Shown: positions 1 through 64,000 of the stretch, piece after piece
Layout: each line of letters begins with the position of its first letter
Position numbering within the stretch: the stretch's first letter is position 1
NCBI RefSeq assembly: GCF_003096075.1
Contig: NZ_CP015449.1
Span: 2,039,001 to 2,103,000 of the forward strand
Source: Dietzia lutea
GTDB lineage: Bacteria > Actinomycetota > Actinomycetes > Mycobacteriales > Mycobacteriaceae
Direction of reading: 5' to 3'
DNA length: 64,000 bases
The notes under the pieces: generated by a model
The model's database searches: none
Seen by the model: the letters and a program-made list of their open reading frames with translations, nothing else
Told to the model about the DNA's origin: nothing
Translations under genes and position numbers: made by a program

Positions 1-266
1 GTGCCCCAGTCGTTGTTCTGGATGAGCCCCGCCGTGATGCGGGTGCCCACGTCGATCCGTCGCGGGCCGATCGGGGTCTCGAGCGTCGACGCCTCGTCCG
101 AGTTCACCACGGCGACAGGAATGTGCCGGGCGTGGGCCTGCGGGTCCGCGGTGCCGCCGATGTACATGAAGGCCAGGAGGAAGAACAGGCCACAGACCAC
201 CGCGACGGCCCCTGCGGAGTGCGAGACGAACTCACGGATCCCGCCGGTGTGGCCGGAGTCGCTCAT
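1..266 (-). CDS. YhgE/Pip-type membrane protein, N-terminal part (partial)
   Basis: The gene runs off the left edge, so only about 88 N-terminal residues are visible. After a short hydrophilic head ([14 protein letters not shown]) comes one hydrophobic segment at about residues 17-35, then an extracytoplasmic stretch with the motif [10 protein letters not shown]. That layout matches the N-terminus of YhgE/Pip (DUF3533-like) proteins, which are membrane proteins often linked to export or type VII secretion. An in-frame ATG lies two codons upstream at 272, but the AAGGGG Shine-Dalgarno at 273-278 is correctly spaced (6 nt) only for the ATG at 266. The gene is divergent from ilvD across 182 bp. 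The family call rests on the N-terminus only; the exact function is unknown. Confidence 0.6.
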
Positions 267-317
267 ATCCATCCCCTTCGCGTCGTGGGCGGGCTGGCCG
301 GGCGGCCGACCGTGAGA

Positions 318-323
318 AGAGTA
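318..323 (-). promoter_or_regulatory. candidate -10 (TACTCT) for the YhgE-like gene
   Basis: On the minus strand TACTCT fits the actinobacterial TAnnnT -10 pattern, and it recurs upstream of atpB in this window. It would start a transcript at about 311, giving a leader of roughly 45 nt. No good -35 is visible. Confidence 0.35.
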
Positions 324-339
324 AACCCACAACGGGGCG

Positions 340-345
340 TATCGT
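340..345 (+). promoter_or_regulatory. candidate -10 (TATCGT) for ilvD
   Basis: TATCGT predicts a start near 352 and an ilvD leader of nearly 100 nt. The leader holds two direct copies of CGGCGCGTCCGGG (356-368 and 376-388). I see no branched-chain leader peptide or T-box element in it. Confidence 0.35.
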
Positions 346-448
346 GGGGAGGTCACGGCGCGTCCGGGGCGCCGTCGGCGCGTCCGGGACGCCCCCGCGG
401 GTACAGCCCCTCCGGCCGCCCGCCCCCTTCGAACCGGATCGAGGTCCC

Positions 449-2287
449 ATGCCGCCCCTGAGGTCACGAACCAGCACCGCCGGACGCAACGCCGCGGGGG
501 CCCGGGCCCTCTGGCGTGCGACCGGCATGACGGACTCGGACTTCGGCAAGCCGATCATCGCGATCGCCAACTCCTACACGCAGTTCGTACCCGGCCACGT
601 CCACCTGAAGAACGTGGGCGAGATCGTCGCGGAGCAGATCGCGGCGGCGGGCGGCGTGGCGCGTGAGTTCCACACCATCGCGGTCGACGACGGCATCGCC
701 ATGGGGCACGCCGGGATGCTGTACTCGCTGCCCAGCCGCGAGATCATCGCGGACTCGGTGGAGTACATGGTCAACGCCCACACGGCCGACGCGTTGGTGT
801 GCATCTCCAACTGCGACAAGATCACGCCGGGCATGCTCAACGCGGCCATGCGGCTCAACATCCCCACGGTGTTCGTCTCGGGCGGGCCGATGGAGTCGGG
901 CTTCTCGGTGGTCGTCGACGGCGTCGTCAAGGCCGGTTCGGACCTCATCACCGCGATCTCCGCCTCGGCGAACTCCGCCGTCGACGACGAGAATCTGGAC
1001 GCCATCGAGCGGTCGGCCTGCCCGACCTGCGGGTCGTGCTCGGGCATGTTCACCGCCAACTCGATGAACTGCCTCACCGAGGCCCTCGGGCTGTCCCTGC
1101 CGGGTAACGGCTCGACGCTGGCCACGCACGGTGCGCGCCGCGAGCTGTTCGCCGAGGCGGGTCGGCTCATCGTGGACCTGTGCACGCGCTACTACCGCGA
1201 CGAGGACGACTCCGTGCTCCCCCGCTCGGTGGCCACCAAGTCGGCTTTCACCAACGCGATGGCGCTCGACGTCGCGATGGGTGGCTCCACGAACACTGTG
1301 CTGCACATTCTCGCCGCCGCGCAGGAGGGCGAGGTCGACTTCGACCTGCACGACATCGAGGAGGTCTCCCGCCGGGTGCCGTGCCTGGCCAAGGTCGCCC
1401 CGAACTCGGACTACTACATGGAGCACGTCCACCGGGCCGGCGGCATCCCCGCGATCCTCGGCGAGCTGTACCGCGGTGGCCTGCTGGAGACCGACGTCCA
1501 CTCGGTGCACTCGCCGTCGCTCGAGCAGTACATCGCCGACTGGGACATCCGCAGTGGCACGGCCACCGAGAAGGCCGTCGAGCTGTTCCACGCCGCCCCG
1601 GGCGGGGTGCGCACGATCGAGCCCTTCTCCACGGACAACCGGTGGGAGTCGCTCGACACCGACGCGGTGGGCGGCTGCATCCACTCGGTGGAGCACCCCG
1701 CGACCGCCGAGGGCGGCCTCGTCGTGCTGCGCGGGAACATCGCCCCCGACGGGTCGGTGTTCAAGACCGCGGGCGTGTCCGAGGAGAACTTCCACTTCTC
1801 GGGGCCGGCCAGGGTGGTCGAGTCCCAGGAGGAGGCGGTGTCGGTGATCCTCAGCAAGACGCTGCGGGCCGGTGAGGTCCTGGTGGTGCTGTATGAGGGA
1901 CCGGCCGGCGGCCCGGGCATGCAGGAGATGCTGCACCCGACCGCGTTCATCAAGGGCGCCGGCCTCGGCACCAAGTGCGCCCTCATCACCGACGGTCGGT
2001 TCTCGGGCGGTTCCTCGGGACTGTCCATCGGCCACATCGCGCCCGAGGCCGCCTCGGGCGGCCCGATCGGCCTGGTGCGTGACGGCGACATCGTGACGAT
2101 CGACGTGGCCACGCGGTCCATCTCGGTGGCGGTGGACGACGACGAGTTGGCCCGCCGCCGGGAGGAGAAGGGTCAGCTGCCGTGGCGGCCGGCGAACCGG
2201 GACCGGAAGGTCTCGACCGCCCTGCGCGCGTACGCGTCGATGGCGTCATCGGCGGACAAGGGCGCCGTCCGGATCCTGCCGGACTGA
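449..2287 (+). CDS. ilvD: dihydroxy-acid dehydratase IlvD
   Basis: Catalyses dehydration of 2,3-dihydroxy-isovalerate and 2,3-dihydroxy-3-methylvalerate, the third step of valine and isoleucine synthesis, in the cytosol with an Fe-S cluster. The 612-residue length is normal for the longer IlvD form. Cluster cysteines are visible in [13 protein letters not shown] (Cys118, Cys122) and [11 protein letters not shown] (191-197); GPGMQEM and [10 protein letters not shown] are conserved substrate and metal loops. The reading frame is open upstream, but the ATG at 449 follows a GAGG element and gives the N-terminus MPPLRSRT seen in Corynebacterium-type enzymes. The motif [10 protein letters not shown] at 41-50 lacks the extra Cys of the [2Fe-2S] type, so a [4Fe-4S] enzyme is inferred. 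Confidence 0.96.
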
Positions 2288-2294
2288 TTGCGGC

Positions 2295-2328
2295 TGCGGG
2301 CCGGACACCAGTGAGCGGTCGGCCCGCA
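2295..2328 (+). terminator. hairpin after ilvD
   Basis: A perfect 9-bp stem, TGCGGGCCG (2295-2303) with CGGCCCGCA (2320-2328), and a 16-nt loop lies 7 nt past the ilvD stop and before the converging DoxX gene. There is no U tract, which is common for hairpin terminators in high-GC actinobacteria. Confidence 0.5.
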
Positions 2329-2357
2329 GAGACCGGCGCGATCAGCCGGCGGCGCGG

Positions 2358-3176
2358 TCAGCCCGCGGTGACCGGCGCGCTGTCGGCGGACGACGTCAAC
2401 GGGTTGGTGCCGTTGAGGAAGTACCACACGAGCCCGGCGAGCACGACGACGATCACCAGCCACACGATCCCGCTGAACCGCGGGCGGTGCGACCATCCCC
2501 ACTTGCGGTCGGCGGCCCACCGCCCGGGTCCGGTGAAGAGCAGTGTCATCAGTGCGGCGGCGTAAAGGATCGACGGCTCGAGTCCCCGCGAGGTGTCGCT
2601 GAGGACCGGGATGGGGTCCGCTCCGGTCAACCGGACCGCGATGCCGAGGCCGACGATCCCGAGGAGGCCGGCAGCGGCGATGGGCGTGGCCAGTCCCACG
2701 ACGAGCATGACCCCCGCGACGAGCTCGACGGCTCCGCCGGCGATCGCCAGGGCGCGGGCCATGTCGAACCCCGAGTCGGCGAGAGTCTGGGTGAACCCGT
2801 CGATCCCGGGGCCACCGAACAACCCGGCGAGCTTCTGCAGGCCGCGCATCGCCAGAAGGACGCCCACCGCCAGGCGGAGGACGAACAGTCCGAGGTCGAT
2901 GGTCCCGCGCCTGCCGATCTCGTCGCGGCGGGCGGGGGCGATGGTCGTCGGCTGCTCGCCGAACGGCAACGGCGCGGACATGTCGTATCCACCCGACTCG
3001 GAGAACTGCGAGTAGTCGGTGCGCCCGGCGGCCGGGAACGCGGTGGTGGCGGCGTCCCCCGTCCCACCGCCCGCACCCGATCCCGACCCGCTCGCGTCGG
3101 GTACGTCGAGCGGGTAGTCGACGTCGTGGATGATCTCGGTACGGGCGTCGTCGTCGCCGCGCTTTGAGGAAGTCAC
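2358..3176 (-). CDS. DoxX-family membrane protein
   Basis: The protein has 272 residues. A polar, Gly/Asp-rich N-terminal region of about 100 residues precedes four hydrophobic helices of the DoxX fold (starting near GLFVLRLAVGVLLAMRGLQKL) and a fifth hydrophobic segment near the C-terminus (IVWLVIVVVLAGLVWYF). In M. tuberculosis the equivalent gene (Rv3005c) lies beside lppZ, and its product forms a membrane redox complex with SodA and SseA; the same neighbour is present here, divergent by 66 bp. The GTG at 3176 is chosen because TACAGT sits 6 nt upstream, which predicts a leaderless transcript. An internal ATG at 2981 with a weak ribosome site is the alternative. A role in thiol or oxidative-stress defence is inferred from that homologue. 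Confidence 0.8.
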   Translation of the reverse strand: MTSSKRGDDDARTEIIHDVDYPLDVPDASGSGSGAGGGTGDAATTAFPAAGRTDYSQFSESGGYDMSAPLPFGEQPTTIAPARRDEIGRRGTIDLGLFVLRLAVGVLLAMRGLQKLAGLFGGPGIDGFTQTLADSGFDMARALAIAGGAVELVAGVMLVVGLATPIAAAGLLGIVGLGIAVRLTGADPIPVLSDTSRGLEPSILYAAALMTLLFTGPGRWAADRKWGWSHRPRFSGIVWLVIVVVLAGLVWYFLNGTNPLTSSADSAPVTAG

Positions 3177-3182
3177 CCCTCG

Positions 3183-3188
3183 ACTGTA
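3183..3188 (-). promoter_or_regulatory. -10 (TACAGT) of the DoxX gene, leaderless
   Basis: TACAGT ends 6 nt before the GTG at 3176, so transcription would begin at or beside the start codon. Confidence 0.5.
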
Positions 3189-3229
3189 GGCCGGGGCCGC
3201 CGCGGGGACCCGTAGGACACGGCGCGCCG

Positions 3230-3235
3230 TAGTCT
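3230..3235 (+). promoter_or_regulatory. -10 (TAGTCT) of the LppZ-like gene, leaderless
   Basis: TAGTCT ends 7 nt before the ATG at 3243, and no Shine-Dalgarno sequence lies between. It is the mirror partner of the DoxX promoter, with the two hexamers 41 bp apart. Confidence 0.5.
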
Positions 3236-3242
3236 GGTCGGC

Positions 3243-4268
3243 ATGAGATCGATCGCGCTCGTCCTGGCGCTCGCCGTCGCGGTGTCGGGCTGCGCGAGGT
3301 TCGACGATCGCCTCGAGGCCCCGTTCACGCCGGCACCGGGTCCGGGAGCGGGGGCCGCGCCGCCGCCGAGTGCGCCCGGCGCTCCGACTCCCCCGCCGAC
3401 CTCGCCCTCCGGGGCGCCCGAACCGCCACCCGAGACCGGCCCGTGCGTAGACCCGGACCCCGCGGTGATCGCCGCGTGTCTGGGTCCGGCCGTCGCCGTG
3501 GCGGGTCTGGGCGAGCGGGCGTTGGTCGCGGAGTCGACGGGTGCGGTGCGGATCGTCTCGCCGGACGCGGAGCCGGAGGATTTCGGGCGGGTGGATCCGC
3601 GGGGCGGTCGGGTGGCCGCGGTCGCGCCCTCCCCGGATTTCGCCCAGGACCGGTTGGTGTATCTCCTCGTCGTCGGCGATGGACCCACCCGCGTCGAGCG
3701 CCTGGCGCGCGGCGACGCTCCCCGCACGGTCGCGGAGCTCGCCCCCGCCGAGAGCGGCGGCCTCGCGTTCGTCGCGGACGTCCTCACCGTCGGTGTCGGG
3801 TCGGAGCTCGCGCGGTTCCCGTCGTACACGGGGATCGGGCGCGCCGAGCGACCCGAGGTGATCGGGCGCGATCTTGGTCGTATCCAGGCGCTGTGCGTCC
3901 ACGGCGACGAGGTGTACCTCTCCACCGTGACCGACCGCGGCGCCGCGCTCCGCGCCCCGGATCGGATGGTGTGGACGTGGCCGGACCAGCGTTCCGCGGG
4001 CGGGTGCGCCGCCGGCGAGGGGACGATGGCGATCGCACTCCCGGACGCCGAGCGCGTCGACACCCTGCAGACCGCCGGCGGTGCCGCGCGCGGTCAGCCC
4101 GAGGCCCTCGCGGAGGGGCGCTACGGGCGACTCACCGGGCTCACCGTGGTCGGCGAGGGCATCCTCCTGGCCGGGACCACCAACAAGGCCGGCGGCTCCC
4201 CTGTCGCGACCGACGACCGGGCGGTCATCCTGCCCGACTCCGGCGGCGGAGGCGACGCCCGCATGTGA
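3243..4268 (+). CDS. lppZ: LppZ-like lipoprotein, beta-propeller type
   Basis: The 341-residue product has a lipoprotein signal peptide ending in the lipobox VSGC (Cys18). A Pro/Gly/Ala-rich linker (about 25-65) follows, then repeated beta-strand segments that resemble PQQ-type sugar or sorbosone dehydrogenase propellers. It should be exported and lipid-anchored on the outer face of the membrane. The position next to the DoxX gene and before gatB matches lppZ (Rv3006) in M. tuberculosis, which is the main basis for the symbol. The substrate is unknown, and no catalytic site can be assigned from sequence alone. The start is the ATG 7 nt after TAGTCT. Confidence 0.7.
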   Translation: MRSIALVLALAVAVSGCARFDDRLEAPFTPAPGPGAGAAPPPSAPGAPTPPPTSPSGAPEPPPETGPCVDPDPAVIAACLGPAVAVAGLGERALVAESTGAVRIVSPDAEPEDFGRVDPRGGRVAAVAPSPDFAQDRLVYLLVVGDGPTRVERLARGDAPRTVAELAPAESGGLAFVADVLTVGVGSELARFPSYTGIGRAERPEVIGRDLGRIQALCVHGDEVYLSTVTDRGAALRAPDRMVWTWPDQRSAGGCAAGEGTMAIALPDAERVDTLQTAGGAARGQPEALAEGRYGRLTGLTVVGEGILLAGTTNKAGGSPVATDDRAVILPDSGGGGDARM

Positions 4269-4275
4269 GTCCGAC

Positions 4276-4291
4276 TCGAACCCTTGTGCGA
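4276..4291 (+). promoter_or_regulatory. SOS box (LexA operator) upstream of the DUF222-HNH gene
   Basis: TCGAAC-cctt-GTGCGA matches the mycobacterial SOS consensus TCGAAC-N4-GTTCGA at 11 of 12 defined positions. It lies 52 bp before the GTG at 4328, in the only intergenic space of this gene. A second, weaker copy follows at 4312-4327. Confidence 0.65.
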
Positions 4292-4311
4292 CGCCGGTTT
4301 GGCCGGTAAAC

Positions 4312-4327
4312 TCGTTCTCACGTTCGA
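4312..4327 (+). promoter_or_regulatory. second, weaker SOS-like box
   Basis: TCGTTC-tcac-GTTCGA matches 10 of 12 consensus positions and ends at the base before the GTG at 4328. A possible -10 (TAAACT, 4307-4312) lies between the two boxes, so LexA on either could block transcription. Confidence 0.45.
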
Positions 4328-5923
4328 GTGATAGTGCGACGCGAGCGGGGGGTGACCGGAGTGGATACGACGACGACGGCGAGGGCGTTCGGTCTCGGCG
4401 CGCTGCGCGCGGTGGACGAGCCGTTGGAGTCGTTGGACGCCTCGGCGCTGAGCGAGGTGGCGCGGTCGGCGACGCTGGCGCAGAACCTGGCGGGGGCCAC
4501 TCGGCTGCATGCCGCACACCTGCTGGTCGAGAGCTTCAAGTCCCTGGACGAGGCCGCCCGCGGCGAGCCCGGCGCCGATACCCGTCCCGCGCACGCCCGC
4601 CTGGACCCGGCCGACCGGGCCCGCCACCACCTCGCCGCGGCGCTGGCGATGACCGGCTGGCACGCCCGCCACCTGGTCACCGCCGGCGTGCAGATCCACA
4701 CCCGCCTGCCCCGCCTACGCGAGGCCGTCGAGCGGGGGCTGCTGCCCGAGCAGTTGGCCATCGACGCCGCCTGCCGCCTGGCCTCGATCCCCGACGACAT
4801 CATCAGTGGTGTCGAATCCGATGTCGTGGCCCGCCTGACCCGCGACCTGGCCGGCGGTCACCGGCCCAGCCGCACCGCCCTGGACACCACCGTCGACGCC
4901 TCCCGCGAACGCCACGACCCCCAAGGCGCCGGCGACGCCGTCGACGCGGCCGCCGACAAGCGCACCGTGCGGTTCCGGCCCGAACGCGACGGCATGACCA
5001 GCATGTGGGCCCATCTGCCCTCCGGCGACGCCGAGAAGCTGCGCCGCCGCATCGACGCCGCCGCCCGCGCCGCCGCCGAGACCGGGCATCCCCGCACCCG
5101 CGACCAACTCCGCGCCGACGCCCTGATCGCCCTGGGCGATCCCAACACCACCGACATCGCCGACCCCCTGCCCGACCACCCGGGCGACGACGGCGCGGCC
5201 GACCCGGCTGCCCCGGGCGCGACGGCCACCGCCGCCGACACCGACACCGCCCCCGGCACCGACGCCGCCGATGCGGCCGGTCGTGCGCCGCTGGGGGCCT
5301 CGTGGGGCACCGACCAGCCGATCCGCATCTCCGTGATCGACAGCATCGCCCAGGGCCTGCCCAACCGCGTGGAGTTCGTCACCGGCGCCTACGCCAGCTT
5401 CGACTGGCTGTGCGAGGAACTGCTCTCCGGCGGCGACGCCAAGGTCCGGTTCGAACTGCTCGACCCGCAACCCGGCACCGAGGACACCCCCGACGCGGCG
5501 CTGAAGTACCGCATCAGCCCCGCCCTGGCCGAACGGATTCGACTACGCGACGGCACCTGCCGCCACCCCGGCTGCACCGTCGACGCCCACAACTGCGAGA
5601 TCGACCACGTCATCGCCTTCGATCACCAGCGTCCCGAACTGGGCGGGCCCACCGCCGAGTGGAACCTGGTGTGCCTGTGCCGCAAACACCACCGGGAGAA
5701 AACCTTCGGCCACTGCGCCTACCGGCCCGGACCCCTCGGCGAGCTGACCATCATCACCGAAACCGGACACGAACACCACACCAGACCCCACGGCCCCCTG
5801 GCCCAGGCCCGCGACCGCATCCTCGACCACCGCTGGCACCAACACCTCGACCGACTCATCGCCGACGACGGCCACCTCACCAACCCACGCGGCGCCGAAC
5901 GAGACGGACCCCGCCCCGCCTGA
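4328..5923 (+). CDS. DUF222 / HNH endonuclease domain protein (REP13E12-like)
   Basis: The 531-residue protein has an alpha-helical DUF222 domain (about 20-240), a low-complexity Asp/Ala/Thr/Pro linker (about 280-320), and a C-terminal HNH nuclease module. The HNH part shows CRHPGC near 411, IDHVIAF near 425 and CLCRKHH near 451: two Cys pairs for zinc plus the catalytic His. This is the architecture of the multicopy 13E12 family of mycobacteria and relatives, whose role is not settled. The start is uncertain: GTG codons at 4328, 4334, 4352 and 4361 are all in frame, and GGGGGG at 4347-4352 best suits 4361. It interrupts the lppZ-gatB order, so it is a likely insertion. SOS boxes upstream suggest DNA-damage induction. 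Confidence 0.85.
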   Translation: MIVRRERGVTGVDTTTTARAFGLGALRAVDEPLESLDASALSEVARSATLAQNLAGATRLHAAHLLVESFKSLDEAARGEPGADTRPAHARLDPADRARHHLAAALAMTGWHARHLVTAGVQIHTRLPRLREAVERGLLPEQLAIDAACRLASIPDDIISGVESDVVARLTRDLAGGHRPSRTALDTTVDASRERHDPQGAGDAVDAAADKRTVRFRPERDGMTSMWAHLPSGDAEKLRRRIDAAARAAAETGHPRTRDQLRADALIALGDPNTTDIADPLPDHPGDDGAADPAAPGATATAADTDTAPGTDAADAAGRAPLGASWGTDQPIRISVIDSIAQGLPNRVEFVTGAYASFDWLCEELLSGGDAKVRFELLDPQPGTEDTPDAALKYRISPALAERIRLRDGTCRHPGCTVDAHNCEIDHVIAFDHQRPELGGPTAEWNLVCLCRKHHREKTFGHCAYRPGPLGELTIITETGHEHHTRPHGPLAQARDRILDHRWHQHLDRLIADDGHLTNPRGAERDGPRPA

Positions 5924-5934
5924 TCGGCGGGGCG
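5912..5934 (+). terminator. terminator hairpin containing the HNH gene stop codon
   Basis: The 9-bp stem CGCCCCGCC (5912-5920) with GGCGGGGCG (5926-5934) has a 5-nt loop TGATC that includes the TGA stop. GGACC/GGTCC extends it after one mismatch. It sits between the converging HNH gene and gatB. Confidence 0.6.
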
Positions 5935-5980
5935 AGGTCCGGACGCGAGGGACGACCGACGGAGTAGTCGGTTGTACCGC

Positions 5981-7462
5981 CTAGCTGCAGGCAGCGATCA
6001 CCAATTCCTTCACGCGGGCCGGGTCGGCTTGTCCGCGGGTGGCCTTCATGACCGCACCGACGATCGCGCCGGCGGCCTGCACCTTGCCGGAGCGGATCTT
6101 GTCCGCGATGTCCGGCTGAGCAGCGAGCGCATCATCGACGGCCTTCTGGAGCGCGGAATCGTCGCGGACCACCTCGAGGCCCTTGTCCGCCACGATCTGA
6201 TCGGGCTCGCCCTCGCCGTCGAGGACCGCGTCGACGACCTGACGGCCCAGCTTGTTGGTGAGCTTGCCCTCGGCGACCAGCTCGATGACCCGCGCCAACT
6301 GCGCGGGCGTGATGGCGAGGGCGTCCAGCTCGACGCCCCGCTTGTTGGCCTGCTGTGTCAGGTAGGACACCCACCACGACCGGGCCTCGGCGGGCGGCGC
6401 GCCGGCGTCCACCGTGGCGAGGATGAGGTCCAGGGCGCCGGCGTTGACGAGATCGCGCATCTCCTCGTCCGACACGCCCCAGTCCGCCTGCACGCGCGCC
6501 CGACGCACCCACGGCAGCTCCGGCAGCGTCGCGCGGATCGACTCGATGAGCTCCTCCGTCGGCTCGACGGGCGCCAGGTCCGGCTCGGGGAAATAGCGGT
6601 AGTCCTCGGCCGACTCCTTCGGGCGACCGGCGGTCGTCGTGCCGTCCGACTCGTGGAAGTGCCGGGTCTCCAGGACGACCTCGCCGCCGGACTCGAGCAC
6701 GTCCGCCTGGCGGCACATCTCGTGGCGCACCGCGATCTCGACGCTGCGCAGTGAGTTGACGTTCTTGGTCTCGGTGCGGGTACCGAACTCGGTGGCGCCC
6801 TTGGGCATCAGTGAGACGTTCGCGTCGCAGCGCATCGACCCCTGATCCATCCGGACGTCGGATACGTCGAGGCTCTTGAGAAGGTCACGCAGTGCCGACA
6901 CGTAGGCGCGGGCGATCTCGGGGGCCCGCTCCCCCGCCCCGACGATCGGCTTGGAGACGATCTCGATGAGCGGCACGCCGGCACGGTTGAAGTCCAGCAG
7001 CGAGTGCGTGGCGCCGTGGATGCGGCCGGTCGCCGAGCCCACGTGCGTGGACTTCCCGGTGTCCTCTTCCATGTGGGCGCGCTCGATGTCCACCCGCCAG
7101 GTGGAGCCGTCCTCGAGCTGGACGTCGAGGTAGCCGTCGTGGGCGATCGGCTCGTCGTACTGCGAGATCTGGTAGTTCTTCGGCTGGTCCGGGTAGAAGT
7201 AGTTCTTCCGGGCAAACCGGCTGTACGGCGCGATCGAGCAGTTCAGCGCGAGACCGATCTTGATGGCCCACTCGACCGCCTGCCGGTTGGCGACCGGCAA
7301 CGCGCCCGGCAGGCCGATGCACACCGGACACACCTGCGTGTTGGGCTCGGCCCCGAACGCGGTCGGACACCCGCAGAACATCTTGGTGTTGGTGTGCAGC
7401 TCGACGTGCACCTCCATACCCATGACGGGATCGAAACGTGACACGACCTCGGTGAACTCCAT
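5981..7462 (-). CDS. gatB: Asp/Glu-tRNA amidotransferase subunit B
   Basis: GatB is the kinase/transfer subunit of GatCAB, which converts Glu-tRNA(Gln) and Asp-tRNA(Asn) to the amidated forms. The 493-residue protein begins [22 protein letters not shown], with the conserved GMEVHVEL start of the cradle domain. It shows the zinc-type cysteines CGCP and CPVC (about 32-51) and ends in the helical YqeY-like tail (KELVIAACS). The ATG at 7462 is 10 nt after the pfkA stop. No ribosome site is present; instead the TAG stop of pfkA belongs to TAGATT, a -10 ending 7 nt before the ATG. The gene lies in the same series as gatC and gatA but is separated from them by an MFS gene and pfkA. Confidence 0.96.
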
Positions 7463-7469
7463 GCCGAAC

Positions 7470-7475
7470 AATCTA
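7470..7475 (-). promoter_or_regulatory. -10 (TAGATT) of gatB, embedded in the pfkA stop codon
   Basis: The first three bases, TAG at 7475-7473, are the pfkA stop. The hexamer ends 7 nt before the gatB ATG, so a leaderless gatB mRNA is predicted in addition to any read-through. Confidence 0.5.
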
Positions 7476-8507
7476 GCCGAAGAGGCAGGCGGCCTCGCGG
7501 TAGCGGTCCTCCGGAACTGTCTTGAGCACCGACACGGCCTCCTCGACCGGCACCATCGCGATCGACTCCCCCCGCAAGGCGACGATCTGGCCGAAATCCC
7601 CGCGGTGCACGGCATGCGCCGCATGCACCCCGAACCGGGTCGCCAGATTGCGGTCGTAGGCGGTCGGCGTGCCGCCCCGCTGAATGTGGCCCAGCACCGT
7701 GGTGCGGACGTCGCGGTTCATGCGCTCACGGATCGCCGTCGCCATCTGGTCCGCGACCCCGGTGAAGACCTCGTGCCCGAACTGGTCGGTGCCACCCTCG
7801 CGCAGGGTCATTCCGGAGCCCTCGACGGGTGTCGCGCCCTCGGCGACCACGCAGATGCCGTAGGCCTCCCCCATCTGGAAGCGACGCTTCATCACCTTGC
7901 ACACGTAGTCGATGTCGAACGGGACCTCGGGGATCACGATCATGTGCGCCCCCGAGGCGAGCCCGGCGTGTAGAGCGATCCAGCCGGCATGACGGCCCAT
8001 CACCTCGACCAGCATCACCCGCTCGTGGGACTCCGCGGTCGTGTGCAGACGGTCGATGGCGTCCGAGGCGATCGACACGGCCGTGTCGAAGCCGAAGGTG
8101 TAGTCGGTGCCACCGACGTCGTTGTCGATGGTCTTGGGCACGCCCACCACGGGTATGCCGTTCTCGGTGAGCCACCGGGCGGCCTTGAGCGTACCGTCGC
8201 CGCCGATCGCCACCAGGGCGTCCAGGGCGTGCCGCTCGAGCGTCTGACGGATCTCCGGGAGGCTGGCCGTCAGAATGTCCGGGTTGAGTCGGCCGGTCCC
8301 GAGGATCGTGCCACCGCGGAGCAGGATGCGGTCGATGCCCTCGTCGTCGAACAGTGGGACCGCACGGTCCTCCACCACGCCGGACCACCCGTCCTGGAAG
8401 CCCAGGACCGGCGAGTCGTACTCGGAGTTGGCGGTGCGGACCAGGGCGCGGATCACCGCGTTGAGGCCGGGGCAGTCGCCGCCGGCGGTGAGGACACCTA
8501 TACGCAC
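7473..8507 (-). CDS. pfkA: 6-phosphofructokinase
   Basis: Phosphorylates fructose 6-phosphate in glycolysis. The 344-residue length matches actinobacterial Pfk. Visible motifs are the N-terminal [11 protein letters not shown] phosphate loop, GGDGT at 102-106, PKTIDND at 124-130 (catalytic Asp pair) and MGRHAGW. The Gly after GGD (Gly105) normally indicates ATP as donor, while Lys125 in PKTIDND is the residue found in PPi-dependent enzymes; this mixed state is usual for the actinobacterial branch, so ATP is likely but not certain. The GTG at 8507 has AGGAG 7 nt upstream. It follows the MFS gene (75-nt gap) and its TAG stop contributes to the gatB promoter. Confidence 0.94.
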
Positions 8508-8582
8508 GTCGAGCTCCTCTCGGTTCCCCCGCAGTCTAGGGGCGCACGGCCTCCCGCCGCGCGGGTCACCTCGCCGAGCGGG

Positions 8583-9983
8583 TCACCTCGCCGGGCTGGT
8601 CGCCGGCTCCGCGAACGACTGATCGCCCGTCTTGAACGCCATCGTGACGAGGCCGCCGAGCAGGACGACCACCGCGGGCAGGAACATCGAGTCCGCGACC
8701 GCCTGACCGATGTCCCCGTGCGCGACCTGGCGAGCCTGCATCAGCGCGCCGATCGCGGCGGAACCCAGCACGGCGCCGACCTGGCGAGTGGTGTTGTACA
8801 CGCCGGACCCGGCGCCCGCGGAGGCCAGCTCGAGGCGGCGCATCGCGGTGGAGGACGTCGGCGCCCACACACACCCGTTGGCCACCCCCATGAGGGCGAT
8901 GGGGCCGAGCAGGACGAGCACCGGCGTCTGCGAGTCCATCACCAGCGCCAGCCAGAACAGGGAGATCGCGAAGGAGAAGTACCCGACGCCCGTGAAGATC
9001 CGCGGGTCGAGGCGATCGGCCCACCGGCCCACGACCGGCGCGAGGACACCGGCGACAAGAGCCATCGGCAGCAGCATGAGGCCGGCCCGCGTCGGGGTCA
9101 GCTCCTTGACGCCCTGCAGGTAGAACATGAGCGGCACCATGGTGCCGGCGGTGACGAAGCCGATCGTCGATACGCCGAACGTGCCGATCGAGAAGTTGCG
9201 GTCGCGGAACAACCGTAGAGGGACCAGCGGCTCGGTCCGCACGCGCGACTGCCACCACACGAACATGGCGAGCCCCACGACCCCGGCCACGATCAGCGCC
9301 GCGGTCGTTCCGCCCCAGCCGTGTGACTCGCCCTGCTGGATGCCGAACACCAGCAGGAACATGCCGATCGCCGACAGCACGATCCCGGGCACGTCGTAGG
9401 AGCGCGTGCGGGTCTCGAGCACCGGCACCCACAGCCACACCAGCACCACGGCGAGTACACCGAACGGGATGTTGACGAAAAAGATCCAGCGCCAGTCGAA
9501 GGCGTCGATCAGCACGCCGCCGAACACCGGGCCGACCACCGACGCGATCCCGGCCACGGCGCCCCACGTGCCCATCGCCGCGCCCCGACGCTCGGGCGCG
9601 AAGACGCGCGTGATCACGCTCAGCGACTGCGGCGTCAGGAGCGCGGCCCCGACACCCTGGAACACCCGGGCGACGATGAGCATCTCGACGTTCGGGGCCA
9701 GGCCGCACCACAGCGACGCCCCGGTGAACACGACCAGTCCCGCGATCGCGACCGTGCGCGGTCCGATCTGGTCCCCGAGCCGCCCGGTGAACAGCAGCGG
9801 GACCACGTACGCCAGCAGGTAGGCGCTGGTCACCCAGATCACCTGGTTGGTGCTGGCACCGAGCTGGGTGACGAACGCGTCGGTGGCCACGGCGACGATC
9901 GTCTGGTCCACCAGGATCATGAAGAACCCGATGACCAGGGCCGCGAGGGCCTTCCAGGCGTCCCGCTCGGGGACCGTGGTCAC
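8583..9983 (-). CDS. MFS drug exporter, DHA2 (14-TM) type
   Basis: The 466-residue membrane protein has about 14 predicted helices. Helix 1 carries the DHA2 signature ([14 protein letters not shown]), loop 2-3 has the MFS motif [10 protein letters not shown], and helix 5 carries a motif-C-like GPVFGGVL. Such proteins export toxic compounds by proton antiport; the substrate cannot be read from sequence. The GTG at 9983 overlaps the gatA stop by 4 nt (GTGA), so it is probably translated by coupling to gatA. It sits between gatA and pfkA, adjacent in M. tuberculosis, so it looks like an insertion captured by a core operon. No dedicated regulator is next to it. Confidence 0.9.
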
Positions 9984-11434
9984 GCTATCGCGCCTCTCGC
10001 GGCCTCGTATGCGGCGCCCACCCGGTAGAGGCGGTCGTCGGCGAGCGCCGGCGCCATGATCTGCAAGCCCGCGGGCAGTCCGTCGACGAGACCGGACGGC
10101 ACGGACATGCCGCAGTGCCCGGCGAGGTTGAGCGGCAGCGTGCACAGGTCGAACTGGTACATCGCGACCGGGTCCTCGACCTTGTCCCCCAGCGGGAACG
10201 CCGTCGTGGGCGTGGTCGGCGAGACGAGGACGTCCACCTTCTGGTAGGCGGCGTCGAAGTCGCGCGCGATGAGCGTGCGCACCTTCTGCGCCTGGCCGTA
10301 GAAGGCGTCGTAGTAGCCGGCCGACAGGGCGTATGTGCCCAGCATGATGCGGCGCTTGACCTCCGGCCCGAAGCCGGCCTCGCGGCTCGCGGCCATGACC
10401 TGGTCGGCCGAGCCCTCGCCGGTCCGCAGGCCGTAGCGCATCGCGTCGAAGCGCGCGAGGTTGCTGGAGACCTCGGACGGGAGGATGAGGTAGTAGGCGG
10501 GCAGTGCGTAGCGGAAGTTGGGGCAGGAGACCTCGACGATCTCGGCGCCCAGCTCGCGCAGGGTGTCGACCGCGGCGCGGAACGACGCCTCGACGCCGGG
10601 CTGGTAACCCTCGCCCGAGAACTCCGAGACCACGCCGACGCGCAGTCCGGTCAGGTCGCCCTTCGCGCCCTCCCGCGCGGCCGCGACGACGTCCGGGATC
10701 GACACGTCGAGGCTCGTGGAGTCACGCGGGTCGTGCCCGGCGATCACCTGGTGCAGCAGCGCGGTGTCCTCGACGGTGCGGCCGCACGGCCCCCCCTGGT
10801 CGAGCGAGGAGGCGCAGGCCACGAGGCCGTAGCGCGAGACGGTGCCGTACGTGGGCTTCACGCCGACCGTCGCGGTGAGCGCGGCGGGCTGGCGGATCGA
10901 CCCACCGGTGTCGGTGCCGATGGCGAGCGGCGCCTGGTGGGACGCGAGCGCCGCGGCCGAACCGCCGCCCGAGCCGCCCGGCGTGCGGCTGGGATCCCAG
11001 GGGTTGCGGGTCGGTCCGTAGGCGGAGTTCTCGGTGGAGGACCCCATGGCGAACTCGTCCATGTTGGTCTTGCCGAGGATCGGGATGCCCGCCTCACGCA
11101 GCCGACCGGTCACGGTCGCGTCGTAGGGCGAGCGGTATTTCTCGAGGATGCGGGAGCCACACGTGGTGGGCGCGTCGGTGGTGGTGAAGACGTCCTTGAG
11201 GGCGATCGGCACGCCGGCCAGCGGGCCGAGCGTCTCACCGGCGGCCAGGCGGGAGTCGACGTCCCGCGCCGCCGCGAGGGCCTCGTCGGCGCCCACGTGC
11301 AGGAAGGCGTTGATCTCGCCGTCGACCTCGTCGATCCGGTCCAGGTGCGCACGGGTGACTTCCTCCGAGGACACCTCCCGCGCGGCGATCCGGCCCGCCA
11401 GCTCGGCGGCGGTGGCGGTGGTGAGCTCGGTCAT
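9980..11434 (-). CDS. gatA: Asp/Glu-tRNA amidotransferase subunit A
   Basis: The glutaminase subunit of GatCAB; it releases ammonia from glutamine for tRNA amidation. The 484-residue protein has the amidase-signature fold. Its Ser-cisSer-Lys triad is visible as Lys80 (IALKDVF), Ser155 (GGSGGGS) and Ser179 (TDTGGSI). The start ATG overlaps the gatC stop by 4 nt (ATGA, 11431-11434), and its TGA overlaps the MFS start. The frame is open upstream into gatC, but [13 protein letters not shown] fits the normal N-terminus. Confidence 0.97.
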
Positions 11435-11730
11435 GCGTCCTCTCCCAGGATCTGCGGGACCTCGAAGCGCTGCTCGTCGGAGGCCGGGGCCTGGTCGAGC
11501 GCCTGCTCCGGGGTCAGACCCGGGGCGACCACGTCGTCCCGGTACACGTTGGTGATCGCGGTGGGGTGGCTCATCGCCGGGACGTCGTCCGCGGCGACCT
11601 CGGAGACGGCCTGCACGTGGTCGAGGATGTCGGTGAGCTGCTGTGCGAACGAATCCAGCTCGGCGTCGCTCAGTTCCAGGCGGGAGAGCCTGGCCAGATG
11701 CGCGACGTCCCCGCGTGAGATCGAGGTCAC
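11431..11730 (-). CDS. gatC: Asp/Glu-tRNA amidotransferase subunit C
   Basis: A small 99-residue subunit that wraps GatA and GatB together. The typical N-terminus [19 protein letters not shown] and the C-terminal LREDxP-like region with proline are present. The GTG at 11730 has AAAGGGG about 8 nt upstream. It is the first gene of the gatC-gatA-MFS-pfkA-gatB series, and gatA overlaps its end by 4 nt. Confidence 0.95.
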
Positions 11731-11768
11731 GTGCCTGCCCCTTTCCGTGGCGTGGTCGGTACCGGCCC

Positions 11769-11774
11769 AGCCTA
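11769..11774 (-). promoter_or_regulatory. candidate -10 (TAGGCT) for the gatCA series
   Basis: TAGGCT predicts a start near 11762 and a leader of about 32 nt that contains the gatC ribosome site. It is divergent from the ACT-domain gene promoter 21 bp away. Confidence 0.45.
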
Positions 11775-11794
11775 GTCAGGCCGCGGGGGTGCGG

Positions 11795-11800
11795 CACAAT
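11795..11800 (+). promoter_or_regulatory. -10 (CACAAT) of the ACT-domain gene, leaderless
   Basis: CACAAT ends 7 nt before the ATG at 11808, the same spacing as other leaderless genes in this window. An ATG at 11799 overlaps the hexamer itself and is therefore an unlikely start. Confidence 0.4.
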
Positions 11801-11807
11801 GGGCGTC

Positions 11808-12464
11808 ATGTCTTATCTCCTCCGCGTCATGTTGCCCGACCGACCGGGCAGCCTCGGCTCCCTCGCGGTGGCCCTGGGAACCGTTGACGCGGACATCATC
11901 AGCCTCGACGTCGTGGACCGCTTCGACGGTGTCGCGGTGGACGACATCGTCGTGGACGTACCCCACGGCACCTTCCCCGACTCCCTCATCACGGCGGCCG
12001 AGCGACTCGACGGCGTGGTCGTGGACTCCCTGCGTCCGTTCGGCGGGATCCTCGACGCCCATCGCGAGCTCGAGCTGATCGACGCGGTCGCCGGGGCGGG
12101 CGCCGGGGCCGCGCAGATGCTCGCCGACGAGATCCCCGCCGCACTGCGCGTCGGCTGGGCGTTGGTGCTGGAGGTGACCGGGGACGCGACGTGTCGACTG
12201 GTGGCCCGCGGGGAGTCCGCGCCGATGTGGGAGGGGGGCGAGGTCCCCGTCGTGTGCGGCCTGGCACGCGTCACCGCACTGGATGACGACGACGACGAGG
12301 TCCCGGCCGAATGGACGGCGATGGACACCGCGTTGGCGGCCGCGCCCCTGAACGCCGGTCACGTCCTGGTGGTCGGTCGGCCCGGCGGCCCCTCGTTCCG
12401 GCCGTCGGAGATCGCCCGTCTCGGCTACCTCACCGGGATCCTGCGGACCCTTCACGCCGGCTGA
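11808..12464 (+). CDS. ACT-domain protein
   Basis: The 218-residue protein starts with an ACT domain ([20 protein letters not shown]), a small-molecule-binding fold usual in amino-acid regulation. A less conserved C-terminal half follows, with an acidic run of five Asp near residue 163. It corresponds in place (between gatC and ligA) to Rv3013 of M. tuberculosis, also of unknown function. Two in-frame ATGs exist, 11799 and 11808; the second is preferred because of the -10 position. It converges on ligA with only 9 bp between stops. The ligand and target are unknown. Confidence 0.75.
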
Positions 12465-12473
12465 GGCGCGTCG

Positions 12474-14666
<2,193 letters not shown>

Positions 14667-14711
14667 TGTCGCAGGCGGCCACGATGCCTCCGCGGTGTCG
14701 GAGCGCTGGCC

Positions 14712-14717
14712 TACGGT
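14712..14717 (+). promoter_or_regulatory. -10 (TACGGT) of the exonuclease gene, leaderless
   Basis: TACGGT ends 6 nt before the ATG at 14724; together with the ligA element it makes a compact divergent promoter pair. Confidence 0.5.
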
Positions 14718-14723
14718 GAGCCC

Positions 14724-15419
14724 ATGAACAACGACATCACGCTCCCCGTCACCATCGACCGGAACCGCCTCCTGGCCTTCGACCTCGAGACGACCGGTCC
14801 CGACCCGCGTACGGCCCACGTCGTGACCTCGGCCCTGATCGAGATCGACGGGCCACACAAGAAGGCACGGAACTGGCTGGCCGATCCCGGTATCGAGATC
14901 CCCGAGGGGGCGACCGCGGTGCACGGCATCACCACCGCCCACGCGAGGGAGCACGGTCGGCCCCACGCGGAGGTCATCGCGGAGACCGTGGAGGCCATCC
15001 GGCAGGGATGGCGCGACGGCCGCACGCTCGTGGTGTTCAACGCGTGCTACGACCTGACGATCCTGCGCCGGTGGCACCCGACATTCGAGGTGGCCGGCCC
15101 GGTGATCGATCCCTATGTCGTCGACCGTGCCGTCGACCCCTTCCGCAAGGGCAAACGCACGTTGGAGGCGCTGTGCGGTCAGCACGGGGTGCGCCTCGAC
15201 GCCGCGCACGAGGCGGCCGGGGATGCGCTCGCGGCTGCACGCCTGGCGTGGAAGATGCTGGGGACGCAGCAGAAGTTGTCCGGCTGTGACTGGCGCGAGT
15301 CCAACGCACAGCAGGCCCGGTGGCACGAGGCACGCCAGCGGGACTTCGCCGCCTACCTCGAGCGCTGCGGGAAGGACGCGTCCGACGTCAACACCCTGTG
15401 GCCGATGGCGACGGTGTAG
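14724..15419 (+). CDS. DEDDh 3'-5' exonuclease (DnaQ-like)
   Basis: The 231-residue single-domain nuclease has all exonuclease motifs: FDLETTG (Exo I, Asp and Glu), NACYDLTIL (Exo II, Asp) and HEAAGDALAA (Exo III, His and Asp). It is not fused to a polymerase, so it may proofread in trans or act in repair or RNA turnover. Actinobacterial genomes carry several such stand-alone genes. The divergent position beside ligA suits a DNA repair role, but that is inference. The start ATG is 6 nt from TACGGT, with no ribosome site. Confidence 0.88.
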   Translation: MNNDITLPVTIDRNRLLAFDLETTGPDPRTAHVVTSALIEIDGPHKKARNWLADPGIEIPEGATAVHGITTAHAREHGRPHAEVIAETVEAIRQGWRDGRTLVVFNACYDLTILRRWHPTFEVAGPVIDPYVVDRAVDPFRKGKRTLEALCGQHGVRLDAAHEAAGDALAAARLAWKMLGTQQKLSGCDWRESNAQQARWHEARQRDFAAYLERCGKDASDVNTLWPMATV

Positions 15420-15447
15420 CCCCGGCCGATCACTCGGCCATCCGGGG
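15420..15447. terminator. paired hairpins between convergent genes
   Basis: CCCCGG (15420-15425) pairs with CCGGGG (15442-15447), and inside it GGCCGA (15424-15429) pairs with TCGGCC (15434-15439). The structure starts right after the exonuclease stop and covers the last codons and stop of the minus-strand gene. Confidence 0.4.
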
Positions 15448-16518
15448 CGCGGTCTCCGCGACGAGTCGGGATGCGCGCAGCGCCGCGGCGGCCCCCGAGG
15501 GCGAGACGATGTCGTCTGCCGTCGGCGTGAGGACGATCGAGGGCAGGCGCGACTGAGGCGGCGCCCCGAGCCGGTCGAGAAGCGCCACCAACTCCGCCGC
15601 GGGTCGTTCGGCCTCGGCGGTGGTCCGCGGCGGCCGGCCGGCACCGGGCAGACCCTCCAACTGGAGGGTGCGGCCGTCCCCCAGCAGGGTGCCGGCGGCG
15701 TCGAGGGCGGCGTGCGACCGCGCGGAGTACAGCGGTGAGGCGGGCACGCACGCGCCGTCGAGAGGCGTTTCGCCCCGGGGCGGCTCGGCGATGACGGACC
15801 AGACCGGCGGCGCGCCGGGATCCGACGTCGCGGGGACGCGGACCATGACCTCGGCGGCGCCGGCGCGGCGCAGGGCGTCTCCGAAGCGGCACAGCGACAG
15901 GGCGAGCTGGTCGGCGGGGACGGCCGCGATCGGGTCGAGGCGGCTGGGTGACTGCACCGTCCCGGCGGCCACCTTCCAGAGCAGTGGCTCGTCGAGCAGG
16001 ACGCGGGCGCCCGCACGCAGCCGGCCCGCGAGCCGCGCGGCGAAGCCTCCCGCGCCCTCGGTGAGGGAGGCCGCCAGGTCGCGTCGGGCACCGCGGTCGG
16101 ACAGGACCGGCATCCCGCCGGGCAGTTCCACCTGCGCCGCGAGCGACCACGGGCCCACGATCCGCACCTGGAGCCGACGACGATCGGGCTCGGGCACCTC
16201 CTCGGGGTCCCTCGCCAGCTCGTCGGCCTCCTCGAGGGCGTCGCCGTCCCGCTCGAGGTGGTCGGCGGCCCGCCGGGCGAGGCGGCCCGGCGAATCGGCG
16301 AGCCGCCACCCGCGCGGCGTGACGTCCGTGGGCAGGTCCGCGAGCATCGCGAGGGTCCGGCCGATCGCGTCCGCGCCGGGGCCCCGGTCAGCCAGCTCCG
16401 GCAGGAACGGGAGGGAGTGACACTCCCCCATCACTACGCGGGCCGCCTCGCGGGGATCGGTGCCGGGCATCGGGCCGGGCCCGGTGCTGGACGGTGAGGG
16501 ACCCGCTCCCGGCGTCAC
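15430..16518 (-). CDS. MetE-like (UROD/MetE fold) protein
   Basis: The 362-residue protein is related to the C-terminal barrel of cobalamin-independent methionine synthase: [12 protein letters not shown] near the N-terminus (about 32) and [13 protein letters not shown] (about 121) are family features. The zinc ligand set of true MetE is not evident, so catalysis of methionine synthesis is doubtful. The place next to mnmA matches Rv3015c, annotated only as MetE-related. The GTG at 16518 overlaps the mnmA stop by 4 nt, so the two are probably coupled. A Ser/Pro/Gly-rich N-terminus may mean the true start is a few codons downstream. Confidence 0.65.
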
Positions 16519-17645
16519 ACCGTCTCCGTCGCCGGGCGGGAGGCGGAGATGGTGCCGCTGCCCAGGACGCGGTCGCCGTCGGGCTCGGAGCGGTACAGGA
16601 CGGCGGCCTGCCCGGGTGCCACCCCGCGGACCGGCTCGTCCATGGTGATCTCGAGCGTGGCGTCCGCGCCGTCCCCGACCCGACGGACGTGCGCCGGGGT
16701 GGCCTCGCCGTGCGCGCGGATCTGCACGTGGCAGTCGGTCTCGCGGACCTCGTCGTCGACCAGCCAGTACGGCGAGGTGGCCGTCATGGCGACGGACAGC
16801 AGGTGATCCGCGCCGCCGACGGTGACGGTGCCGCTGTCGGCGTCGATCGCGGTGACGTACCGGGGGCGGCCGTCGGCCGCAGGTCCCTGCACACCGAGCC
16901 CCTTGCGCTGGCCGATGGTGAACCCGTGGATCCCGTCGTGGCGGCCGAGCTCGTCACCGGTGTCGGCATCGACGACCGCGCCGGGGCGCACCCCGATGCG
17001 GGCCCCGAGGAACGCACGCGTGTCGCCGGACGGGATGAAGCAGATGTCGTGGCTGTCGGGCTTGGTGGCCACCGGCAGACCCGCCGCCTCCGCCTCGGCG
17101 CGGACCTGCGACTTGAGCGAGTCCCCCAGCGGGAACATCGAGTGGGCGAGCTGCTCGGGGGTGAGCACGCCGAGGACGTAGGACTGGTCCTTGGCCGCGT
17201 CGACCGCCCGGCGCAGGACGGGCCGGCGGGAGCCGTCGGGCAGTTCCTCGGTCGACAGCCGCGCGTAGTGCCCGGTCGCGACGGCGTCGAACCCGAGCGC
17301 CATGCCGCGCTCGAGCAGCGCCTCGAACTTGATGCGCTCGTTGCAGCGCAGGCACGGGTTGGGCGTCTCCCCGCGGGCGTAGGACTCGACGAAGTCGTCG
17401 ATGACGTCGGCCCGGAACCGCTCGGCGAAGTCCCAGACGTAGAAGGGGATCCCCAGCAGGTCGGCGACGCGACGGGCGTCGCCGGCGTCCTCGCGCGAGC
17501 AGCAGCCCCGGGATCCCGTCCGCAGGGTCGCCGGATCGGTGCTGAGGGCCAGGTGCACGCCCACGACCTCGTGGCCGGCGGCCACGGCGCGGGCGGCGGC
17601 CACGGCGGAGTCCACTCCCCCGCTCATCGCGGCGAGCACTCTCAT
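16515..17645 (-). CDS. mnmA: tRNA-specific 2-thiouridylase MnmA
   Basis: Adds sulfur to uridine 34 of Lys, Glu and Gln tRNAs, using persulfide from a cysteine desulfurase. The 376-residue protein has the PP-loop SGGVDS (8-13), the first catalytic Cys in NPCLRCN and the second in [10 protein letters not shown], and the GHYARL motif. The ATG at 17645 overlaps the stop of the desulfurase gene by 4 nt, tying the sulfur donor and acceptor in one transcript. Its own stop overlaps the next gene start. Confidence 0.96.
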
Positions 17646-18838
17646 GACGCGCTCACCCCGGCACGGGCCAGACCGAGGCCCGCGACGCGGGCGCGGTCGG
17701 CGGCGGGGCCCAGGGCGGCGATCGCGGCGTCGACGTCGGCCTCGGTGGTCGTGTACCCCAGGCTGAGCCGCAGGCTGCTCCGCGCCGAGGCGTCGTCGGC
17801 GCCGAGGGCGAGCAGGACGTGGCTGGGCTCGGCGACCCCGGCGGTGCACGCGGAGCCGGTCGAGCACTCGATCCCGGCGGCGTCCAGCAGGAGGATGAGC
17901 GACTCTCCGGAGCATCCGGGGAAGGTGATGTTGGCGATCCCCGGGAGGCGCTCGCCGCCCCCGTTGGCGATCGCACCGGGGACCGCGGCGAGCACGCCGT
18001 CGACGAGACGGTCCCGCAGCGCGGTCAGCCGCCGCGTCTCGGCCTCCATCTCGCGAACGGCCTCCTCGAGGGCCACGGCCATGGCGACGACGCCGGGTAC
18101 GTCCACCGACCCGGAGCGCAGGTCGCGCTCCTGCCCGCCGCCGAAGCCGATCGGCAGGCAGTCGGCGCCTCGGTCGAGGATCAGCGCGCCCACACCGAGC
18201 GGGCCGCCGAACTTGTGGGCGGACAGGCTCAGAGAGGTGACGCCGAGGGCGGCGAAGTCCACCGGCACGTGCCCCACGGCCTGGACGGCGTCTGTGTGGA
18301 CGGCGGCGCCGACCGCGCGGGCGTGGCCGGCGACCGCCGCGACGTCGCCGAGGGTGCCGATCTCGTTGTTGGCCAGCATCGTCGCGACCAGGGCGAGGCG
18401 GGGGCCGGCCTCCTCGGCGAGCTCACGGACGGTGTCCGGGACGACGGCGCCGCGCGTGTCGACGGGCAGGAGCCGGATCTCCTTGTTCCCGCCGCGCCCG
18501 GTCGCCAGATGGGCGACGGCGTCGAGGACGGAGTGGTGCTCGGTGGCGCCGACGGCGACGAGGTCGCCGTCGTGAGCGGCCGCCTGTCCGAGAACCGCGA
18601 GATTGTCGGACTCGGTACCGCCGGAGGTGAACACCACCTCCGAGGGTCGACACCCGAGGTGGTGGGCGAGGGACTCGCGGGCCTCCTCGACGCGTCGCCG
18701 TGCGCGGCGACCGGAGCCGTGGAGCGAGGAGGCGTTGCCGACCACCGAGGCCGCCTCGGCGTAGGCGGCGACGGCCGCCGGACGCATCGGGGTGGTCGCG
18801 GCGTGGTCCAGATAGTGCACGGGGCGCAAGGTGGGCAT
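17642..18838 (-). CDS. cysteine desulfurase (IscS/NifS type)
   Basis: Mobilises sulfur from cysteine for tRNA thiolation and possibly Fe-S clusters. In 398 residues it shows DHAATTPM at the N-terminus, the TEHHS His motif, the PLP-binding Lys in LSAHKFGGP, and the catalytic Cys in the ECSTGSAC loop. The frame is open up to 18919, but ATG at 18838 gives the standard start ([17 protein letters not shown]). TATCCT lies 10 nt upstream, so the leader is only a few nucleotides. mnmA follows with a 4-nt overlap, so tRNA thiolation is the likely main role. The matching M. tuberculosis gene is Rv3025c. Confidence 0.93.
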
Positions 18839-18848
18839 ATCGCAGGCA

Positions 18849-18854
18849 AGGATA
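18849..18854 (-). promoter_or_regulatory. -10 (TATCCT) of the desulfurase-mnmA series
   Basis: TATCCT ends 10 nt before the ATG at 18838, predicting a leader of about 3-4 nt. It lies 12 bp downstream of the etfA terminator hairpin. Confidence 0.4.
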
Positions 18855-18866
18855 CGCCCGGATGCG

Positions 18867-18901
18867 CCGGACCCCGGCACCGCAGGGGTGCCGGGGTCCG
18901 G
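18867..18901 (-). terminator. terminator of the etfBA operon
   Basis: A perfect 15-bp stem (18867-18881 with 18887-18901) closes a 5-nt loop, 30 nt past the etfA stop. It is very GC-rich and lacks a U tract. It isolates etfBA from the desulfurase series that follows. Confidence 0.75.
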
Positions 18902-18931
18902 GTCGCGTCCGTCAGACACGGTGTGCGGGGC

Positions 18932-19882
18932 TCACTTGCGGGCGTTGACGGCCTCGGTGAGCTGCGGGGCGACGTTGAACAGGTCGCCGACGATGCCGTA
19001 GTCCGCGATCTCGAAGATCGGGGCCTCCTCGTCCTTGTTCACCGCGACGATCGTCTTGGACGTCTGCATGCCGGCGCGGTGCTGGATGGCGCCCGAGATG
19101 CCCAGGGCGATGTACAGCTGCGGCGACACGGTCTTGCCGGTCTGGCCGACCTGGAACTGGCCCGGGTAGTAGCCCGAGTCGACGGCGGCGCGGGAGGCGC
19201 CGACCGCACCCTTGAGGGAGTCGGCGAGCGGCTCGACGACCTCCTCGAACTTCTCGGCCGAGCCGACACCGCGACCACCGGAGACGACGACGGTCGCCTC
19301 GGTGAGCTCGGGGCGGTCGCCACCGACGATGGGGTTGCGCGAGAGCACCTTGGCGGCGTTCTCGGGCTCGGGGACCTGGACCTCGACGACCTCGCCCGCA
19401 CCGGCGGCCGGGGACGCCTCGACGGAGCCCGGACGCAGCGTGTAGATCGGGGTGTCGCCGGAAACGGTGGCCTCGACGGTGTAGGCGCCACCGAAGATCG
19501 AGTGGACGGCCGAGCCGTCCTCACGGATCTCGATGACGTCGGTGAGGACGCCGGAGCCGGTACGGGCCGCGAGACGACCCGCGACCTCCTTGCCCTCGAA
19601 GGTGGCGGCCAGGACGATCGCGGCGGCGCCCTGCTCGGCGAGGCCGGCCAGGACGTCGACCTTCGGGGTGACGAGGTAATTCTGCACCGCGTCGCCCTCG
19701 GCGACGTAGATCTTCTCCGCGCCGGCCTCCTTGAGGGCGTCGGTGAGCGCGGCGGCGGTGCCGGTCTCGCCGAACACGACGGCGGACGGCTCGCCGAGCG
19801 CGCGGGCGGCGGTCAGCAGCTCGTTGGTGACCTTCTTGAGTTCGCCGTCGACGTGCTCGACCGCGACGAGGACTTCAGCCAT
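18932..19882 (-). CDS. etfA: electron transfer flavoprotein, alpha subunit
   Basis: The 316-residue FAD-binding subunit of ETF, which takes electrons from acyl-CoA dehydrogenases in fatty-acid oxidation. The N-terminal domain starts [17 protein letters not shown]; the FAD-binding C-terminal half shows [32 protein letters not shown] and the closing [20 protein letters not shown] 9 nt before the ATG is a strong ribosome site. It lies 52 nt downstream of etfB, and a strong hairpin follows it. Confidence 0.96.
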
Positions 19883-19934
19883 GGTGGGTTCTCCTTGAAA
19901 AAGACTGTGATGAGTCGGTCGGGGTGAGCTCGCG

Positions 19935-20720
19935 TCAGATGAGCTTCTGCGACACGAGGTACTTGGCGATGTCGTTGCCGCCCTCGCCCTCGTCGACGAC
20001 CTTCTCACCGGCCGCACGCGGCGGCTTCGGGGCGGAGGAGGTCACGGTCGACGCGGCGTTGTCCTTGCCGACCTGGCCGGCCTCGATGTTCGCGTCGGCC
20101 AGGGTGAGGACCTCGACCGGCTTCTTCTTGGCGGCCATGATGCCCTTGAAGGACGGGAACCGCGGCTCGTTGATCTTCTCGCCGACGGACACGACGCACG
20201 GCAGGGAGGCCTCCACCTCGAAGATGCCCTCGTCGGTCTCGCGCTCGCCCCTGGCGACGCCGTCGGCGATCTCCAGGGTGCGCATGTGGGTGAGCTGGGG
20301 CAGGCCCAGGTACTCGGCGAGGATGGCCGGGACGGCACCCATGCGGCCGTCGGTGGCCTCGTTGCCGGCGATGACCAGCTCGGTGCCCTCGATGGTGCCC
20401 AGCACGTTGGCCAGGGCCCACGCGGTCTGGACGACGTCGGACCCGTGGAGGCCCTCGTCGTTGAGGTGGACCGCCTTGTCGGCACCCATCGACAGGGCCT
20501 TGCGGATGGCCTCGGTGGCGCGATCCGGTCCGGCGCACAGGACGGTGACCTCGCCGCCGTTGGCCTCCTTGATCTGGAGCGCCTGCTCGACGGCCTTCTC
20601 GTTGATCTCGTCCAGGACCGCGTCCGCGGCCTCGCGGTCCAGGGTGTAGTCCCCGTCCGAGAGCTTGCGCTCGGAATAGGTGTCGGGAACCTGCTTGATC
20701 AGTACGACGATGTTCGTCAT
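19935..20720 (-). CDS. etfB: electron transfer flavoprotein, beta subunit
   Basis: The 261-residue AMP-binding subunit of ETF. It begins TNIVVLIKQVPDTYSERKL, as is typical; the adenine-nucleotide loop region (VLCAGPDRATEAIRKALSMGADKA) and the conserved recognition loop (LPCVVSVGEKINEPRFPSFKGIMAAKKKP) are present. It is first of a two-gene operon with etfA and corresponds to fixA/Rv3029c. The acyl-CoA ligase gene upstream on the same strand fits a fatty-acid use context. Confidence 0.96.
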   Translation of the reverse strand: MTNIVVLIKQVPDTYSERKLSDGDYTLDREAADAVLDEINEKAVEQALQIKEANGGEVTVLCAGPDRATEAIRKALSMGADKAVHLNDEGLHGSDVVQTAWALANVLGTIEGTELVIAGNEATDGRMGAVPAILAEYLGLPQLTHMRTLEIADGVARGERETDEGIFEVEASLPCVVSVGEKINEPRFPSFKGIMAAKKKPVEVLTLADANIEAGQVGKDNAASTVTSSAPKPPRAAGEKVVDEGEGGNDIAKYLVSQKLI

Positions 20721-20803
20721 GGGCCTGCGTCGACCTCCTGCGAGTCGGGGCGGGGTGCGCCCCCCGTCATGACCGGGCGCACCGGATTGTGGTCCTGCCT
20801 GAC

Positions 20804-20809
20804 ACAATA
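20804..20809 (-). promoter_or_regulatory. candidate -10 (TATTGT) of etfBA
   Basis: TATTGT is the most AT-rich element in the 130-bp gap between the acyl-CoA ligase stop and etfB. It predicts a leader near 77 nt. Confidence 0.4.
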
Positions 20810-20850
20810 ACGGCACCGGCGTCACGGTGGCGGGGCCGGGTTCGCACCCG

Positions 20851-22482
20851 TCAGTTGATCCGCTTCTCCCAGCCGGCCCACGCGGCGTCGCGCAGTTCGT
20901 TCTTGCGCACCTTGCCGGTCGACGTCCGCGGCAGCGCCTCGGTCAGCTCCACCGCGCCGGGGACCTTGTAGCGGGCGATCTTCGTACGGCAGTGCTCGAT
21001 CACGCCGGCCTCGTCGAGCTGCGATCCCGGCCGGACCACCACGTAGGCCTTGGGCCGCTCGCCCCACTTCTCGTCGGGCATGGACACCACGGCACAGTCC
21101 ACGACGTCGGGGTGGGAGACGATCGCCTGCTCGACCTCGATGGTGGAGATGTTCTCGCCGCCGGAGACCACCACGTCCTTGGCGCGGTCGAGCAGCTGCA
21201 CGTATCCGTCGGGGTGCATCACGCCGAGGTCACCGGAATGGAACCAGCCCCCGGCGAACGCGGCGGCGGTGGCCTCGGGGTCGTTGAAGTAGCCCTTCAT
21301 GACGCCGTTGCCGGTCATCACGACCTCGCCCATCGTCACGCCGTCGGCTGGGACGTCGATCAGGCGGGTCTCCCCCGGCGAGGTCCGCTCGACCACGCGC
21401 ACGGTGTCGGCATGGATCATCGCGACGCCCTGGCGGGACTTGAGGGCGGCCCGCTCGTCGGGGTCGAGATCGGCCCAGCCGGGCTGCGGGGTGCACACGG
21501 TGAAGGGGCCGTAGGTCTCGGTGAGGCCGTACACCTGGGTGACGTCGATCCCGAGCTCCTCGAAGCGGCGCAGGATCGTCGGCGAGGGCGGGGCCCCCGC
21601 GGTGACCATGCGGATCCCCTCGATCGGCCGGGCGGCCGGGTCGTCCGCGATCGTGGACAGCACGGCCGGCGCCCCCGCCAGGCGGTTGATCCCCTCGTCG
21701 TCGAACAGTCTCCAGATGTCCTCCCCGCGGACGGCGCGCAGACACACGTGGGTGCCCCGCGCCCCGGTCAGCGCCCAGGTGGTGCACCAGCCGTTGCAGT
21801 GGAACATCGGCAGGGTCCACAGGTACCGCGAGTCGGCGTCGAAGCCCTGCGTGATGATCTCGCCGAGCGCGTTGAGGTAGGCGCCGCGGTGGGTGTACAT
21901 GACGCCCTTGGGGCGCCCGGTCGTGCCGGAGGTGTAGTTGACGGCGATGACGGAGTCCTCGTCGGCGACGGTCCACGGCACGGGCTGCGGCGAGGCGTTC
22001 GCGAGCCCCTCCTCGAGGGCCTCGGCGCGCGGGCCGAAGCGGGAGGCGTCGGGCTGGGTGCCGTCGGCGTCGGGCGCGACCAGGATGAGCCGCAGCGCGT
22101 CGGGGACCTCGTCGCCCAGGCCGGCGAGCAGGTCGGCGTCGGCGATGAGCACCTCGATGCCGGCGTGGTCGACGATGTAGGCGATCTCGGCCGGGGCCAG
22201 ACGGGTGTTGAGGGCGACCACGGCGCCGCCGGCCAGCGGGACGGCGAACTGGGCGAGCAGGGCCTCCGCGGAGTTGGGGGCCAGGACGCCGACGCGATCG
22301 CCGCGCGCGACACCACGCATCTTCAGCAGCGAGGCCAGGCGGGTGGCCCGCTCGGCGAACTCGGCGTAGGTCTGGCGCCGCGGGCCGTCCACCACCGCGG
22401 TCGCGTCAGGTGAGACGCGCGCGGCCTTGGAGAGGAAGCTCAGCGGGGTCAGCGCGGTGTCGAGTCCGGAGTTCGCTGTCAT
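20851..22482 (-). CDS. AMP-forming acyl-CoA synthetase (FadD-type)
   Basis: Activates a carboxylic acid, probably a medium- or long-chain fatty acid, to its CoA thioester through an acyl-AMP. The 543 residues carry the adenylation motifs in order: YTSGTTGRPKG, YGLTETYGP, SGDLG, DRAKDVVVSGGENIS and the catalytic Lys in PRTSTGKVRK. The start ATG (22482) begins MTANSGLDTALTPLSFL, typical of this class. A leader of about 62 nt contains the perfect hairpin GTGCCC-tcgc-GGGCAC (22522-22537). The gene sits upstream of etfBA, which suits fatty-acid oxidation. Chain-length specificity cannot be read. Confidence 0.9.
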   Translation of the reverse strand: MTANSGLDTALTPLSFLSKAARVSPDATAVVDGPRRQTYAEFAERATRLASLLKMRGVARGDRVGVLAPNSAEALLAQFAVPLAGGAVVALNTRLAPAEIAYIVDHAGIEVLIADADLLAGLGDEVPDALRLILVAPDADGTQPDASRFGPRAEALEEGLANASPQPVPWTVADEDSVIAVNYTSGTTGRPKGVMYTHRGAYLNALGEIITQGFDADSRYLWTLPMFHCNGWCTTWALTGARGTHVCLRAVRGEDIWRLFDDEGINRLAGAPAVLSTIADDPAARPIEGIRMVTAGAPPSPTILRRFEELGIDVTQVYGLTETYGPFTVCTPQPGWADLDPDERAALKSRQGVAMIHADTVRVVERTSPGETRLIDVPADGVTMGEVVMTGNGVMKGYFNDPEATAAAFAGGWFHSGDLGVMHPDGYVQLLDRAKDVVVSGGENISTIEVEQAIVSHPDVVDCAVVSMPDEKWGERPKAYVVVRPGSQLDEAGVIEHCRTKIARYKVPGAVELTEALPRTSTGKVRKNELRDAAWAGWEKRIN

Positions 22483-22551
22483 CGGGGGTGTCCGCCTTCC
22501 GTCGGGCCGGGGCCGGGGCTGGTGCCCTCGCGGGCACGGGTGAGTGTCGTC

Positions 22552-22557
22552 ACGGTA
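22552..22557 (-). promoter_or_regulatory. candidate -10 (TACCGT) of the acyl-CoA synthetase gene
   Basis: TACCGT predicts a transcript start near 22545. It is divergent from the lipoprotein promoter 68 bp away. Confidence 0.35.
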
Positions 22558-22624
22558 TCGGCGGAGCGCGCTCCGCGAGCGGCGGTTCCCCCGGGCGTAC
22601 CCCTGGGTCACCGGGCGCTCGGAC

Positions 22625-22630
22625 TACGCT
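22625..22630 (+). promoter_or_regulatory. -10 (TACGCT) of the PQQ-type lipoprotein gene
   Basis: TACGCT predicts a leader of about 27 nt that carries the GGGGGG ribosome site before the GTG at 22664. Confidence 0.4.
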
Positions 22631-22663
22631 TACGCCCTGATCACTCTTTCGACGGGGGGACCT

Positions 22664-24022
22664 GTGGCACCGGCATCGTTACCGCGCACCGTGCGGTCCC
22701 TGGTCGTCGCCGGGTTCGCCCTCGCCGTGGCCTCGGGCTGCGCGTCGGACACACCGAGCGGGGACGCCCGCCTCGGCCAGGCCGCGAGCTGGTCGTCGGT
22801 GGCCGGTGGCCCGCCGAACTCGTCTCGGGCGCACGCCGGGGTGTCGGACTCCCCCGAGCTCCTCTGGTCGCGCACGCTGGGCGCCCCGGCGATCGGGGTG
22901 GCCTCCTCCGACGGGATCGGCACCTCGTTCCAGGCGACGGTCTCCGAGCGCGGCTGTAACCTCTTCGCCCTCACCGCCGACGACGGCCGCAAGCGGTGGT
23001 GCTCGCGGATGCCGACGGACGGCCCGCGCATCACGGCGACGGTCGACGGGCGCGGCTCGCTGTTCGTGCCGGCGTACGGCGGGGTCGCGGCGGTGGCCGC
23101 CGAGGGTGAGAACCGGTGGTTCGCCGCTACCCGCGGCGTGCCGACCACCGTGACGTTGATGGACAACCGCCACCTGCTGCTCGTCTCCCACCTCGGGGTC
23201 GCTCGCGTCGTCAACGCCCACACGGGTCTGGACGTCACCCCCGAGCTGCGCATCACCGGCGACGTCGCGACGGACGACCCGGCCTACGGTCTGCCGTGGT
23301 GCGCCACCGGTGCGCGGGGATGTCCGGTGCCGGCGACCGCGGCCGTGGACACCGACGCGGCCACGGCGTACCTCACCGCGTGGACGCCGGGCACGGCGGA
23401 TCCGGAGCTGGTCGCCGTGCGGCTGGTCGGTGACGAGCGGCCCGCCCTGGAGGTCCTGTGGCGCGTCCCCCTGGCCGAGGGTCGGCTGGGCGTGCCGGTG
23501 GTCCTGTCGGGCGACCGGGACGAGGTCTACGTGCACGCCGCGGACGGCGCCCTCGCCGCGTACCGGGCGGCCGACGGCGCCGCCCTGTGGACGACGCCGG
23601 TCGGGTACCGCCCGGACGCCTCGCCGGCGTTGCTGCCCGACGGCACCCTGGTCACCGCGGGGCGCACGACGACCGTGTGGAGGGGTCCCGACGACGAGCA
23701 CGACGACGACGCGGGCCCGGCGCCCGTGGTGGCCGTCCGCCCGGTCGACGGGACCGGCCGCGAGGTCTGGCGCCGGGACGACCTGCAGCAGCTCACCAAC
23801 CCGGCCGCGACCCCGGACGGGCAGGTGGTCGTGGCCGTGCGCGCGGGCGGTGGCGGGGACGAGCCCGGCATCGCCGTGCACGTGCTCGACGGCGGCGACG
23901 GGCGGACCGTCCACCGGCTCGAGGTGCCCGCGGCATCGGGTCCCGTGTCGGGACTCAGCGTCGATTCGGACGGCCGGATCGCGCTGACGACCGCGATGGG
24001 CGCCGTCTACATGTTCGGCTGA
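22664..24022 (+). CDS. lipoprotein with PQQ-type beta-propeller repeats
   Basis: The 452-residue product has a lipoprotein signal peptide ending in VASGC (about residues 21-25) and a body of repeats in which DG or AADG turns precede a Trp (for example DDGRKRWCS and AADGAALWTTP), the pattern of PQQ/BamB-like propellers. It should be anchored on the outer face of the membrane; function is unknown. Rv3035 occupies the equivalent position in M. tuberculosis. The GTG start is chosen because GGGGGG lies 5 nt upstream and the signal peptide begins there; the frame is open further up. Its last 16 bp overlap the end of the converging methyltransferase gene. Confidence 0.72.
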   Translation: MAPASLPRTVRSLVVAGFALAVASGCASDTPSGDARLGQAASWSSVAGGPPNSSRAHAGVSDSPELLWSRTLGAPAIGVASSDGIGTSFQATVSERGCNLFALTADDGRKRWCSRMPTDGPRITATVDGRGSLFVPAYGGVAAVAAEGENRWFAATRGVPTTVTLMDNRHLLLVSHLGVARVVNAHTGLDVTPELRITGDVATDDPAYGLPWCATGARGCPVPATAAVDTDAATAYLTAWTPGTADPELVAVRLVGDERPALEVLWRVPLAEGRLGVPVVLSGDRDEVYVHAADGALAAYRAADGAALWTTPVGYRPDASPALLPDGTLVTAGRTTTVWRGPDDEHDDDAGPAPVVAVRPVDGTGREVWRRDDLQQLTNPAATPDGQVVVAVRAGGGGDEPGIAVHVLDGGDGRTVHRLEVPAASGPVSGLSVDSDGRIALTTAMGAVYMFG

Positions 24023-25236
24023 TCCCCGGCGGCCCGGGTCCGGGGCCCGCACACGAACACCACGGCCGACGTGCCGATGCGGGTGACCACCAGCGCCAGC
24101 GGCCGCGAACCCGACAGCGACAGCGAGCGACGCAGCACGTCCGGGTCGGTGTCGACGCCGCGCACGAGGATCTCCAGCGACCCGCAGTCCCGCGCGCGTA
24201 GGGCGCGACGCAGCTGCTTGCGGTCCAGCCGACACCGCTCGAGCACCTCGAACCCGCTGTGGCCCGGAGGGATCCGCGGCCCGGTCAGGTGCGCGATCCG
24301 CGGGTCGAGCTGGCGGAGCCCGTGCCTGCGGGCCCAGTGCCGCACGAGCCCCGCCCGGACGACCGCCCCGTCGGGATCCACGATGAACCGCTCGGGTTCG
24401 GGGTGGGCGTCGACCTCGTCGTCGTCGCCGTCGGTCACCTCCTCCACGTGCACGGCGACGCCGTCCGCGGTCAGGCGCGCCGGCCCCCACGGGCCCGGCG
24501 CCCCGGCGGCCGCGGTACGCACGACCGTCGCGCGGCGCCGCACGCCCCCCGACAGGCCCGGCGACCACAGGCAGGCCTCGCGTACCGAGCCGTCGAGGGA
24601 GACCAGCTCGACCTCGCCCTCGTGGCCGAGGGCGGACGTGTCGAGCCCGGGTGCGCACTTGATGACGTGGTCGCGGCCCGCGGCCCCGGCGAGGAGGTCC
24701 GGAAGCGGTGGGCTGAGTTGCGCCGGGTCGTGGATGCGGCGACCCCCGGCGCGGCGTGCGGGATCGGCCACCAGCACGGCCTCGCGGCTCGGCGGGGCGA
24801 GCGCGTCGGCGACGCACACCAGCGCCTCGGGCACGTTGTGGGCGGCCATCCGCGCGCGCACCGGGTCGAGGTCCGAGCCGATCACCCGGCCGGCCGTGCG
24901 GACGAGCTCGGTGAGCTCGGCGCCGACCGAGCACGTCACGTCGTGGACGTCCCGACCCGCCAGGCGCTCGGCACGGAGGGCCGCGACGGGCCAGGCCGTG
25001 GCCTGCTGCACGGCCTCGTCGGTGAGGAGCATCGCCCCCGCCCCGCGGATCCGGCCCCGCGCGCGGGCGCGGGCGGTGACGACGTCGATCGCCGCGGCCG
25101 CGTGCTCGGCGTCCGCGCGGCGGACGGTCGCCGTCGAGGACACGACGCACGCACGCGACCAGTCGAGGCCGGCGGCGAGGTCGATCAGGTCGCGGCCGGC
25201 GTCGGTGCGCAGGAAGTCCAGGTCCTCGGGGGTCAC
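24007..25236 (-). CDS. THUMP-like SAM-dependent methyltransferase
   Basis: The 409-residue protein has a class I methyltransferase core: DVTCSVGAE (about 113-121) as the SAM-binding loop, IGSDLDPVRARMAAHN as the acidic loop, and VLVADPARR in place of the catalytic NPP-type motif. The C-terminal THUMP-like domain ends in VFVCGPR. It matches Rv3037c in position. RNA is the likely substrate by family, but none is shown. The GTG at 25236 is 10 nt past the NUDIX stop with no ribosome site; TAACCT, which includes that TAA stop, ends 7 nt before it. The frame is open to 25299, but the NUDIX gene overlaps that region. Confidence 0.75.
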   Translation of the reverse strand: MTPEDLDFLRTDAGRDLIDLAAGLDWSRACVVSSTATVRRADAEHAAAAIDVVTARARARGRIRGAGAMLLTDEAVQQATAWPVAALRAERLAGRDVHDVTCSVGAELTELVRTAGRVIGSDLDPVRARMAAHNVPEALVCVADALAPPSREAVLVADPARRAGGRRIHDPAQLSPPLPDLLAGAAGRDHVIKCAPGLDTSALGHEGEVELVSLDGSVREACLWSPGLSGGVRRRATVVRTAAAGAPGPWGPARLTADGVAVHVEEVTDGDDDEVDAHPEPERFIVDPDGAVVRAGLVRHWARRHGLRQLDPRIAHLTGPRIPPGHSGFEVLERCRLDRKQLRRALRARDCGSLEILVRGVDTDPDVLRRSLSLSGSRPLALVVTRIGTSAVVFVCGPRTRAAGDQPNM

Positions 25237-25243
25237 CGCCGCA

Positions 25244-25249
25244 AGGTTA
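25244..25249 (-). promoter_or_regulatory. -10 (TAACCT) embedded in the NUDIX stop codon
   Basis: TAA at 25249-25247 is the NUDIX stop. The hexamer ends 7 nt before the methyltransferase GTG, predicting a leaderless transcript. Confidence 0.5.
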
Positions 25250-26050
25250 GTTCCCGCCGGGCGCGATGGCCCGCGGGGTGGCGAGGACCTCCGCGACATC
25301 CGAGGCGGACGCCAGATCCGACAGCACGTCGAGGGTCGGCCGGAGCATCCCGAGGTGGCCGAGGATGCCGGCTTGTGCCGCGTCGTCCGCGCGGATCCAC
25401 TCGGCGGCCCGGGCCTCGCTCGTCCCGCCGTCGGGTTCTGTCCCCTCCGGCAGCGCGGCCACGAAGAACAGCGTGTCGTAGCGCCGCGGCGGCCCGACCG
25501 GGGTCGTCCAGCGGTCCCACGGCCGCAGCAGGTGCGCGGACAGCACCAGGTCGTGCGCGGCCAGGAGTGAGTCGAGGTCGCCGTGCCCCGCGTCGAGCGC
25601 GCGCCGCTCGGCGACGCCGGGCGGGGCCGGGGGCGGGGGCGGTGCCGGTGACGTCGACAAGGGGGTGGCGCCCGCCGGCTCGGCGAGCAGGACGCCGGTC
25701 TCCTCGAACAGCTCGCGGGCGACCCCCCGGACGGCCGCGGCGGCGCGGTCGACGTCGATCCCGAACCGCTCGGCCCACCACTGCGGAGCGGGCCCGCGCC
25801 AGGGCCGCGTGCCGTGGTAGTCGCGCGGCTCCACCCCGCCGCCGGGGAAGACCGACATTCCGGCAGCGAACTGCATCGTCGACACGCGGTGCTGCAGGAA
25901 CACCTCGACTCCCCCGCCGACCCGGGCGTCGCGGATCAGCGCGACCGTCGCCGCCTCACGGATCGGCACCGCCCCCGGCTCATAGGCCGCAGGAGCGTCG
26001 CCGCCGCCCACCACGCGCGACGACCCGGACGAACCCGCCACCCCGGTCAT
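25247..26050 (-). CDS. NUDIX hydrolase
   Basis: The 267-residue protein hydrolyses a nucleoside-diphosphate-linked compound, substrate unknown. The Nudix box is split by an insertion: GGGV at about residue 70 and RELFEETGVLL about 40 residues later hold the metal-binding glutamates. The N-terminus is Ser/Gly-rich. A Pro run (PAPPPPPAPP) lies in a loop after the box. The ATG overlaps the ABC ATPase stop by 4 nt (ATGA, 26047-26050). Gene order matches Rv3040c-Rv3041c. Its TAA stop doubles as part of the next promoter. Confidence 0.85.
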   Translation of the reverse strand: MTGVAGSSGSSRVVGGGDAPAAYEPGAVPIREAATVALIRDARVGGGVEVFLQHRVSTMQFAAGMSVFPGGGVEPRDYHGTRPWRGPAPQWWAERFGIDVDRAAAAVRGVARELFEETGVLLAEPAGATPLSTSPAPPPPPAPPGVAERRALDAGHGDLDSLLAAHDLVLSAHLLRPWDRWTTPVGPPRRYDTLFFVAALPEGTEPDGGTSEARAAEWIRADDAAQAGILGHLGMLRPTLDVLSDLASASDVAEVLATPRAIAPGGN

Positions 26051-26880
26051 CCCCGTCGGTGCCGGCCCGATCGGCGGGCACGGCGGGCGAAGTAGCGGCC
26101 GTCGATCGCGTCGACCGTGATCGACTGCGCGAAGGCCCGGCTGAGGTTCTCGGAGGTGATCACGTCGTCGATGAGCCCCATGGCGGTCACCTCGCCCTCC
26201 GCCAGCAGCATGGCGTGGGTGAATCCCGGGGGGATCTCCTCGACGTGGTGGGTCACCAGGACCGTCGCGGGCGCGTCCGGGTCCATGGCCATGTCCCCGA
26301 GCCGGGCGACGAGATCCTCGCGGCCCCCGACGTCCAGTCCCGCTCCGGGCTCGTCGAGCAGCAGCAGCTCGGGGTCGGTCATCATGGCTCGCGCGATGAG
26401 CACGCGCTTGCGCTCGCCCTCCGAGAGGGTGCCCCACGTCCGGTCGGCGAGATGCTCGGCACCGATCGATTCGAGGGTGTCGGCGGCGCGGGCGAAGTCC
26501 TGCTCGTCGTACTTCTCCCGCCACCGACCCAGGACCGCGTACCCGGCCGAGATGACGAGATCGCTCACCACCTCGTCGCCGGGGATCCGGCCCGCGACGG
26601 CGACCGACGACAGGCCGACCCGGCTGCGCAGCTCGGTCACCTCCGTCCGACCGAGCTGTTCGCCGAGGACGACCGCGGTGCCGGTGCTCGGGTACTCCAA
26701 CGCCGAGGCGATCCTCAGCAGCGAGGTCTTGCCCGCGCCGTTGGGGCCGAGTACCACCCACCTCTCGTCGAGTTCGACCTGCCAGGTCAGTGGCCCCACG
26801 AGGGTCTTGTCGTCCCGCCGGAGCGAGACGTCACGCAGGTCGAGAACGAGGTCGGGGTCGATGTCGATGGCGGTGCTCAC
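26047..26880 (-). CDS. ABC transporter ATP-binding protein
   Basis: A stand-alone ATPase of 277 residues with Walker A GPNGAGKTS, Q-loop-region residues, the signature LSEGERKR (an E replaces the usual G in LSGG), Walker B LLLLDEPGAGLD and the switch His in VTHHVEE. The degenerate signature and the lack of a permease gene nearby suggest either a partner elsewhere or a non-transport role like that of the ModF/YlmA-type ATPases. The frame also allows ATG 26889; GTG 26880 is preferred because TTAGAT ends 7 nt before it and the ATG overlaps that hexamer. It corresponds to Rv3041c. Confidence 0.82.
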   Translation of the reverse strand: MSTAIDIDPDLVLDLRDVSLRRDDKTLVGPLTWQVELDERWVVLGPNGAGKTSLLRIASALEYPSTGTAVVLGEQLGRTEVTELRSRVGLSSVAVAGRIPGDEVVSDLVISAGYAVLGRWREKYDEQDFARAADTLESIGAEHLADRTWGTLSEGERKRVLIARAMMTDPELLLLDEPGAGLDVGGREDLVARLGDMAMDPDAPATVLVTHHVEEIPPGFTHAMLLAEGEVTAMGLIDDVITSENLSRAFAQSITVDAIDGRYFARRARRSGRHRRG

Positions 26881-26887
26881 GCTGCCC

Positions 26888-26893
26888 ATCTAA
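26888..26893 (-). promoter_or_regulatory. candidate -10 (TTAGAT) of the ABC-NUDIX pair
   Basis: TTAGAT ends 7 nt before the GTG at 26880. It overlaps the perfect palindrome TAACCGGTTA (26891-26900), and TTAACCGG recurs at 26939-26946, which could be an operator. Confidence 0.35.
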
Positions 26894-26980
26894 CCGGTTA
26901 TCGCGGTCCCGGGTGGTGAGGAACACGGCTCGCGCGGGTTAACCGGAGATGACGGCCCTGAAGGATCGGCCCGACTTCGC

Positions 26981-26986
26981 TAGCGT
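26981..26986 (+). promoter_or_regulatory. candidate -10 (TAGCGT) of glgE
   Basis: TAGCGT predicts a start near 26993 and a leader of about 53 nt. A GTG at 26992 could be read leaderless and would add 18 residues, but the ribosome site at 27033-27038 favours the GTG at 27046. Confidence 0.4.
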
Positions 26987-27045
26987 CGACGGTGACGGAC
27001 GTCGCCACCTCGCGGCGCCGACCCGCAGCCGGAAGGAGCACCGAC

Positions 27046-29064
27046 GTGAACGACCGTCTTGCCATCGACGAGGTCCGTCCCCTCGTCTCCTGCGGGAGGT
27101 TCCCGTCGAAATCGGTGGTCGGCGAGATACTGCCGATCTCCGCCGTCGTCTGGAGGGAGGGGCACGACGCCCTGTCCGCCAGCCTCGTGGTCCGGCGACC
27201 CGGCGGCCTCTCCTCGCGCACCACCATGGAGCCCGGGGCCGAACCCGACACCGTGCACGCCCTGCTCCCCACCGATGTGCCCGGCATGTGGTCGTTCCGC
27301 GTGGAGGCCTGGTCCGACCCCTTCGCCACCTGGCGCAGCGGCATCACCAAGAAGATGGACGCGGGTCAGGACGCCGACGTGCTGGGCAACGAGTTCGAGG
27401 TGGGCGCGCGCGTGCTCGACCTCGCTGTCACTCGGGCCACCACCGCCGGTGAGGCCGACCGCGCCGACCTGCTCTCCGGGGCCGCCGATGCGCTGCGCGG
27501 TGACGGCGACGCGGCCACCCGCACCGAGCGGGCCCTGTCGGCGGAGGTCGCCGCTGCCCTCGCCGCCGACCCGGTGCGCGAACTGGTCACCGTCGGGCAG
27601 ACGCACCGCGTGTGGGTCGATCGCCGCGAGGCACAGTTCAGCTCCTGGTACGAGTTCTTCCCCCGCTCCACCGGCGGCTGGGACGCCGAGGGCCGGCCCG
27701 TCCACGGCACCTTCACCACGTCGCGGGCGTACGTCGACCACGCCGCCGACCTCGGATTCGACGTGGTGTACCTGCCGCCCATCCACCCCATCGGGGAGAT
27801 CAACCGCAAGGGCCGCAACAACACGCTGACCCCCGACCCGGACGACGTGGGGTCGCCGTGGGCCATCGGCTCACGGGACGGCGGCCACGACGCCGTGCAC
27901 CCCGACCTCGGCACCACCGAGGACTTCCGCGGTCTCGTCGAGTACGCGGGCGAACGCGGGGTCGAGGTCGCGCTCGACCTCGCACTGCAGTGCGCTCCCG
28001 ACCACCCCTGGGCCGCCGAGCACCCCGAGTGGTTCACCGTCCTGCCCGACGGGCACATCGCCTACGCCGAGAACCCGCCCAAGAAGTACCAGGACATCTA
28101 CCCGATCAACTTCGACACCGACCCCGAGGGCATCTACGCCGAGGTGCTGCGCGTGGTCAGGCACTGGACGTCACTGGGCGTGCGGATCTTCCGCGTGGAC
28201 AACCCGCACACCAAGCCCGCCGACTTCTGGAACCGGCTCATCAGCGAGGTCAAGCGCACCGAGCCCGACGTGCTGTTCCTCGCCGAGGCGTTCACCCGAC
28301 CGGCCCGGCTGTTCGGGCTCGCCAAGCGCGGGTTCTCGCAGTCGTACACGTACTTCACGTGGAAGACCACCAGGGCCGACCTGGTCGAGTTCTGCGAGCA
28401 GCTGCTGGCCCACGTCGACGAGGCGCGGCCCAACATGTTCACCAACACGCCGGACATCCTGCACGAGTCGCTGCAGCGCGGCGGCCCGGCGATGTTCGCG
28501 ATCCGCGCCGCCCTCGCCGCGACCCTCTCGCCCGCCTGGGGCGTGTACTCCGGCTTCGAGCTCTACGAGTGGCAGCCGGTCACCGACGGCAGCGAGGAAT
28601 ACCTCGACTCGGAGAAATACGAACTGCGGCCCCGCGACTTCGCCGCCGCCGAGGCCGCCGGACAGTCGCTGGCGCCCTGGCTGCGCGCGCTCAACCGGAT
28701 CCGGCGCGAGCACCCCGCGCTCCAGCAGCTGCGGACCCTGCACTTCCACGACGTCGACAACGACCAGATCATCGCCTACTCCAAGGTCGACCCCGCCACC
28801 GGGGACACCGTCCTGACGGTGGTGACCCTGGACTCCCTCGGCATCCAGGAGGGAACCCTGCACCTGGACATGGCGGCGCTCGGCTACGACGACGACGCAC
28901 GGTTCAGCGTGCGCGACGAGGTGTCGGGGAACGAGTTCCACTGGGGGTCGAGCAACTACGTCCGGCTCGAGCCGTGGTCCGCCGTCGCGCACATCGTCTC
29001 GATCCCACCCTGCCCCGAAGCACGTAGGGTCGAACTGTCCTACCGAACGCACACCGTGGATTGA
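27046..29064 (+). CDS. glgE: alpha-1,4-glucan:maltose-1-phosphate maltosyltransferase GlgE
   Basis: Extends alpha-1,4-glucan with maltose from maltose 1-phosphate, the polymerising step of the GlgE pathway. In 672 residues it has an N-terminal beta-sandwich and a GH13_3 barrel; the nucleophile Asp lies in [10 protein letters not shown] (about 384) and the acid Glu in FLAEAFTRP (about 412). The family phrase [18 protein letters not shown] is present. AAGGAG (27033-27038) is 7 nt before the GTG at 27046, which decides the start over the upstream GTG at 26992. glgB follows after 11 nt, as in mycobacteria. Maltose 1-phosphate supply genes are not in the window. Confidence 0.96.
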
Positions 29065-29075
29065 GGCGAACGACC

Positions 29076-31448
29076 ATGGGAAAGCACAAGAAGCAGGACC
29101 CCGCGACCGCCCGGCCCCGGCCGGAGAAGACCTCGTCGTCGTCGCCGTCATCCCCGGCGACTCCCGCGACACCCGAACCGGCCGCGCCGGCGGCGACTCC
29201 CGCGGCGGCCACGCCGACCCCGGCGCCCACGGTGACCCCGGCGCCCACACCGGCCGCGGCGCCGCGGCCCACGCCCCTCACCGGCGAGGTCCTCGGCCGG
29301 CTCCGCGCGGGCACCCACCACGACCCCCACTCGGTCTACGGCACGCACCGCGACGGCGACGGCTCCGTCGTGCGCACCATGCAGCCGGGCGCGGTGTCCG
29401 TCGAGATCGACTTCGGTGACCGGACGGTCCCGATGGAGCCCGTCTCCGACGGCCTGTTCCATGCCGCCCTGCCCGAGGCCGAGGTCCCCGACTACCGCTT
29501 CCGCGTCGCCTACGCGGACGGCCACACCCGGACCGTCGCCGACGGCTACCGGTTCCTGCCGACCCTCGGCGAGGTGGACCTGCACCTCATCGGTGAGGGG
29601 CGCCACGAGCGCCTCTGGGACGTCCTCGGTGCGCACGTCCGCACCTACGACTCCCCCGGCGGGCCGGTCACCGGCACGTCCTTCGCCGTGTGGGCGCCCA
29701 ACGCCCGCGGCGTCAGCGTCGTCGGCGAGTTCTGCGGCTGGAACCCCGTGGCGCTGCCCATGCGCTCGATCGGCTCCTCCGGCGTGTGGGAACTGTTCGT
29801 CCCCGACGTCGGCGACGGCGCCGTCTACAAGTACCGCGTCCGTGGCGCCGACGGGCGGACCGTCGACCACGCCGACCCCATGGCCGTCGCGACCGAGGTG
29901 CCCCCCGCCACCGGGTCGAAGGTGTTCACCTCCGCCTACGAGTGGAACGACGACGAGTGGATCGCGGCCCGCGCGACCCGCGACCACTCCCGCTCCCCGA
30001 TGACCATCCTCGAGGTCCACGTCGGCTCCTGGCGCCCCGGACTCGACTACCGCGAGTTCGCGCACCAGCTCGCCGAGCACGTCCTCGAGACAGGGTTCAC
30101 GCACGTGGAGCTGATGCCCGTCGCCGAGCACCCCTTCGGCGGGTCGTGGGGCTACCAGGTCTCCGGCTATTTCGCCCCCACCAGCAGGTTCGGCTCCCCG
30201 GACGACCTGCGCTACGTGATCGACCACCTGCACTCACACGGCATCGGGGTCCTCGTGGACTGGGTCCCCGCGCACTTTCCCAAGGACGAGTGGTCCCTCG
30301 GCCGGTTCGACGGCACCCCGCTGTACGAGCACGGCGACCCCCGGCGCGGCGAACAGCCCGACTGGGGCACCTACGTGTTCGACTTCGGTCGGCGCGAGGT
30401 CCGCAACTTCCTCGTGGCCAACGCCCTGTACTGGGCCGACGAGTTCCACGTCGACGGCCTCCGCGTGGACGCCGTCGCCTCGATGCTCTACCTCGACTAC
30501 TCCCGAGACGAGGGACAGTGGACGCCCAACATCCACGGCGGCCGCGAGAACCTCGAGGCCATCTCGTTCCTCCAGGAGGTCAACGCCACCGTCCACCGCA
30601 AGCACCCCGGCGTCCTCACCGTCGCCGAGGAGTCCACCTCGTGGGGCGGCGTCACCTCCCCCACCTACACCGGCGGCCTCGGCTTCTCCATGAAGTGGAA
30701 CATGGGCTGGATGAACGACACCCTCCAGTACGTGGGCATGGACCCGATCTACCGCGGCTACCACCACGGCGAGATCACCTTCTCGCTCATGTACGCCTGG
30801 AGCGAGCGCTTCGTCCTCCCCCTCAGCCACGACGAGGTCGTCCACGGGAAGGGCTCCATGTGGGAACGCATGCCCGGGTCCTCGTGGGACCGCGCCGCCG
30901 GGATCCGGAGTCTCTACGCCTACATGTGGGCCCACCCCGGCAAGAAGCTCGTCTTCCAGGGCCTCGAGTTCGGCCAGACCACCGAGTGGAACGCCGAGCG
31001 CGGAGTCGCGTGGGACGACCTCGAGGGCTGGGAGGGCGAGTACCACCGCGGCATCCGCGACTGCGTGCGCGACCTCAACGCGCGCTACGCCGAGAACCCC
31101 GGGCTGTGGGCGCTCGACGACGACCCCTCCGGCTTCTCGTGGATCGACGCCAACGACTCCGAGCACAACACGCTGTCGTTCCTGCGCACCGACCACGACG
31201 GCAGCACCATCGCGTGTGTGGTGAACTTCTCCGGCGCGCCGCTCGGCGACTACCGCATCGGCCTCCCCGAGGGCGGGTACTGGGAGGAGATCCTCAACAC
31301 TGATGCCGAGGCCTACGAGGGGTCCGGAGCTGGCAACTACGGCGGCGTCCACGCCGAGCAGGTCTCCCACCACGGGCGGCCGTACTCCGCCGCGATCACG
31401 GTCGGCTCCCGCGCGACCGTGTGGTTCCGCCACACCGCCACCGGATAG
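29076..31448 (+). CDS. glgB: 1,4-alpha-glucan branching enzyme GlgB
   Basis: Makes alpha-1,6 branches in glycogen or capsular glucan from the GlgE product. The 790 residues include two N-terminal carbohydrate-binding domains, then the GH13_9 barrel with the nucleophile Asp in [11 protein letters not shown] (about 463), the acid Glu in [10 protein letters not shown] (about 516) and [14 protein letters not shown]. It is longer than the M. tuberculosis enzyme (731) because of a Pro/Ala/Thr linker of about 45 residues (roughly 22-65, with [12 protein letters not shown]) near the N-terminus. The start ATG follows GAGG at 9 nt. A strong hairpin ends the glgEB unit. Confidence 0.96.
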
Positions 31449-31452
31449 CGGA

Positions 31453-31493
31453 GAGCCGTCGGCGGACTCCCGGGTAGGGGCCGCCGACGGCTC
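31453..31493. terminator. bidirectional terminator after glgB
   Basis: The perfect 13-bp stem GAGCCGTCGGCGG / CCGCCGACGGCTC (31453-31465, 31481-31493) with a 15-nt loop starts 4 nt after the glgB stop and faces the converging YbbN-like gene. Confidence 0.75.
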
Positions 31494-31535
31494 GGCGCAT
31501 CTCCGGTGGCCCGCCCGGGAGCCACCGGTGACGCG

Positions 31536-32480
31536 TCAGTACAGGGCGCTCGCCAGGTCGCGGCGCGCGGCCAGCACGCGCGGATCATCCGCCGGCAGCG
31601 CGTCGAGGAGCTCGAGGAGCCTCGCGCGCAGTGCGGCACGGTCGTCGCCGGCCGTGACGCGGACAGCGCCGACCAGGCCGGAGAACGCGGTCTCGTACTC
31701 CCCGGCCACGAGCGCCGCGTCCGCGGCCCGCAGCGCCTCGGGCACCGTTCCCTCACCCGCGTCCGCGTCCTCCGCCACGCGCCGCGCAGCCCCGACGTAC
31801 CGCAGCGCCTCCACGAGCGTGTGTTCGCCCGGCCGCGCGTCCACGAGCGCGGTGAAGCGCTCCTCGGCGGTCGCGAGATCGCCCTCGGCCAACGCCTCCT
31901 CGGCGGCGTCCCGCTCGGGATCGGACGCCTCGTCGGGCTCGGTCTCCCCGGCCTCCGGGGCGGGGCCGCTGAGCTTGCCCTCGGTCGCGCGGAGCACGGC
32001 CGCGAGCCACTGGCGGAGGGCGTCCTCGGGCTGCTCGCCCTCGAAGTCCGCGAGCGGCCGCCCGGCCGCCACGGCGTAGACCGTCGGCACCGCCCGCGCC
32101 TGCAGGGCCTGCGCGATGCCCGGGGCCACGTCGACGTCGACCGTCGCGTGGACCCACTGGCCCCCGGCCTCCTCTGCCAGGGCCGCCAGCGTCGCCGTCA
32201 GAGCCGTAGGTGCCCGCTGCGACACCAACTCGAGGATCACCGGCACCTGCGCGGAGCGGACGAGGACCTCCTGCTCGAAGGAGGCCTCGTCCACCTCCAC
32301 CCGGACCGGCGAGCCCCCGGCCTGCGGCGGACCGCCCTGACCCGGGGCGCGACCGGCGGTGGCCGCGTCCCGGCGGGTCTCGGCCCGCTTCTTCAGGCCG
32401 GAGAGATCGACGGCGCCGGCGAGCGACGCCGCGAGCTTCTGCTCGGCGGCGGACTGGGGTCGGTTACCTGGTCTCGTCAC
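31536..32480 (-). CDS. YbbN/CnoX-like thioredoxin-fold protein with TPR tail
   Basis: The 314-residue protein has a thioredoxin-like domain (about 60-175; PVILELVSQRAP, then ARAVPTVYAVAAG with the cis-Pro) and a C-terminal helical region with repeats of AEEALAEGD type, as in the co-chaperone YbbN. The CxxC active site is replaced (SQRA), so it is not a classical disulfide reductase. YbbN-type proteins protect and deliver unfolded clients to chaperones. Position beside glgB and a thiolase matches Rv1324. The GTG at 32480 has CAGGAT ending 7 nt upstream, so it is probably leaderless. Confidence 0.8.
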   Translation of the reverse strand: MTRPGNRPQSAAEQKLAASLAGAVDLSGLKKRAETRRDAATAGRAPGQGGPPQAGGSPVRVEVDEASFEQEVLVRSAQVPVILELVSQRAPTALTATLAALAEEAGGQWVHATVDVDVAPGIAQALQARAVPTVYAVAAGRPLADFEGEQPEDALRQWLAAVLRATEGKLSGPAPEAGETEPDEASDPERDAAEEALAEGDLATAEERFTALVDARPGEHTLVEALRYVGAARRVAEDADAGEGTVPEALRAADAALVAGEYETAFSGLVGAVRVTAGDDRAALRARLLELLDALPADDPRVLAARRDLASALY

Positions 32481-32487
32481 GTATCCG

Positions 32488-32493
32488 ATCCTG
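32488..32493 (-). promoter_or_regulatory. candidate -10 (CAGGAT) of the YbbN-like gene, leaderless
   Basis: CAGGAT ends 7 nt before the GTG at 32480 in the 35-bp gap after the thiolase stop. The first base departs from TAnnnT. Confidence 0.3.
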
Positions 32494-32515
32494 CCACGAT
32501 GCCTGGACGGGGGTG

Positions 32516-33715
32516 TCAGCCGGCCGCGGGCACCCGGATGAGCAGGGCGTCGCCCTGGCCGCCGCCGCCACACAGCGCGGCCGCGCCGAGCCCGCCGCCC
32601 CGCCGGGCGAGCTCGAGCGCCAGGGTGAGGACGACGCGGTTACCGGACACACCGATCGGGTGGCCGATCGAGATGGCGCCGCCGTTGACGTTGACCTTGT
32701 CCGAGCTCAGCTCGAGCATCCGGGTCGAGTGCAGACCGACGGAGGCGAAGGCCTCGTTGAACTCGAACAGCTCGATGTCCTTGACGTCGATGTCCGAACG
32801 CCTGCAGGCGTCGAGGACCGCGTCGGCGGGCTGGTGCTGCAGCGTCGAGTCCGGACCGGCGACGGTCCCGTACCCGACGATCTCGGCCAGGACGGTCCAG
32901 CCCTCGGCCTCGGCACGCGCGGCGCTGGTGACGATGACCGCGGAGGCACCGTCGGAGATCTGCGACGACGATCCGGCCGTGATGGTGCCGTCCTTGGAGA
33001 ACGCCGGCTTGAGCTTGGCCATCGACTCGGGAGTGGAGTCGGCGCGCACCCCCTCGTCGGTGTCCACGACGGTCTCGCCCTTGCGGCCCTTGACCGTGAC
33101 CGGCACGATCTCGTCGGCGAACCGGCCCTCCGCAGCGGCGGCGGCCGCACGCTGGTGGGAGATCGCGGCGAACTCGTCCTGGTGCTCACGGGTGATCTCG
33201 AGCTCGACGTTGCGGGCCTCGGTGAGCGCGCCCATCGGCTGGTCGGTCGGCACGTCGTGCAGGCCGTCGAAGGCCATGTGGTCGAGGACCTCGATGGAGC
33301 CGTACTTGTAGCCGGCGCGGCTCTTGGGCAGCAGGTGCGGGGCCTGCGACATGGACTCCTGGCCGCCCGCGACGACGACCTCGGAGTGGCCCGAGCGGAT
33401 CGCCTGGTCGGCGAGCGCGATGGCGGTGAGCCCGGACAGGCACATCTTGTTGATGCTCAGCGCGTCGACACGCTTGGGGATCCCGGCGGCCAACGCCGCC
33501 TGCCGCGCGGGCATCTGACCGTTGCCGGCGGACAGCACCTGACCCATGATCACCTGGTCGACGGCGTCCACGGGGACTTTCCCGCGCTCGAGGGCGGCGC
33601 GGATCGCGATGCCGCCGAGCTCGGGCGCGGACAGGGATGACAGACCTCCCTGCAGGCGGCCGAACGGGGTGCGGGCACCGGCGACGATGACGGTGCGGGT
33701 GGGGTCGGCGGTCAT
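32516..33715 (-). CDS. fadA4: acetyl-CoA acetyltransferase (thiolase)
   Basis: Condenses or cleaves acyl-CoA with CoA; the 399-residue length and motifs fit a biosynthetic-type acetoacetyl-CoA thiolase. The nucleophile Cys92 is in [13 protein letters not shown], the His in [14 protein letters not shown] and the second Cys in CGGGGQGDA complete the site. The start ATG follows GGAAGG. The order next to the methylmalonyl-CoA epimerase matches Rv1323 (fadA4), the basis for the symbol. It is divergent from the epimerase across 76 bp. Confidence 0.93.
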
Positions 33716-33742
33716 GGGACACCTTCCGATCGAGGGGAAACG

Positions 33743-33748
33743 ACTGTA
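33743..33748 (-). promoter_or_regulatory. candidate -10 (TACAGT) of the thiolase gene
   Basis: TACAGT predicts a leader near 21 nt that carries the GGAAGG ribosome site. Confidence 0.45.
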
Positions 33749-33778
33749 CTGGCCAAACTACCGGGAAGGGGGAACGGA

Positions 33779-33784
33779 TAACGT
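33779..33784 (+). promoter_or_regulatory. -10 (TAACGT) of the epimerase gene, leaderless
   Basis: TAACGT ends 7 nt before the ATG at 33792. Confidence 0.5.
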
Positions 33785-33791
33785 GGCAGGT

Positions 33792-34262
33792 ATGACCACT
33801 ACCCCAATCGGCCAACCCCTGCTGCCCTCCGAGCTCGTCGTGGCGATCGACCATGTCGGCGTGGCGGTACCCGACTTCGACGCCGCGGTGACGTGGTACC
33901 GCGACAACCTGGGCATGGAGAACCTCCACGAGGAGGTCAACGAGGAGCAGGGCGTGCGCGAGGCGATGCTCGGCTCCCCCGGTCGCCCCGAGGGCAGCGC
34001 CCTGCTCCAGATCCTCGCACCGCTCGACGAGACGTCGACCATCGCCAAGTTCATCGACCGCAACGGGCCCGGTATCCAGCAGATGGCGGTCCGTGTCACC
34101 GACATCGACGCGATCACCGGGCACCTCACCGGCCGCGGCGTCCGGGTCCTGTACCCCGCGCCCAAGCGGGGCACGGCGGACTCCCGCATCAACTTCGTGC
34201 ACCCGAAGGACGCGGGCGGCGTGCTGCTCGAACTGGTCGAGCCCGCCGCCGACCAGCACTAG
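33792..34262 (+). CDS. mce: methylmalonyl-CoA epimerase
   Basis: Interconverts the R and S forms of methylmalonyl-CoA in propionate metabolism. The 156-residue protein has the glyoxalase/VOC fold with two beta-alpha-beta-beta-beta units; metal ligands are likely His in AIDHVGVAV, a mid His/Gln region (GPGIQQMAVRV) and the final Glu in GVLLELVEP. It matches Rv1322A in position. The start ATG lies 7 nt after TAACGT; GCAGG directly before it is too close to act as a ribosome site. Confidence 0.93.
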   Translation: MTTTPIGQPLLPSELVVAIDHVGVAVPDFDAAVTWYRDNLGMENLHEEVNEEQGVREAMLGSPGRPEGSALLQILAPLDETSTIAKFIDRNGPGIQQMAVRVTDIDAITGHLTGRGVRVLYPAPKRGTADSRINFVHPKDAGGVLLELVEPAADQH

Positions 34263-34284
34263 GCGCGACGACCGTGCCCGCGGC

Positions 34285-34290
34285 TAGGGT
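34285..34290 (+). promoter_or_regulatory. -10 (TAGGGT) of the DivIVA-like gene, leaderless
   Basis: TAGGGT ends 6 nt before the ATG at 34297. GGGAG next to the ATG is too close to serve as a normal ribosome site. Confidence 0.45.
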
Positions 34291-34296
34291 GGGAGC

Positions 34297-35175
34297 ATGT
34301 CGAGCATGCACACACCCCCGACGTCCGTCGAGCCGTTCGCGGTGGTGCGCAAGGGTTTCGACCGCGAGCAGGTGACGGCCGCCCTCTCCCGACTCGAGGC
34401 CGAGACGGAGCTCCTGCGGGCTGACCGCGACGCCGCCGTCGCCCGTGCCGACAGGGCCGCGGCGGACGCCGAGCGGGCACGTACCCGCGTGAGCGAACTC
34501 GAGGCCCGCGTCGCGGAGTTGGGGCGGGCACCGGTCACCAGCGACCAGATGTCGGATCGCCTGTCCACCATGCTCTCGCTCGCCACCGCCGAGGCCGCGG
34601 CCATTCGTGACGCCGCACTGGCCGTTGCCGATCACGTCCGCACGGAGGCCGACGAGGAGGCATGGCGACTCCGCGAGACCGCAGCCGCCGAACTGGCGGA
34701 GGTCCGCGGCCGTGCCGCCGCCGTCCGCACCGAACACACCGGCGTGCTCGCCGCGGCCCGTACGCGGGCGGACGAGATCGTCCGCGCCGCCCAGCGCGAG
34801 GCGAGAGCACTCGACGAGGAGGCCGCCCGTCGCCGGGAGCAGATCGACGAGGATCTCCGGCTCGCGTCCGATCTGCGCCGCAGCGAATCGCTGCGCGAGG
34901 AGCGCGAGCGTCACGACGCCGCGCTCGCCGCCGCCGACGCGACCCTTCGGGAGGCTCAGGAGGAGGCGCGCAGGATCGTCGACCGCGCCCGGGACGAGGC
35001 GGAGAGCATGACGGCGCGGGCACGCGCGCACGTCGAGGAACTACGAGAGCTCCGCCAGCGAGTGATCGGTGATCTCAGCGCGATCCGCGCGAGGCTCGAA
35101 CCCGTCCCCGGCACCGAGGGCGACGAGCTGTTCGAGCTGCCGCCCGAACCGGGGCTCAGCTCCAGCGACGAGTGA
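34297..35175 (+). CDS. DivIVA-domain-like coiled-coil protein
   Basis: The 292-residue protein has a short N-terminal motif resembling DivIVA (FAVVRKGFDREQVTAALSRL, about 14-33) and then an almost continuous charged coiled coil rich in Ala, Arg and Glu up to about 265, with an acidic tail. There is no membrane segment. Related proteins organise the cell pole or septum in actinobacteria, so a role in growth or division is an inference. It lies between the epimerase and nucS, where I recall no such gene in M. tuberculosis. Its last 20 bp overlap the end of the converging zinc protein gene. Confidence 0.6.
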   Translation: MSSMHTPPTSVEPFAVVRKGFDREQVTAALSRLEAETELLRADRDAAVARADRAAADAERARTRVSELEARVAELGRAPVTSDQMSDRLSTMLSLATAEAAAIRDAALAVADHVRTEADEEAWRLRETAAAELAEVRGRAAAVRTEHTGVLAAARTRADEIVRAAQREARALDEEAARRREQIDEDLRLASDLRRSESLREERERHDAALAAADATLREAQEEARRIVDRARDEAESMTARARAHVEELRELRQRVIGDLSAIRARLEPVPGTEGDELFELPPEPGLSSSDE

Positions 35176-35458
35176 GGCCGCGACGGCCGCGGCCGGACCA
35201 GCATCCGGCGTGCCAGTGCCGTCGCTCGTCGTCGCCGCCCGGCCGGTCGGGCCACGCGACCACGTGAGGTGTTCCCGCGGTGACGAGGTGATCGCAGCCG
35301 GGGCACCGGTAGTCCTTCGCGGCCCGTGCCGCCGGGATCCTCCGGACGTGGTACTGATCGGGATCGCCGGCGGGGCCGGCCTCGAGCGCCGCGCCCCCGA
35401 GGCCGTCCCGCCGGGGCGCGGGGCGGTCGCCGCCGTCGCGCCGGTGTCTCCTGGGCAT
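35156..35458 (-). CDS. small zinc-binding protein linked to nucS
   Basis: A 100-residue basic protein. The core YRCPGCDHLVTAGTPHVVAWP followed by RRHWHAGCW offers Cys52, Cys55, His65, His81/His83 and Cys86 as a likely zinc site. The same core occurs in actinobacterial proteins near nucS and the atp operon, often loosely labelled ATP/GTP-binding; no nucleotide motif is visible here. It begins 13 nt after the nucS stop on the same strand, so the two are co-transcribed. An accessory role in NucS-dependent repair is possible but untested. Confidence 0.72.
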   Translation of the reverse strand: MPRRHRRDGGDRPAPRRDGLGGAALEAGPAGDPDQYHVRRIPAARAAKDYRCPGCDHLVTAGTPHVVAWPDRPGGDDERRHWHAGCWSGRGRRGLTRRWS

Positions 35459-35471
35459 CGGTCGACCCCGG

Positions 35472-36152
35472 TCAGAAGAGTCGTAGGTCGGAGGACTCGA
35501 TGCCGCGGAGCGTGTCGTAATCCAGGGTCACGCACCGGATCCCCCGGTCCGTGGCGAGGGTGCGGGCCTGCGGCTTGATGACCTGGGCGGCGAAGATCCC
35601 GGTCACCGGGGCGAGCAGCGGGTCACGGTTGAGCAGCTCCAGGTACCGGGTGAGCTGCTCCACGCCGTCGATCTCACCCCGACGCTTGATCTCCACCGCC
35701 ACGGTCACCCCGTCGGCGTCACGGCCGAGGATGTCGACCGGCCCGATGGCGGTCATGTACTCGCGGCGCACGAGGCTGTACCCGGGCCCCAGGGTCTCGA
35801 TGTGTTCGGCGAGCAGTTCCTGCAGGTGGGCCTCGACGCCGTCCTTCACGAGACCCGGATCCACGCCGAGCTCGTGGTGGGACTCGTGGTGCACCTCGGA
35901 CACGGTGATCCGCAGTTGCTCCCCCGCCTTGTTCTCCACGATCCAGAGGCGGTGGTCGGGGTTCTCCGGGTGCGCCTGCTCGGTCAGTGAGCAGGGCGGC
36001 GTCATCCAGTTGAGCGGCTTGTACGCCCTGTCGTCGGCGTGGACGCTGACAGACCCGTCCGCCTTGACGAGCAACAGGCGCGGTGCCATGGGAAGGTGCG
36101 CGGTGAGACGGCCCACGTAGTCGACCTGACAGGTGGCGACGACGAGACGCAA
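35472..36152 (-). CDS. nucS: mismatch-specific endonuclease NucS (EndoMS)
   Basis: Cuts both strands at mismatches and provides non-canonical mismatch repair in actinobacteria lacking MutS/MutL. In 226 residues the N-terminal DNA-binding domain shows [14 protein letters not shown]; the nuclease domain has Asp140, Glu154 and Lys156 (GPVDILGRD and VAVEIKRRG), with the same D-x13-E-x-K spacing as characterised NucS. The C-terminal DLRLF is the beta-clamp-binding tail. It starts at TTG, supported by AGGAGG 5 nt upstream (36158-36163). The zinc protein gene follows closely. Confidence 0.95.
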
Positions 36153-36201
36153 AGATTCCTCCTGTAGACGGGCGGCGGACCGGGACCGCGGTCCCGGGGC
36201 G

Positions 36202-36651
36202 TCAGCGGTGGGGACGCCGGGGCCGGACCTGCTCGGTCGAACATGCCTCGACCCATGCGAGCATCCCGGTCAGTTTGGCGGGGGCCAGGCACAGCTCGCC
36301 CTCGACGACGGCGCCCCCGGGATCGGTCCCGGAGAAGGGCACGATCAGCTCGCCCTCCTCGGCCACGTCCAGTTCGGGGCCTGTCGGCTGCCGCCGTGCC
36401 CCCAGTGCCAGACTCCGACGGTCCAGCCGGACGTCGGCCCCGAACCGGACGCTGCCCAGACGGTAGAAGGCGACGTCGGTGTCGGAATAGCGGACGGCAC
36501 CGTACCGCCACGACTCCTCCCCCGCCCTGCGTACGAGAACGGAGGTGGAATTCCGACGGACGACCACCAGGCGATAGACCGCGGCCGCGGCCACCGGAAC
36601 CAGGACGAGCAGAATGACGACACCGAGAACGATCTCGATGGGAGCCGTCAA
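36202..36651 (-). CDS. DUF2550 membrane-anchored protein
   Basis: The 149-residue protein has one N-terminal membrane helix ([24 protein letters not shown]) and a soluble beta-rich domain ([24 protein letters not shown]). DUF2550 proteins follow atpC in mycobacteria (Rv1312) and relatives; the function is unknown. No ATG or GTG fits; the TTG at 36651 is chosen because AAGGAG lies 9 nt upstream and the helix starts right after it. It follows atpC by 56 nt and is probably part of that transcript. Confidence 0.8.
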
Positions 36652-36707
36652 TCTGCTCAACTCCTTCCGATGGCCGCGGCCGGGGTGCCGGTCGGGCCGG
36701 AGGTCGA

Positions 36708-37079
36708 CTAGGCGCCGGCCTTCTCGATGGCCCGCAGACGACCGCGGGCCGTTGCGGCGGCCGCGGCGTCGTCGCCGGCCTCGGACAGCGCCTTCTCGGC
36801 GGCGGAACGGTCGATCGCGTCGGACCACTCCGCTGCTTCACCGAGGATACTGACCTTGTGGGCGGTGACCGAGAGGAAGCCGCCCTGGACCGCGGCGACC
36901 TTCTTGCCCTCGTCGGTGTAGACGGTCACGGTGCCACCGGCGTCCAGTTCGCCGAGCAGCGGCTCGTGCCCGGCCTGGATGCCGATCTCGCCCTCGGTGG
37001 TCTTGGCGACCACCATCGTGGCGGTACCGGACCAGAAGCGGCGCTCGACCGTGACGAACTCGACTTCGATGTCAGCCAT
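36708..37079 (-). CDS. atpC: ATP synthase epsilon subunit
   Basis: A central-stalk subunit of F1 that couples rotation and can inhibit ATP hydrolysis. In 123 residues it has the N-terminal beta-sandwich (MADIEVEFVTVERRFWSG, then GEIGIQAGHEPLLGEL) and the two-helix C-terminal domain (SAAEKALSEAGDDAAAAATARGRL). It is the last subunit gene, 9 nt after atpD. Confidence 0.96.
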   Translation of the reverse strand: MADIEVEFVTVERRFWSGTATMVVAKTTEGEIGIQAGHEPLLGELDAGGTVTVYTDEGKKVAAVQGGFLSVTAHKVSILGEAAEWSDAIDRSAAEKALSEAGDDAAAAATARGRLRAIEKAGA

Positions 37080-37088
37080 TGTCTACGG

Positions 37089-38540
<1,452 letters not shown>

Positions 38541-39527
38541 CTAGTCACTTCCTGCGCTCGCGGCGAGCGCACCGGCTCCGCCGACGATCTCGCTGATTTC
38601 CTGGGTGATCTGTGCCTGGCGGGCCTGGTTCGCCTCACGGCTGAGGCCCTCGACGATGTCGGTCGCGTTGTCCGTCGCCGACTTCATGGCCGTACGACGG
38701 GCCGCCGACTCCGACGCCGCCGACTCGAGCAGTGCGGCGAAGGCCCGGGTCGACATGTACCTCGGGAGGAGGTTGTCGAGCAGGGTGTCGGCGTCCGGCT
38801 CGAAGGTGACCTCGGGCTTGAATTCGGCCTCCGGGTTGTCCATGTAATCCTCGCCCAGGTCCAGTTCCTCGATCTCGACCTGGGTCTCGATCGGGGCCAA
38901 CCGACGCGCCTTGGGCGTCTGGGTCAGCATGGAGACGAATCGCGTGTAGACGATGTGGACCTCGTCCACGCCCTTGCGGGTCGTGTCGCCCTGGTGGTCC
39001 TCACCGAGGAACTCCGCGGCGTCGAACGAGTCCTCGCCGCCGACCGCGAACGCCTTCGACAGGAGCTGGAAGGCCGGCCGGGCCTCCTGGTAGTCGGGCT
39101 TCTCGGAGTGTCCCGACCACGAACCGGCGAGGGGGATCTCGCGGAACGTGTAGTAGACGATGCCCTTGTTGCCGAGCACGTAGATGTCCACCTCGCGCCC
39201 CTCGCCCTCGAGGTACGCGATGAGCTCGGCGGCCTCCTTGAGGACGTTGTGGTTGTAGCCGCCGGCCATACCACGGTCGGAGGTCACCACGAGCACCGCG
39301 GACCGCTTGGGATCCTCAGGCTCGTTGAGCATGCGGTGCTGGATCGACGACGCGCTCGCGAGGTCGGTCAGGATCGCCGTGATCTGGTCCGCGAACGGCT
39401 TCGCCGCGGCGACGCGCGCCTGGGACTTGGAGATCTGCGAGGTGGCGATCAGCTCCTGGGCCTTGGTGATCTTCTTGGTCGAGTTGACCGACTTGATCCG
39501 GTCGCGGAGTTCGCGCAGGTTGGCCAT
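38541..39527 (-). CDS. atpG: ATP synthase gamma subunit
   Basis: The rotating shaft of F1. In 328 residues the N-terminal helix (MANLRELRDRIKSVNSTKKITKAQEL) and C-terminal helix (SESAARRTAMKSATDNATDIV) form the coiled coil. A loop insert around residues 195-235, with LDLGEDYMDNPEAEFKPE, makes it longer than enterobacterial gamma, as expected for actinobacteria, where the insert limits reverse ATP hydrolysis. Confidence 0.97.
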   Translation of the reverse strand: MANLRELRDRIKSVNSTKKITKAQELIATSQISKSQARVAAAKPFADQITAILTDLASASSIQHRMLNEPEDPKRSAVLVVTSDRGMAGGYNHNVLKEAAELIAYLEGEGREVDIYVLGNKGIVYYTFREIPLAGSWSGHSEKPDYQEARPAFQLLSKAFAVGGEDSFDAAEFLGEDHQGDTTRKGVDEVHIVYTRFVSMLTQTPKARRLAPIETQVEIEELDLGEDYMDNPEAEFKPEVTFEPDADTLLDNLLPRYMSTRAFAALLESAASESAARRTAMKSATDNATDIVEGLSREANQARQAQITQEISEIVGGAGALAASAGSD

Positions 39528-39582
39528 GGTCTCAGATCACGCTCCTCTCGCCCGAGTATCGGATGGCTGTCATCGCGAGGCC

Positions 39583-41223
<1,641 letters not shown>

Positions 41224-41319
41224 GTCATTCCTGCTCTCAAAGTCGGGATGTGCTTTATAGGTGTGTGCCGAGCCTCGACCACTGGCGACCGCAGCTCGTC
41301 GTTCGACCGGTCGGACCGG

Positions 41320-42147
41320 TCAGCGCAGGCTGCGCCGCAACGCGTCCAGGCGACCCGCCACGCTGCCGTCGATGATCTCGTCACCCACGCGGACCACCGC
41401 CCCGCCCAGCAGGGCGGGATCGACGTCGTTGTGGATGGCCAGCTCGCGACCGTAGATCGAAGCGAGCCGACCACGGAGATCGTCGGCCTGCTGCTCGGTC
41501 AGGGGCTCCGCGCTCGTCACCACGGCCACGGACCGGCCGCGGAGTTCCGCGGCCTGCCGGGAGATCTCCATGAAGTCGTCGGCGGGCATCCCGGCCGGCC
41601 GGGCGACGGCCTGGGAGGCCAGCGCCTCGGTGACCGCGGTGACCTTGCCGTAGAGCACCTGCGCGAGCAGGGCTCGCTTGGCATCCGCCGGCGTGGTCTT
41701 GTCGGCGAGGGCCTGCTCGAATTCCGCGTCGCCGGCGACGATGCGGCCGAGCCGGAACAGCTCGTCCTCGACCGTCTGGAGCTGGTCCTGCTCCTCCGCG
41801 GAGCGCAGGAGCGCCTCGCGGCCCAGCAGGATCAGGCCCGCCCGCAGTTCACGCGGGTTGGACCAGTCCCGGGACACCGCAGCGAGCAGGAGGTCGAGCG
41901 TGGTCTGGTCGACCTTCCACCCGAACACCCCGCGGACGAGGTCCTGGCGGGCCTCCACCGGGGCGGACGTGTCGGCCACGGCGACCCGGAGCGACCGGTT
42001 GTCCTCCAGGACGTCGACGACCTGGAAGAGCTCCTGGCCCACCTTCGCACCGGTCGCCCCGCCGGCCGGGCCGGCGGCCAGGGCGGACTTCAGTGCCTCA
42101 CGGGTCTGGTCGAGCGCGTCGCGACTCGCTGCGTGCATGGACTCCAC
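41320..42147 (-). CDS. atpH: ATP synthase delta subunit
   Basis: The peripheral-stalk cap that ties F1 to subunit b. In 275 residues the N-terminal helical domain (MESMHAASRDALDQTREAL) and the C-terminal OSCP motif (VDPALLGGAVVRVGDEIIDGSVAGRLDALRRSLR) are present. Mycobacteria fuse this subunit to a second b subunit (about 446 residues); here it stands alone, as in Corynebacterium. It starts 5 nt after atpF. Confidence 0.95.
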   Translation of the reverse strand: MESMHAASRDALDQTREALKSALAAGPAGGATGAKVGQELFQVVDVLEDNRSLRVAVADTSAPVEARQDLVRGVFGWKVDQTTLDLLLAAVSRDWSNPRELRAGLILLGREALLRSAEEQDQLQTVEDELFRLGRIVAGDAEFEQALADKTTPADAKRALLAQVLYGKVTAVTEALASQAVARPAGMPADDFMEISRQAAELRGRSVAVVTSAEPLTEQQADDLRGRLASIYGRELAIHNDVDPALLGGAVVRVGDEIIDGSVAGRLDALRRSLR

Positions 42148-42152
42148 TTCCC

Positions 42153-42725
42153 TTAGTTCTTGCCCGCGCCGGGGACCCGGTCGAGGTCTGCCAGAAAGCG
42201 GTCGATGGTGCCGGAGCGACGGACGGAGTCCGACAGCTGCTCACCCATGAGCCGCTCGGCCAGATCGACGGACTGACGCCCGAGATCGGAACGGAGTTCC
42301 GCGACGATCTGCTGACGCTGGGCCGCGAGCTGCTGGTTGCCGGCGGCGACGATCCGGTCGCTCTCGGCCTGCGCCTCGGCCTTCATGTCCGCGAGGATCT
42401 GCTGGCCCTGGGCACGCGCGTCGTCGCGGATCTTGGCCGCTTCGCTGCGCGCCTCGGCGAGCTGTGCCTTGTACTTGGCCAGCTTCTCCTTCGCCTCGGC
42501 CTGGGTCTGCTCGGCACGACGCAGACCGCCCTCGATACGCTCCTCTCGCTCATCGAGAACCTGCTGGAACTTCGGAAGGATGAACTTCCAGAACAGCCAG
42601 AGGATGACGGCGAGCGGGATGAGCGACCAGACGATGTCATACAGCGGAGGAATGAGCGGGTTGGGGCTCTCCTCCAGGGGGAGTGCTTCCCCCTCGGCCG
42701 CCAAGATGGCGATGACGTTGTTCAT
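42153..42725 (-). CDS. atpF: ATP synthase b subunit
   Basis: The membrane-anchored peripheral stalk. The 190-residue protein has a short periplasmic N-terminus, one membrane helix ([22 protein letters not shown], about 29-50) and a long charged coiled coil. A normal b type; no b-delta fusion. Confidence 0.96.
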
Positions 42726-42757
42726 GGTGCGTCCCTAAGAGGTCGGTGTGTCGTCGA

Positions 42758-43009
<252 letters not shown>

Positions 43010-43018
43010 TCAGATGGC

Positions 43019-43042
43019 CGGGGCGGGCGGTTCCGCCCCGGT
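43019..43042 (-). other. intercistronic hairpin upstream of atpE
   Basis: A perfect 9-bp stem CCGGGGCGG / CCGCCCCGG (43019-43027, 43034-43042) with a 6-nt loop lies in the atpB-atpE gap, 21 nt before the atpE ATG. It may protect or help translation of atpE, which is needed in excess, or act as a weak terminator. Confidence 0.45.
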
Positions 43043-43097
43043 CGGACGTGGGTTGTCGGGTTGACGGGTGGTCGTGGCAGGCCGGGCGGCCCGGGTA

Positions 43098-43904
43098 CTA
43101 GTGGTTCTCCGCGTGGAGCGCGCTGTCGATGTAGACGGCGACCAGCAGCGCGAAGATGTACGCCTGCAGGAAGATCACCAGGAGCTCGAACAGCGTGAAC
43201 GCGATCGACAGCAGGGAGATGCCGGCGGACAGGACGGTCCAGCCGTTGAGCTGCCAGAAGAAGAAGTTCGACGCGCTGAACAGCAGGACCAGGATGAGGT
43301 GCCCCGCGAGCATGTTGGCCATGAGTCGGATGGTCAGCGTGGCGGGCCGCAGGAGGAACGTCGAGACCAGCTCGATCGGGACCACCAGCAGGTGCAGCGC
43401 CGGCGGCAGGTTGGGGATCACGACGCTCGCCTTGATGAAGCGCGCGAAGCCGAAGCGCTTGGATCCCGCGTAGATGAAGGTGATGTACCCCAGGAGGGCG
43501 AGGACCAGCGGGAAGCCGATCCGTGCGTTCGGCGAGATGTTCAATCCCGGAATGATCGCGGGCAGGTTCATCGCCACCACCGCGAAGAAGATCGTCGCGA
43601 TGATCGGCAGGAAGCGACGTCCCTGCTCCTTGCCGAGGATCTCCTCCGAGACGTGCACGCGGACGAAGTCGAGGCAGATCTCGGCGACGTTCTGCACGCC
43701 GCGCGGGACGAGCTTCGGGTTGCGCATGGCGATCACGAAGAAGGCCAGCAGCACGACCGCCATGAGAAGACGCACCAGCATGAGCCGGTCCAGGGTGAAG
43801 GCACCGCCTGCGAAGTCCGTCAGCCACTTGTCGACAGGGAAGAACTCCTTGTCGATATTCGGGGGATGGAACTCGCCTTCGAAGGCCAGAAGCGTGGTAC
43901 TCAG
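43098..43904 (-). CDS. atpB: ATP synthase a subunit (CTG start)
   Basis: The proton channel of Fo. Five or six membrane helices are visible; the essential Arg is in LTIRLMANMLAGHL. The first in-frame ATG (43781) would remove the conserved Corynebacterium-type N-terminus (GEFHPPNIDKEFFPVDKWL), and no ATG, GTG or TTG precedes it in this frame. A CTG at 43902-43904 lies 6 nt after GGGGAG (43911-43916) and restores it, giving 268 residues starting STTLLAFEGEF. CTG initiation is therefore inferred. The gene heads the atpBEFHAGDC operon. Confidence 0.9.
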   Translation of the reverse strand: MSTTLLAFEGEFHPPNIDKEFFPVDKWLTDFAGGAFTLDRLMLVRLLMAVVLLAFFVIAMRNPKLVPRGVQNVAEICLDFVRVHVSEEILGKEQGRRFLPIIATIFFAVVAMNLPAIIPGLNISPNARIGFPLVLALLGYITFIYAGSKRFGFARFIKASVVIPNLPPALHLLVVPIELVSTFLLRPATLTIRLMANMLAGHLILVLLFSASNFFFWQLNGWTVLSAGISLLSIAFTLFELLVIFLQAYIFALLVAVYIDSALHAENH

Positions 43905-44049
43905 TGTGGTCTCCCCTGGTCGTGTCGGGCGACGGGCGCCCCAGCGCGTTCGGTATGAGCGGCCCGGAGTTCGCGGCCGGATCGGGTCAGCGCGCGAACG
44001 TCGTCAGGCCACGTGGCAGCCCGGTGACGTGCTCGTCTCACCGTCGTAA

Positions 44050-44055
44050 AGAGTA
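44050..44055 (-). promoter_or_regulatory. candidate -10 (TACTCT) of the atp operon
   Basis: TACTCT sits in the 188-bp gap between the atpI-like gene and atpB and would give a leader near 140 nt. The leader holds a 10-bp palindrome, GCCACGTGGC (44008-44017). Confidence 0.4.
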
Positions 44056-44092
44056 ACACCCCGGTCTCGATACGTGATGCCCGGGGCACCCG

Positions 44093-44539
44093 TCAGGGGA
44101 CGGTCGGTTCGACGTATGGCGTCCGGGTCTTGAGCACGGCCCACGTCTCCCCCGCGAGCACCACCACCAGCGCGGCGATGATCGTCACCCCGAAGGACGT
44201 GTGCGAATAGAAGTCGAACTGTGCGAGCCCGGCGACCACGCCCATGGCCACGAGGAGCTTGAGGAGCCAGGTGCCCAGCACGACCGCCGCGGTGGTCTGC
44301 GGCGCCGAGCGCGCGGTGGCGATGACGACGATAGCGGTGGTGAGGACGAACGCCCCGCCGATGCCGGCGCCCATCAGAGCACCCCACAGTCCGGGCAGAC
44401 CGTCGACGAGCGCCCAGACGATCGCGCTGACGACGGCGAGTACGGCCAGGGCCAGGACGCCGAACCGGACCGCCTTGCGCAACGCGGCGGTGTGCGGGCT
44501 CTCGGCGGGACGGTCGTCGGGCGCGGACGCATCAGTCAT
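44093..44539 (-). CDS. AtpI-like protein (ATP synthase I)
   Basis: The 148-residue membrane protein has about four helices (FGVLALAVLAVVSAIVWALV, AFVLTTAIVVIAT and others) and a polar N-terminus. It precedes atpB as AtpI does in many bacteria and as Rv1303 does in M. tuberculosis; AtpI helps assemble the c ring. The ATG at 44539 is 10 nt past the wecA stop, with no ribosome site; TAGGCT, whose TAG is that stop, ends 7 nt upstream. Confidence 0.75.
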   Translation of the reverse strand: MTDASAPDDRPAESPHTAALRKAVRFGVLALAVLAVVSAIVWALVDGLPGLWGALMGAGIGGAFVLTTAIVVIATARSAPQTTAAVVLGTWLLKLLVAMGVVAGLAQFDFYSHTSFGVTIIAALVVVLAGETWAVLKTRTPYVEPTVP

Positions 44540-44546
44540 GGGGTGC

Positions 44547-44552
44547 AGCCTA
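44547..44552 (-). promoter_or_regulatory. -10 (TAGGCT) embedded in the wecA stop codon
   Basis: TAG at 44552-44550 is the wecA stop. The hexamer ends 7 nt before the atpI-like ATG, predicting a leaderless transcript. Confidence 0.5.
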
Positions 44553-45710
44553 GCCGGACGCGGTCTCCCCCCCCGTGTGGTGTTGCGCCCGGGAGCTGCG
44601 GAGGCGCGGCACCAGGGTCGCGGCCAGCACGGAGAGCAACCCGGCGGCGACCAGCGGCACGATCACCTCTGTGGGCAGCATGGTCGCGCCCACGGCGCCG
44701 AAGGCGATGAGCGAGACCCACGCGTAGATCACCAGGGCGACGCGGCGGTGGGAGTGCCCCAGTGCGAGGAGACGGTGGTGGAGGTGCATCTTGTCGGGCG
44801 CGAACGGGCTGCGCCCCGCCCCGACACGGCGGACCACCGCCATGACGAGGTCGAGGACGGGGACGAACATCGCCGCGGCCACGACGATCACCGGCGAGAG
44901 CAGCACGATCATCTCCTGTGGCCCGTACAGGCTCTGCGAAATCTTCCCCGACGCACTGGTGGAGGCCGCGGCGAGCACCAGCCCGATGAGCATCGACCCG
45001 GAGTCGCCCATGAAGATCCGCGCGGGCTGGAAGTTGTGTGGCAGGAAGCCCAGGAGCGCGCCGGCGAGCACGGCGGTGACGAGCGCCGGCGGGTAGGCGC
45101 CCACCGTCCCGCCCTGGTCGAGCATGATGCCCACGGAGAACACGCAGATGGCGAGCGCGGCGATCGCGCCGAGGCCGGCGGCGAGCCCGTCGAGCCCGTC
45201 GACGAAGTTCATCGCGTTGACGATCGCCAGCGTGAACACGACGGTGAGCAGCCCGGCCTGCAGCTGGTCAAGGACGAGGATGTTGCCGTCGCCGAACGGC
45301 AGGTACACGAGGGTCCACGACACGCCCATGGCGACCAGGACGCCGGCGGCCGCGGCTTGACCGGCGAGTTTGGTGACGGCGCCGAGGCCGAGGATGTCGT
45401 CGACGATCCCCACCAGGACGATGACGCCGCCGGCGATGATGGTGGCCTCGACGTCGGGCGCGAAGGGCGGGAACGCGCGGTTCAGGGCCGGCAGCTGCGC
45501 GGCGAGGTAGACGGCGACGAGCATCCCGGTGAAGACGCCCACCCCGCCGAGCCGGGGGGTGGGCACGACGTGCACGTCGCGCTCACGGGGGTACGCCAAC
45601 CCGCCGATGGCGGGTGCCACTCCCCTGACCAGCCCGGTCACGACGAAGGTGACGAGGCCGGCGGTGGCGCCGATGAGCAGGAGCTCCCGGAACGGGATCC
45701 CGATGCCCAC
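44550..45710 (-). CDS. wecA: undecaprenyl-phosphate GlcNAc-1-phosphate transferase WecA
   Basis: Transfers GlcNAc 1-phosphate to the C55/C50 lipid carrier, the first step of the linker between arabinogalactan and peptidoglycan in mycolic-acid bacteria. The 386-residue protein has about eleven membrane helices. MraY/WecA motifs are visible: DDILGLGA, NFVDGLDGLAAG (metal Asp), IFMGDSGSM and HLHHRLLALGHSHR. It starts at GTG, 3 nt after tsaC. It matches Rv1302 (rfe). Confidence 0.93.
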   Translation of the reverse strand: MGIGIPFRELLLIGATAGLVTFVVTGLVRGVAPAIGGLAYPRERDVHVVPTPRLGGVGVFTGMLVAVYLAAQLPALNRAFPPFAPDVEATIIAGGVIVLVGIVDDILGLGAVTKLAGQAAAAGVLVAMGVSWTLVYLPFGDGNILVLDQLQAGLLTVVFTLAIVNAMNFVDGLDGLAAGLGAIAALAICVFSVGIMLDQGGTVGAYPPALVTAVLAGALLGFLPHNFQPARIFMGDSGSMLIGLVLAAASTSASGKISQSLYGPQEMIVLLSPVIVVAAAMFVPVLDLVMAVVRRVGAGRSPFAPDKMHLHHRLLALGHSHRRVALVIYAWVSLIAFGAVGATMLPTEVIVPLVAAGLLSVLAATLVPRLRSSRAQHHTGGETASG

Positions 45711-45713
45711 GGC

Positions 45714-46367
45714 TCAGCCGCGCAGGGCCGCGGGGTCGATGCCGAGGACCTCTCCGACGCGCTCGGCGGTCACCGCGCCCTCTCGCACGATGCGCGGCGC
45801 GGCCCCGGTGAGGTCGACGATCGTCGACGGGGCCCCGATCGCGCAGGGACCGCCGTCGAGGTACACGGCGACCGAGTCGCCGAGCTGCTCGCGCGCCTGG
45901 GCGACGGTCGTCGCGGGCGGCTGCCCGGAGACGTTGGCGCTGGACACCGCCAGCGGACCGACCTCGCGGAGGAGTTCGATGGCCACGGGGTGCAGCGGCA
46001 TCCGCAGCATGACGGTGCCGCGGGTGTGCCCGAGGTTCCAGTTCAGCGACGGCGCCTGGTGCACGATGAGGCTCAGCCCGCCGGGCCAGAAGGCGCGGAT
46101 GAGGTCGCGGGCGGGCGCGGGCGTGCTCACGACGAGGCCGTCGATGGTCTCCCACGATCCGACCAGGACGGGGACGGGCATGTCGGGGCCCCGGTGCTTG
46201 GCCGACAGCAGCAGGTTGACGGCGTCCGGGTCGAAGGCGTCGGCGGCGATGCCGTAGAGCGTGTCGGTGGGGGTGACGACCAGCCTGCCCGCGCGCAGGG
46301 CGCCGGCCGCGGAGCTGAGGCCGACCTCGCGGCCGGTGTCCTCGGTGCAGTCGTAGGTGATGGTCAC
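45714..46367 (-). CDS. tsaC: L-threonylcarbamoyladenylate synthase (YrdC/TsaC type)
   Basis: Makes threonylcarbamoyl-AMP for the t6A modification of ANN-decoding tRNAs. The 217-residue protein is one YrdC domain: PTDTLYGI, KHRGPDMPVPVL, WPGGLSLIV and SSANVSGQPP are the conserved motifs. The C-terminal domain of long Sua5 proteins is absent. Its GTG overlaps the prmC stop by 4 nt. Confidence 0.93.
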   Translation of the reverse strand: MTITYDCTEDTGREVGLSSAAGALRAGRLVVTPTDTLYGIAADAFDPDAVNLLLSAKHRGPDMPVPVLVGSWETIDGLVVSTPAPARDLIRAFWPGGLSLIVHQAPSLNWNLGHTRGTVMLRMPLHPVAIELLREVGPLAVSSANVSGQPPATTVAQAREQLGDSVAVYLDGGPCAIGAPSTIVDLTGAAPRIVREGAVTAERVGEVLGIDPAALRG

Positions 46368-47332
46368 CGGGTGGTCCCCTTCCGGGCGCTCGTGACGACC
46401 TCGTCGTCGTCGTTGTTGCCACCGTGGTCGCCGCCGGCGCCGCGTCCCGGGTCGAGTCGCCTCGCGGTGACGAACCGCGGCCGACCGGCGAGGTCGGTGT
46501 GCTGCTCCACGGTACCGAAACCCCCCTGCGCGGAGACCACCGCGGCGACCGCGTCGCCGGTCGTGTCGTCGTGTTCGACGGCGAGGAGGCCGCCGGGCGC
46601 GAGAAGCGCGGCGGCGAGGTCGACGAGGGGGACGACGACGACGAGGCCGTCCCCTCCCCCGAACAGCGCGGTGGCCGGCTCGTGCGCGAGGATTTCGGCG
46701 GGCAGGTCGTCGGTCACGGGGATGTACGGCGGGTTGGACACGACGGCCGCGACCCGGCCACGCAGGTGCGCGAGGGTCCCGATCTCGGTGGCGTCGGCGT
46801 GGTGGACCTCGACCGGGGTGTCCCCGGCCGCCGCTCGCTCGTCCGCGTTACGGCGGAGCCACTCGAGGGCCGCGTCGTGCAGTTCGACGGCGTGCACGCG
46901 GGCGTCCGGCCGGGCGTGGGCGATCTCCAACGCGATCGTGCCGCTGCCGGCGCACAGGTCCACCACCACCGGCCCGGGCTCGGGCGCGGGCGCGGGCAGC
47001 GCGGCGAGGGTCCACTCGACGAGCAGTTCGGTCTCCGGGCGCGGGATGAACACGCCGGGCCCGACGGCCAGGTCGAGCCGACCCGAGGCCGCGCGGCCCA
47101 GCAGGTACTGCAGGGGCATGCGGTCCCGCGCACGGGCGGCCGCGATGCGCTCGACCTCGGCCACCGCCGTGGCGTCGAGGTCGTCGGCGATCATGAGCCG
47201 GCCGCGGTCGATGCCGAGGACGTGGGCGCAGATGAGCTGGGCCTCGACGAGCGCGGAGTCGACACCGGCCGCCTGTAGCGTCCGGGTGGCCGAGCGCACC
47301 ACCTCGGCGGCCGGGGCGGGGCGGGGATCCAC
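46364..47332 (-). CDS. prmC: release factor glutamine methyltransferase PrmC
   Basis: Methylates the GGQ glutamine of release factors. The 322 residues show the N-terminal helical domain (AQLICAHVLGIDRGRLM), FIPRPETELLVEW, the SAM loop VVDLCAGSGTIALE and the catalytic SNPPYIPV (about 197-204). The C-terminus carries an extra Gly/Asp/Asn-rich tail (GAGGDHGGNNDDDE). The GTG at 47332 follows prfA by 22 nt, so enzyme and substrate are encoded together. The frame is open far upstream through prfA but without coding sense. Confidence 0.93.
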   Translation of the reverse strand: MDPRPAPAAEVVRSATRTLQAAGVDSALVEAQLICAHVLGIDRGRLMIADDLDATAVAEVERIAAARARDRMPLQYLLGRAASGRLDLAVGPGVFIPRPETELLVEWTLAALPAPAPEPGPVVVDLCAGSGTIALEIAHARPDARVHAVELHDAALEWLRRNADERAAAGDTPVEVHHADATEIGTLAHLRGRVAAVVSNPPYIPVTDDLPAEILAHEPATALFGGGDGLVVVVPLVDLAAALLAPGGLLAVEHDDTTGDAVAAVVSAQGGFGTVEQHTDLAGRPRFVTARRLDPGRGAGGDHGGNNDDDEVVTSARKGTTR

Positions 47333-47354
47333 GACGTCAGCCGCCTTCCACGGG

Positions 47355-48440
47355 CTAGGCCTGTTCCATGCGGCGACGGCGTTCGTCGGCGGCGAGGGCG
47401 TCGAGCACCGCGTCGAGGTCGCCGTCCAGCACGGCGTCGAGATTGTGTGCCTTGAACCCGACACGGTGGTCGGCGATACGGTTCTCCGGGTAGTTGTAGG
47501 TGCGGATGCGCTCCGAGCGGTCGACGGTGCGAACCTGGCTGGCCCGCCCCTCCGCGGCCTCCGCTCCGGCAGCCTCCTCGGCGGCGGCCTGGAGCCGCGC
47601 GGCGAGAACCTGGAGGGCGCGTTGCTTGTTCTGCAACTGACTGCGCTCGTTCTGACACGTGACGACCGTGCCGGTGGGCAGGTGGGTGATGCGCACCGCG
47701 GAGTCGGTGGTGTTGACGCCCTGCCCGCCCTTGCCGGACGAGCGGTAGACGTCGATCCGCAGATCCGACTCGTCGATCTCCACCGGTCCGACGTCCTCCG
47801 GCTCCGGGAAGACCAGCACACCGGCGGCCGAGGTGTGGACGCGACCCTGCGACTCGGTGACGGGCACCCGCTGGACGCGGTGCACGCCGCCCTCGAATTT
47901 CAGCCGCGACCAGACCCCGTCGCGGGACGGCTGCCGGGAGCGGATGGAGAAGGACGCGTCCTTGTAGCCGCCGAGGTCGGACTCGGTGAGGCCGAGCACC
48001 TCGACGATCCACCCGTGCTTCTCGGCGTACCGCGTGTACATGCGCGCCAGGTCCGCCGCGAACAGCGCGGACTCCTCGCCGCCCTCGCCGGACTTGATCT
48101 CCATGACCACATCGTCGGCGTCGTGCGGGTCGCGGGGCGCGAGGAGGTCCGCCAGGCGGGCCTCGAGTGCGGCGGCCTCCGAGTCGAGACGGTCGGCCTC
48201 CTCGGCGAACGACGAGTCGTCCCCCGCGAGTTCGCGGGCCGCGGCGGCGTCGTCGCGCGTCGAGACCAACGCGCGGTGACACTGCACGATCGGGGTCAGC
48301 TCGGCGAACCGCTTGCCGACCCGGCGCGCGGCGGCCGCGTCCTCGTGCAGCGCCGGGTCGGACAGCTGCGCCTCGAGGCCCCCGTACTCGGACAGGACGT
48401 CGTCGATCGAGGACGGCGACCGTCCCGCGCCCTGGGTCAC
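47355..48440 (-). CDS. prfA: peptide chain release factor 1
   Basis: Terminates translation at UAA and UAG. The 361-residue protein has the RF1 recognition tripeptide PVT (in VPVTESQGR) and the catalytic GGQ ([10 protein letters not shown], about 236). The GTG start overlaps the rho stop by 4 nt. In M. tuberculosis rpmE lies between rho and prfA; it is absent here. Confidence 0.97.
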
Positions 48441-50524
48441 TCCTCGTCCTGCGGCAGCGTGGGCGTCGTCTTGGCCACCTGCAACAGGAACTCGTAGTTG
48501 GTGTTGGTCTTGCGCAGCTGCGACATGAGCAGGTCGATGGCCTGGTGGGTGTCCAGACCCGAGAGCACCCGGCGGAGCTTGTGCATGATGCCCGCCTCCT
48601 CGGGGCTCATGAGCAGCTCCTCCTTGCGGGTGCCCGAGGGGCCGACGTCGACGGCCGGGAAGACCCGGCGCTCGGCGATCCGCCGGTCCAGCTTGAGCTC
48701 GGCGTTGCCGGTGCCCTTGAACTCCTCGAAGATCACGGTGTCACCGGCCGAGCCGGTCTCGACCATCGCGGTCGCGATGATCGTCAGGGAGCCGCCGTTC
48801 TCGATGTTGCGTGCCGCGCCGAGGAACCGCTTGGGCGGGTACAGGGCGGTCGAGTCGACACCACCGGACAGGATGCGCCCCGAGGCCGGGGACGAGTTGT
48901 TGTAGGCGCGGCCGAGACGCGTGATCGAGTCGAGGAGGACGACCACGTCCTGGCCCAGCTCCACCAGCCGCTTCGCGCGCTCGATCGCCAGCTCGGCGAC
49001 CTGCGTGTGGTCTGACGGCGGACGGTCGAAGGTCGAGGCGATGACCTCGCCCTTGACCGACCTCTGCATGTCGGTGACCTCCTCCGGTCGCTCGTCGACG
49101 AGGACGACCATGAGGTGGCATTCGGGATTGTTCGTGGCGATCGCGTTGGCGATGTTCTGCAGGATCGTGGTCTTACCGGCCTTCGGCGGCGACACGATGA
49201 GGGCGCGCTGCCCCTTGCCGATCGGCATGATCAGGTCGATCACGCGGGTGGAGATGATGTTCTTCTCCGTCTCGAGCCGCAGCCGCTGGTTGGGGTACAG
49301 CGGGGTGAGCTTGGAGAAGTCCGGGCGCTGGCGGGCCTGGTCCGCCGGGCTGCCGTTGACCGTGTCGATGCGGGCGAGCGGATTGAACTTCGCCCGGTTC
49401 TTCCCGCCCTGTCCGCCACCGCGGCCGCCGCCCTGGCCGCCGCCCGGACCGTCGTGCTGTGCGTCGGACTGCCCGTCGCGGGGCATCTTGACCGCGCCGG
49501 TGATCGCGTCACCGCGACGCAGCCCGTAGCGACGGATCATGTTCATCGACACGTAGACGTCGTTGTTGCCGGCGAGGTATCCGGAGGTGCGGACGAACGC
49601 GTAGTTGTCGAGGACGTCGAGGATGCCCGCGACCGGCTGGAGGACGTCGTCCTCCCGCACCTCGGTATCACCCTCGGTCTGGCGGTTGCCGCCACGATTG
49701 CGCTCGCGACGGCGCCGGCCACGACGACCGCGGCCACCGCCGTCGTCATCGCGGTTCTGGCCGTCGCCACGGGGGCCGTTGTCGCCACCGTCCTGGCCGC
49801 CCTGGTCGTTTCGGGTTCCCTGACCGTCCTGGTCGTTGCGACCGCCCTGGTTGTTCCGGCCGCCCTGGTTGCGCTGATCGTTGCGGCCGCCCTGGTTGCG
49901 CTGATCGTTGCGGCCGCCCTGGTCACCCTGGTCGTTGCGCCCGCCCTGCTGGTCGCGGGTGTCCTGGTCGCGGTTCTGCTGACCGCGTCCCTGCCGCTGA
50001 CCACCGCGACCACCGTCCTCGCGGCGCGACCGCTCGCCCTGCGCGCGTCCGTCGCCCCGGGGGCCGCCCTCGTCGCCCGCCGGTGCGGCGTCGCCGCCGT
50101 CGGCGCCGTTGCGCGGCTTGTCCCCCGCGTTGTCCGCGCGGCTGCCGCGTCCCCGGCGCCCCGTGCCGGTCGACGGTGCCGATCCGGCGGCCGACGGAGA
50201 CTCGGACTGTGCCTGCGCCTCCTCGCGGCGGGGCGCGTCCGCCTGCTGCGGTGCGTCGGCCCGGCTCGTCGTTTCTGCCTCGCGCGGGGCCTCTGCCTGG
50301 CGCGGGGTCTCGGCCTGGCGCGGGGTCTCGGCACGGCGCGGTGCGTCGGACTGAGCGGGGCGGCCGCCCCGCGCGCCTTCGATCATGGCGACGAGGTCGC
50401 CCTTGCGCTTACCCGACAGGCCCTTGAGGCCCATCTGCTGTGCCAGCGCCTTGAGCTCGGGCAGTCGCATCGCCGACAGCGCGGCACCCTGGGGCGGGGT
50501 GGAAGTGGTGTCCGTCGAGGTCAC
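48437..50524 (-). CDS. rho: transcription termination factor Rho
   Basis: A hexameric RNA helicase ending transcription. The 695-residue protein has a short Rho-N domain ([33 protein letters not shown], about 14-46), a disordered insert of about 220 residues with repeats ([11 protein letters not shown] and many GGRNDQ units), the cold-shock-like RNA-binding fold (about 292-345), Walker A PPKAGKTT (about 448) and the ATPase core. Such long RG/N/D/Q-rich inserts are usual for actinobacterial Rho and change RNA binding. The GTG at 50524 follows AAAGGA by 5 nt. The frame is open up to 50944, but the predicted promoter (50838-50843) and the ribosome site favour 50524. Confidence 0.95.
49860..49913. 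repeat. rho: tandem 27-bp repeat inside rho
   Basis: Two exact 27-bp copies (49860-49886 and 49887-49913) encode the nonapeptide with GGRNDQRNQ phasing, with degenerate units on both sides (about 49801-49960). Unit number is likely to vary between strains. Confidence 0.75.
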
Positions 50525-50837
50525 AAGGATCCTTTCTGGGCCCGGGGCCGGGGCGGCGTGTTCCGCCTCGCATCGAGCAGGTGTCCGGGAAGCGGACTCG
50601 GCGTCCCGGGGTGGCCACGTGGGCCTTCCGCACCGGCGCCATGGCCGGGCACGGATCGTTCGTCTGAGGGGGATCCACGCGAGGGGAGAACCGCCCGAAG
50701 CGGGGGATCCCTGTACGTCACTCGCCGATCGGCCGCTCCGACCGAGACCGCCCCACGCCATACCGACCTGCTGCGGCGGGAATGGATGTGGGATGACTCG
50801 GGACGCGGGGACGACCGGGCGCCCGTGACTGAGGACA

Positions 50838-50843
50838 AGCATA
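50838..50843 (-). promoter_or_regulatory. rho: candidate -10 (TATGCT) of rho
   Basis: TATGCT is the best -10 in the gap and predicts a 5' leader of about 307 nt. A long leader fits autogenous control of rho by early termination, known in other bacteria; that is inference here. Confidence 0.45.
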
Positions 50844-50919
50844 CTACCCGGATGCCGATAGCGTGCACGTCCCCCTCGCGCGGGTCGCGACCGGCGCGAG
50901 GGGCCGTCACCGGGGCCGG

Positions 50920-50925
50920 TAACGT
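50920..50925 (+). promoter_or_regulatory. candidate -10 (TAACGT) of the acyl-CoA synthetase gene
   Basis: TAACGT predicts a start near 50932 and a leader near 30 nt carrying the GGAGG site used for the GTG at 50962. Confidence 0.45.
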
Positions 50926-50961
50926 ACACCACACCGAAGGGCACACGACGTGGAGGTGACC

Positions 50962-52617
50962 GTGTTCGGAACCATGGCGGACACGCCGTTGCTCGTCTCC
51001 CGCATCCTCGAGCACGCCGCCGAGCGGCACGGTGGTTCCACCGTCACCGGATTCGTCGGCGACCTGGAGCCACGGCCCGTCCGCTTCGACGTCGTCGCCT
51101 CCCGTGCCGCCGCCACCGCGCACGCGCTCGCCGGCCTCGACGTGCGTCCCGGCGACGTGGTGGGCATCCTCTCCGGCGCCCGCACGGAGGTCGTGGAGCT
51201 CATGTTCGCGCTGCCCGCCATGGGCGCCGTCGCACTCCCCGTGAACATCCTCCGCTCCCAGGACTTCATCCTCTCCGCCCTGCGGGACAACCGGGTCGAG
51301 GTGATCCTGGTCGATCCCGAACTCCTCCCGTCGGCGTTCGCCGTGGCCGCACAGGTCGAGACGCTGCGCCACCTCGTCGTCGTCGACGCCACCGTCACCC
51401 CCGCCCCCGGCGACCTCCGCGCCGAGGTCCACGCCCTCGAAGCCCTCCTCGACGGGCAACCCACCACCTACCCGTGGCCCGAACTCGACGAACGCTCCGC
51501 GGCGGCCATCGCCTACACGTCGGGCACCACCGGCGCCTCGAAGGGCGTCGCCTACACCCACCGGTCCATCTGGCTCCACTCCATGCAGATGTGCATGGCC
51601 GAGAGCGCGGCACTGCGCAGCGGCGACACCGTCCTGTCCACCATCCCCATGTACCACGTCATGTCGTGGGGACTTCCCTACGCGGCGTTCATGTCCGGCG
51701 CGGGCATCATCACCGCCAGACCGCGCCCGGGCAAGGCCATGAGCACCGGCGCCGACGTCGCCGAACTCCTCGGCACCTACCGACCCAACAAGATGGCGAC
51801 CACGCCCGCCACCCTCCAACGTCTTCTCCAGCGCCTCGAGACGAACCCCCAACAGGTCGGCCACCTCAGCGAGGTCCTCGTCGGCGGCTCCCCCGTCCCC
51901 GAGGCGCTGTTCGACGCCTTCGTCAAGCGCCACGGCGTCACGATCATGCAGGCCTACGGCCTCACCGAATCCAGCCCTATCGCCACGTTCGCCCGCCCGG
52001 ACCCGCACTCGTCGGCCACCTACCGACGCGCGCAGATGCTCGGCCAGGGCAGGTTCCCCGCCGGCGTCCAGGCCCGCCTCGTCGACGGCGACCGGGTCCA
52101 GTCGAACGACGGGTGGTCCGCCGGCGAACTCCAGATCCGCGGACCGTGGGTCACGGCCGGATACCTCGGCGACCAGGCGTCCGACCGCTTCGTCGACGGG
52201 TGGCTACGCACCGGCGACGTCGGCACCATCTCGCCGAAGGGCTACCTCGACGTGGTCGACAGGGTCGACGACATCATCGCCTCCGGGGGAGAGTTGATCT
52301 CCACCGTCGAACTCGAGCACGCGGTCCTGCGGGACGACCGGGTCGCGGAGGTCGCCGTCGTCGGCGTGCCCGACGAACGCTGGGGCAACCGGCCCCTCGT
52401 GCTGGTCCGTCTCAAGGCCGGCGCCACCGCGACCGCCCGCTCGCTCTGGGACGGGCTCGACGGGCACGTCGAACCGTGGAAACGCCCCGATCACTGGGCG
52501 TTCGTCGACCACATCCCCCAGACCACCGTCGGGAAGTTCGACAAGATCCGGATCCGTGCCCGCCACGCCGCGGGCGACTACCAGGTCACGACGATCGCGC
52601 CCGGCGCGGCGCGCTGA
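50962..52617 (+). CDS. AMP-forming acyl-CoA synthetase, medium-chain type
   Basis: The 551-residue ligase resembles AlkK-like medium-chain acyl-CoA synthetases. Motifs: YTSGTTGASKG, the hinge region IPMYHVMSWGLPY, YGLTESSP, LRTGDVG, DRVDDIIASGGELIS and the catalytic Lys in PQTTVGKFDK. The usual GGEN of the A8 motif reads GGEL. A GTG at 50950 is in frame, but GGAGG (50952-50956) is 5 nt before the GTG at 50962, which is the better start (MFGTMADTPLL). It lies between rho and thrB, adjacent in M. tuberculosis, so it is probably an insertion. It converges on thrB. Confidence 0.85.
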   Translation: MFGTMADTPLLVSRILEHAAERHGGSTVTGFVGDLEPRPVRFDVVASRAAATAHALAGLDVRPGDVVGILSGARTEVVELMFALPAMGAVALPVNILRSQDFILSALRDNRVEVILVDPELLPSAFAVAAQVETLRHLVVVDATVTPAPGDLRAEVHALEALLDGQPTTYPWPELDERSAAAIAYTSGTTGASKGVAYTHRSIWLHSMQMCMAESAALRSGDTVLSTIPMYHVMSWGLPYAAFMSGAGIITARPRPGKAMSTGADVAELLGTYRPNKMATTPATLQRLLQRLETNPQQVGHLSEVLVGGSPVPEALFDAFVKRHGVTIMQAYGLTESSPIATFARPDPHSSATYRRAQMLGQGRFPAGVQARLVDGDRVQSNDGWSAGELQIRGPWVTAGYLGDQASDRFVDGWLRTGDVGTISPKGYLDVVDRVDDIIASGGELISTVELEHAVLRDDRVAEVAVVGVPDERWGNRPLVLVRLKAGATATARSLWDGLDGHVEPWKRPDHWAFVDHIPQTTVGKFDKIRIRARHAAGDYQVTTIAPGAAR

Positions 52618-52621
52618 CGGC

Positions 52622-52708
52622 GGCGCGGCTCAGGCTCTGGTCGGCGGGACGGCGCGGCGCCTCGCGCCGGTCGGCGGGGTGCCTGGCGCCGGTCGGCGCG
52701 GCTCAGGC
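52622..52708. repeat. short direct repeats between convergent genes
   Basis: The 96-bp gap contains GGCGCGGCTCAGGC twice (52622-52635, 52695-52708) and GCGCCGGTCGGCG twice (52664-52676, 52686-52698). It could be slippage-derived spacer sequence or a terminator region. Confidence 0.5.
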
Positions 52709-52713
52709 GGCGG

Positions 52714-53676
52714 TCAGCCGGTCGCGACGACTCGGGCGCCGTCCGCGATGTCCAGGTCCCGGACCGTCCACCCCTGTCGTTCCGCCAACTCCCGCAGATC
52801 CGCGGGGAGCGCGCCGGTGCCGAGCACCAACACTGTCGGGCCCGCACCGGAGACTGTCGCCGCCAACCCGCGTTCGCGGAGCCGGGTGACCCACTCGGTG
52901 GTGCCGACCAGCGCCGGTGCGCGGTACGACTGGTGCAGCCGGTCCTCGGTCGCGGCCAGCAGGTGTTCGGGATGAGAGGCCAGGGCGACCGACATGAGCG
53001 CGGCGCGGCTCGCGTTGAACGCCGCGTCCTCGTGCGGGACGGTCGCCGGCAGCAGACCTCTGGTCTGGGCGGTGGAGGACGTCTCCGACGGCACCAGCAC
53101 GGTCGCCACGATCGACGGGTCGACCTCCATGCGCACGGCCCGGTAGCGGACGCCGTCGGTCGACCGCTCGGTCCACGAGACCACGACGCCACCCAGGACA
53201 CTCGCGGCGGCGTTGTCCGGGTGGCCCTCGAACTCACTCGCCAGCTGCACGAGGTGGTCGGTGGACAGCGCCCCGTCCATCAGCCCGTTCGCCGCCACCA
53301 GTCCCCCGACCGCGGCCGAGGCCGACGATCCGAGACCGCGCGAGTGCGGGATCGAGTTGGTGCACGAGATCCGTACGCCCGGCGCACCCACACCGCCCGC
53401 CCGGAGCCCCGCCTCGACGGCCTTGGCCACCAGGTGGGAGGCGTCCTCGGGCACCTGGCCCGCACCCTCCCCCGAGACCTCGAGCTCGAGACCCGAGGCG
53501 ATGACGGTCACCGAGATGGTGTCGTACAGGCCGAGCGCGACACCGAGCGCGTCGAACCCGGGCCCGAGGTTCGCGCTCGAGGCGGGGACCTCGATCGTCA
53601 CCGTCCGGCCGACGGGCAGGATGCGCCCGCCCGAGCTGCCGAAGACCTCCGGGCCGGAACCGTCCACGTCGCTCAC
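52714..53676 (-). CDS. thrB: homoserine kinase
   Basis: Phosphorylates homoserine in threonine synthesis. The 320-residue GHMP kinase shows [15 protein letters not shown] near the N-terminus, the ATP loop [12 protein letters not shown] (about 110-121) and the C-terminal [10 protein letters not shown]. The GTG at 53676 overlaps the thrC stop by 4 nt; an in-frame GTG lies three codons downstream. It is last of the argS-lysA-hom-thrC-thrB series. Confidence 0.95.
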
Positions 53677-54755
53677 TGCAGACCGAGGGCGCCGGCCACC
53701 GCGGAGGGATCGACCGGCACGGGCTCGACCTCCGGCACGCCCAGCAGCGCCGTGTCCGGGTCTTTGAGACCGTTCCCGGTCACCGTGCACACGATGGTCT
53801 GGCCGGCCTGAAGCTCGCCGTTCGCGTGGGCGTCGAGCAGGCCCGCCACGGACGCGGCCGACGCGGGCTCGACGTACACGCCGTCCTTGCCGGCGACCGT
53901 GCGGTACGCCTCGAGGATCTGCTCGTCCGTGCGCTTGCGGAACGTGCCGCCGGACTCGTCCCGCGCCGCCACGGCCCCGTCCCACGATGCCGGGGCGCCG
54001 ATCCGGATGGCGGTGGCGATCGTCTCCGGGTCCTTGACCGGTGCGCCGTCGACGAGCGGCGCCGCTCCTGCGGCCTGCACACCCATCATCCGCGGCCGGG
54101 ACGAGAGGACGCCGTCGGCGTGGTACTCGGTGTAGCCCTTCCAGTACGCGGTGATGTTGCCCGCGTTGCCGACGGGCAGGAAGTGCAGGTCGGGCGCGCG
54201 GCCGAGGACGTCGACGATCTCGAACGCCGCGGTCTTCTGCCCCTCGATACGCACCGGGTTCACCGAGTTGACGAGCCCGATCTCCGCGTAGGTCGCGGTG
54301 GTCTTGCGCGCCAGCTCGAGGCAGTCGTCGAAGTTGCCGTCGACCTGGATGATCGTCGCGCCGTGCATGACCGCCTGGGCGAGCTTGCCGGCGGCGATCT
54401 TGCCCTGCGGGATGAGCACCGCACATCCCATGCCGGCCCGGGTGGCGTACGCCGCCGCGGACGCCGACGTGTTACCCGTCGACGCGCACAGCACGGCCTT
54501 CTGGCCCCGCGCCTTCGCGTCCGTGACCGCCATGGTCATGCCGCGGTCCTTGAACGAGCCGGTCGGGTTGAGACCCTCGACCTTGAGGTACACCTCGCAC
54601 CCGGTCACCGCGGACAGATGGGTGGCGTGGATGAGCGGGGTACCGCCCTCGTACAGCGTCACCGGCTCCCAGTCGGACCCGATCGGCAGGCGATCGCGGT
54701 ATGCCTCGATGAGGCCGGGCCACCGGCGGTGCACGGGCTGGTGGGTGTTGCTCAT
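53673..54755 (-). CDS. thrC: threonine synthase
   Basis: Converts O-phosphohomoserine to threonine with PLP. The 360-residue protein has the PLP Lys69 in [10 protein letters not shown], the [14 protein letters not shown] loop and [12 protein letters not shown]. It is the short form typical of actinobacteria. The ATG overlaps the hom stop by 4 nt. Confidence 0.96.
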
Positions 54756-56104
54756 TCGGTGTCCACTCCCTCGAGACGGATGACGCTGGTGATGGCGGTG
54801 ACCGCGTCCTGGTCCGACAGCGCGGCGACGGTGTCCGCCAGAGCGCGCTCGGTGGCCAGGTGGGTCAGGACGGTGATCTCGGCGGTCGGCTCGACGTCCT
54901 CGGCCTCGGCGTCGGGCACCTCGACCTCGGTCTGGCGGACCTGGGCGATCGAGACGCCGTGGGTGGAGAACTCCGTGGCCACCTGGGCGAGCACCCCCGG
55001 CTTGTCCGCGACCCGCATGCGCACGTGGTACCTGGTCGAGATCTCGTCCATGTTCGCCACCGGCAGGGCGGCGTACGTCGACTCGCCGGGCGCGCGGCCC
55101 GCGCCGGCCTTGTTGCGTGCGGCCGCGACCATGTCACCGAGCACGGCGGAGGCCGTGGGCGCGCCGCCCGCGCCCTGACCGTAGAACATGAGGCGGCCGG
55201 CCGCCTGGGCCTCCACCACGACCGCGTTGAACGCGCCGTTGACCGCCGCCAGCGGGTGGCTGTTCGGCAGCAGGGCCGGGTACACGCGCGCCGAGACCGC
55301 CTCCGAGCCGTCGCTCTGACGCAGCTTCTCGCAGATCGCCAGCAACTTGATGGTGCAGTCCATGTCACGCGCGGACTCGAAGTCGTCGGGCGAGATGCGC
55401 GAGATGCCCTCGCGGTAGACGTCGCCGGCGGTCACGCGGCTGTGGAACGCGATCGAGGCGAGGATGGCGGCCTTGGCCGCGGCGTCATAGCCCTCGACGT
55501 CCGCCGTCGGGTCGGCCTCCGCGTAGCCCAGCCGGGAGGCCTCGGCGAGCGTCTCCGAGTAGTCCGCGCCGGTCGAGCCCATCTCCGACAGGATGTAGTT
55601 GGTGGTGCCGTTGACGATGCCCACCACGCGCTCGACCTGGTCGCCGGCCATCGACCGACGCAGGGGTCCGATGACGGGGATCGCGCCGGCGACGGCCGCC
55701 TCGAAGTACAGGTCGGTGTGCGTCGAGTCCGCCGCCTCGGCCAGCTCGTCGGTGTACTCGGCGAGCAGCGCCTTGTTCGCGGTCACCACGGCCTTGCCGT
55801 GACGCAGCGCCTCGAGCAGGAGTGGGCGTGGGAGGTCGATGCCCCCCATGAGCTCGACGACGATGTCGACGTCCTCGCGCGAGACGAGCGCGGCCGGGTC
55901 GGCGGTGAGCAGATCCGGGTCCAGCCCGCGGTCCCTGGTCAGGTCGCGGACGGCGACGCCGCGCAGGACCAGGGGCGCCCCGATGCGGGCGGCCAGCGCC
56001 TCGGCGTTCTCGGTCATATAGCGGATGACCTCGGTTCCGACGGTGCCCATCCCGAGCACCGCCACTCCCACGGGTCGCACGCCCGACGCGGTTACGTCGC
56101 TCAC
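54752..56104 (-). CDS. hom: homoserine dehydrogenase
   Basis: Reduces aspartate semialdehyde to homoserine, the branch to threonine and methionine. In 450 residues: NAD(P) loop GMGTVG (18-23), ANKALLAEY, the catalytic region [19 protein letters not shown], and a C-terminal ACT domain (about 350-430) for threonine feedback. The GTG start overlaps the lysA stop by 4 nt. Confidence 0.97.
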
Positions 56105-57519
56105 TGTCCCACCTCCAGGCTCGTCAGATCGTCCAGGGTCTCACGGCGCAGCAGCAGTCGTGCCCGCCCGTCGCGCACCGCGACCACCGCGGGTCGCCCG
56201 ATCAGGTTGTAGCGGCTCGACATGGAGTAGCAGTACGCGCCGGTGGCCGCGACGGCCACCAGGTCGCCGGGGCCGGCGTCCTCCGGCATCCACAGGTCGC
56301 GGACCACCACGTCCCCGCTCTCGCAGTGCTTACCCACGAGCCGGGACACGACCGGCTCGGCACCCGAGGCGCGTCCCACGAGCCGGGCGTCGTAGACGGC
56401 GTCGTAGAGGGCCGTACGGATGTTGTCGCTCATGCCGCCGTCGACGCTGATGTACCGCCTCTGCTCGCCCCCGGCGAGATCGACGTCCTTGACCACACCG
56501 ACCTCGTACACGGTGACCGTACCGGGACCGGCGATGGCGCGGCCGGGCTCGACGACCAGGGTCGGCGGCGTCAGCCCCGCGTCACGCGCGAAGCCCTCGA
56601 CGATCTCTCGGAGGGAGGCCGCGAGCCGGTCCACCGGAGGCGGATCGTCCGAGGGGACGTAGCTGATGCCCAGCCCGCCACCGAGGTCGAGGTGGTCGAG
56701 CTGTGCCGTGCGTTCCGTGCCGAACTCGTCGACGATGTCGCGCAGGAGTCCGATGACCCGGCGGGCCGCGAGTTCGAAGCCGTCGATGTCGAAGATCTGC
56801 GAGCCGATGTGGCTGTGCAGGCCGGTGAGCCGGATGTGCGACGCGGCGAAGACGGCCCGGACCGCCTCCATCGCCGCGCCACCGGCGAGAGAGAAACCGA
56901 ACTTCTGGTCCTCGTGCGCGGTGGCGATGAACTCGTGGGTGTGGGCCTCCACACCGACGGTGACGCGAATGAACACGTCCTGGACCACGCCCTCCTCGCG
57001 GGCGATCCGGTCCAGCAGCTCGATCTCCGACATCGCGTCGATCACCACGTGGGCGACGCCGCTGCGCACGGCGAACCGCAGCTCGTCGGCCGACTTGTTG
57101 TTGCCGTGCACGGTGATCCGCTCCGGCGGGAAGTCCGCCCGCAGGGCGATGGCCAGCTCACCCCCCGAGGCGACGTCGAGACTGAGCCCTTCGTCGGCGA
57201 CCCAGCGGGCCGTCTCGGTGGTGAGGAATGCCTTGGACGCGTAGTGCACGCGCTCCGCTCCCCCGAACGCGTCGGCCATCTCGCGGCAGCGCGACCGGAA
57301 GTCGTCCTCGTCGATCACGAACAACGGCGTCCCGAACTCGGCGGCGAGGGCGGTCACCGGCACGCCGGCGATCTCGACGACGCCGTCGTCGCGCCGACGG
57401 GCGCCCCGCGGCCAGACCGACGGGGCCAGCGCCATGAGGTCGTCGGCGTCGGCGGGCCGCTCGGCGATACCGGGGGCGTGCGGGACCTCGTGCCGGGTGC
57501 CCGCGGGATGCGCGCTCAC
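56101..57519 (-). CDS. lysA: diaminopimelate decarboxylase
   Basis: Makes lysine from meso-diaminopimelate. The 472-residue PLP enzyme has Lys96 in HYASKAFL, the HSHIGSQIF loop, VVEPGRAI, and the dimer-active-site CESGD and [10 protein letters not shown] motifs. The GTG at 57519 overlaps the argS stop by 4 nt. The argS-lysA pairing is conserved in corynebacteria and mycobacteria. Confidence 0.97.
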
Positions 57520-59168
57520 ATCCGCTCCGGGGCGGTGACGCCGATGAGGCGGAGGCCGTTGGCCAGCGTCTGCCGGGTCGCCGAGCTCAGCGCGAGCCGG
57601 GCCGCGTGCAGGGGCCCGGGCTCCTCGTCGCCCATCGGCAGGACCCGGCAGGTGTCGTAGAAGCGGTGGTAGGCGCCGGCCAGTTCCTCGAGGTACCTCG
57701 CGACGCGGTGCGGCTCGCGCAGGTCCGCGGCGCTGGCGACGACCCGGGGGAACTCGCCGATGGTGCGGATGAGGGCACCCTCGCGGTCCTCGACGAGCAG
57801 TGCCAGGTCCGCGCCCTCCGTGGTGACCCCGAGGTCGGCCGCGTTGCGCGCGAGGGAGCAGAGACGCGCGTGTGCGTACTGCACGTAGAAGACCGGGTTG
57901 TCGTTGGTCGCCGACGTCCACAGCTTCAGGTCGATGTCCATGGTCTGGTCGACCGAGGACCGGATCAGCGCATAGCGCGCGGCGTCGACACCGATCGCGT
58001 CCACGAGGTCGTCGAGGGTGATGACCGTGCCCGCCCGCTTGCTCATCTTCACCGGCTCGCCGTCGCGCACGAGGTTGACCATCTGGCCGATGAGCACCTC
58101 GATGCTCGCCGGGTCGTCGCCCAGCGCCGCGGCGGCCGCCTTGAGCCGCGCGATATACCCGTGGTGGTCGGCGCCGAGCATGTAGATGCACAGGTCGAAT
58201 CCACGCTCGCGCTTGTCGAGGAAGTAGGCGATGTCGCCGGCGATGTAGGCGGCGTCGCCGTCGGACTTGAGGACGACACGGTCCTTGTCGTCCCCGAATG
58301 CGGTGGAACGCAGCCACCACGCACCCTCGGACTCGTACAGGTTGCCGTTTCCCTTGAGCGTCTCGATCGCCCGGTCAACGGCGCCCGAGGTGAACATGGA
58401 GTTCTCGTGCGTGTAGACGTCGAAGACGGTCCCGAACTCGGCGAGCGAGTCTTTGATGTGGGAGAACATCAGGTCGACCCCGGCCGCGCGGAACGTCTCC
58501 AGCGCCTCGTCCTCCGGCGTGTCGAGAACGCCGGGATGCGCGGTCATCACCTGTGCGGCGATGTCCTGGATGTAGGCCCCGGCGTACCCGTCCTCCGGGG
58601 TCTCCTCGCCACGTGCAGCAGCGGCCAGTGAGCGGCTGAACCGGTCGATCTGGGCACCGTGGTCGTTGAAGTAGTACTCACGCGTGACCTCGGCCCCCGA
58701 AGCCTCCAGGACGCGGCCGAGCGCGTCACCGACTGCCGCCCACCGGGTGCCGCCCAGGTGGATGGGTCCGGTGGGGTTCGCGGAGACGAACTCGAGATTG
58801 ACCCGTCGGCCGGCCATCGCGTCGCCGTAGCCGTACCGCTTCCCCTTCTCGAGCACGGTCGCGACGAGCGAGCCCTGGGCGCCGGAGTCGAGCCGGATGT
58901 TGAGGAAGCCGGGACCGGCGATCTCCGCCGACGCGATGCCCGGGTCCTGCGCCAACGCGTCCGCGAGCGCCTGTGCGAGGTCCCGCGGCGCCGACCCGAT
59001 CTTCTTGGCCAGCTGCAGCGCGACGTTGGTCGCGTAGTCGCCGTGTTCGGGATTGCGCGGCCGCTCGACGGTCACCGTCTCCGGGACGACCGACGTGTTG
59101 GCGCCGCGCTCGGTGAGAACGGCGATGAGGGCGGCGCGGATGACGGCGGCGAGGTCGGCGGGAGTCAC
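57516..59168 (-). CDS. argS: arginyl-tRNA synthetase
   Basis: Charges tRNA-Arg. In 550 residues: HIGH-type motif in [11 protein letters not shown] (131-141), KMSKRAGT (about 374-381), and the C-terminal anticodon-binding helices ([13 protein letters not shown]). GTG at 59168 is chosen because TAGGAT ends 8 nt upstream and the standard N-terminus begins there; the frame is open to 59225. It leads the five-gene aspartate-family series and is divergent from a tRNA-Arg gene. Confidence 0.97.
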
Positions 59169-59176
59169 GTCTTCCC

Positions 59177-59182
59177 ATCCTA
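59177..59182 (-). promoter_or_regulatory. argS: -10 (TAGGAT) of argS-lysA-hom-thrC-thrB
   Basis: TAGGAT ends 8 nt before the argS GTG, so the five-gene mRNA would be leaderless or nearly so. That leaves no room for a leader-peptide attenuator or T-box. Confidence 0.45.
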
Positions 59183-59277
59183 GATGTCGGCACGTCGAGC
59201 CGGGAATCGGAGCCCGCGGGCGCACCGGCCGCCCGTGCCGGCGGGCACCCGATGCGGTGTCCGCCCGGGCCCGGTGC

Positions 59278-59283
59278 TACGAT
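59278..59283 (+). promoter_or_regulatory. candidate -10 (TACGAT) of tRNA-Arg
   Basis: TACGAT predicts a precursor start near 59290, about 67 nt before the mature tRNA. It is the best match in this gap. Confidence 0.4.
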
Positions 59284-59356
59284 CAGTCTCGCTGTTCGAC
59301 CGGTTCCGCCACGCGGGGCCTCGGCACAGCCTCCGGCCCCTGCGGGCCGGTATCCC

Positions 59357-59429
59357 GCCCTCGTAGCTCAGGGGATAGAGCGTTGGTTTCCGGTACCAAA
59401 GGTCAGGGGTTCGATTCCCTTCGGGGGCA
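59357..59429 (+). tRNA. tRNA-Arg (anticodon CCG)
   Basis: The 73-nt gene folds as a cloverleaf: acceptor GCCCTCG with CGGGGGC (one T-G pair), D stem GCTC/GAGC, anticodon stem TTGGT/ACCAA with loop TTCCGGT (anticodon CCG, reading CGG), and T arm AGGGG-TTCGATT-CCCTT. Discriminator A; CCA is not encoded. CGG is a frequent Arg codon in such a GC-rich genome. Confidence 0.96.
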
Positions 59430-59435
59430 CGACAG

Positions 59436-59485
59436 AAGCCCTCTCCCGCCTGCAGAGTCGCAGGGCAGGGAGAGGGCTTTCTTCT
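59436..59485 (+). terminator. intrinsic terminator after tRNA-Arg
   Basis: The 10-bp stem GCCCTCTCCC (59438-59447) with GGGAGAGGGC (59468-59477), an inner CTGC/GCAG stem, and a T-rich run TTTCTTCT directly after make a classical terminator, starting 6 nt past the tRNA. Confidence 0.85.
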
Positions 59486-59724
59486 GTCCACGGCGGGGTA
59501 CCGGGAGCAACGCGGCATGACGATCAGCGTGCGGCCACGAGCAGCATGAGACGACCCGCAGTGCATCGCGTGGTCACATCCGCTCACGTTTCGCCCAGGT
59601 GGGTGCGCAGAATCTCTGCGTGTGCGACCACTCGTCGGGCGGGTGGTCGGCACAGGCGCGGGCCCTTGCGCCGGTCGGATGGCGGTCAGCGGCGGGCCGG
59701 GTCAGTCAGCGCACAGCCGGGGGG

Positions 59725-60204
59725 TCACCGCGGCAGGGTGATGCCGTCGACCTTCCCGACGCGGTTCACGACCCGCTCGAAGATGTCGGTGAGGATTCCG
59801 ACCTCCTCGGGAGTGAGCTCGTCGATAAAGAGCTCGCGGACCTTCTCCACGTGCTTGGGGGCCACGGCGGCGATCGCCTCGGCGCCCGCATCGGTCAGGG
59901 TGACGACGGTGCCGCGGCCGTCCTCGGGGCACTCGCCCTTGGCGACCAGGCCGCGCCCCTCCATACGACGGACCTGGTGGGAGACCCGGCTGCGGTCCCA
60001 GCCCAGCGCCGCGCCCAGTTCGCGCGCACGCAGGCCCTGCTCGCTGCCCTCACTGAGGCTCACGAGCACCGAGTAGTCGGACTGGGACATCGAGGCGTCA
60101 CGCTGGAGCTGCCGTTCCATCGCGAGCTCGAGCAATTGATTGACGTCGCGGTACCGCCGCCACATGCGCTGCTCGTCGTCGCTCAACCAGCGTGTTTGAC
60201 TCAT
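59725..60204 (-). CDS. MarR-family transcriptional regulator
   Basis: The 159-residue winged-helix regulator has the HTH region QGLRARELGAALGWDRSRVSHQVRRMEGRGLV and the wing with ECPEDGRGTVVTLTDAG, flanked by helices for dimerisation. MarR proteins sense small molecules or oxidants. No obvious target gene lies beside it, apart from possible autoregulation. ATG 60204 (MSQTRWLSDDEQRMW) is chosen; TGTAAT ends 6 nt upstream, so it is likely leaderless. The 239 bp downstream to the tRNA terminator hold nothing I recognise. Confidence 0.88.
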   Translation of the reverse strand: MSQTRWLSDDEQRMWRRYRDVNQLLELAMERQLQRDASMSQSDYSVLVSLSEGSEQGLRARELGAALGWDRSRVSHQVRRMEGRGLVAKGECPEDGRGTVVTLTDAGAEAIAAVAPKHVEKVRELFIDELTPEEVGILTDIFERVVNRVGKVDGITLPR

Positions 60205-60210
60205 GTGACT

Positions 60211-60216
60211 ATTACA
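60211..60216 (-). promoter_or_regulatory. candidate -10 (TGTAAT) of the MarR gene
   Basis: TGTAAT ends 6 nt before the ATG at 60204 in the 76-bp gap after the Rad50-like gene. Confidence 0.35.
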
Positions 60217-60280
60217 GCACGGCATTCCTTCGCCGAGTGTCCAGGCTCTCCCCCGCAACCCGCACTCGATCGGTCCGCGG

Positions 60281-62914
60281 TCATCGGGCGGACGCGCCCG
60301 ATCGCTGCATCACGTGGGTGCGGACGCCGCCGATGCCGGCGAAGCGCGCCCGGTCGCACGTGAGCACGATCACCTGCGAGGTCGCCGCGGCTGCGGCGAT
60401 GACCGCACCCATGGTGAGCCTGCGCGACGGGTCGGTGTAACCCATGGTGTCGTCGAGGAACACCGGGACGCCGTCGTCCCCGACGAGACGCGCACACGCG
60501 ATACGGACGATGACCGCAAGCTGCTCCCGCGCACCCCCTGACAGGGACTCGTAGTCCACCGTGACGTCGCCGATCCGCCGGGACAGGATCGTCAGGTCCT
60601 CGCCGAGGCGGACGTCGAAGTCGCGCCCGTAGACGAGCGACCCGAGTTCGACGACTGCGCGGTGGAACGGCTCCTGGTAGGCGAGCAACGCCTCTGACCG
60701 CCGAGCGACGAGTGTGCGGTGGAGCAGGTCCGCCGCGCGGGCGCGACGCCACAGTGCGGCGTTCTCCCGCTCCGCCGAGTCGAGTTCGCGCTCCGCCGTG
60801 GCGACCGCCTCGAGCCGTCCCTGGTCGCCGATCGCGTTGACCCGACCGAGTGCCGTGGCCACCGCCGCGGCGGAGTCGCGTTCCTCCGCCGCGAGCGTGG
60901 CGAGTGAGGCCCGCGCGTTGTCGAGCAGGTCCGGCGGCGCATCGGCGAGCGCGTCCTCGAGCGCGGCCCTGGCCTGCTGCGCCTTCTCCCGCGCCGCCTG
61001 TGCGTGCGCGCGTGTCTCCGCCTCGGCCTCCTCCAGGTCGCGGTCCGAGACCGCCTCCCTCGCGGCGCTGAGCGCGTCCCTGCACTCACCCAGGCGTCCG
61101 GCCGCCTCGGCGGCCAACGCCGCCTTGGTCGCGTGCTCGGTCTTGAGGGTCGCGGCCTCGACATCCGCGGCGCGGTCGTCGGCCCGGCATCGTGCGAGCG
61201 CCTGCTCCGCGTCCGCGGCCTCCTCCGCCGGGTCCCCGGCCCCGTCGGCGTCGGCCGCCGTCGACCCGCCGCCCTCCTCGGCCGCCGGCTCCAGCGCGTC
61301 GGCCAGCAGAGCCCGCAGGTCGGCCCGCCGGTCCTCGAGATCCTCCGGTGTGTCGGCGCCGAGCAGGTCCGCCCGACGGCGCCTCAGGGCGGCGACCTCG
61401 GCCCGGAGGCCTTCAGCGCGACGTGCCCGCAGATCCGCCTCCTCGACGGAGTCGACGCCGAGGTCGGCGAGGAGCCGGTCCCGTTCGGCGCGTGCGGCGT
61501 TCTCCTCCCGCCTGACCGCCTCCGTGTCGCCCGCGGGGACGACCGTGAGGGAGACCGTGCCCACCTCGAAGACCGTCTCCTCGACGATGTCGCGGGTCCA
61601 CCCCGTCCCCGCATCGAGGCGCTCCCCGGCCACGCGGACGTCGCCCTCACCGGCGATCTCCACCCTGGGCGCGCTGGCCGCACTCCGGGCGACGGCCTGC
61701 CGGAGCGCGTCCTCGGCGCGGCGGCAGGCCTCGACGGCGCCGTCGGGAACCGCGTTCGCGGCGAGGTCGGCCTCCTTGCCCCGCAATTCCTCGCCGAGCG
61801 TCTTTAGCGTCCGCAGCAGGCGCTCTATCCCCTCCAGATCAGCGCGCCTCCGCGCCCGTTCCTCATCCGCCCGGACGGCGTCGAGACGGGCCCGGGCGGA
61901 TGAGACGCGTTCCTCGGCGGCCTCCAGTTCGGCGCGGGTGCGGTCGGCCCGGGCCTGCGCCGGCGCCATCCGCTCGGCGGCCGCTGCCGCGGCCGCCGAC
62001 AGGTCGTCGTGCCGGCGTTGCTCGTCCTCGGTCCTCGCGACGAGTGCCCGGCGCTCCCGCAGCGCGCCGGATGCGGCGTCGTGTGCGGCCACGGCGCGGT
62101 CGAGTTCGGCGTCGGCGGCCGCGCGGGCACGGCGCAGCTCGTCCGCCACGCGGCCCGCGGCCTCAAGTCTGTCGACCTCCGCGCGGAGCGCGGTCAGGGA
62201 CTCCTGCCGCGCCCGGTGGACCGACGCCTGCGCCTCGTGGTCGGACACCGCGGCGTCGAGCTCGGCGTGGCGTGCCCGCGCCTCGGACAGGGCGGACCGG
62301 GCCTCGGCGAGCCGTGTCTCCGAGCGCGCGAGCTCGCCCGTCGGCTCGCCCCGGCGGGCCGTCAGGTAGCGGTTGCGTTCCTCCGCGACGCGGTCCATCA
62401 GAGAGTCGTCACCGGTGGGGTCCTCGCCGCCCGCGGCGGCGTCCAGGGCGCGGCGTAGAGAGCCCATCCCCTTGGCCGCGTCCACTTGACCCACCGGTTC
62501 GTCCTGCGCGATCCGCAGTGCCTTCCACAGCGACCGGTCCACCTGGCGGTCCAGCAGGTCGCGGACGTGGTCATGGGCGTCGTCGCCGCTCAGCGCCGAC
62601 CGCGTCGAACCCGGGAACTCGAGTGACGTCCGCTTGCCGCGGACGAACTCCTTGCGGTACCGCATCCGCTGCCCGTCGACCGTGAACTCGGCCTCCACCA
62701 CCACGGGCACGTCCCTGCCCACGGGACTCGCGGCCTTGATCTCCGCACGGCCGGACGAGGCCTTGTGCTCGAGGAGCATCTCGAGGGCGTCCATGAGGCT
62801 GGTCTTGCCCGATTCGTTGGGTCCCTCGATCACCAGGACGCCGCGCGGTTCCAGATCGACCTCCTCGCGGACCACCCCGCGGAAGTCCTCGAGCATGAGT
62901 CGGTGCAGGATCAT
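60281..62914 (-). CDS. Rad50/SbcC-like ATPase without zinc hook
   Basis: The 877-residue SMC-type ATPase has Walker A GPNESGKTS (31-39), long Ala/Arg/Glu-rich coiled-coil arms (about 190-410 and 465-740), the signature LSGGARE (about 790) and Walker B VPVFLDDTMG (about 815). No CxxC hook exists; instead a beta-rich segment (about 413-462, RVEIAGEGDVRVAGERLDAG to VSLTVVPAGD) lies at the apex. The ATG overlaps the stop of the Mre11-like gene by 4 nt. The pair corresponds to Rv1278/Rv1277. A role in DNA end processing is inferred from the family. Confidence 0.82.
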   Translation of the reverse strand: MILHRLMLEDFRGVVREEVDLEPRGVLVIEGPNESGKTSLMDALEMLLEHKASSGRAEIKAASPVGRDVPVVVEAEFTVDGQRMRYRKEFVRGKRTSLEFPGSTRSALSGDDAHDHVRDLLDRQVDRSLWKALRIAQDEPVGQVDAAKGMGSLRRALDAAAGGEDPTGDDSLMDRVAEERNRYLTARRGEPTGELARSETRLAEARSALSEARARHAELDAAVSDHEAQASVHRARQESLTALRAEVDRLEAAGRVADELRRARAAADAELDRAVAAHDAASGALRERRALVARTEDEQRRHDDLSAAAAAAAERMAPAQARADRTRAELEAAEERVSSARARLDAVRADEERARRRADLEGIERLLRTLKTLGEELRGKEADLAANAVPDGAVEACRRAEDALRQAVARSAASAPRVEIAGEGDVRVAGERLDAGTGWTRDIVEETVFEVGTVSLTVVPAGDTEAVRREENAARAERDRLLADLGVDSVEEADLRARRAEGLRAEVAALRRRRADLLGADTPEDLEDRRADLRALLADALEPAAEEGGGSTAADADGAGDPAEEAADAEQALARCRADDRAADVEAATLKTEHATKAALAAEAAGRLGECRDALSAAREAVSDRDLEEAEAETRAHAQAAREKAQQARAALEDALADAPPDLLDNARASLATLAAEERDSAAAVATALGRVNAIGDQGRLEAVATAERELDSAERENAALWRRARAADLLHRTLVARRSEALLAYQEPFHRAVVELGSLVYGRDFDVRLGEDLTILSRRIGDVTVDYESLSGGAREQLAVIVRIACARLVGDDGVPVFLDDTMGYTDPSRRLTMGAVIAAAAATSQVIVLTCDRARFAGIGGVRTHVMQRSGASAR

Positions 62915-64000
62915 CGCGTCCCTCCGTCGACGAGTCGATACAGCAGACTGAGGGCGTGGCCCGCGTCCTCGGCCTCGGCCCCACCGGTCCCGGCCATCGC
63001 GACGAGGTCCGCGACCGCGCGGCCCGCGTACCCGTCGACCAGGTCCGTGAAGTCGGCGTCCTCGGCCCGCACGACCAGATGGGTCCGGGATTGTCGCAGG
63101 TAGGCGGCGGCGAACAGCGCGTCCCACGTTTCCAGCTGGTCGTCGATCCGTGCCCGGAGAGCGACTCCGACGGTGCCCGTGAGCCCGAGTTTGAGCACCG
63201 TCCGCGGCTTGTCGTCCACCTCCTCGATCCGCTCCGCGAGGGCGTCGAGATCGGCGTCCGTGTCGATCCGGGCGTCGATCGCGCGGAACGACCACCGGCC
63301 CGTCCGCAGCGGCGTGACCGCGCAGGCGCCCCGCTGCGACGGGGACGCGGCCCGGGACAGCTCGACGAGCAGGGCGTGGCCCGAGTCGCTCTCCACATCG
63401 TCGAAGTCGGTGGTCTCCGGGCTGCCCGAGAACCAGATCCGCTCCCCGGAGCCCACCCGGGTCACCGAATGCCGGTCGCCGAGCGCGACGTAGTCCAGCC
63501 GACCCGACCCGATGGCCTCTTCCAGCGAGGCGACCGCGATCGCCTCCACCGACGGCGAGTGACCACCGTAGATCTCGTCCGTCCCCCCGTGGGCGACCAG
63601 GACACGCAGACCGTCCGTCGGCTCCAGGGAGTCCAACAACGCCGGCAGCCGCGAGGGATCCGGCCGCTTGGACGTCCACGGGACGCCCACGACCTCGACG
63701 CCGGGCACGACCTCGACCGGCCCGGTGCCGTCGAGCACGACGACGCCGCCGCCCTCGACCGCCGGCGCGAAGTCCCTGCACCGGAACACCGACGACACGT
63801 CCAGCGGATCGTGGTTGCCGGGCAGCACCAGCACCGGCACCGGGAACGCCGCCAGGGCCTCGACCGCGCGCAGGACGACCGACCGCGGCACCGCGTTGTC
63901 CTCGAAGGCGTCGCCGGCCACCACGATGAACTGCGCCCCGTGTTCGGTCGCGAGCGTGCCGAGCGCCTCCACGGCGGCCAGCCGGTCGGCCGTGTAGACG
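62911..64000 (-). CDS. SbcD/Mre11-like phosphoesterase (partial)
   Basis: The 5' end is beyond the right edge; the frame is open at position 64000 (VYTADRLAAVEALG), and about 362 residues are visible. Metallophosphoesterase motifs: VVAGDAFEDN, LPGNHDP, LVAHGG and ALGDRHS (a variant of GHxH). It ends four bases into the Rad50-like gene (ATGA), so the two are coupled and probably form a nuclease complex. The first metal-binding motif (DxH) must lie outside the window. Confidence 0.85.
   Translation of the reverse strand, partial: VYTADRLAAVEALGTLATEHGAQFIVVAGDAFEDNAVPRSVVLRAVEALAAFPVPVLVLPGNHDPLDVSSVFRCRDFAPAVEGGGVVVLDGTGPVEVVPGVEVVGVPWTSKRPDPSRLPALLDSLEPTDGLRVLVAHGGTDEIYGGHSPSVEAIAVASLEEAIGSGRLDYVALGDRHSVTRVGSGERIWFSGSPETTDFDDVESDSGHALLVELSRAASPSQRGACAVTPLRTGRWSFRAIDARIDTDADLDALAERIEEVDDKPRTVLKLGLTGTVGVALRARIDDQLETWDALFAAAYLRQSRTHLVVRAEDADFTDLVDGYAGRAVADLVAMAGTGGAEAEDAGHALSLLYRLVDGGTR

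What the first reader, a model, noticed from the sequence alone, without database searches (positions are those of the whole stretch)
7462..7475. Stop codon doubles as part of a -10 box: pfkA/gatB, one of three identical layouts
gatB has no ribosome site. The pfkA stop TAG (7475-7473) begins TAGATT, which ends 7 nt before the gatB ATG. The gap between stop and start is exactly 10 nt. The same geometry (TAA or TAG stop, TAnnnT hexamer, 7-nt spacer, start) occurs at 25236-25249 and 44539-44552. Most genes in this window end in TGA, so a TAG/TAA stop at each of these junctions, with a T at hexamer position 6, is notable. It suggests a compact gene-junction type in which termination of one gene and leaderless initiation of the next share sequence.
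Basis: partly seen in the sequence, partly recalled or inferred. Interest (0 to 1): 0.75.

Follow-up and report, generated by a model that had tools for sequence, protein, structure and literature searches.

The report
Stop codon doubling as next promoter
In this actinobacterium some genes end in a stop codon that also looks like the first half of the next gene's promoter; counts and comparisons between species support a real gene-junction type, but no RNA has been measured.

Summary
The window is Dietzia (GatB identical to D. cinnamea). In a 1.904 Mb sample of the 3.912 Mb genome, a gene caller blind to start signals gave 1120 same-strand junctions. Of 12 with a gap of exactly 10 nt, 11 end in TAA/TAG and 10 form TANNNT; overall 191 of 1120 upstream stops are TAA/TAG. 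Stop-as-box junctions with gaps 9-11 number 19, against 1.97 in permutations. It was not seen in a Cupriavidus megaplasmid (0 of 279) or a Rhodococcus plasmid (0 of 255).

Junction 3 (before an atpB-linked gene) keeps TAGGCT in 21 of 22 Dietzia genomes with the gene. Junction 1 (pfkA/gatB) has TAGATT in 20 of 22; basal Dietzia and other genera have a separate gatB box. Junction 2 is weaker: full box in 9 of 15 close relatives including its own genome.

Best reading: leaderless promoters whose -10 box is the upstream stop codon, a new variant of known leaderless architecture. Transcription starts are unmeasured.

The parts
7473..8507 (-). upstream gene of junction 1: 6-phosphofructokinase (pfkA), stop TAG at 7475-7473
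   Evidence: Pfam PFK E 6.9e-104; gene
7470..7475 (-). junction 1 shared hexamer TAGATT: pfkA stop plus inferred -10 box of gatB
   Evidence: same motif in 20 of 22 Dietzia genomes with a gatB match
7463..7469 (-). junction 1 spacer, 7 nt (GTTCGGC)
5981..7462 (-). gatB; inferred leaderless start ATG at 7462-7460
   Evidence: Pfam GatB_N and GatB_Yqey; start chosen without motifs
25247..26050 (-). upstream gene of junction 2, function unclear, stop TAA at 25249-25247
   Evidence: gene; only a weak NUDIX match, obtained on the longer ORF 25247-26761
25244..25249 (-). junction 2 shared hexamer TAACCT
   Evidence: T at position 6 in 9 of 15 Dietzia loci compared
25237..25243 (-). junction 2 spacer, 7 nt
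24007..25236 (-). downstream gene of junction 2, THUMP-like domain protein, start GTG at 25236-25234 (an in-frame ATG exists further upstream at 25299)
   Evidence: Pfam Thump_like E 4.6e-17
44550..45710 (-). upstream gene of junction 3, glycosyl transferase family 4 (WecA/Rfe-like; that name is recalled), stop TAG at 44552-44550
   Evidence: Pfam Glycos_transf_4 E 3.6e-35
44547..44552 (-). junction 3 shared hexamer TAGGCT
   Evidence: identical in 21 of 22 Dietzia loci found; the 22nd, G012, differs
44540..44546 (-). junction 3 spacer, 7 nt (6 nt in two relatives)
44093..44539 (-). downstream gene of junction 3, 148 aa, no Pfam match; called AtpI-like here only from its place before atpB (43098-43781)
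   Evidence: no family; ATP-synt_A match for 43098-43781

Best explanation
These are junctions at which a leaderless transcription unit begins immediately behind a co-directional gene, and the upstream gene's TAA/TAG stop is the first half of the -10 box (TANNNT) of the housekeeping-type promoter. RNA polymerase would open the DNA at the hexamer and start at the first base of the next start codon, 6-8 nt later; a ribosome would then load on the 5' AUG/GUG without a Shine-Dalgarno. The same letters stop ribosomes on the upstream message. The layout is the tightest packing that keeps the box out of sense codons, where TANNNT is depleted. Shown: geometry, genome-wide excess, preference for TAA/TAG, T at position 6, conservation at junction 3, replacement of a separate gatB box in crown Dietzia. 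Inferred: that RNA starts there, that SigA reads the box, that the spared DNA or the link between the genes is what is selected.
For: (a) 19 stop-as-box junctions in 1120 same-strand pairs against 1.97 expected; 51% (19 of 37) of junctions with gaps 9-11 carry a box, against 3 of 107 at gaps 0-8 and 2 of 55 at gaps 12-23. (b) A leaderless signature exists here: TANNNT at spacers 6-8 precedes 206 of 1706 called starts, against 9 of 1706 at control spacers 12-14; raw DNA shows the same peak without gene calls. (c) T at position 6 in 19 of 23 TAA/TAG stops with gap 9-11, against 20 of 138 with longer gaps. (d) Among 64 called genes with a TAA/TAG-type box and a same-strand upstream gene, the upstream stop coincides with the box in 19 and lies beyond it in 2; a random reading frame predicts one third (p 8e-8). 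(e) Junction 3: TAGGCTG is the only run of invariant columns in a 43-column alignment of 21 loci, the stop hexamer having been found independently by translation. (f) gatB: 59 of 60 non-crown relatives scored have TANNNT 6-8 nt before an ATG. (g) G023 and G024: 4 and 5 cases, expected 0.38 and 0.80.
Against: No RNA data. Cupriavidus CH34 (0 of 279) behaves as a negative control, but Rhodococcus plasmid pRHL1 (0 of 255), expected to be positive, also had none; its leaderless peak is weak (17 of 395 starts at spacers 6-8) and its gene calls cover only 71%. Junction 2 lacks T at position 6 in 6 of 15 relatives. At junction 1 the flanks are nearly invariant too, so conservation there is not a footprint. 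Keeping TAG is not special: a control stop without a box kept TAG in 14 of 15. The built-in reversed-pattern control showed no excess (205 against 228); I judge it unsuitable, as its composition differs, but it is a result against. Absence of Shine-Dalgarno is partly mechanical, as the box fills the same place. The one-third frame expectation is too strict if long gene overlaps are selected against.
Confidence: 0.8

Rival explanations
1. By-product: leaderless promoters are common, their -10 boxes are almost the only TAA/TAG near gene starts in a GC-rich genome, so an upstream gene that drifts into the promoter is stopped there. The promoter is real but the sharing itself is not selected.
For: TGA is 1344 of 1678 stops and the genome is 71% G+C, so any TAA/TAG in frame will end a gene. 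At gatB the shared state arose within Dietzia and the ancestral box stood apart.
Against: Random frame predicts about one shared junction for two in which the upstream gene reads through the box; observed 19 and 2, pooled over three genomes 28 and 5. TAC/TAT boxes, which cannot stop a gene, have an upstream stop within 12 nt in 4 of 49, against 19 of 64 for TAA/TAG boxes (Fisher p 0.005). Selection against boxes inside sense codons could, however, explain this without any use for the sharing.
Confidence: 0.45
2. Termination-reinitiation: the 10-nt gap serves ribosomes that finish the upstream gene and restart on the next one; the hexamer is not a promoter.
For: Stops and starts 9-11 nt apart without Shine-Dalgarno are close enough for reinitiation (general knowledge; PMC4633059 passages, describe reinitiation at close junctions).
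Against: It does not predict TAA/TAG rather than TGA, nor T at position 6, nor a gatB box at the same distance where pfkA ends elsewhere. It may still act on read-through mRNA alongside the promoter.
Confidence: 0.1
3. Chance: TAA/TAG stops with a T three bases on happen to lie 10 nt before a start.
Against: Permutation maximum 8 against 19 observed; repeated in two other genomes.
Confidence: 0.03

Closest known systems
Leaderless mRNA genes of Actinobacteria with a TANNNT -10 box (M. tuberculosis, PMC3898074; mycobacteria, PMC4633059; C. glutamicum, PMC3890552; survey, PMC3160421; passages read)
   Same: TANNNT box 6-8 nt before RTG, no 5-mer Shine-Dalgarno in 206 of 206 boxed genes, either box or Shine-Dalgarno.
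   Different: [quoted passage not shown] The passages I read do not describe this.
Sub-operon or internal promoters (565 sub-operons in C. glutamicum, PMC3890552, passages read)
   Same: A promoter between two co-directional genes so close that read-through is likely.
   Different: Defined by measured starts, which are lacking here; no shared stop codon is part of that definition.
Stop-start overlap junctions (ATGA, 4-nt overlap; 'coupled' ORFs of PMC4633059)
   Same: Letters shared between the end of one gene and the start of the next.
   Different: There the stop overlaps the start codon and the link is translational; 221 of 1120 pairs here are of that kind. In the present type the stop overlaps a promoter element, and stops are TAA/TAG, not TGA.

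Membership tests
Leaderless gene with SigA-type promoter | TANNNT box at 6-8 nt before the start codon | tested here: met
   All three junctions; spacer peak genome-wide
Leaderless gene with SigA-type promoter | ATG or GTG start | tested here: met
   ATG, GTG, ATG; 9 ATG and 10 GTG among the 19
Leaderless gene with SigA-type promoter | no Shine-Dalgarno | tested here: met
   5-mers in 0 of 19, a 4-mer in 1 of 19; partly mechanical because the box fills the site
Leaderless gene with SigA-type promoter | transcript 5' end at the first base of the start codon | not testable with these tools
Leaderless gene with SigA-type promoter | conserved box across relatives | tested here: inconclusive
   junction 3 met (21 of 22 Dietzia); junction 1 kept in 20 of 22 but flanks equally conserved, with a separate box in outgroups; junction 2 in 9 of 15
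Sub-operon (internal promoter) | measured start inside a co-transcribed unit | not testable with these tools
   no RNA data
Translationally coupled stop-start overlap | stop and start codons overlap | tested here: not met
   gap 10 nt at all three

The most novel reading that the evidence does not exclude
In GC-rich actinobacteria with many leaderless genes, the choice between TGA and TAA/TAG at tightly packed junctions is dictated by the next gene's promoter: one hexamer is under joint selection as terminator of translation and initiator of transcription, and gives the downstream gene two modes, reinitiation on read-through mRNA and leaderless initiation from its own start.
Probability: 0.35. 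Interest if true: 0.7.

Novelty: new variant of a known kind. Interest (0 to 1): 0.52.

Why it matters
If transcription starts there, stop-codon choice in such genomes is partly a promoter property, gene-start and operon predictors can use the stop as evidence for a new transcription unit, and a single-base swap (TAG to TGA) separates the two functions, which makes the idea easy to test. It also says how densely a bacterial genome can pack independent transcription units: about 39 such junctions would be expected in this genome if the sampled 49% is typical (extrapolated).

Tried and rejected
Chance as a general account: rejected by permutation. 'Exactly 10 nt' as the defining rule: replaced by 9-11. 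Keeping TAG across species as evidence in itself: rejected, since a control stop without a box kept TAG in 14 of 15. Conservation of TAGATT among the 10 named Dietzia gatB loci as a footprint: rejected, flanks are nearly invariant. A zone without stops 1-12 nt from boxes in Dietzia: not general, since G023 has such cases. Prior description: nine completed full-text searches listed no title or abstract start that describes a stop codon forming a -10 box; I saw only listings plus passages of eight papers, no whole text and no supplements, so absence from print is not shown. Four further shared junctions were meant to be compared across the genus; the searches ran but no DNA could be cut out, so 16 of the 19 junctions were not tested for conservation.

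Full report
What is there. On the minus strand three junctions read stop, three bases ending in T, seven bases, start: TAG ATT GTTCGGC ATG (7475-7460), TAA CCT TGCGGCG GTG (25249-25234) and TAG GCT GCACCCC ATG (44552-44537). The genes are pfkA/gatB; an unassigned gene/THUMP-like protein; and a glycosyl transferase family 4 protein/a 148-aa protein without Pfam match that lies before atpB. GatB is 100% identical to that of Dietzia cinnamea NBRC 102147; the genome is one of 23 held for its genus.

How it was counted. A codon-usage caller without any start motif gave 1760 genes (a second version with other training gave the same counts) and 1120 same-strand neighbouring pairs. Stops are TGA 1344, TAG 265, TAA 69.

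Is it more than chance? Twelve pairs have a gap of exactly 10; 11 end in TAA/TAG and 10 of these form TANNNT. Over gaps 9-11, 23 of 37 end in TAA/TAG against 191 of 1120 overall, and position 6 is T in 19 of 23, against 20 of 138 for TAA/TAG stops with gaps of 12 or more. The 19 compare with a permutation mean of 1.97 and maximum of 8 in 10,000. By gap class the share of junctions with a box at spacer 6-8 is: overlap 4 of 279, 0-8 3 of 107, 9-11 19 of 37, 12-23 2 of 55, 24-60 28 of 155, 61-200 44 of 333, over 200 13 of 154. The whole-genome pattern count (205, against 228 for the reversed pattern) shows no excess; that control has another composition, and with spacer as the control the peak is clear: TA[AG]nnT before ATG 37 and 42 times at spacers 6 and 7, against 1 to 13 at the 24 other spacers from 0 to 25.

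Leaderless signature. TANNNT stands 6, 7 or 8 nt before 106, 82 and 18 of 1706 called starts, 206 in all, against 9 of 1706 at spacers 12-14. None of 206 has a Shine-Dalgarno 5-mer, though the box occupies part of that site. For comparison 75 of 221 pairs with a 4-nt overlap, and 3 of 18 other pairs with gaps 9-11, have one. Published start maps describe the same box and spacing for leaderless genes of M. tuberculosis (26% of genes with a primary start; PMC3898074, passages) and 33% leaderless mRNAs in C. glutamicum (PMC3890552, passages).

Why at the stop? TANNNT occurs 500 times in 1.63 Mb of called coding sequence, against about 1600 expected when codons are shuffled within genes, in line with the depletion reported for M. 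tuberculosis in all three frames (PMC10653884, passages). A stop codon is the one place at a gene's end where TAA/TAG is free. Of 64 called genes with a TAA/TAG-type box and a same-strand upstream gene, 19 have the upstream stop exactly on the box and 2 beyond it; random frame predicts one third (p 8e-8). With G023 and G024 the figures are 28 and 5 (p 1.5e-9). For TAC/TAT boxes an upstream stop lies within 12 nt in 4 of 49, for TAA/TAG boxes in 19 of 64 (p 0.005). I regard the frame test as suggestive only, because long overlaps are themselves disfavoured.

Conservation. Junction 3: 22 of 23 Dietzia genomes gave a match; 21 have the upstream stop hexamer TAGGCT with a spacer of 7 (19) or 6 (2), while G012 has TGA and another arrangement. 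In a 43-column alignment of the 21 (20 distinct), the seven columns TAGGCTG are the only invariant ones (loci were located there with the hexamer, but derived it from translation alone). Stops nearby behave otherwise: atpB TAG 17, TAA 4 with varied next bases; the 148-aa gene TGA 20, TAA 1. Junction 1: the motif is in 20 of 23 Dietzia genomes; of the other three, G022 gave no gatB match, and G012 and G018 have pfkA ending at the same residue with TGA, then a separate TAAGAT or TACGAT 7 nt before an ATG, and a GatB longer by 12 or 7 residues. Of 70 named loci outside the 10 fused Dietzia ones, 60 gave a PfkA match and 59 of these have TANNNT 6-8 nt before an ATG, none with the stop on the box; in 29 of the 60 that stop lies within about 110 nt. 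So a leaderless-type gatB start is old, and the shared form arose once within Dietzia, either by fusion of the old box to the gene end or by a new box at the stop; I cannot tell which. Junction 2: in 15 close loci, including its own genome, the stop is TAA/TAG with gap 9-11 in all, but T at position 6 in only 9; G018 has TGA with gap 5, G012 no upstream match, G001 only a partial locus. Junction 2 may be weak or lost in part of the genus.

Other genomes. G023 (same family, 400 kb): 4 of 215 pairs, expected 0.38; G024 (same family, 400 kb): 5 of 249, expected 0.80; p 0.0002 each. Cupriavidus metallidurans CH34 megaplasmid (500 kb, no leaderless spacer peak): 0 of 279. Rhodococcus jostii plasmid pRHL1 (450 kb): 0 of 255, with a weak spacer peak of 17 of 395 starts and coding coverage of 0.71. 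The rates in the three positive genomes are 1.7, 1.9 and 2.0%; at 1.7% one would expect 4 to 5 in each negative, so these are modest controls, and the plasmid result limits generality.

Function of the pairs. The 19 join genes without obvious shared role, e.g. a BCCT transporter and methionyl-tRNA synthetase, or pfkA and gatB, as expected if each downstream gene opens its own unit; with 9-11 nt there is no room for a hairpin terminator, so upstream transcripts probably run through (inference).

Verdict. Junctions 1 and 3 are most likely leaderless promoters whose -10 box is the preceding stop codon; junction 2 probably in this species. The type is real as a sequence pattern; its working is inferred. 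It extends known leaderless architecture rather than founding a new system.

Noticed in passing
window 3230-3245 (+) and 33779-33794 (+): Two more TANNNT-N7-ATG starts (TAGTCT, TAACGT) not joined to an upstream same-strand stop; ordinary leaderless candidates.
   Followed up: no
window 7462 and loci L071, L074, L084, L290, L291: GatB of crown Dietzia lacks the 7-12 N-terminal residues of relatives; its ATG matches an internal position, in some relatives an internal ATG.
   Followed up: partly
own-genome sample: In Dietzia upstream stops almost never lie 1-12 nt from a leaderless box unless they coincide with it; G023 does not show this. Unexplained.
   Followed up: partly
G019, contig C101 near 1941-2351: The 148-aa gene before atpB reads with one internal TGA in this relative; sequence error or decay not examined.
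   Followed up: no
own-genome sample: 221 of 1120 same-strand pairs overlap by 4 nt, all with TGA, and overlapping pairs carry a -10-like box in only 4 of 279.
   Followed up: no
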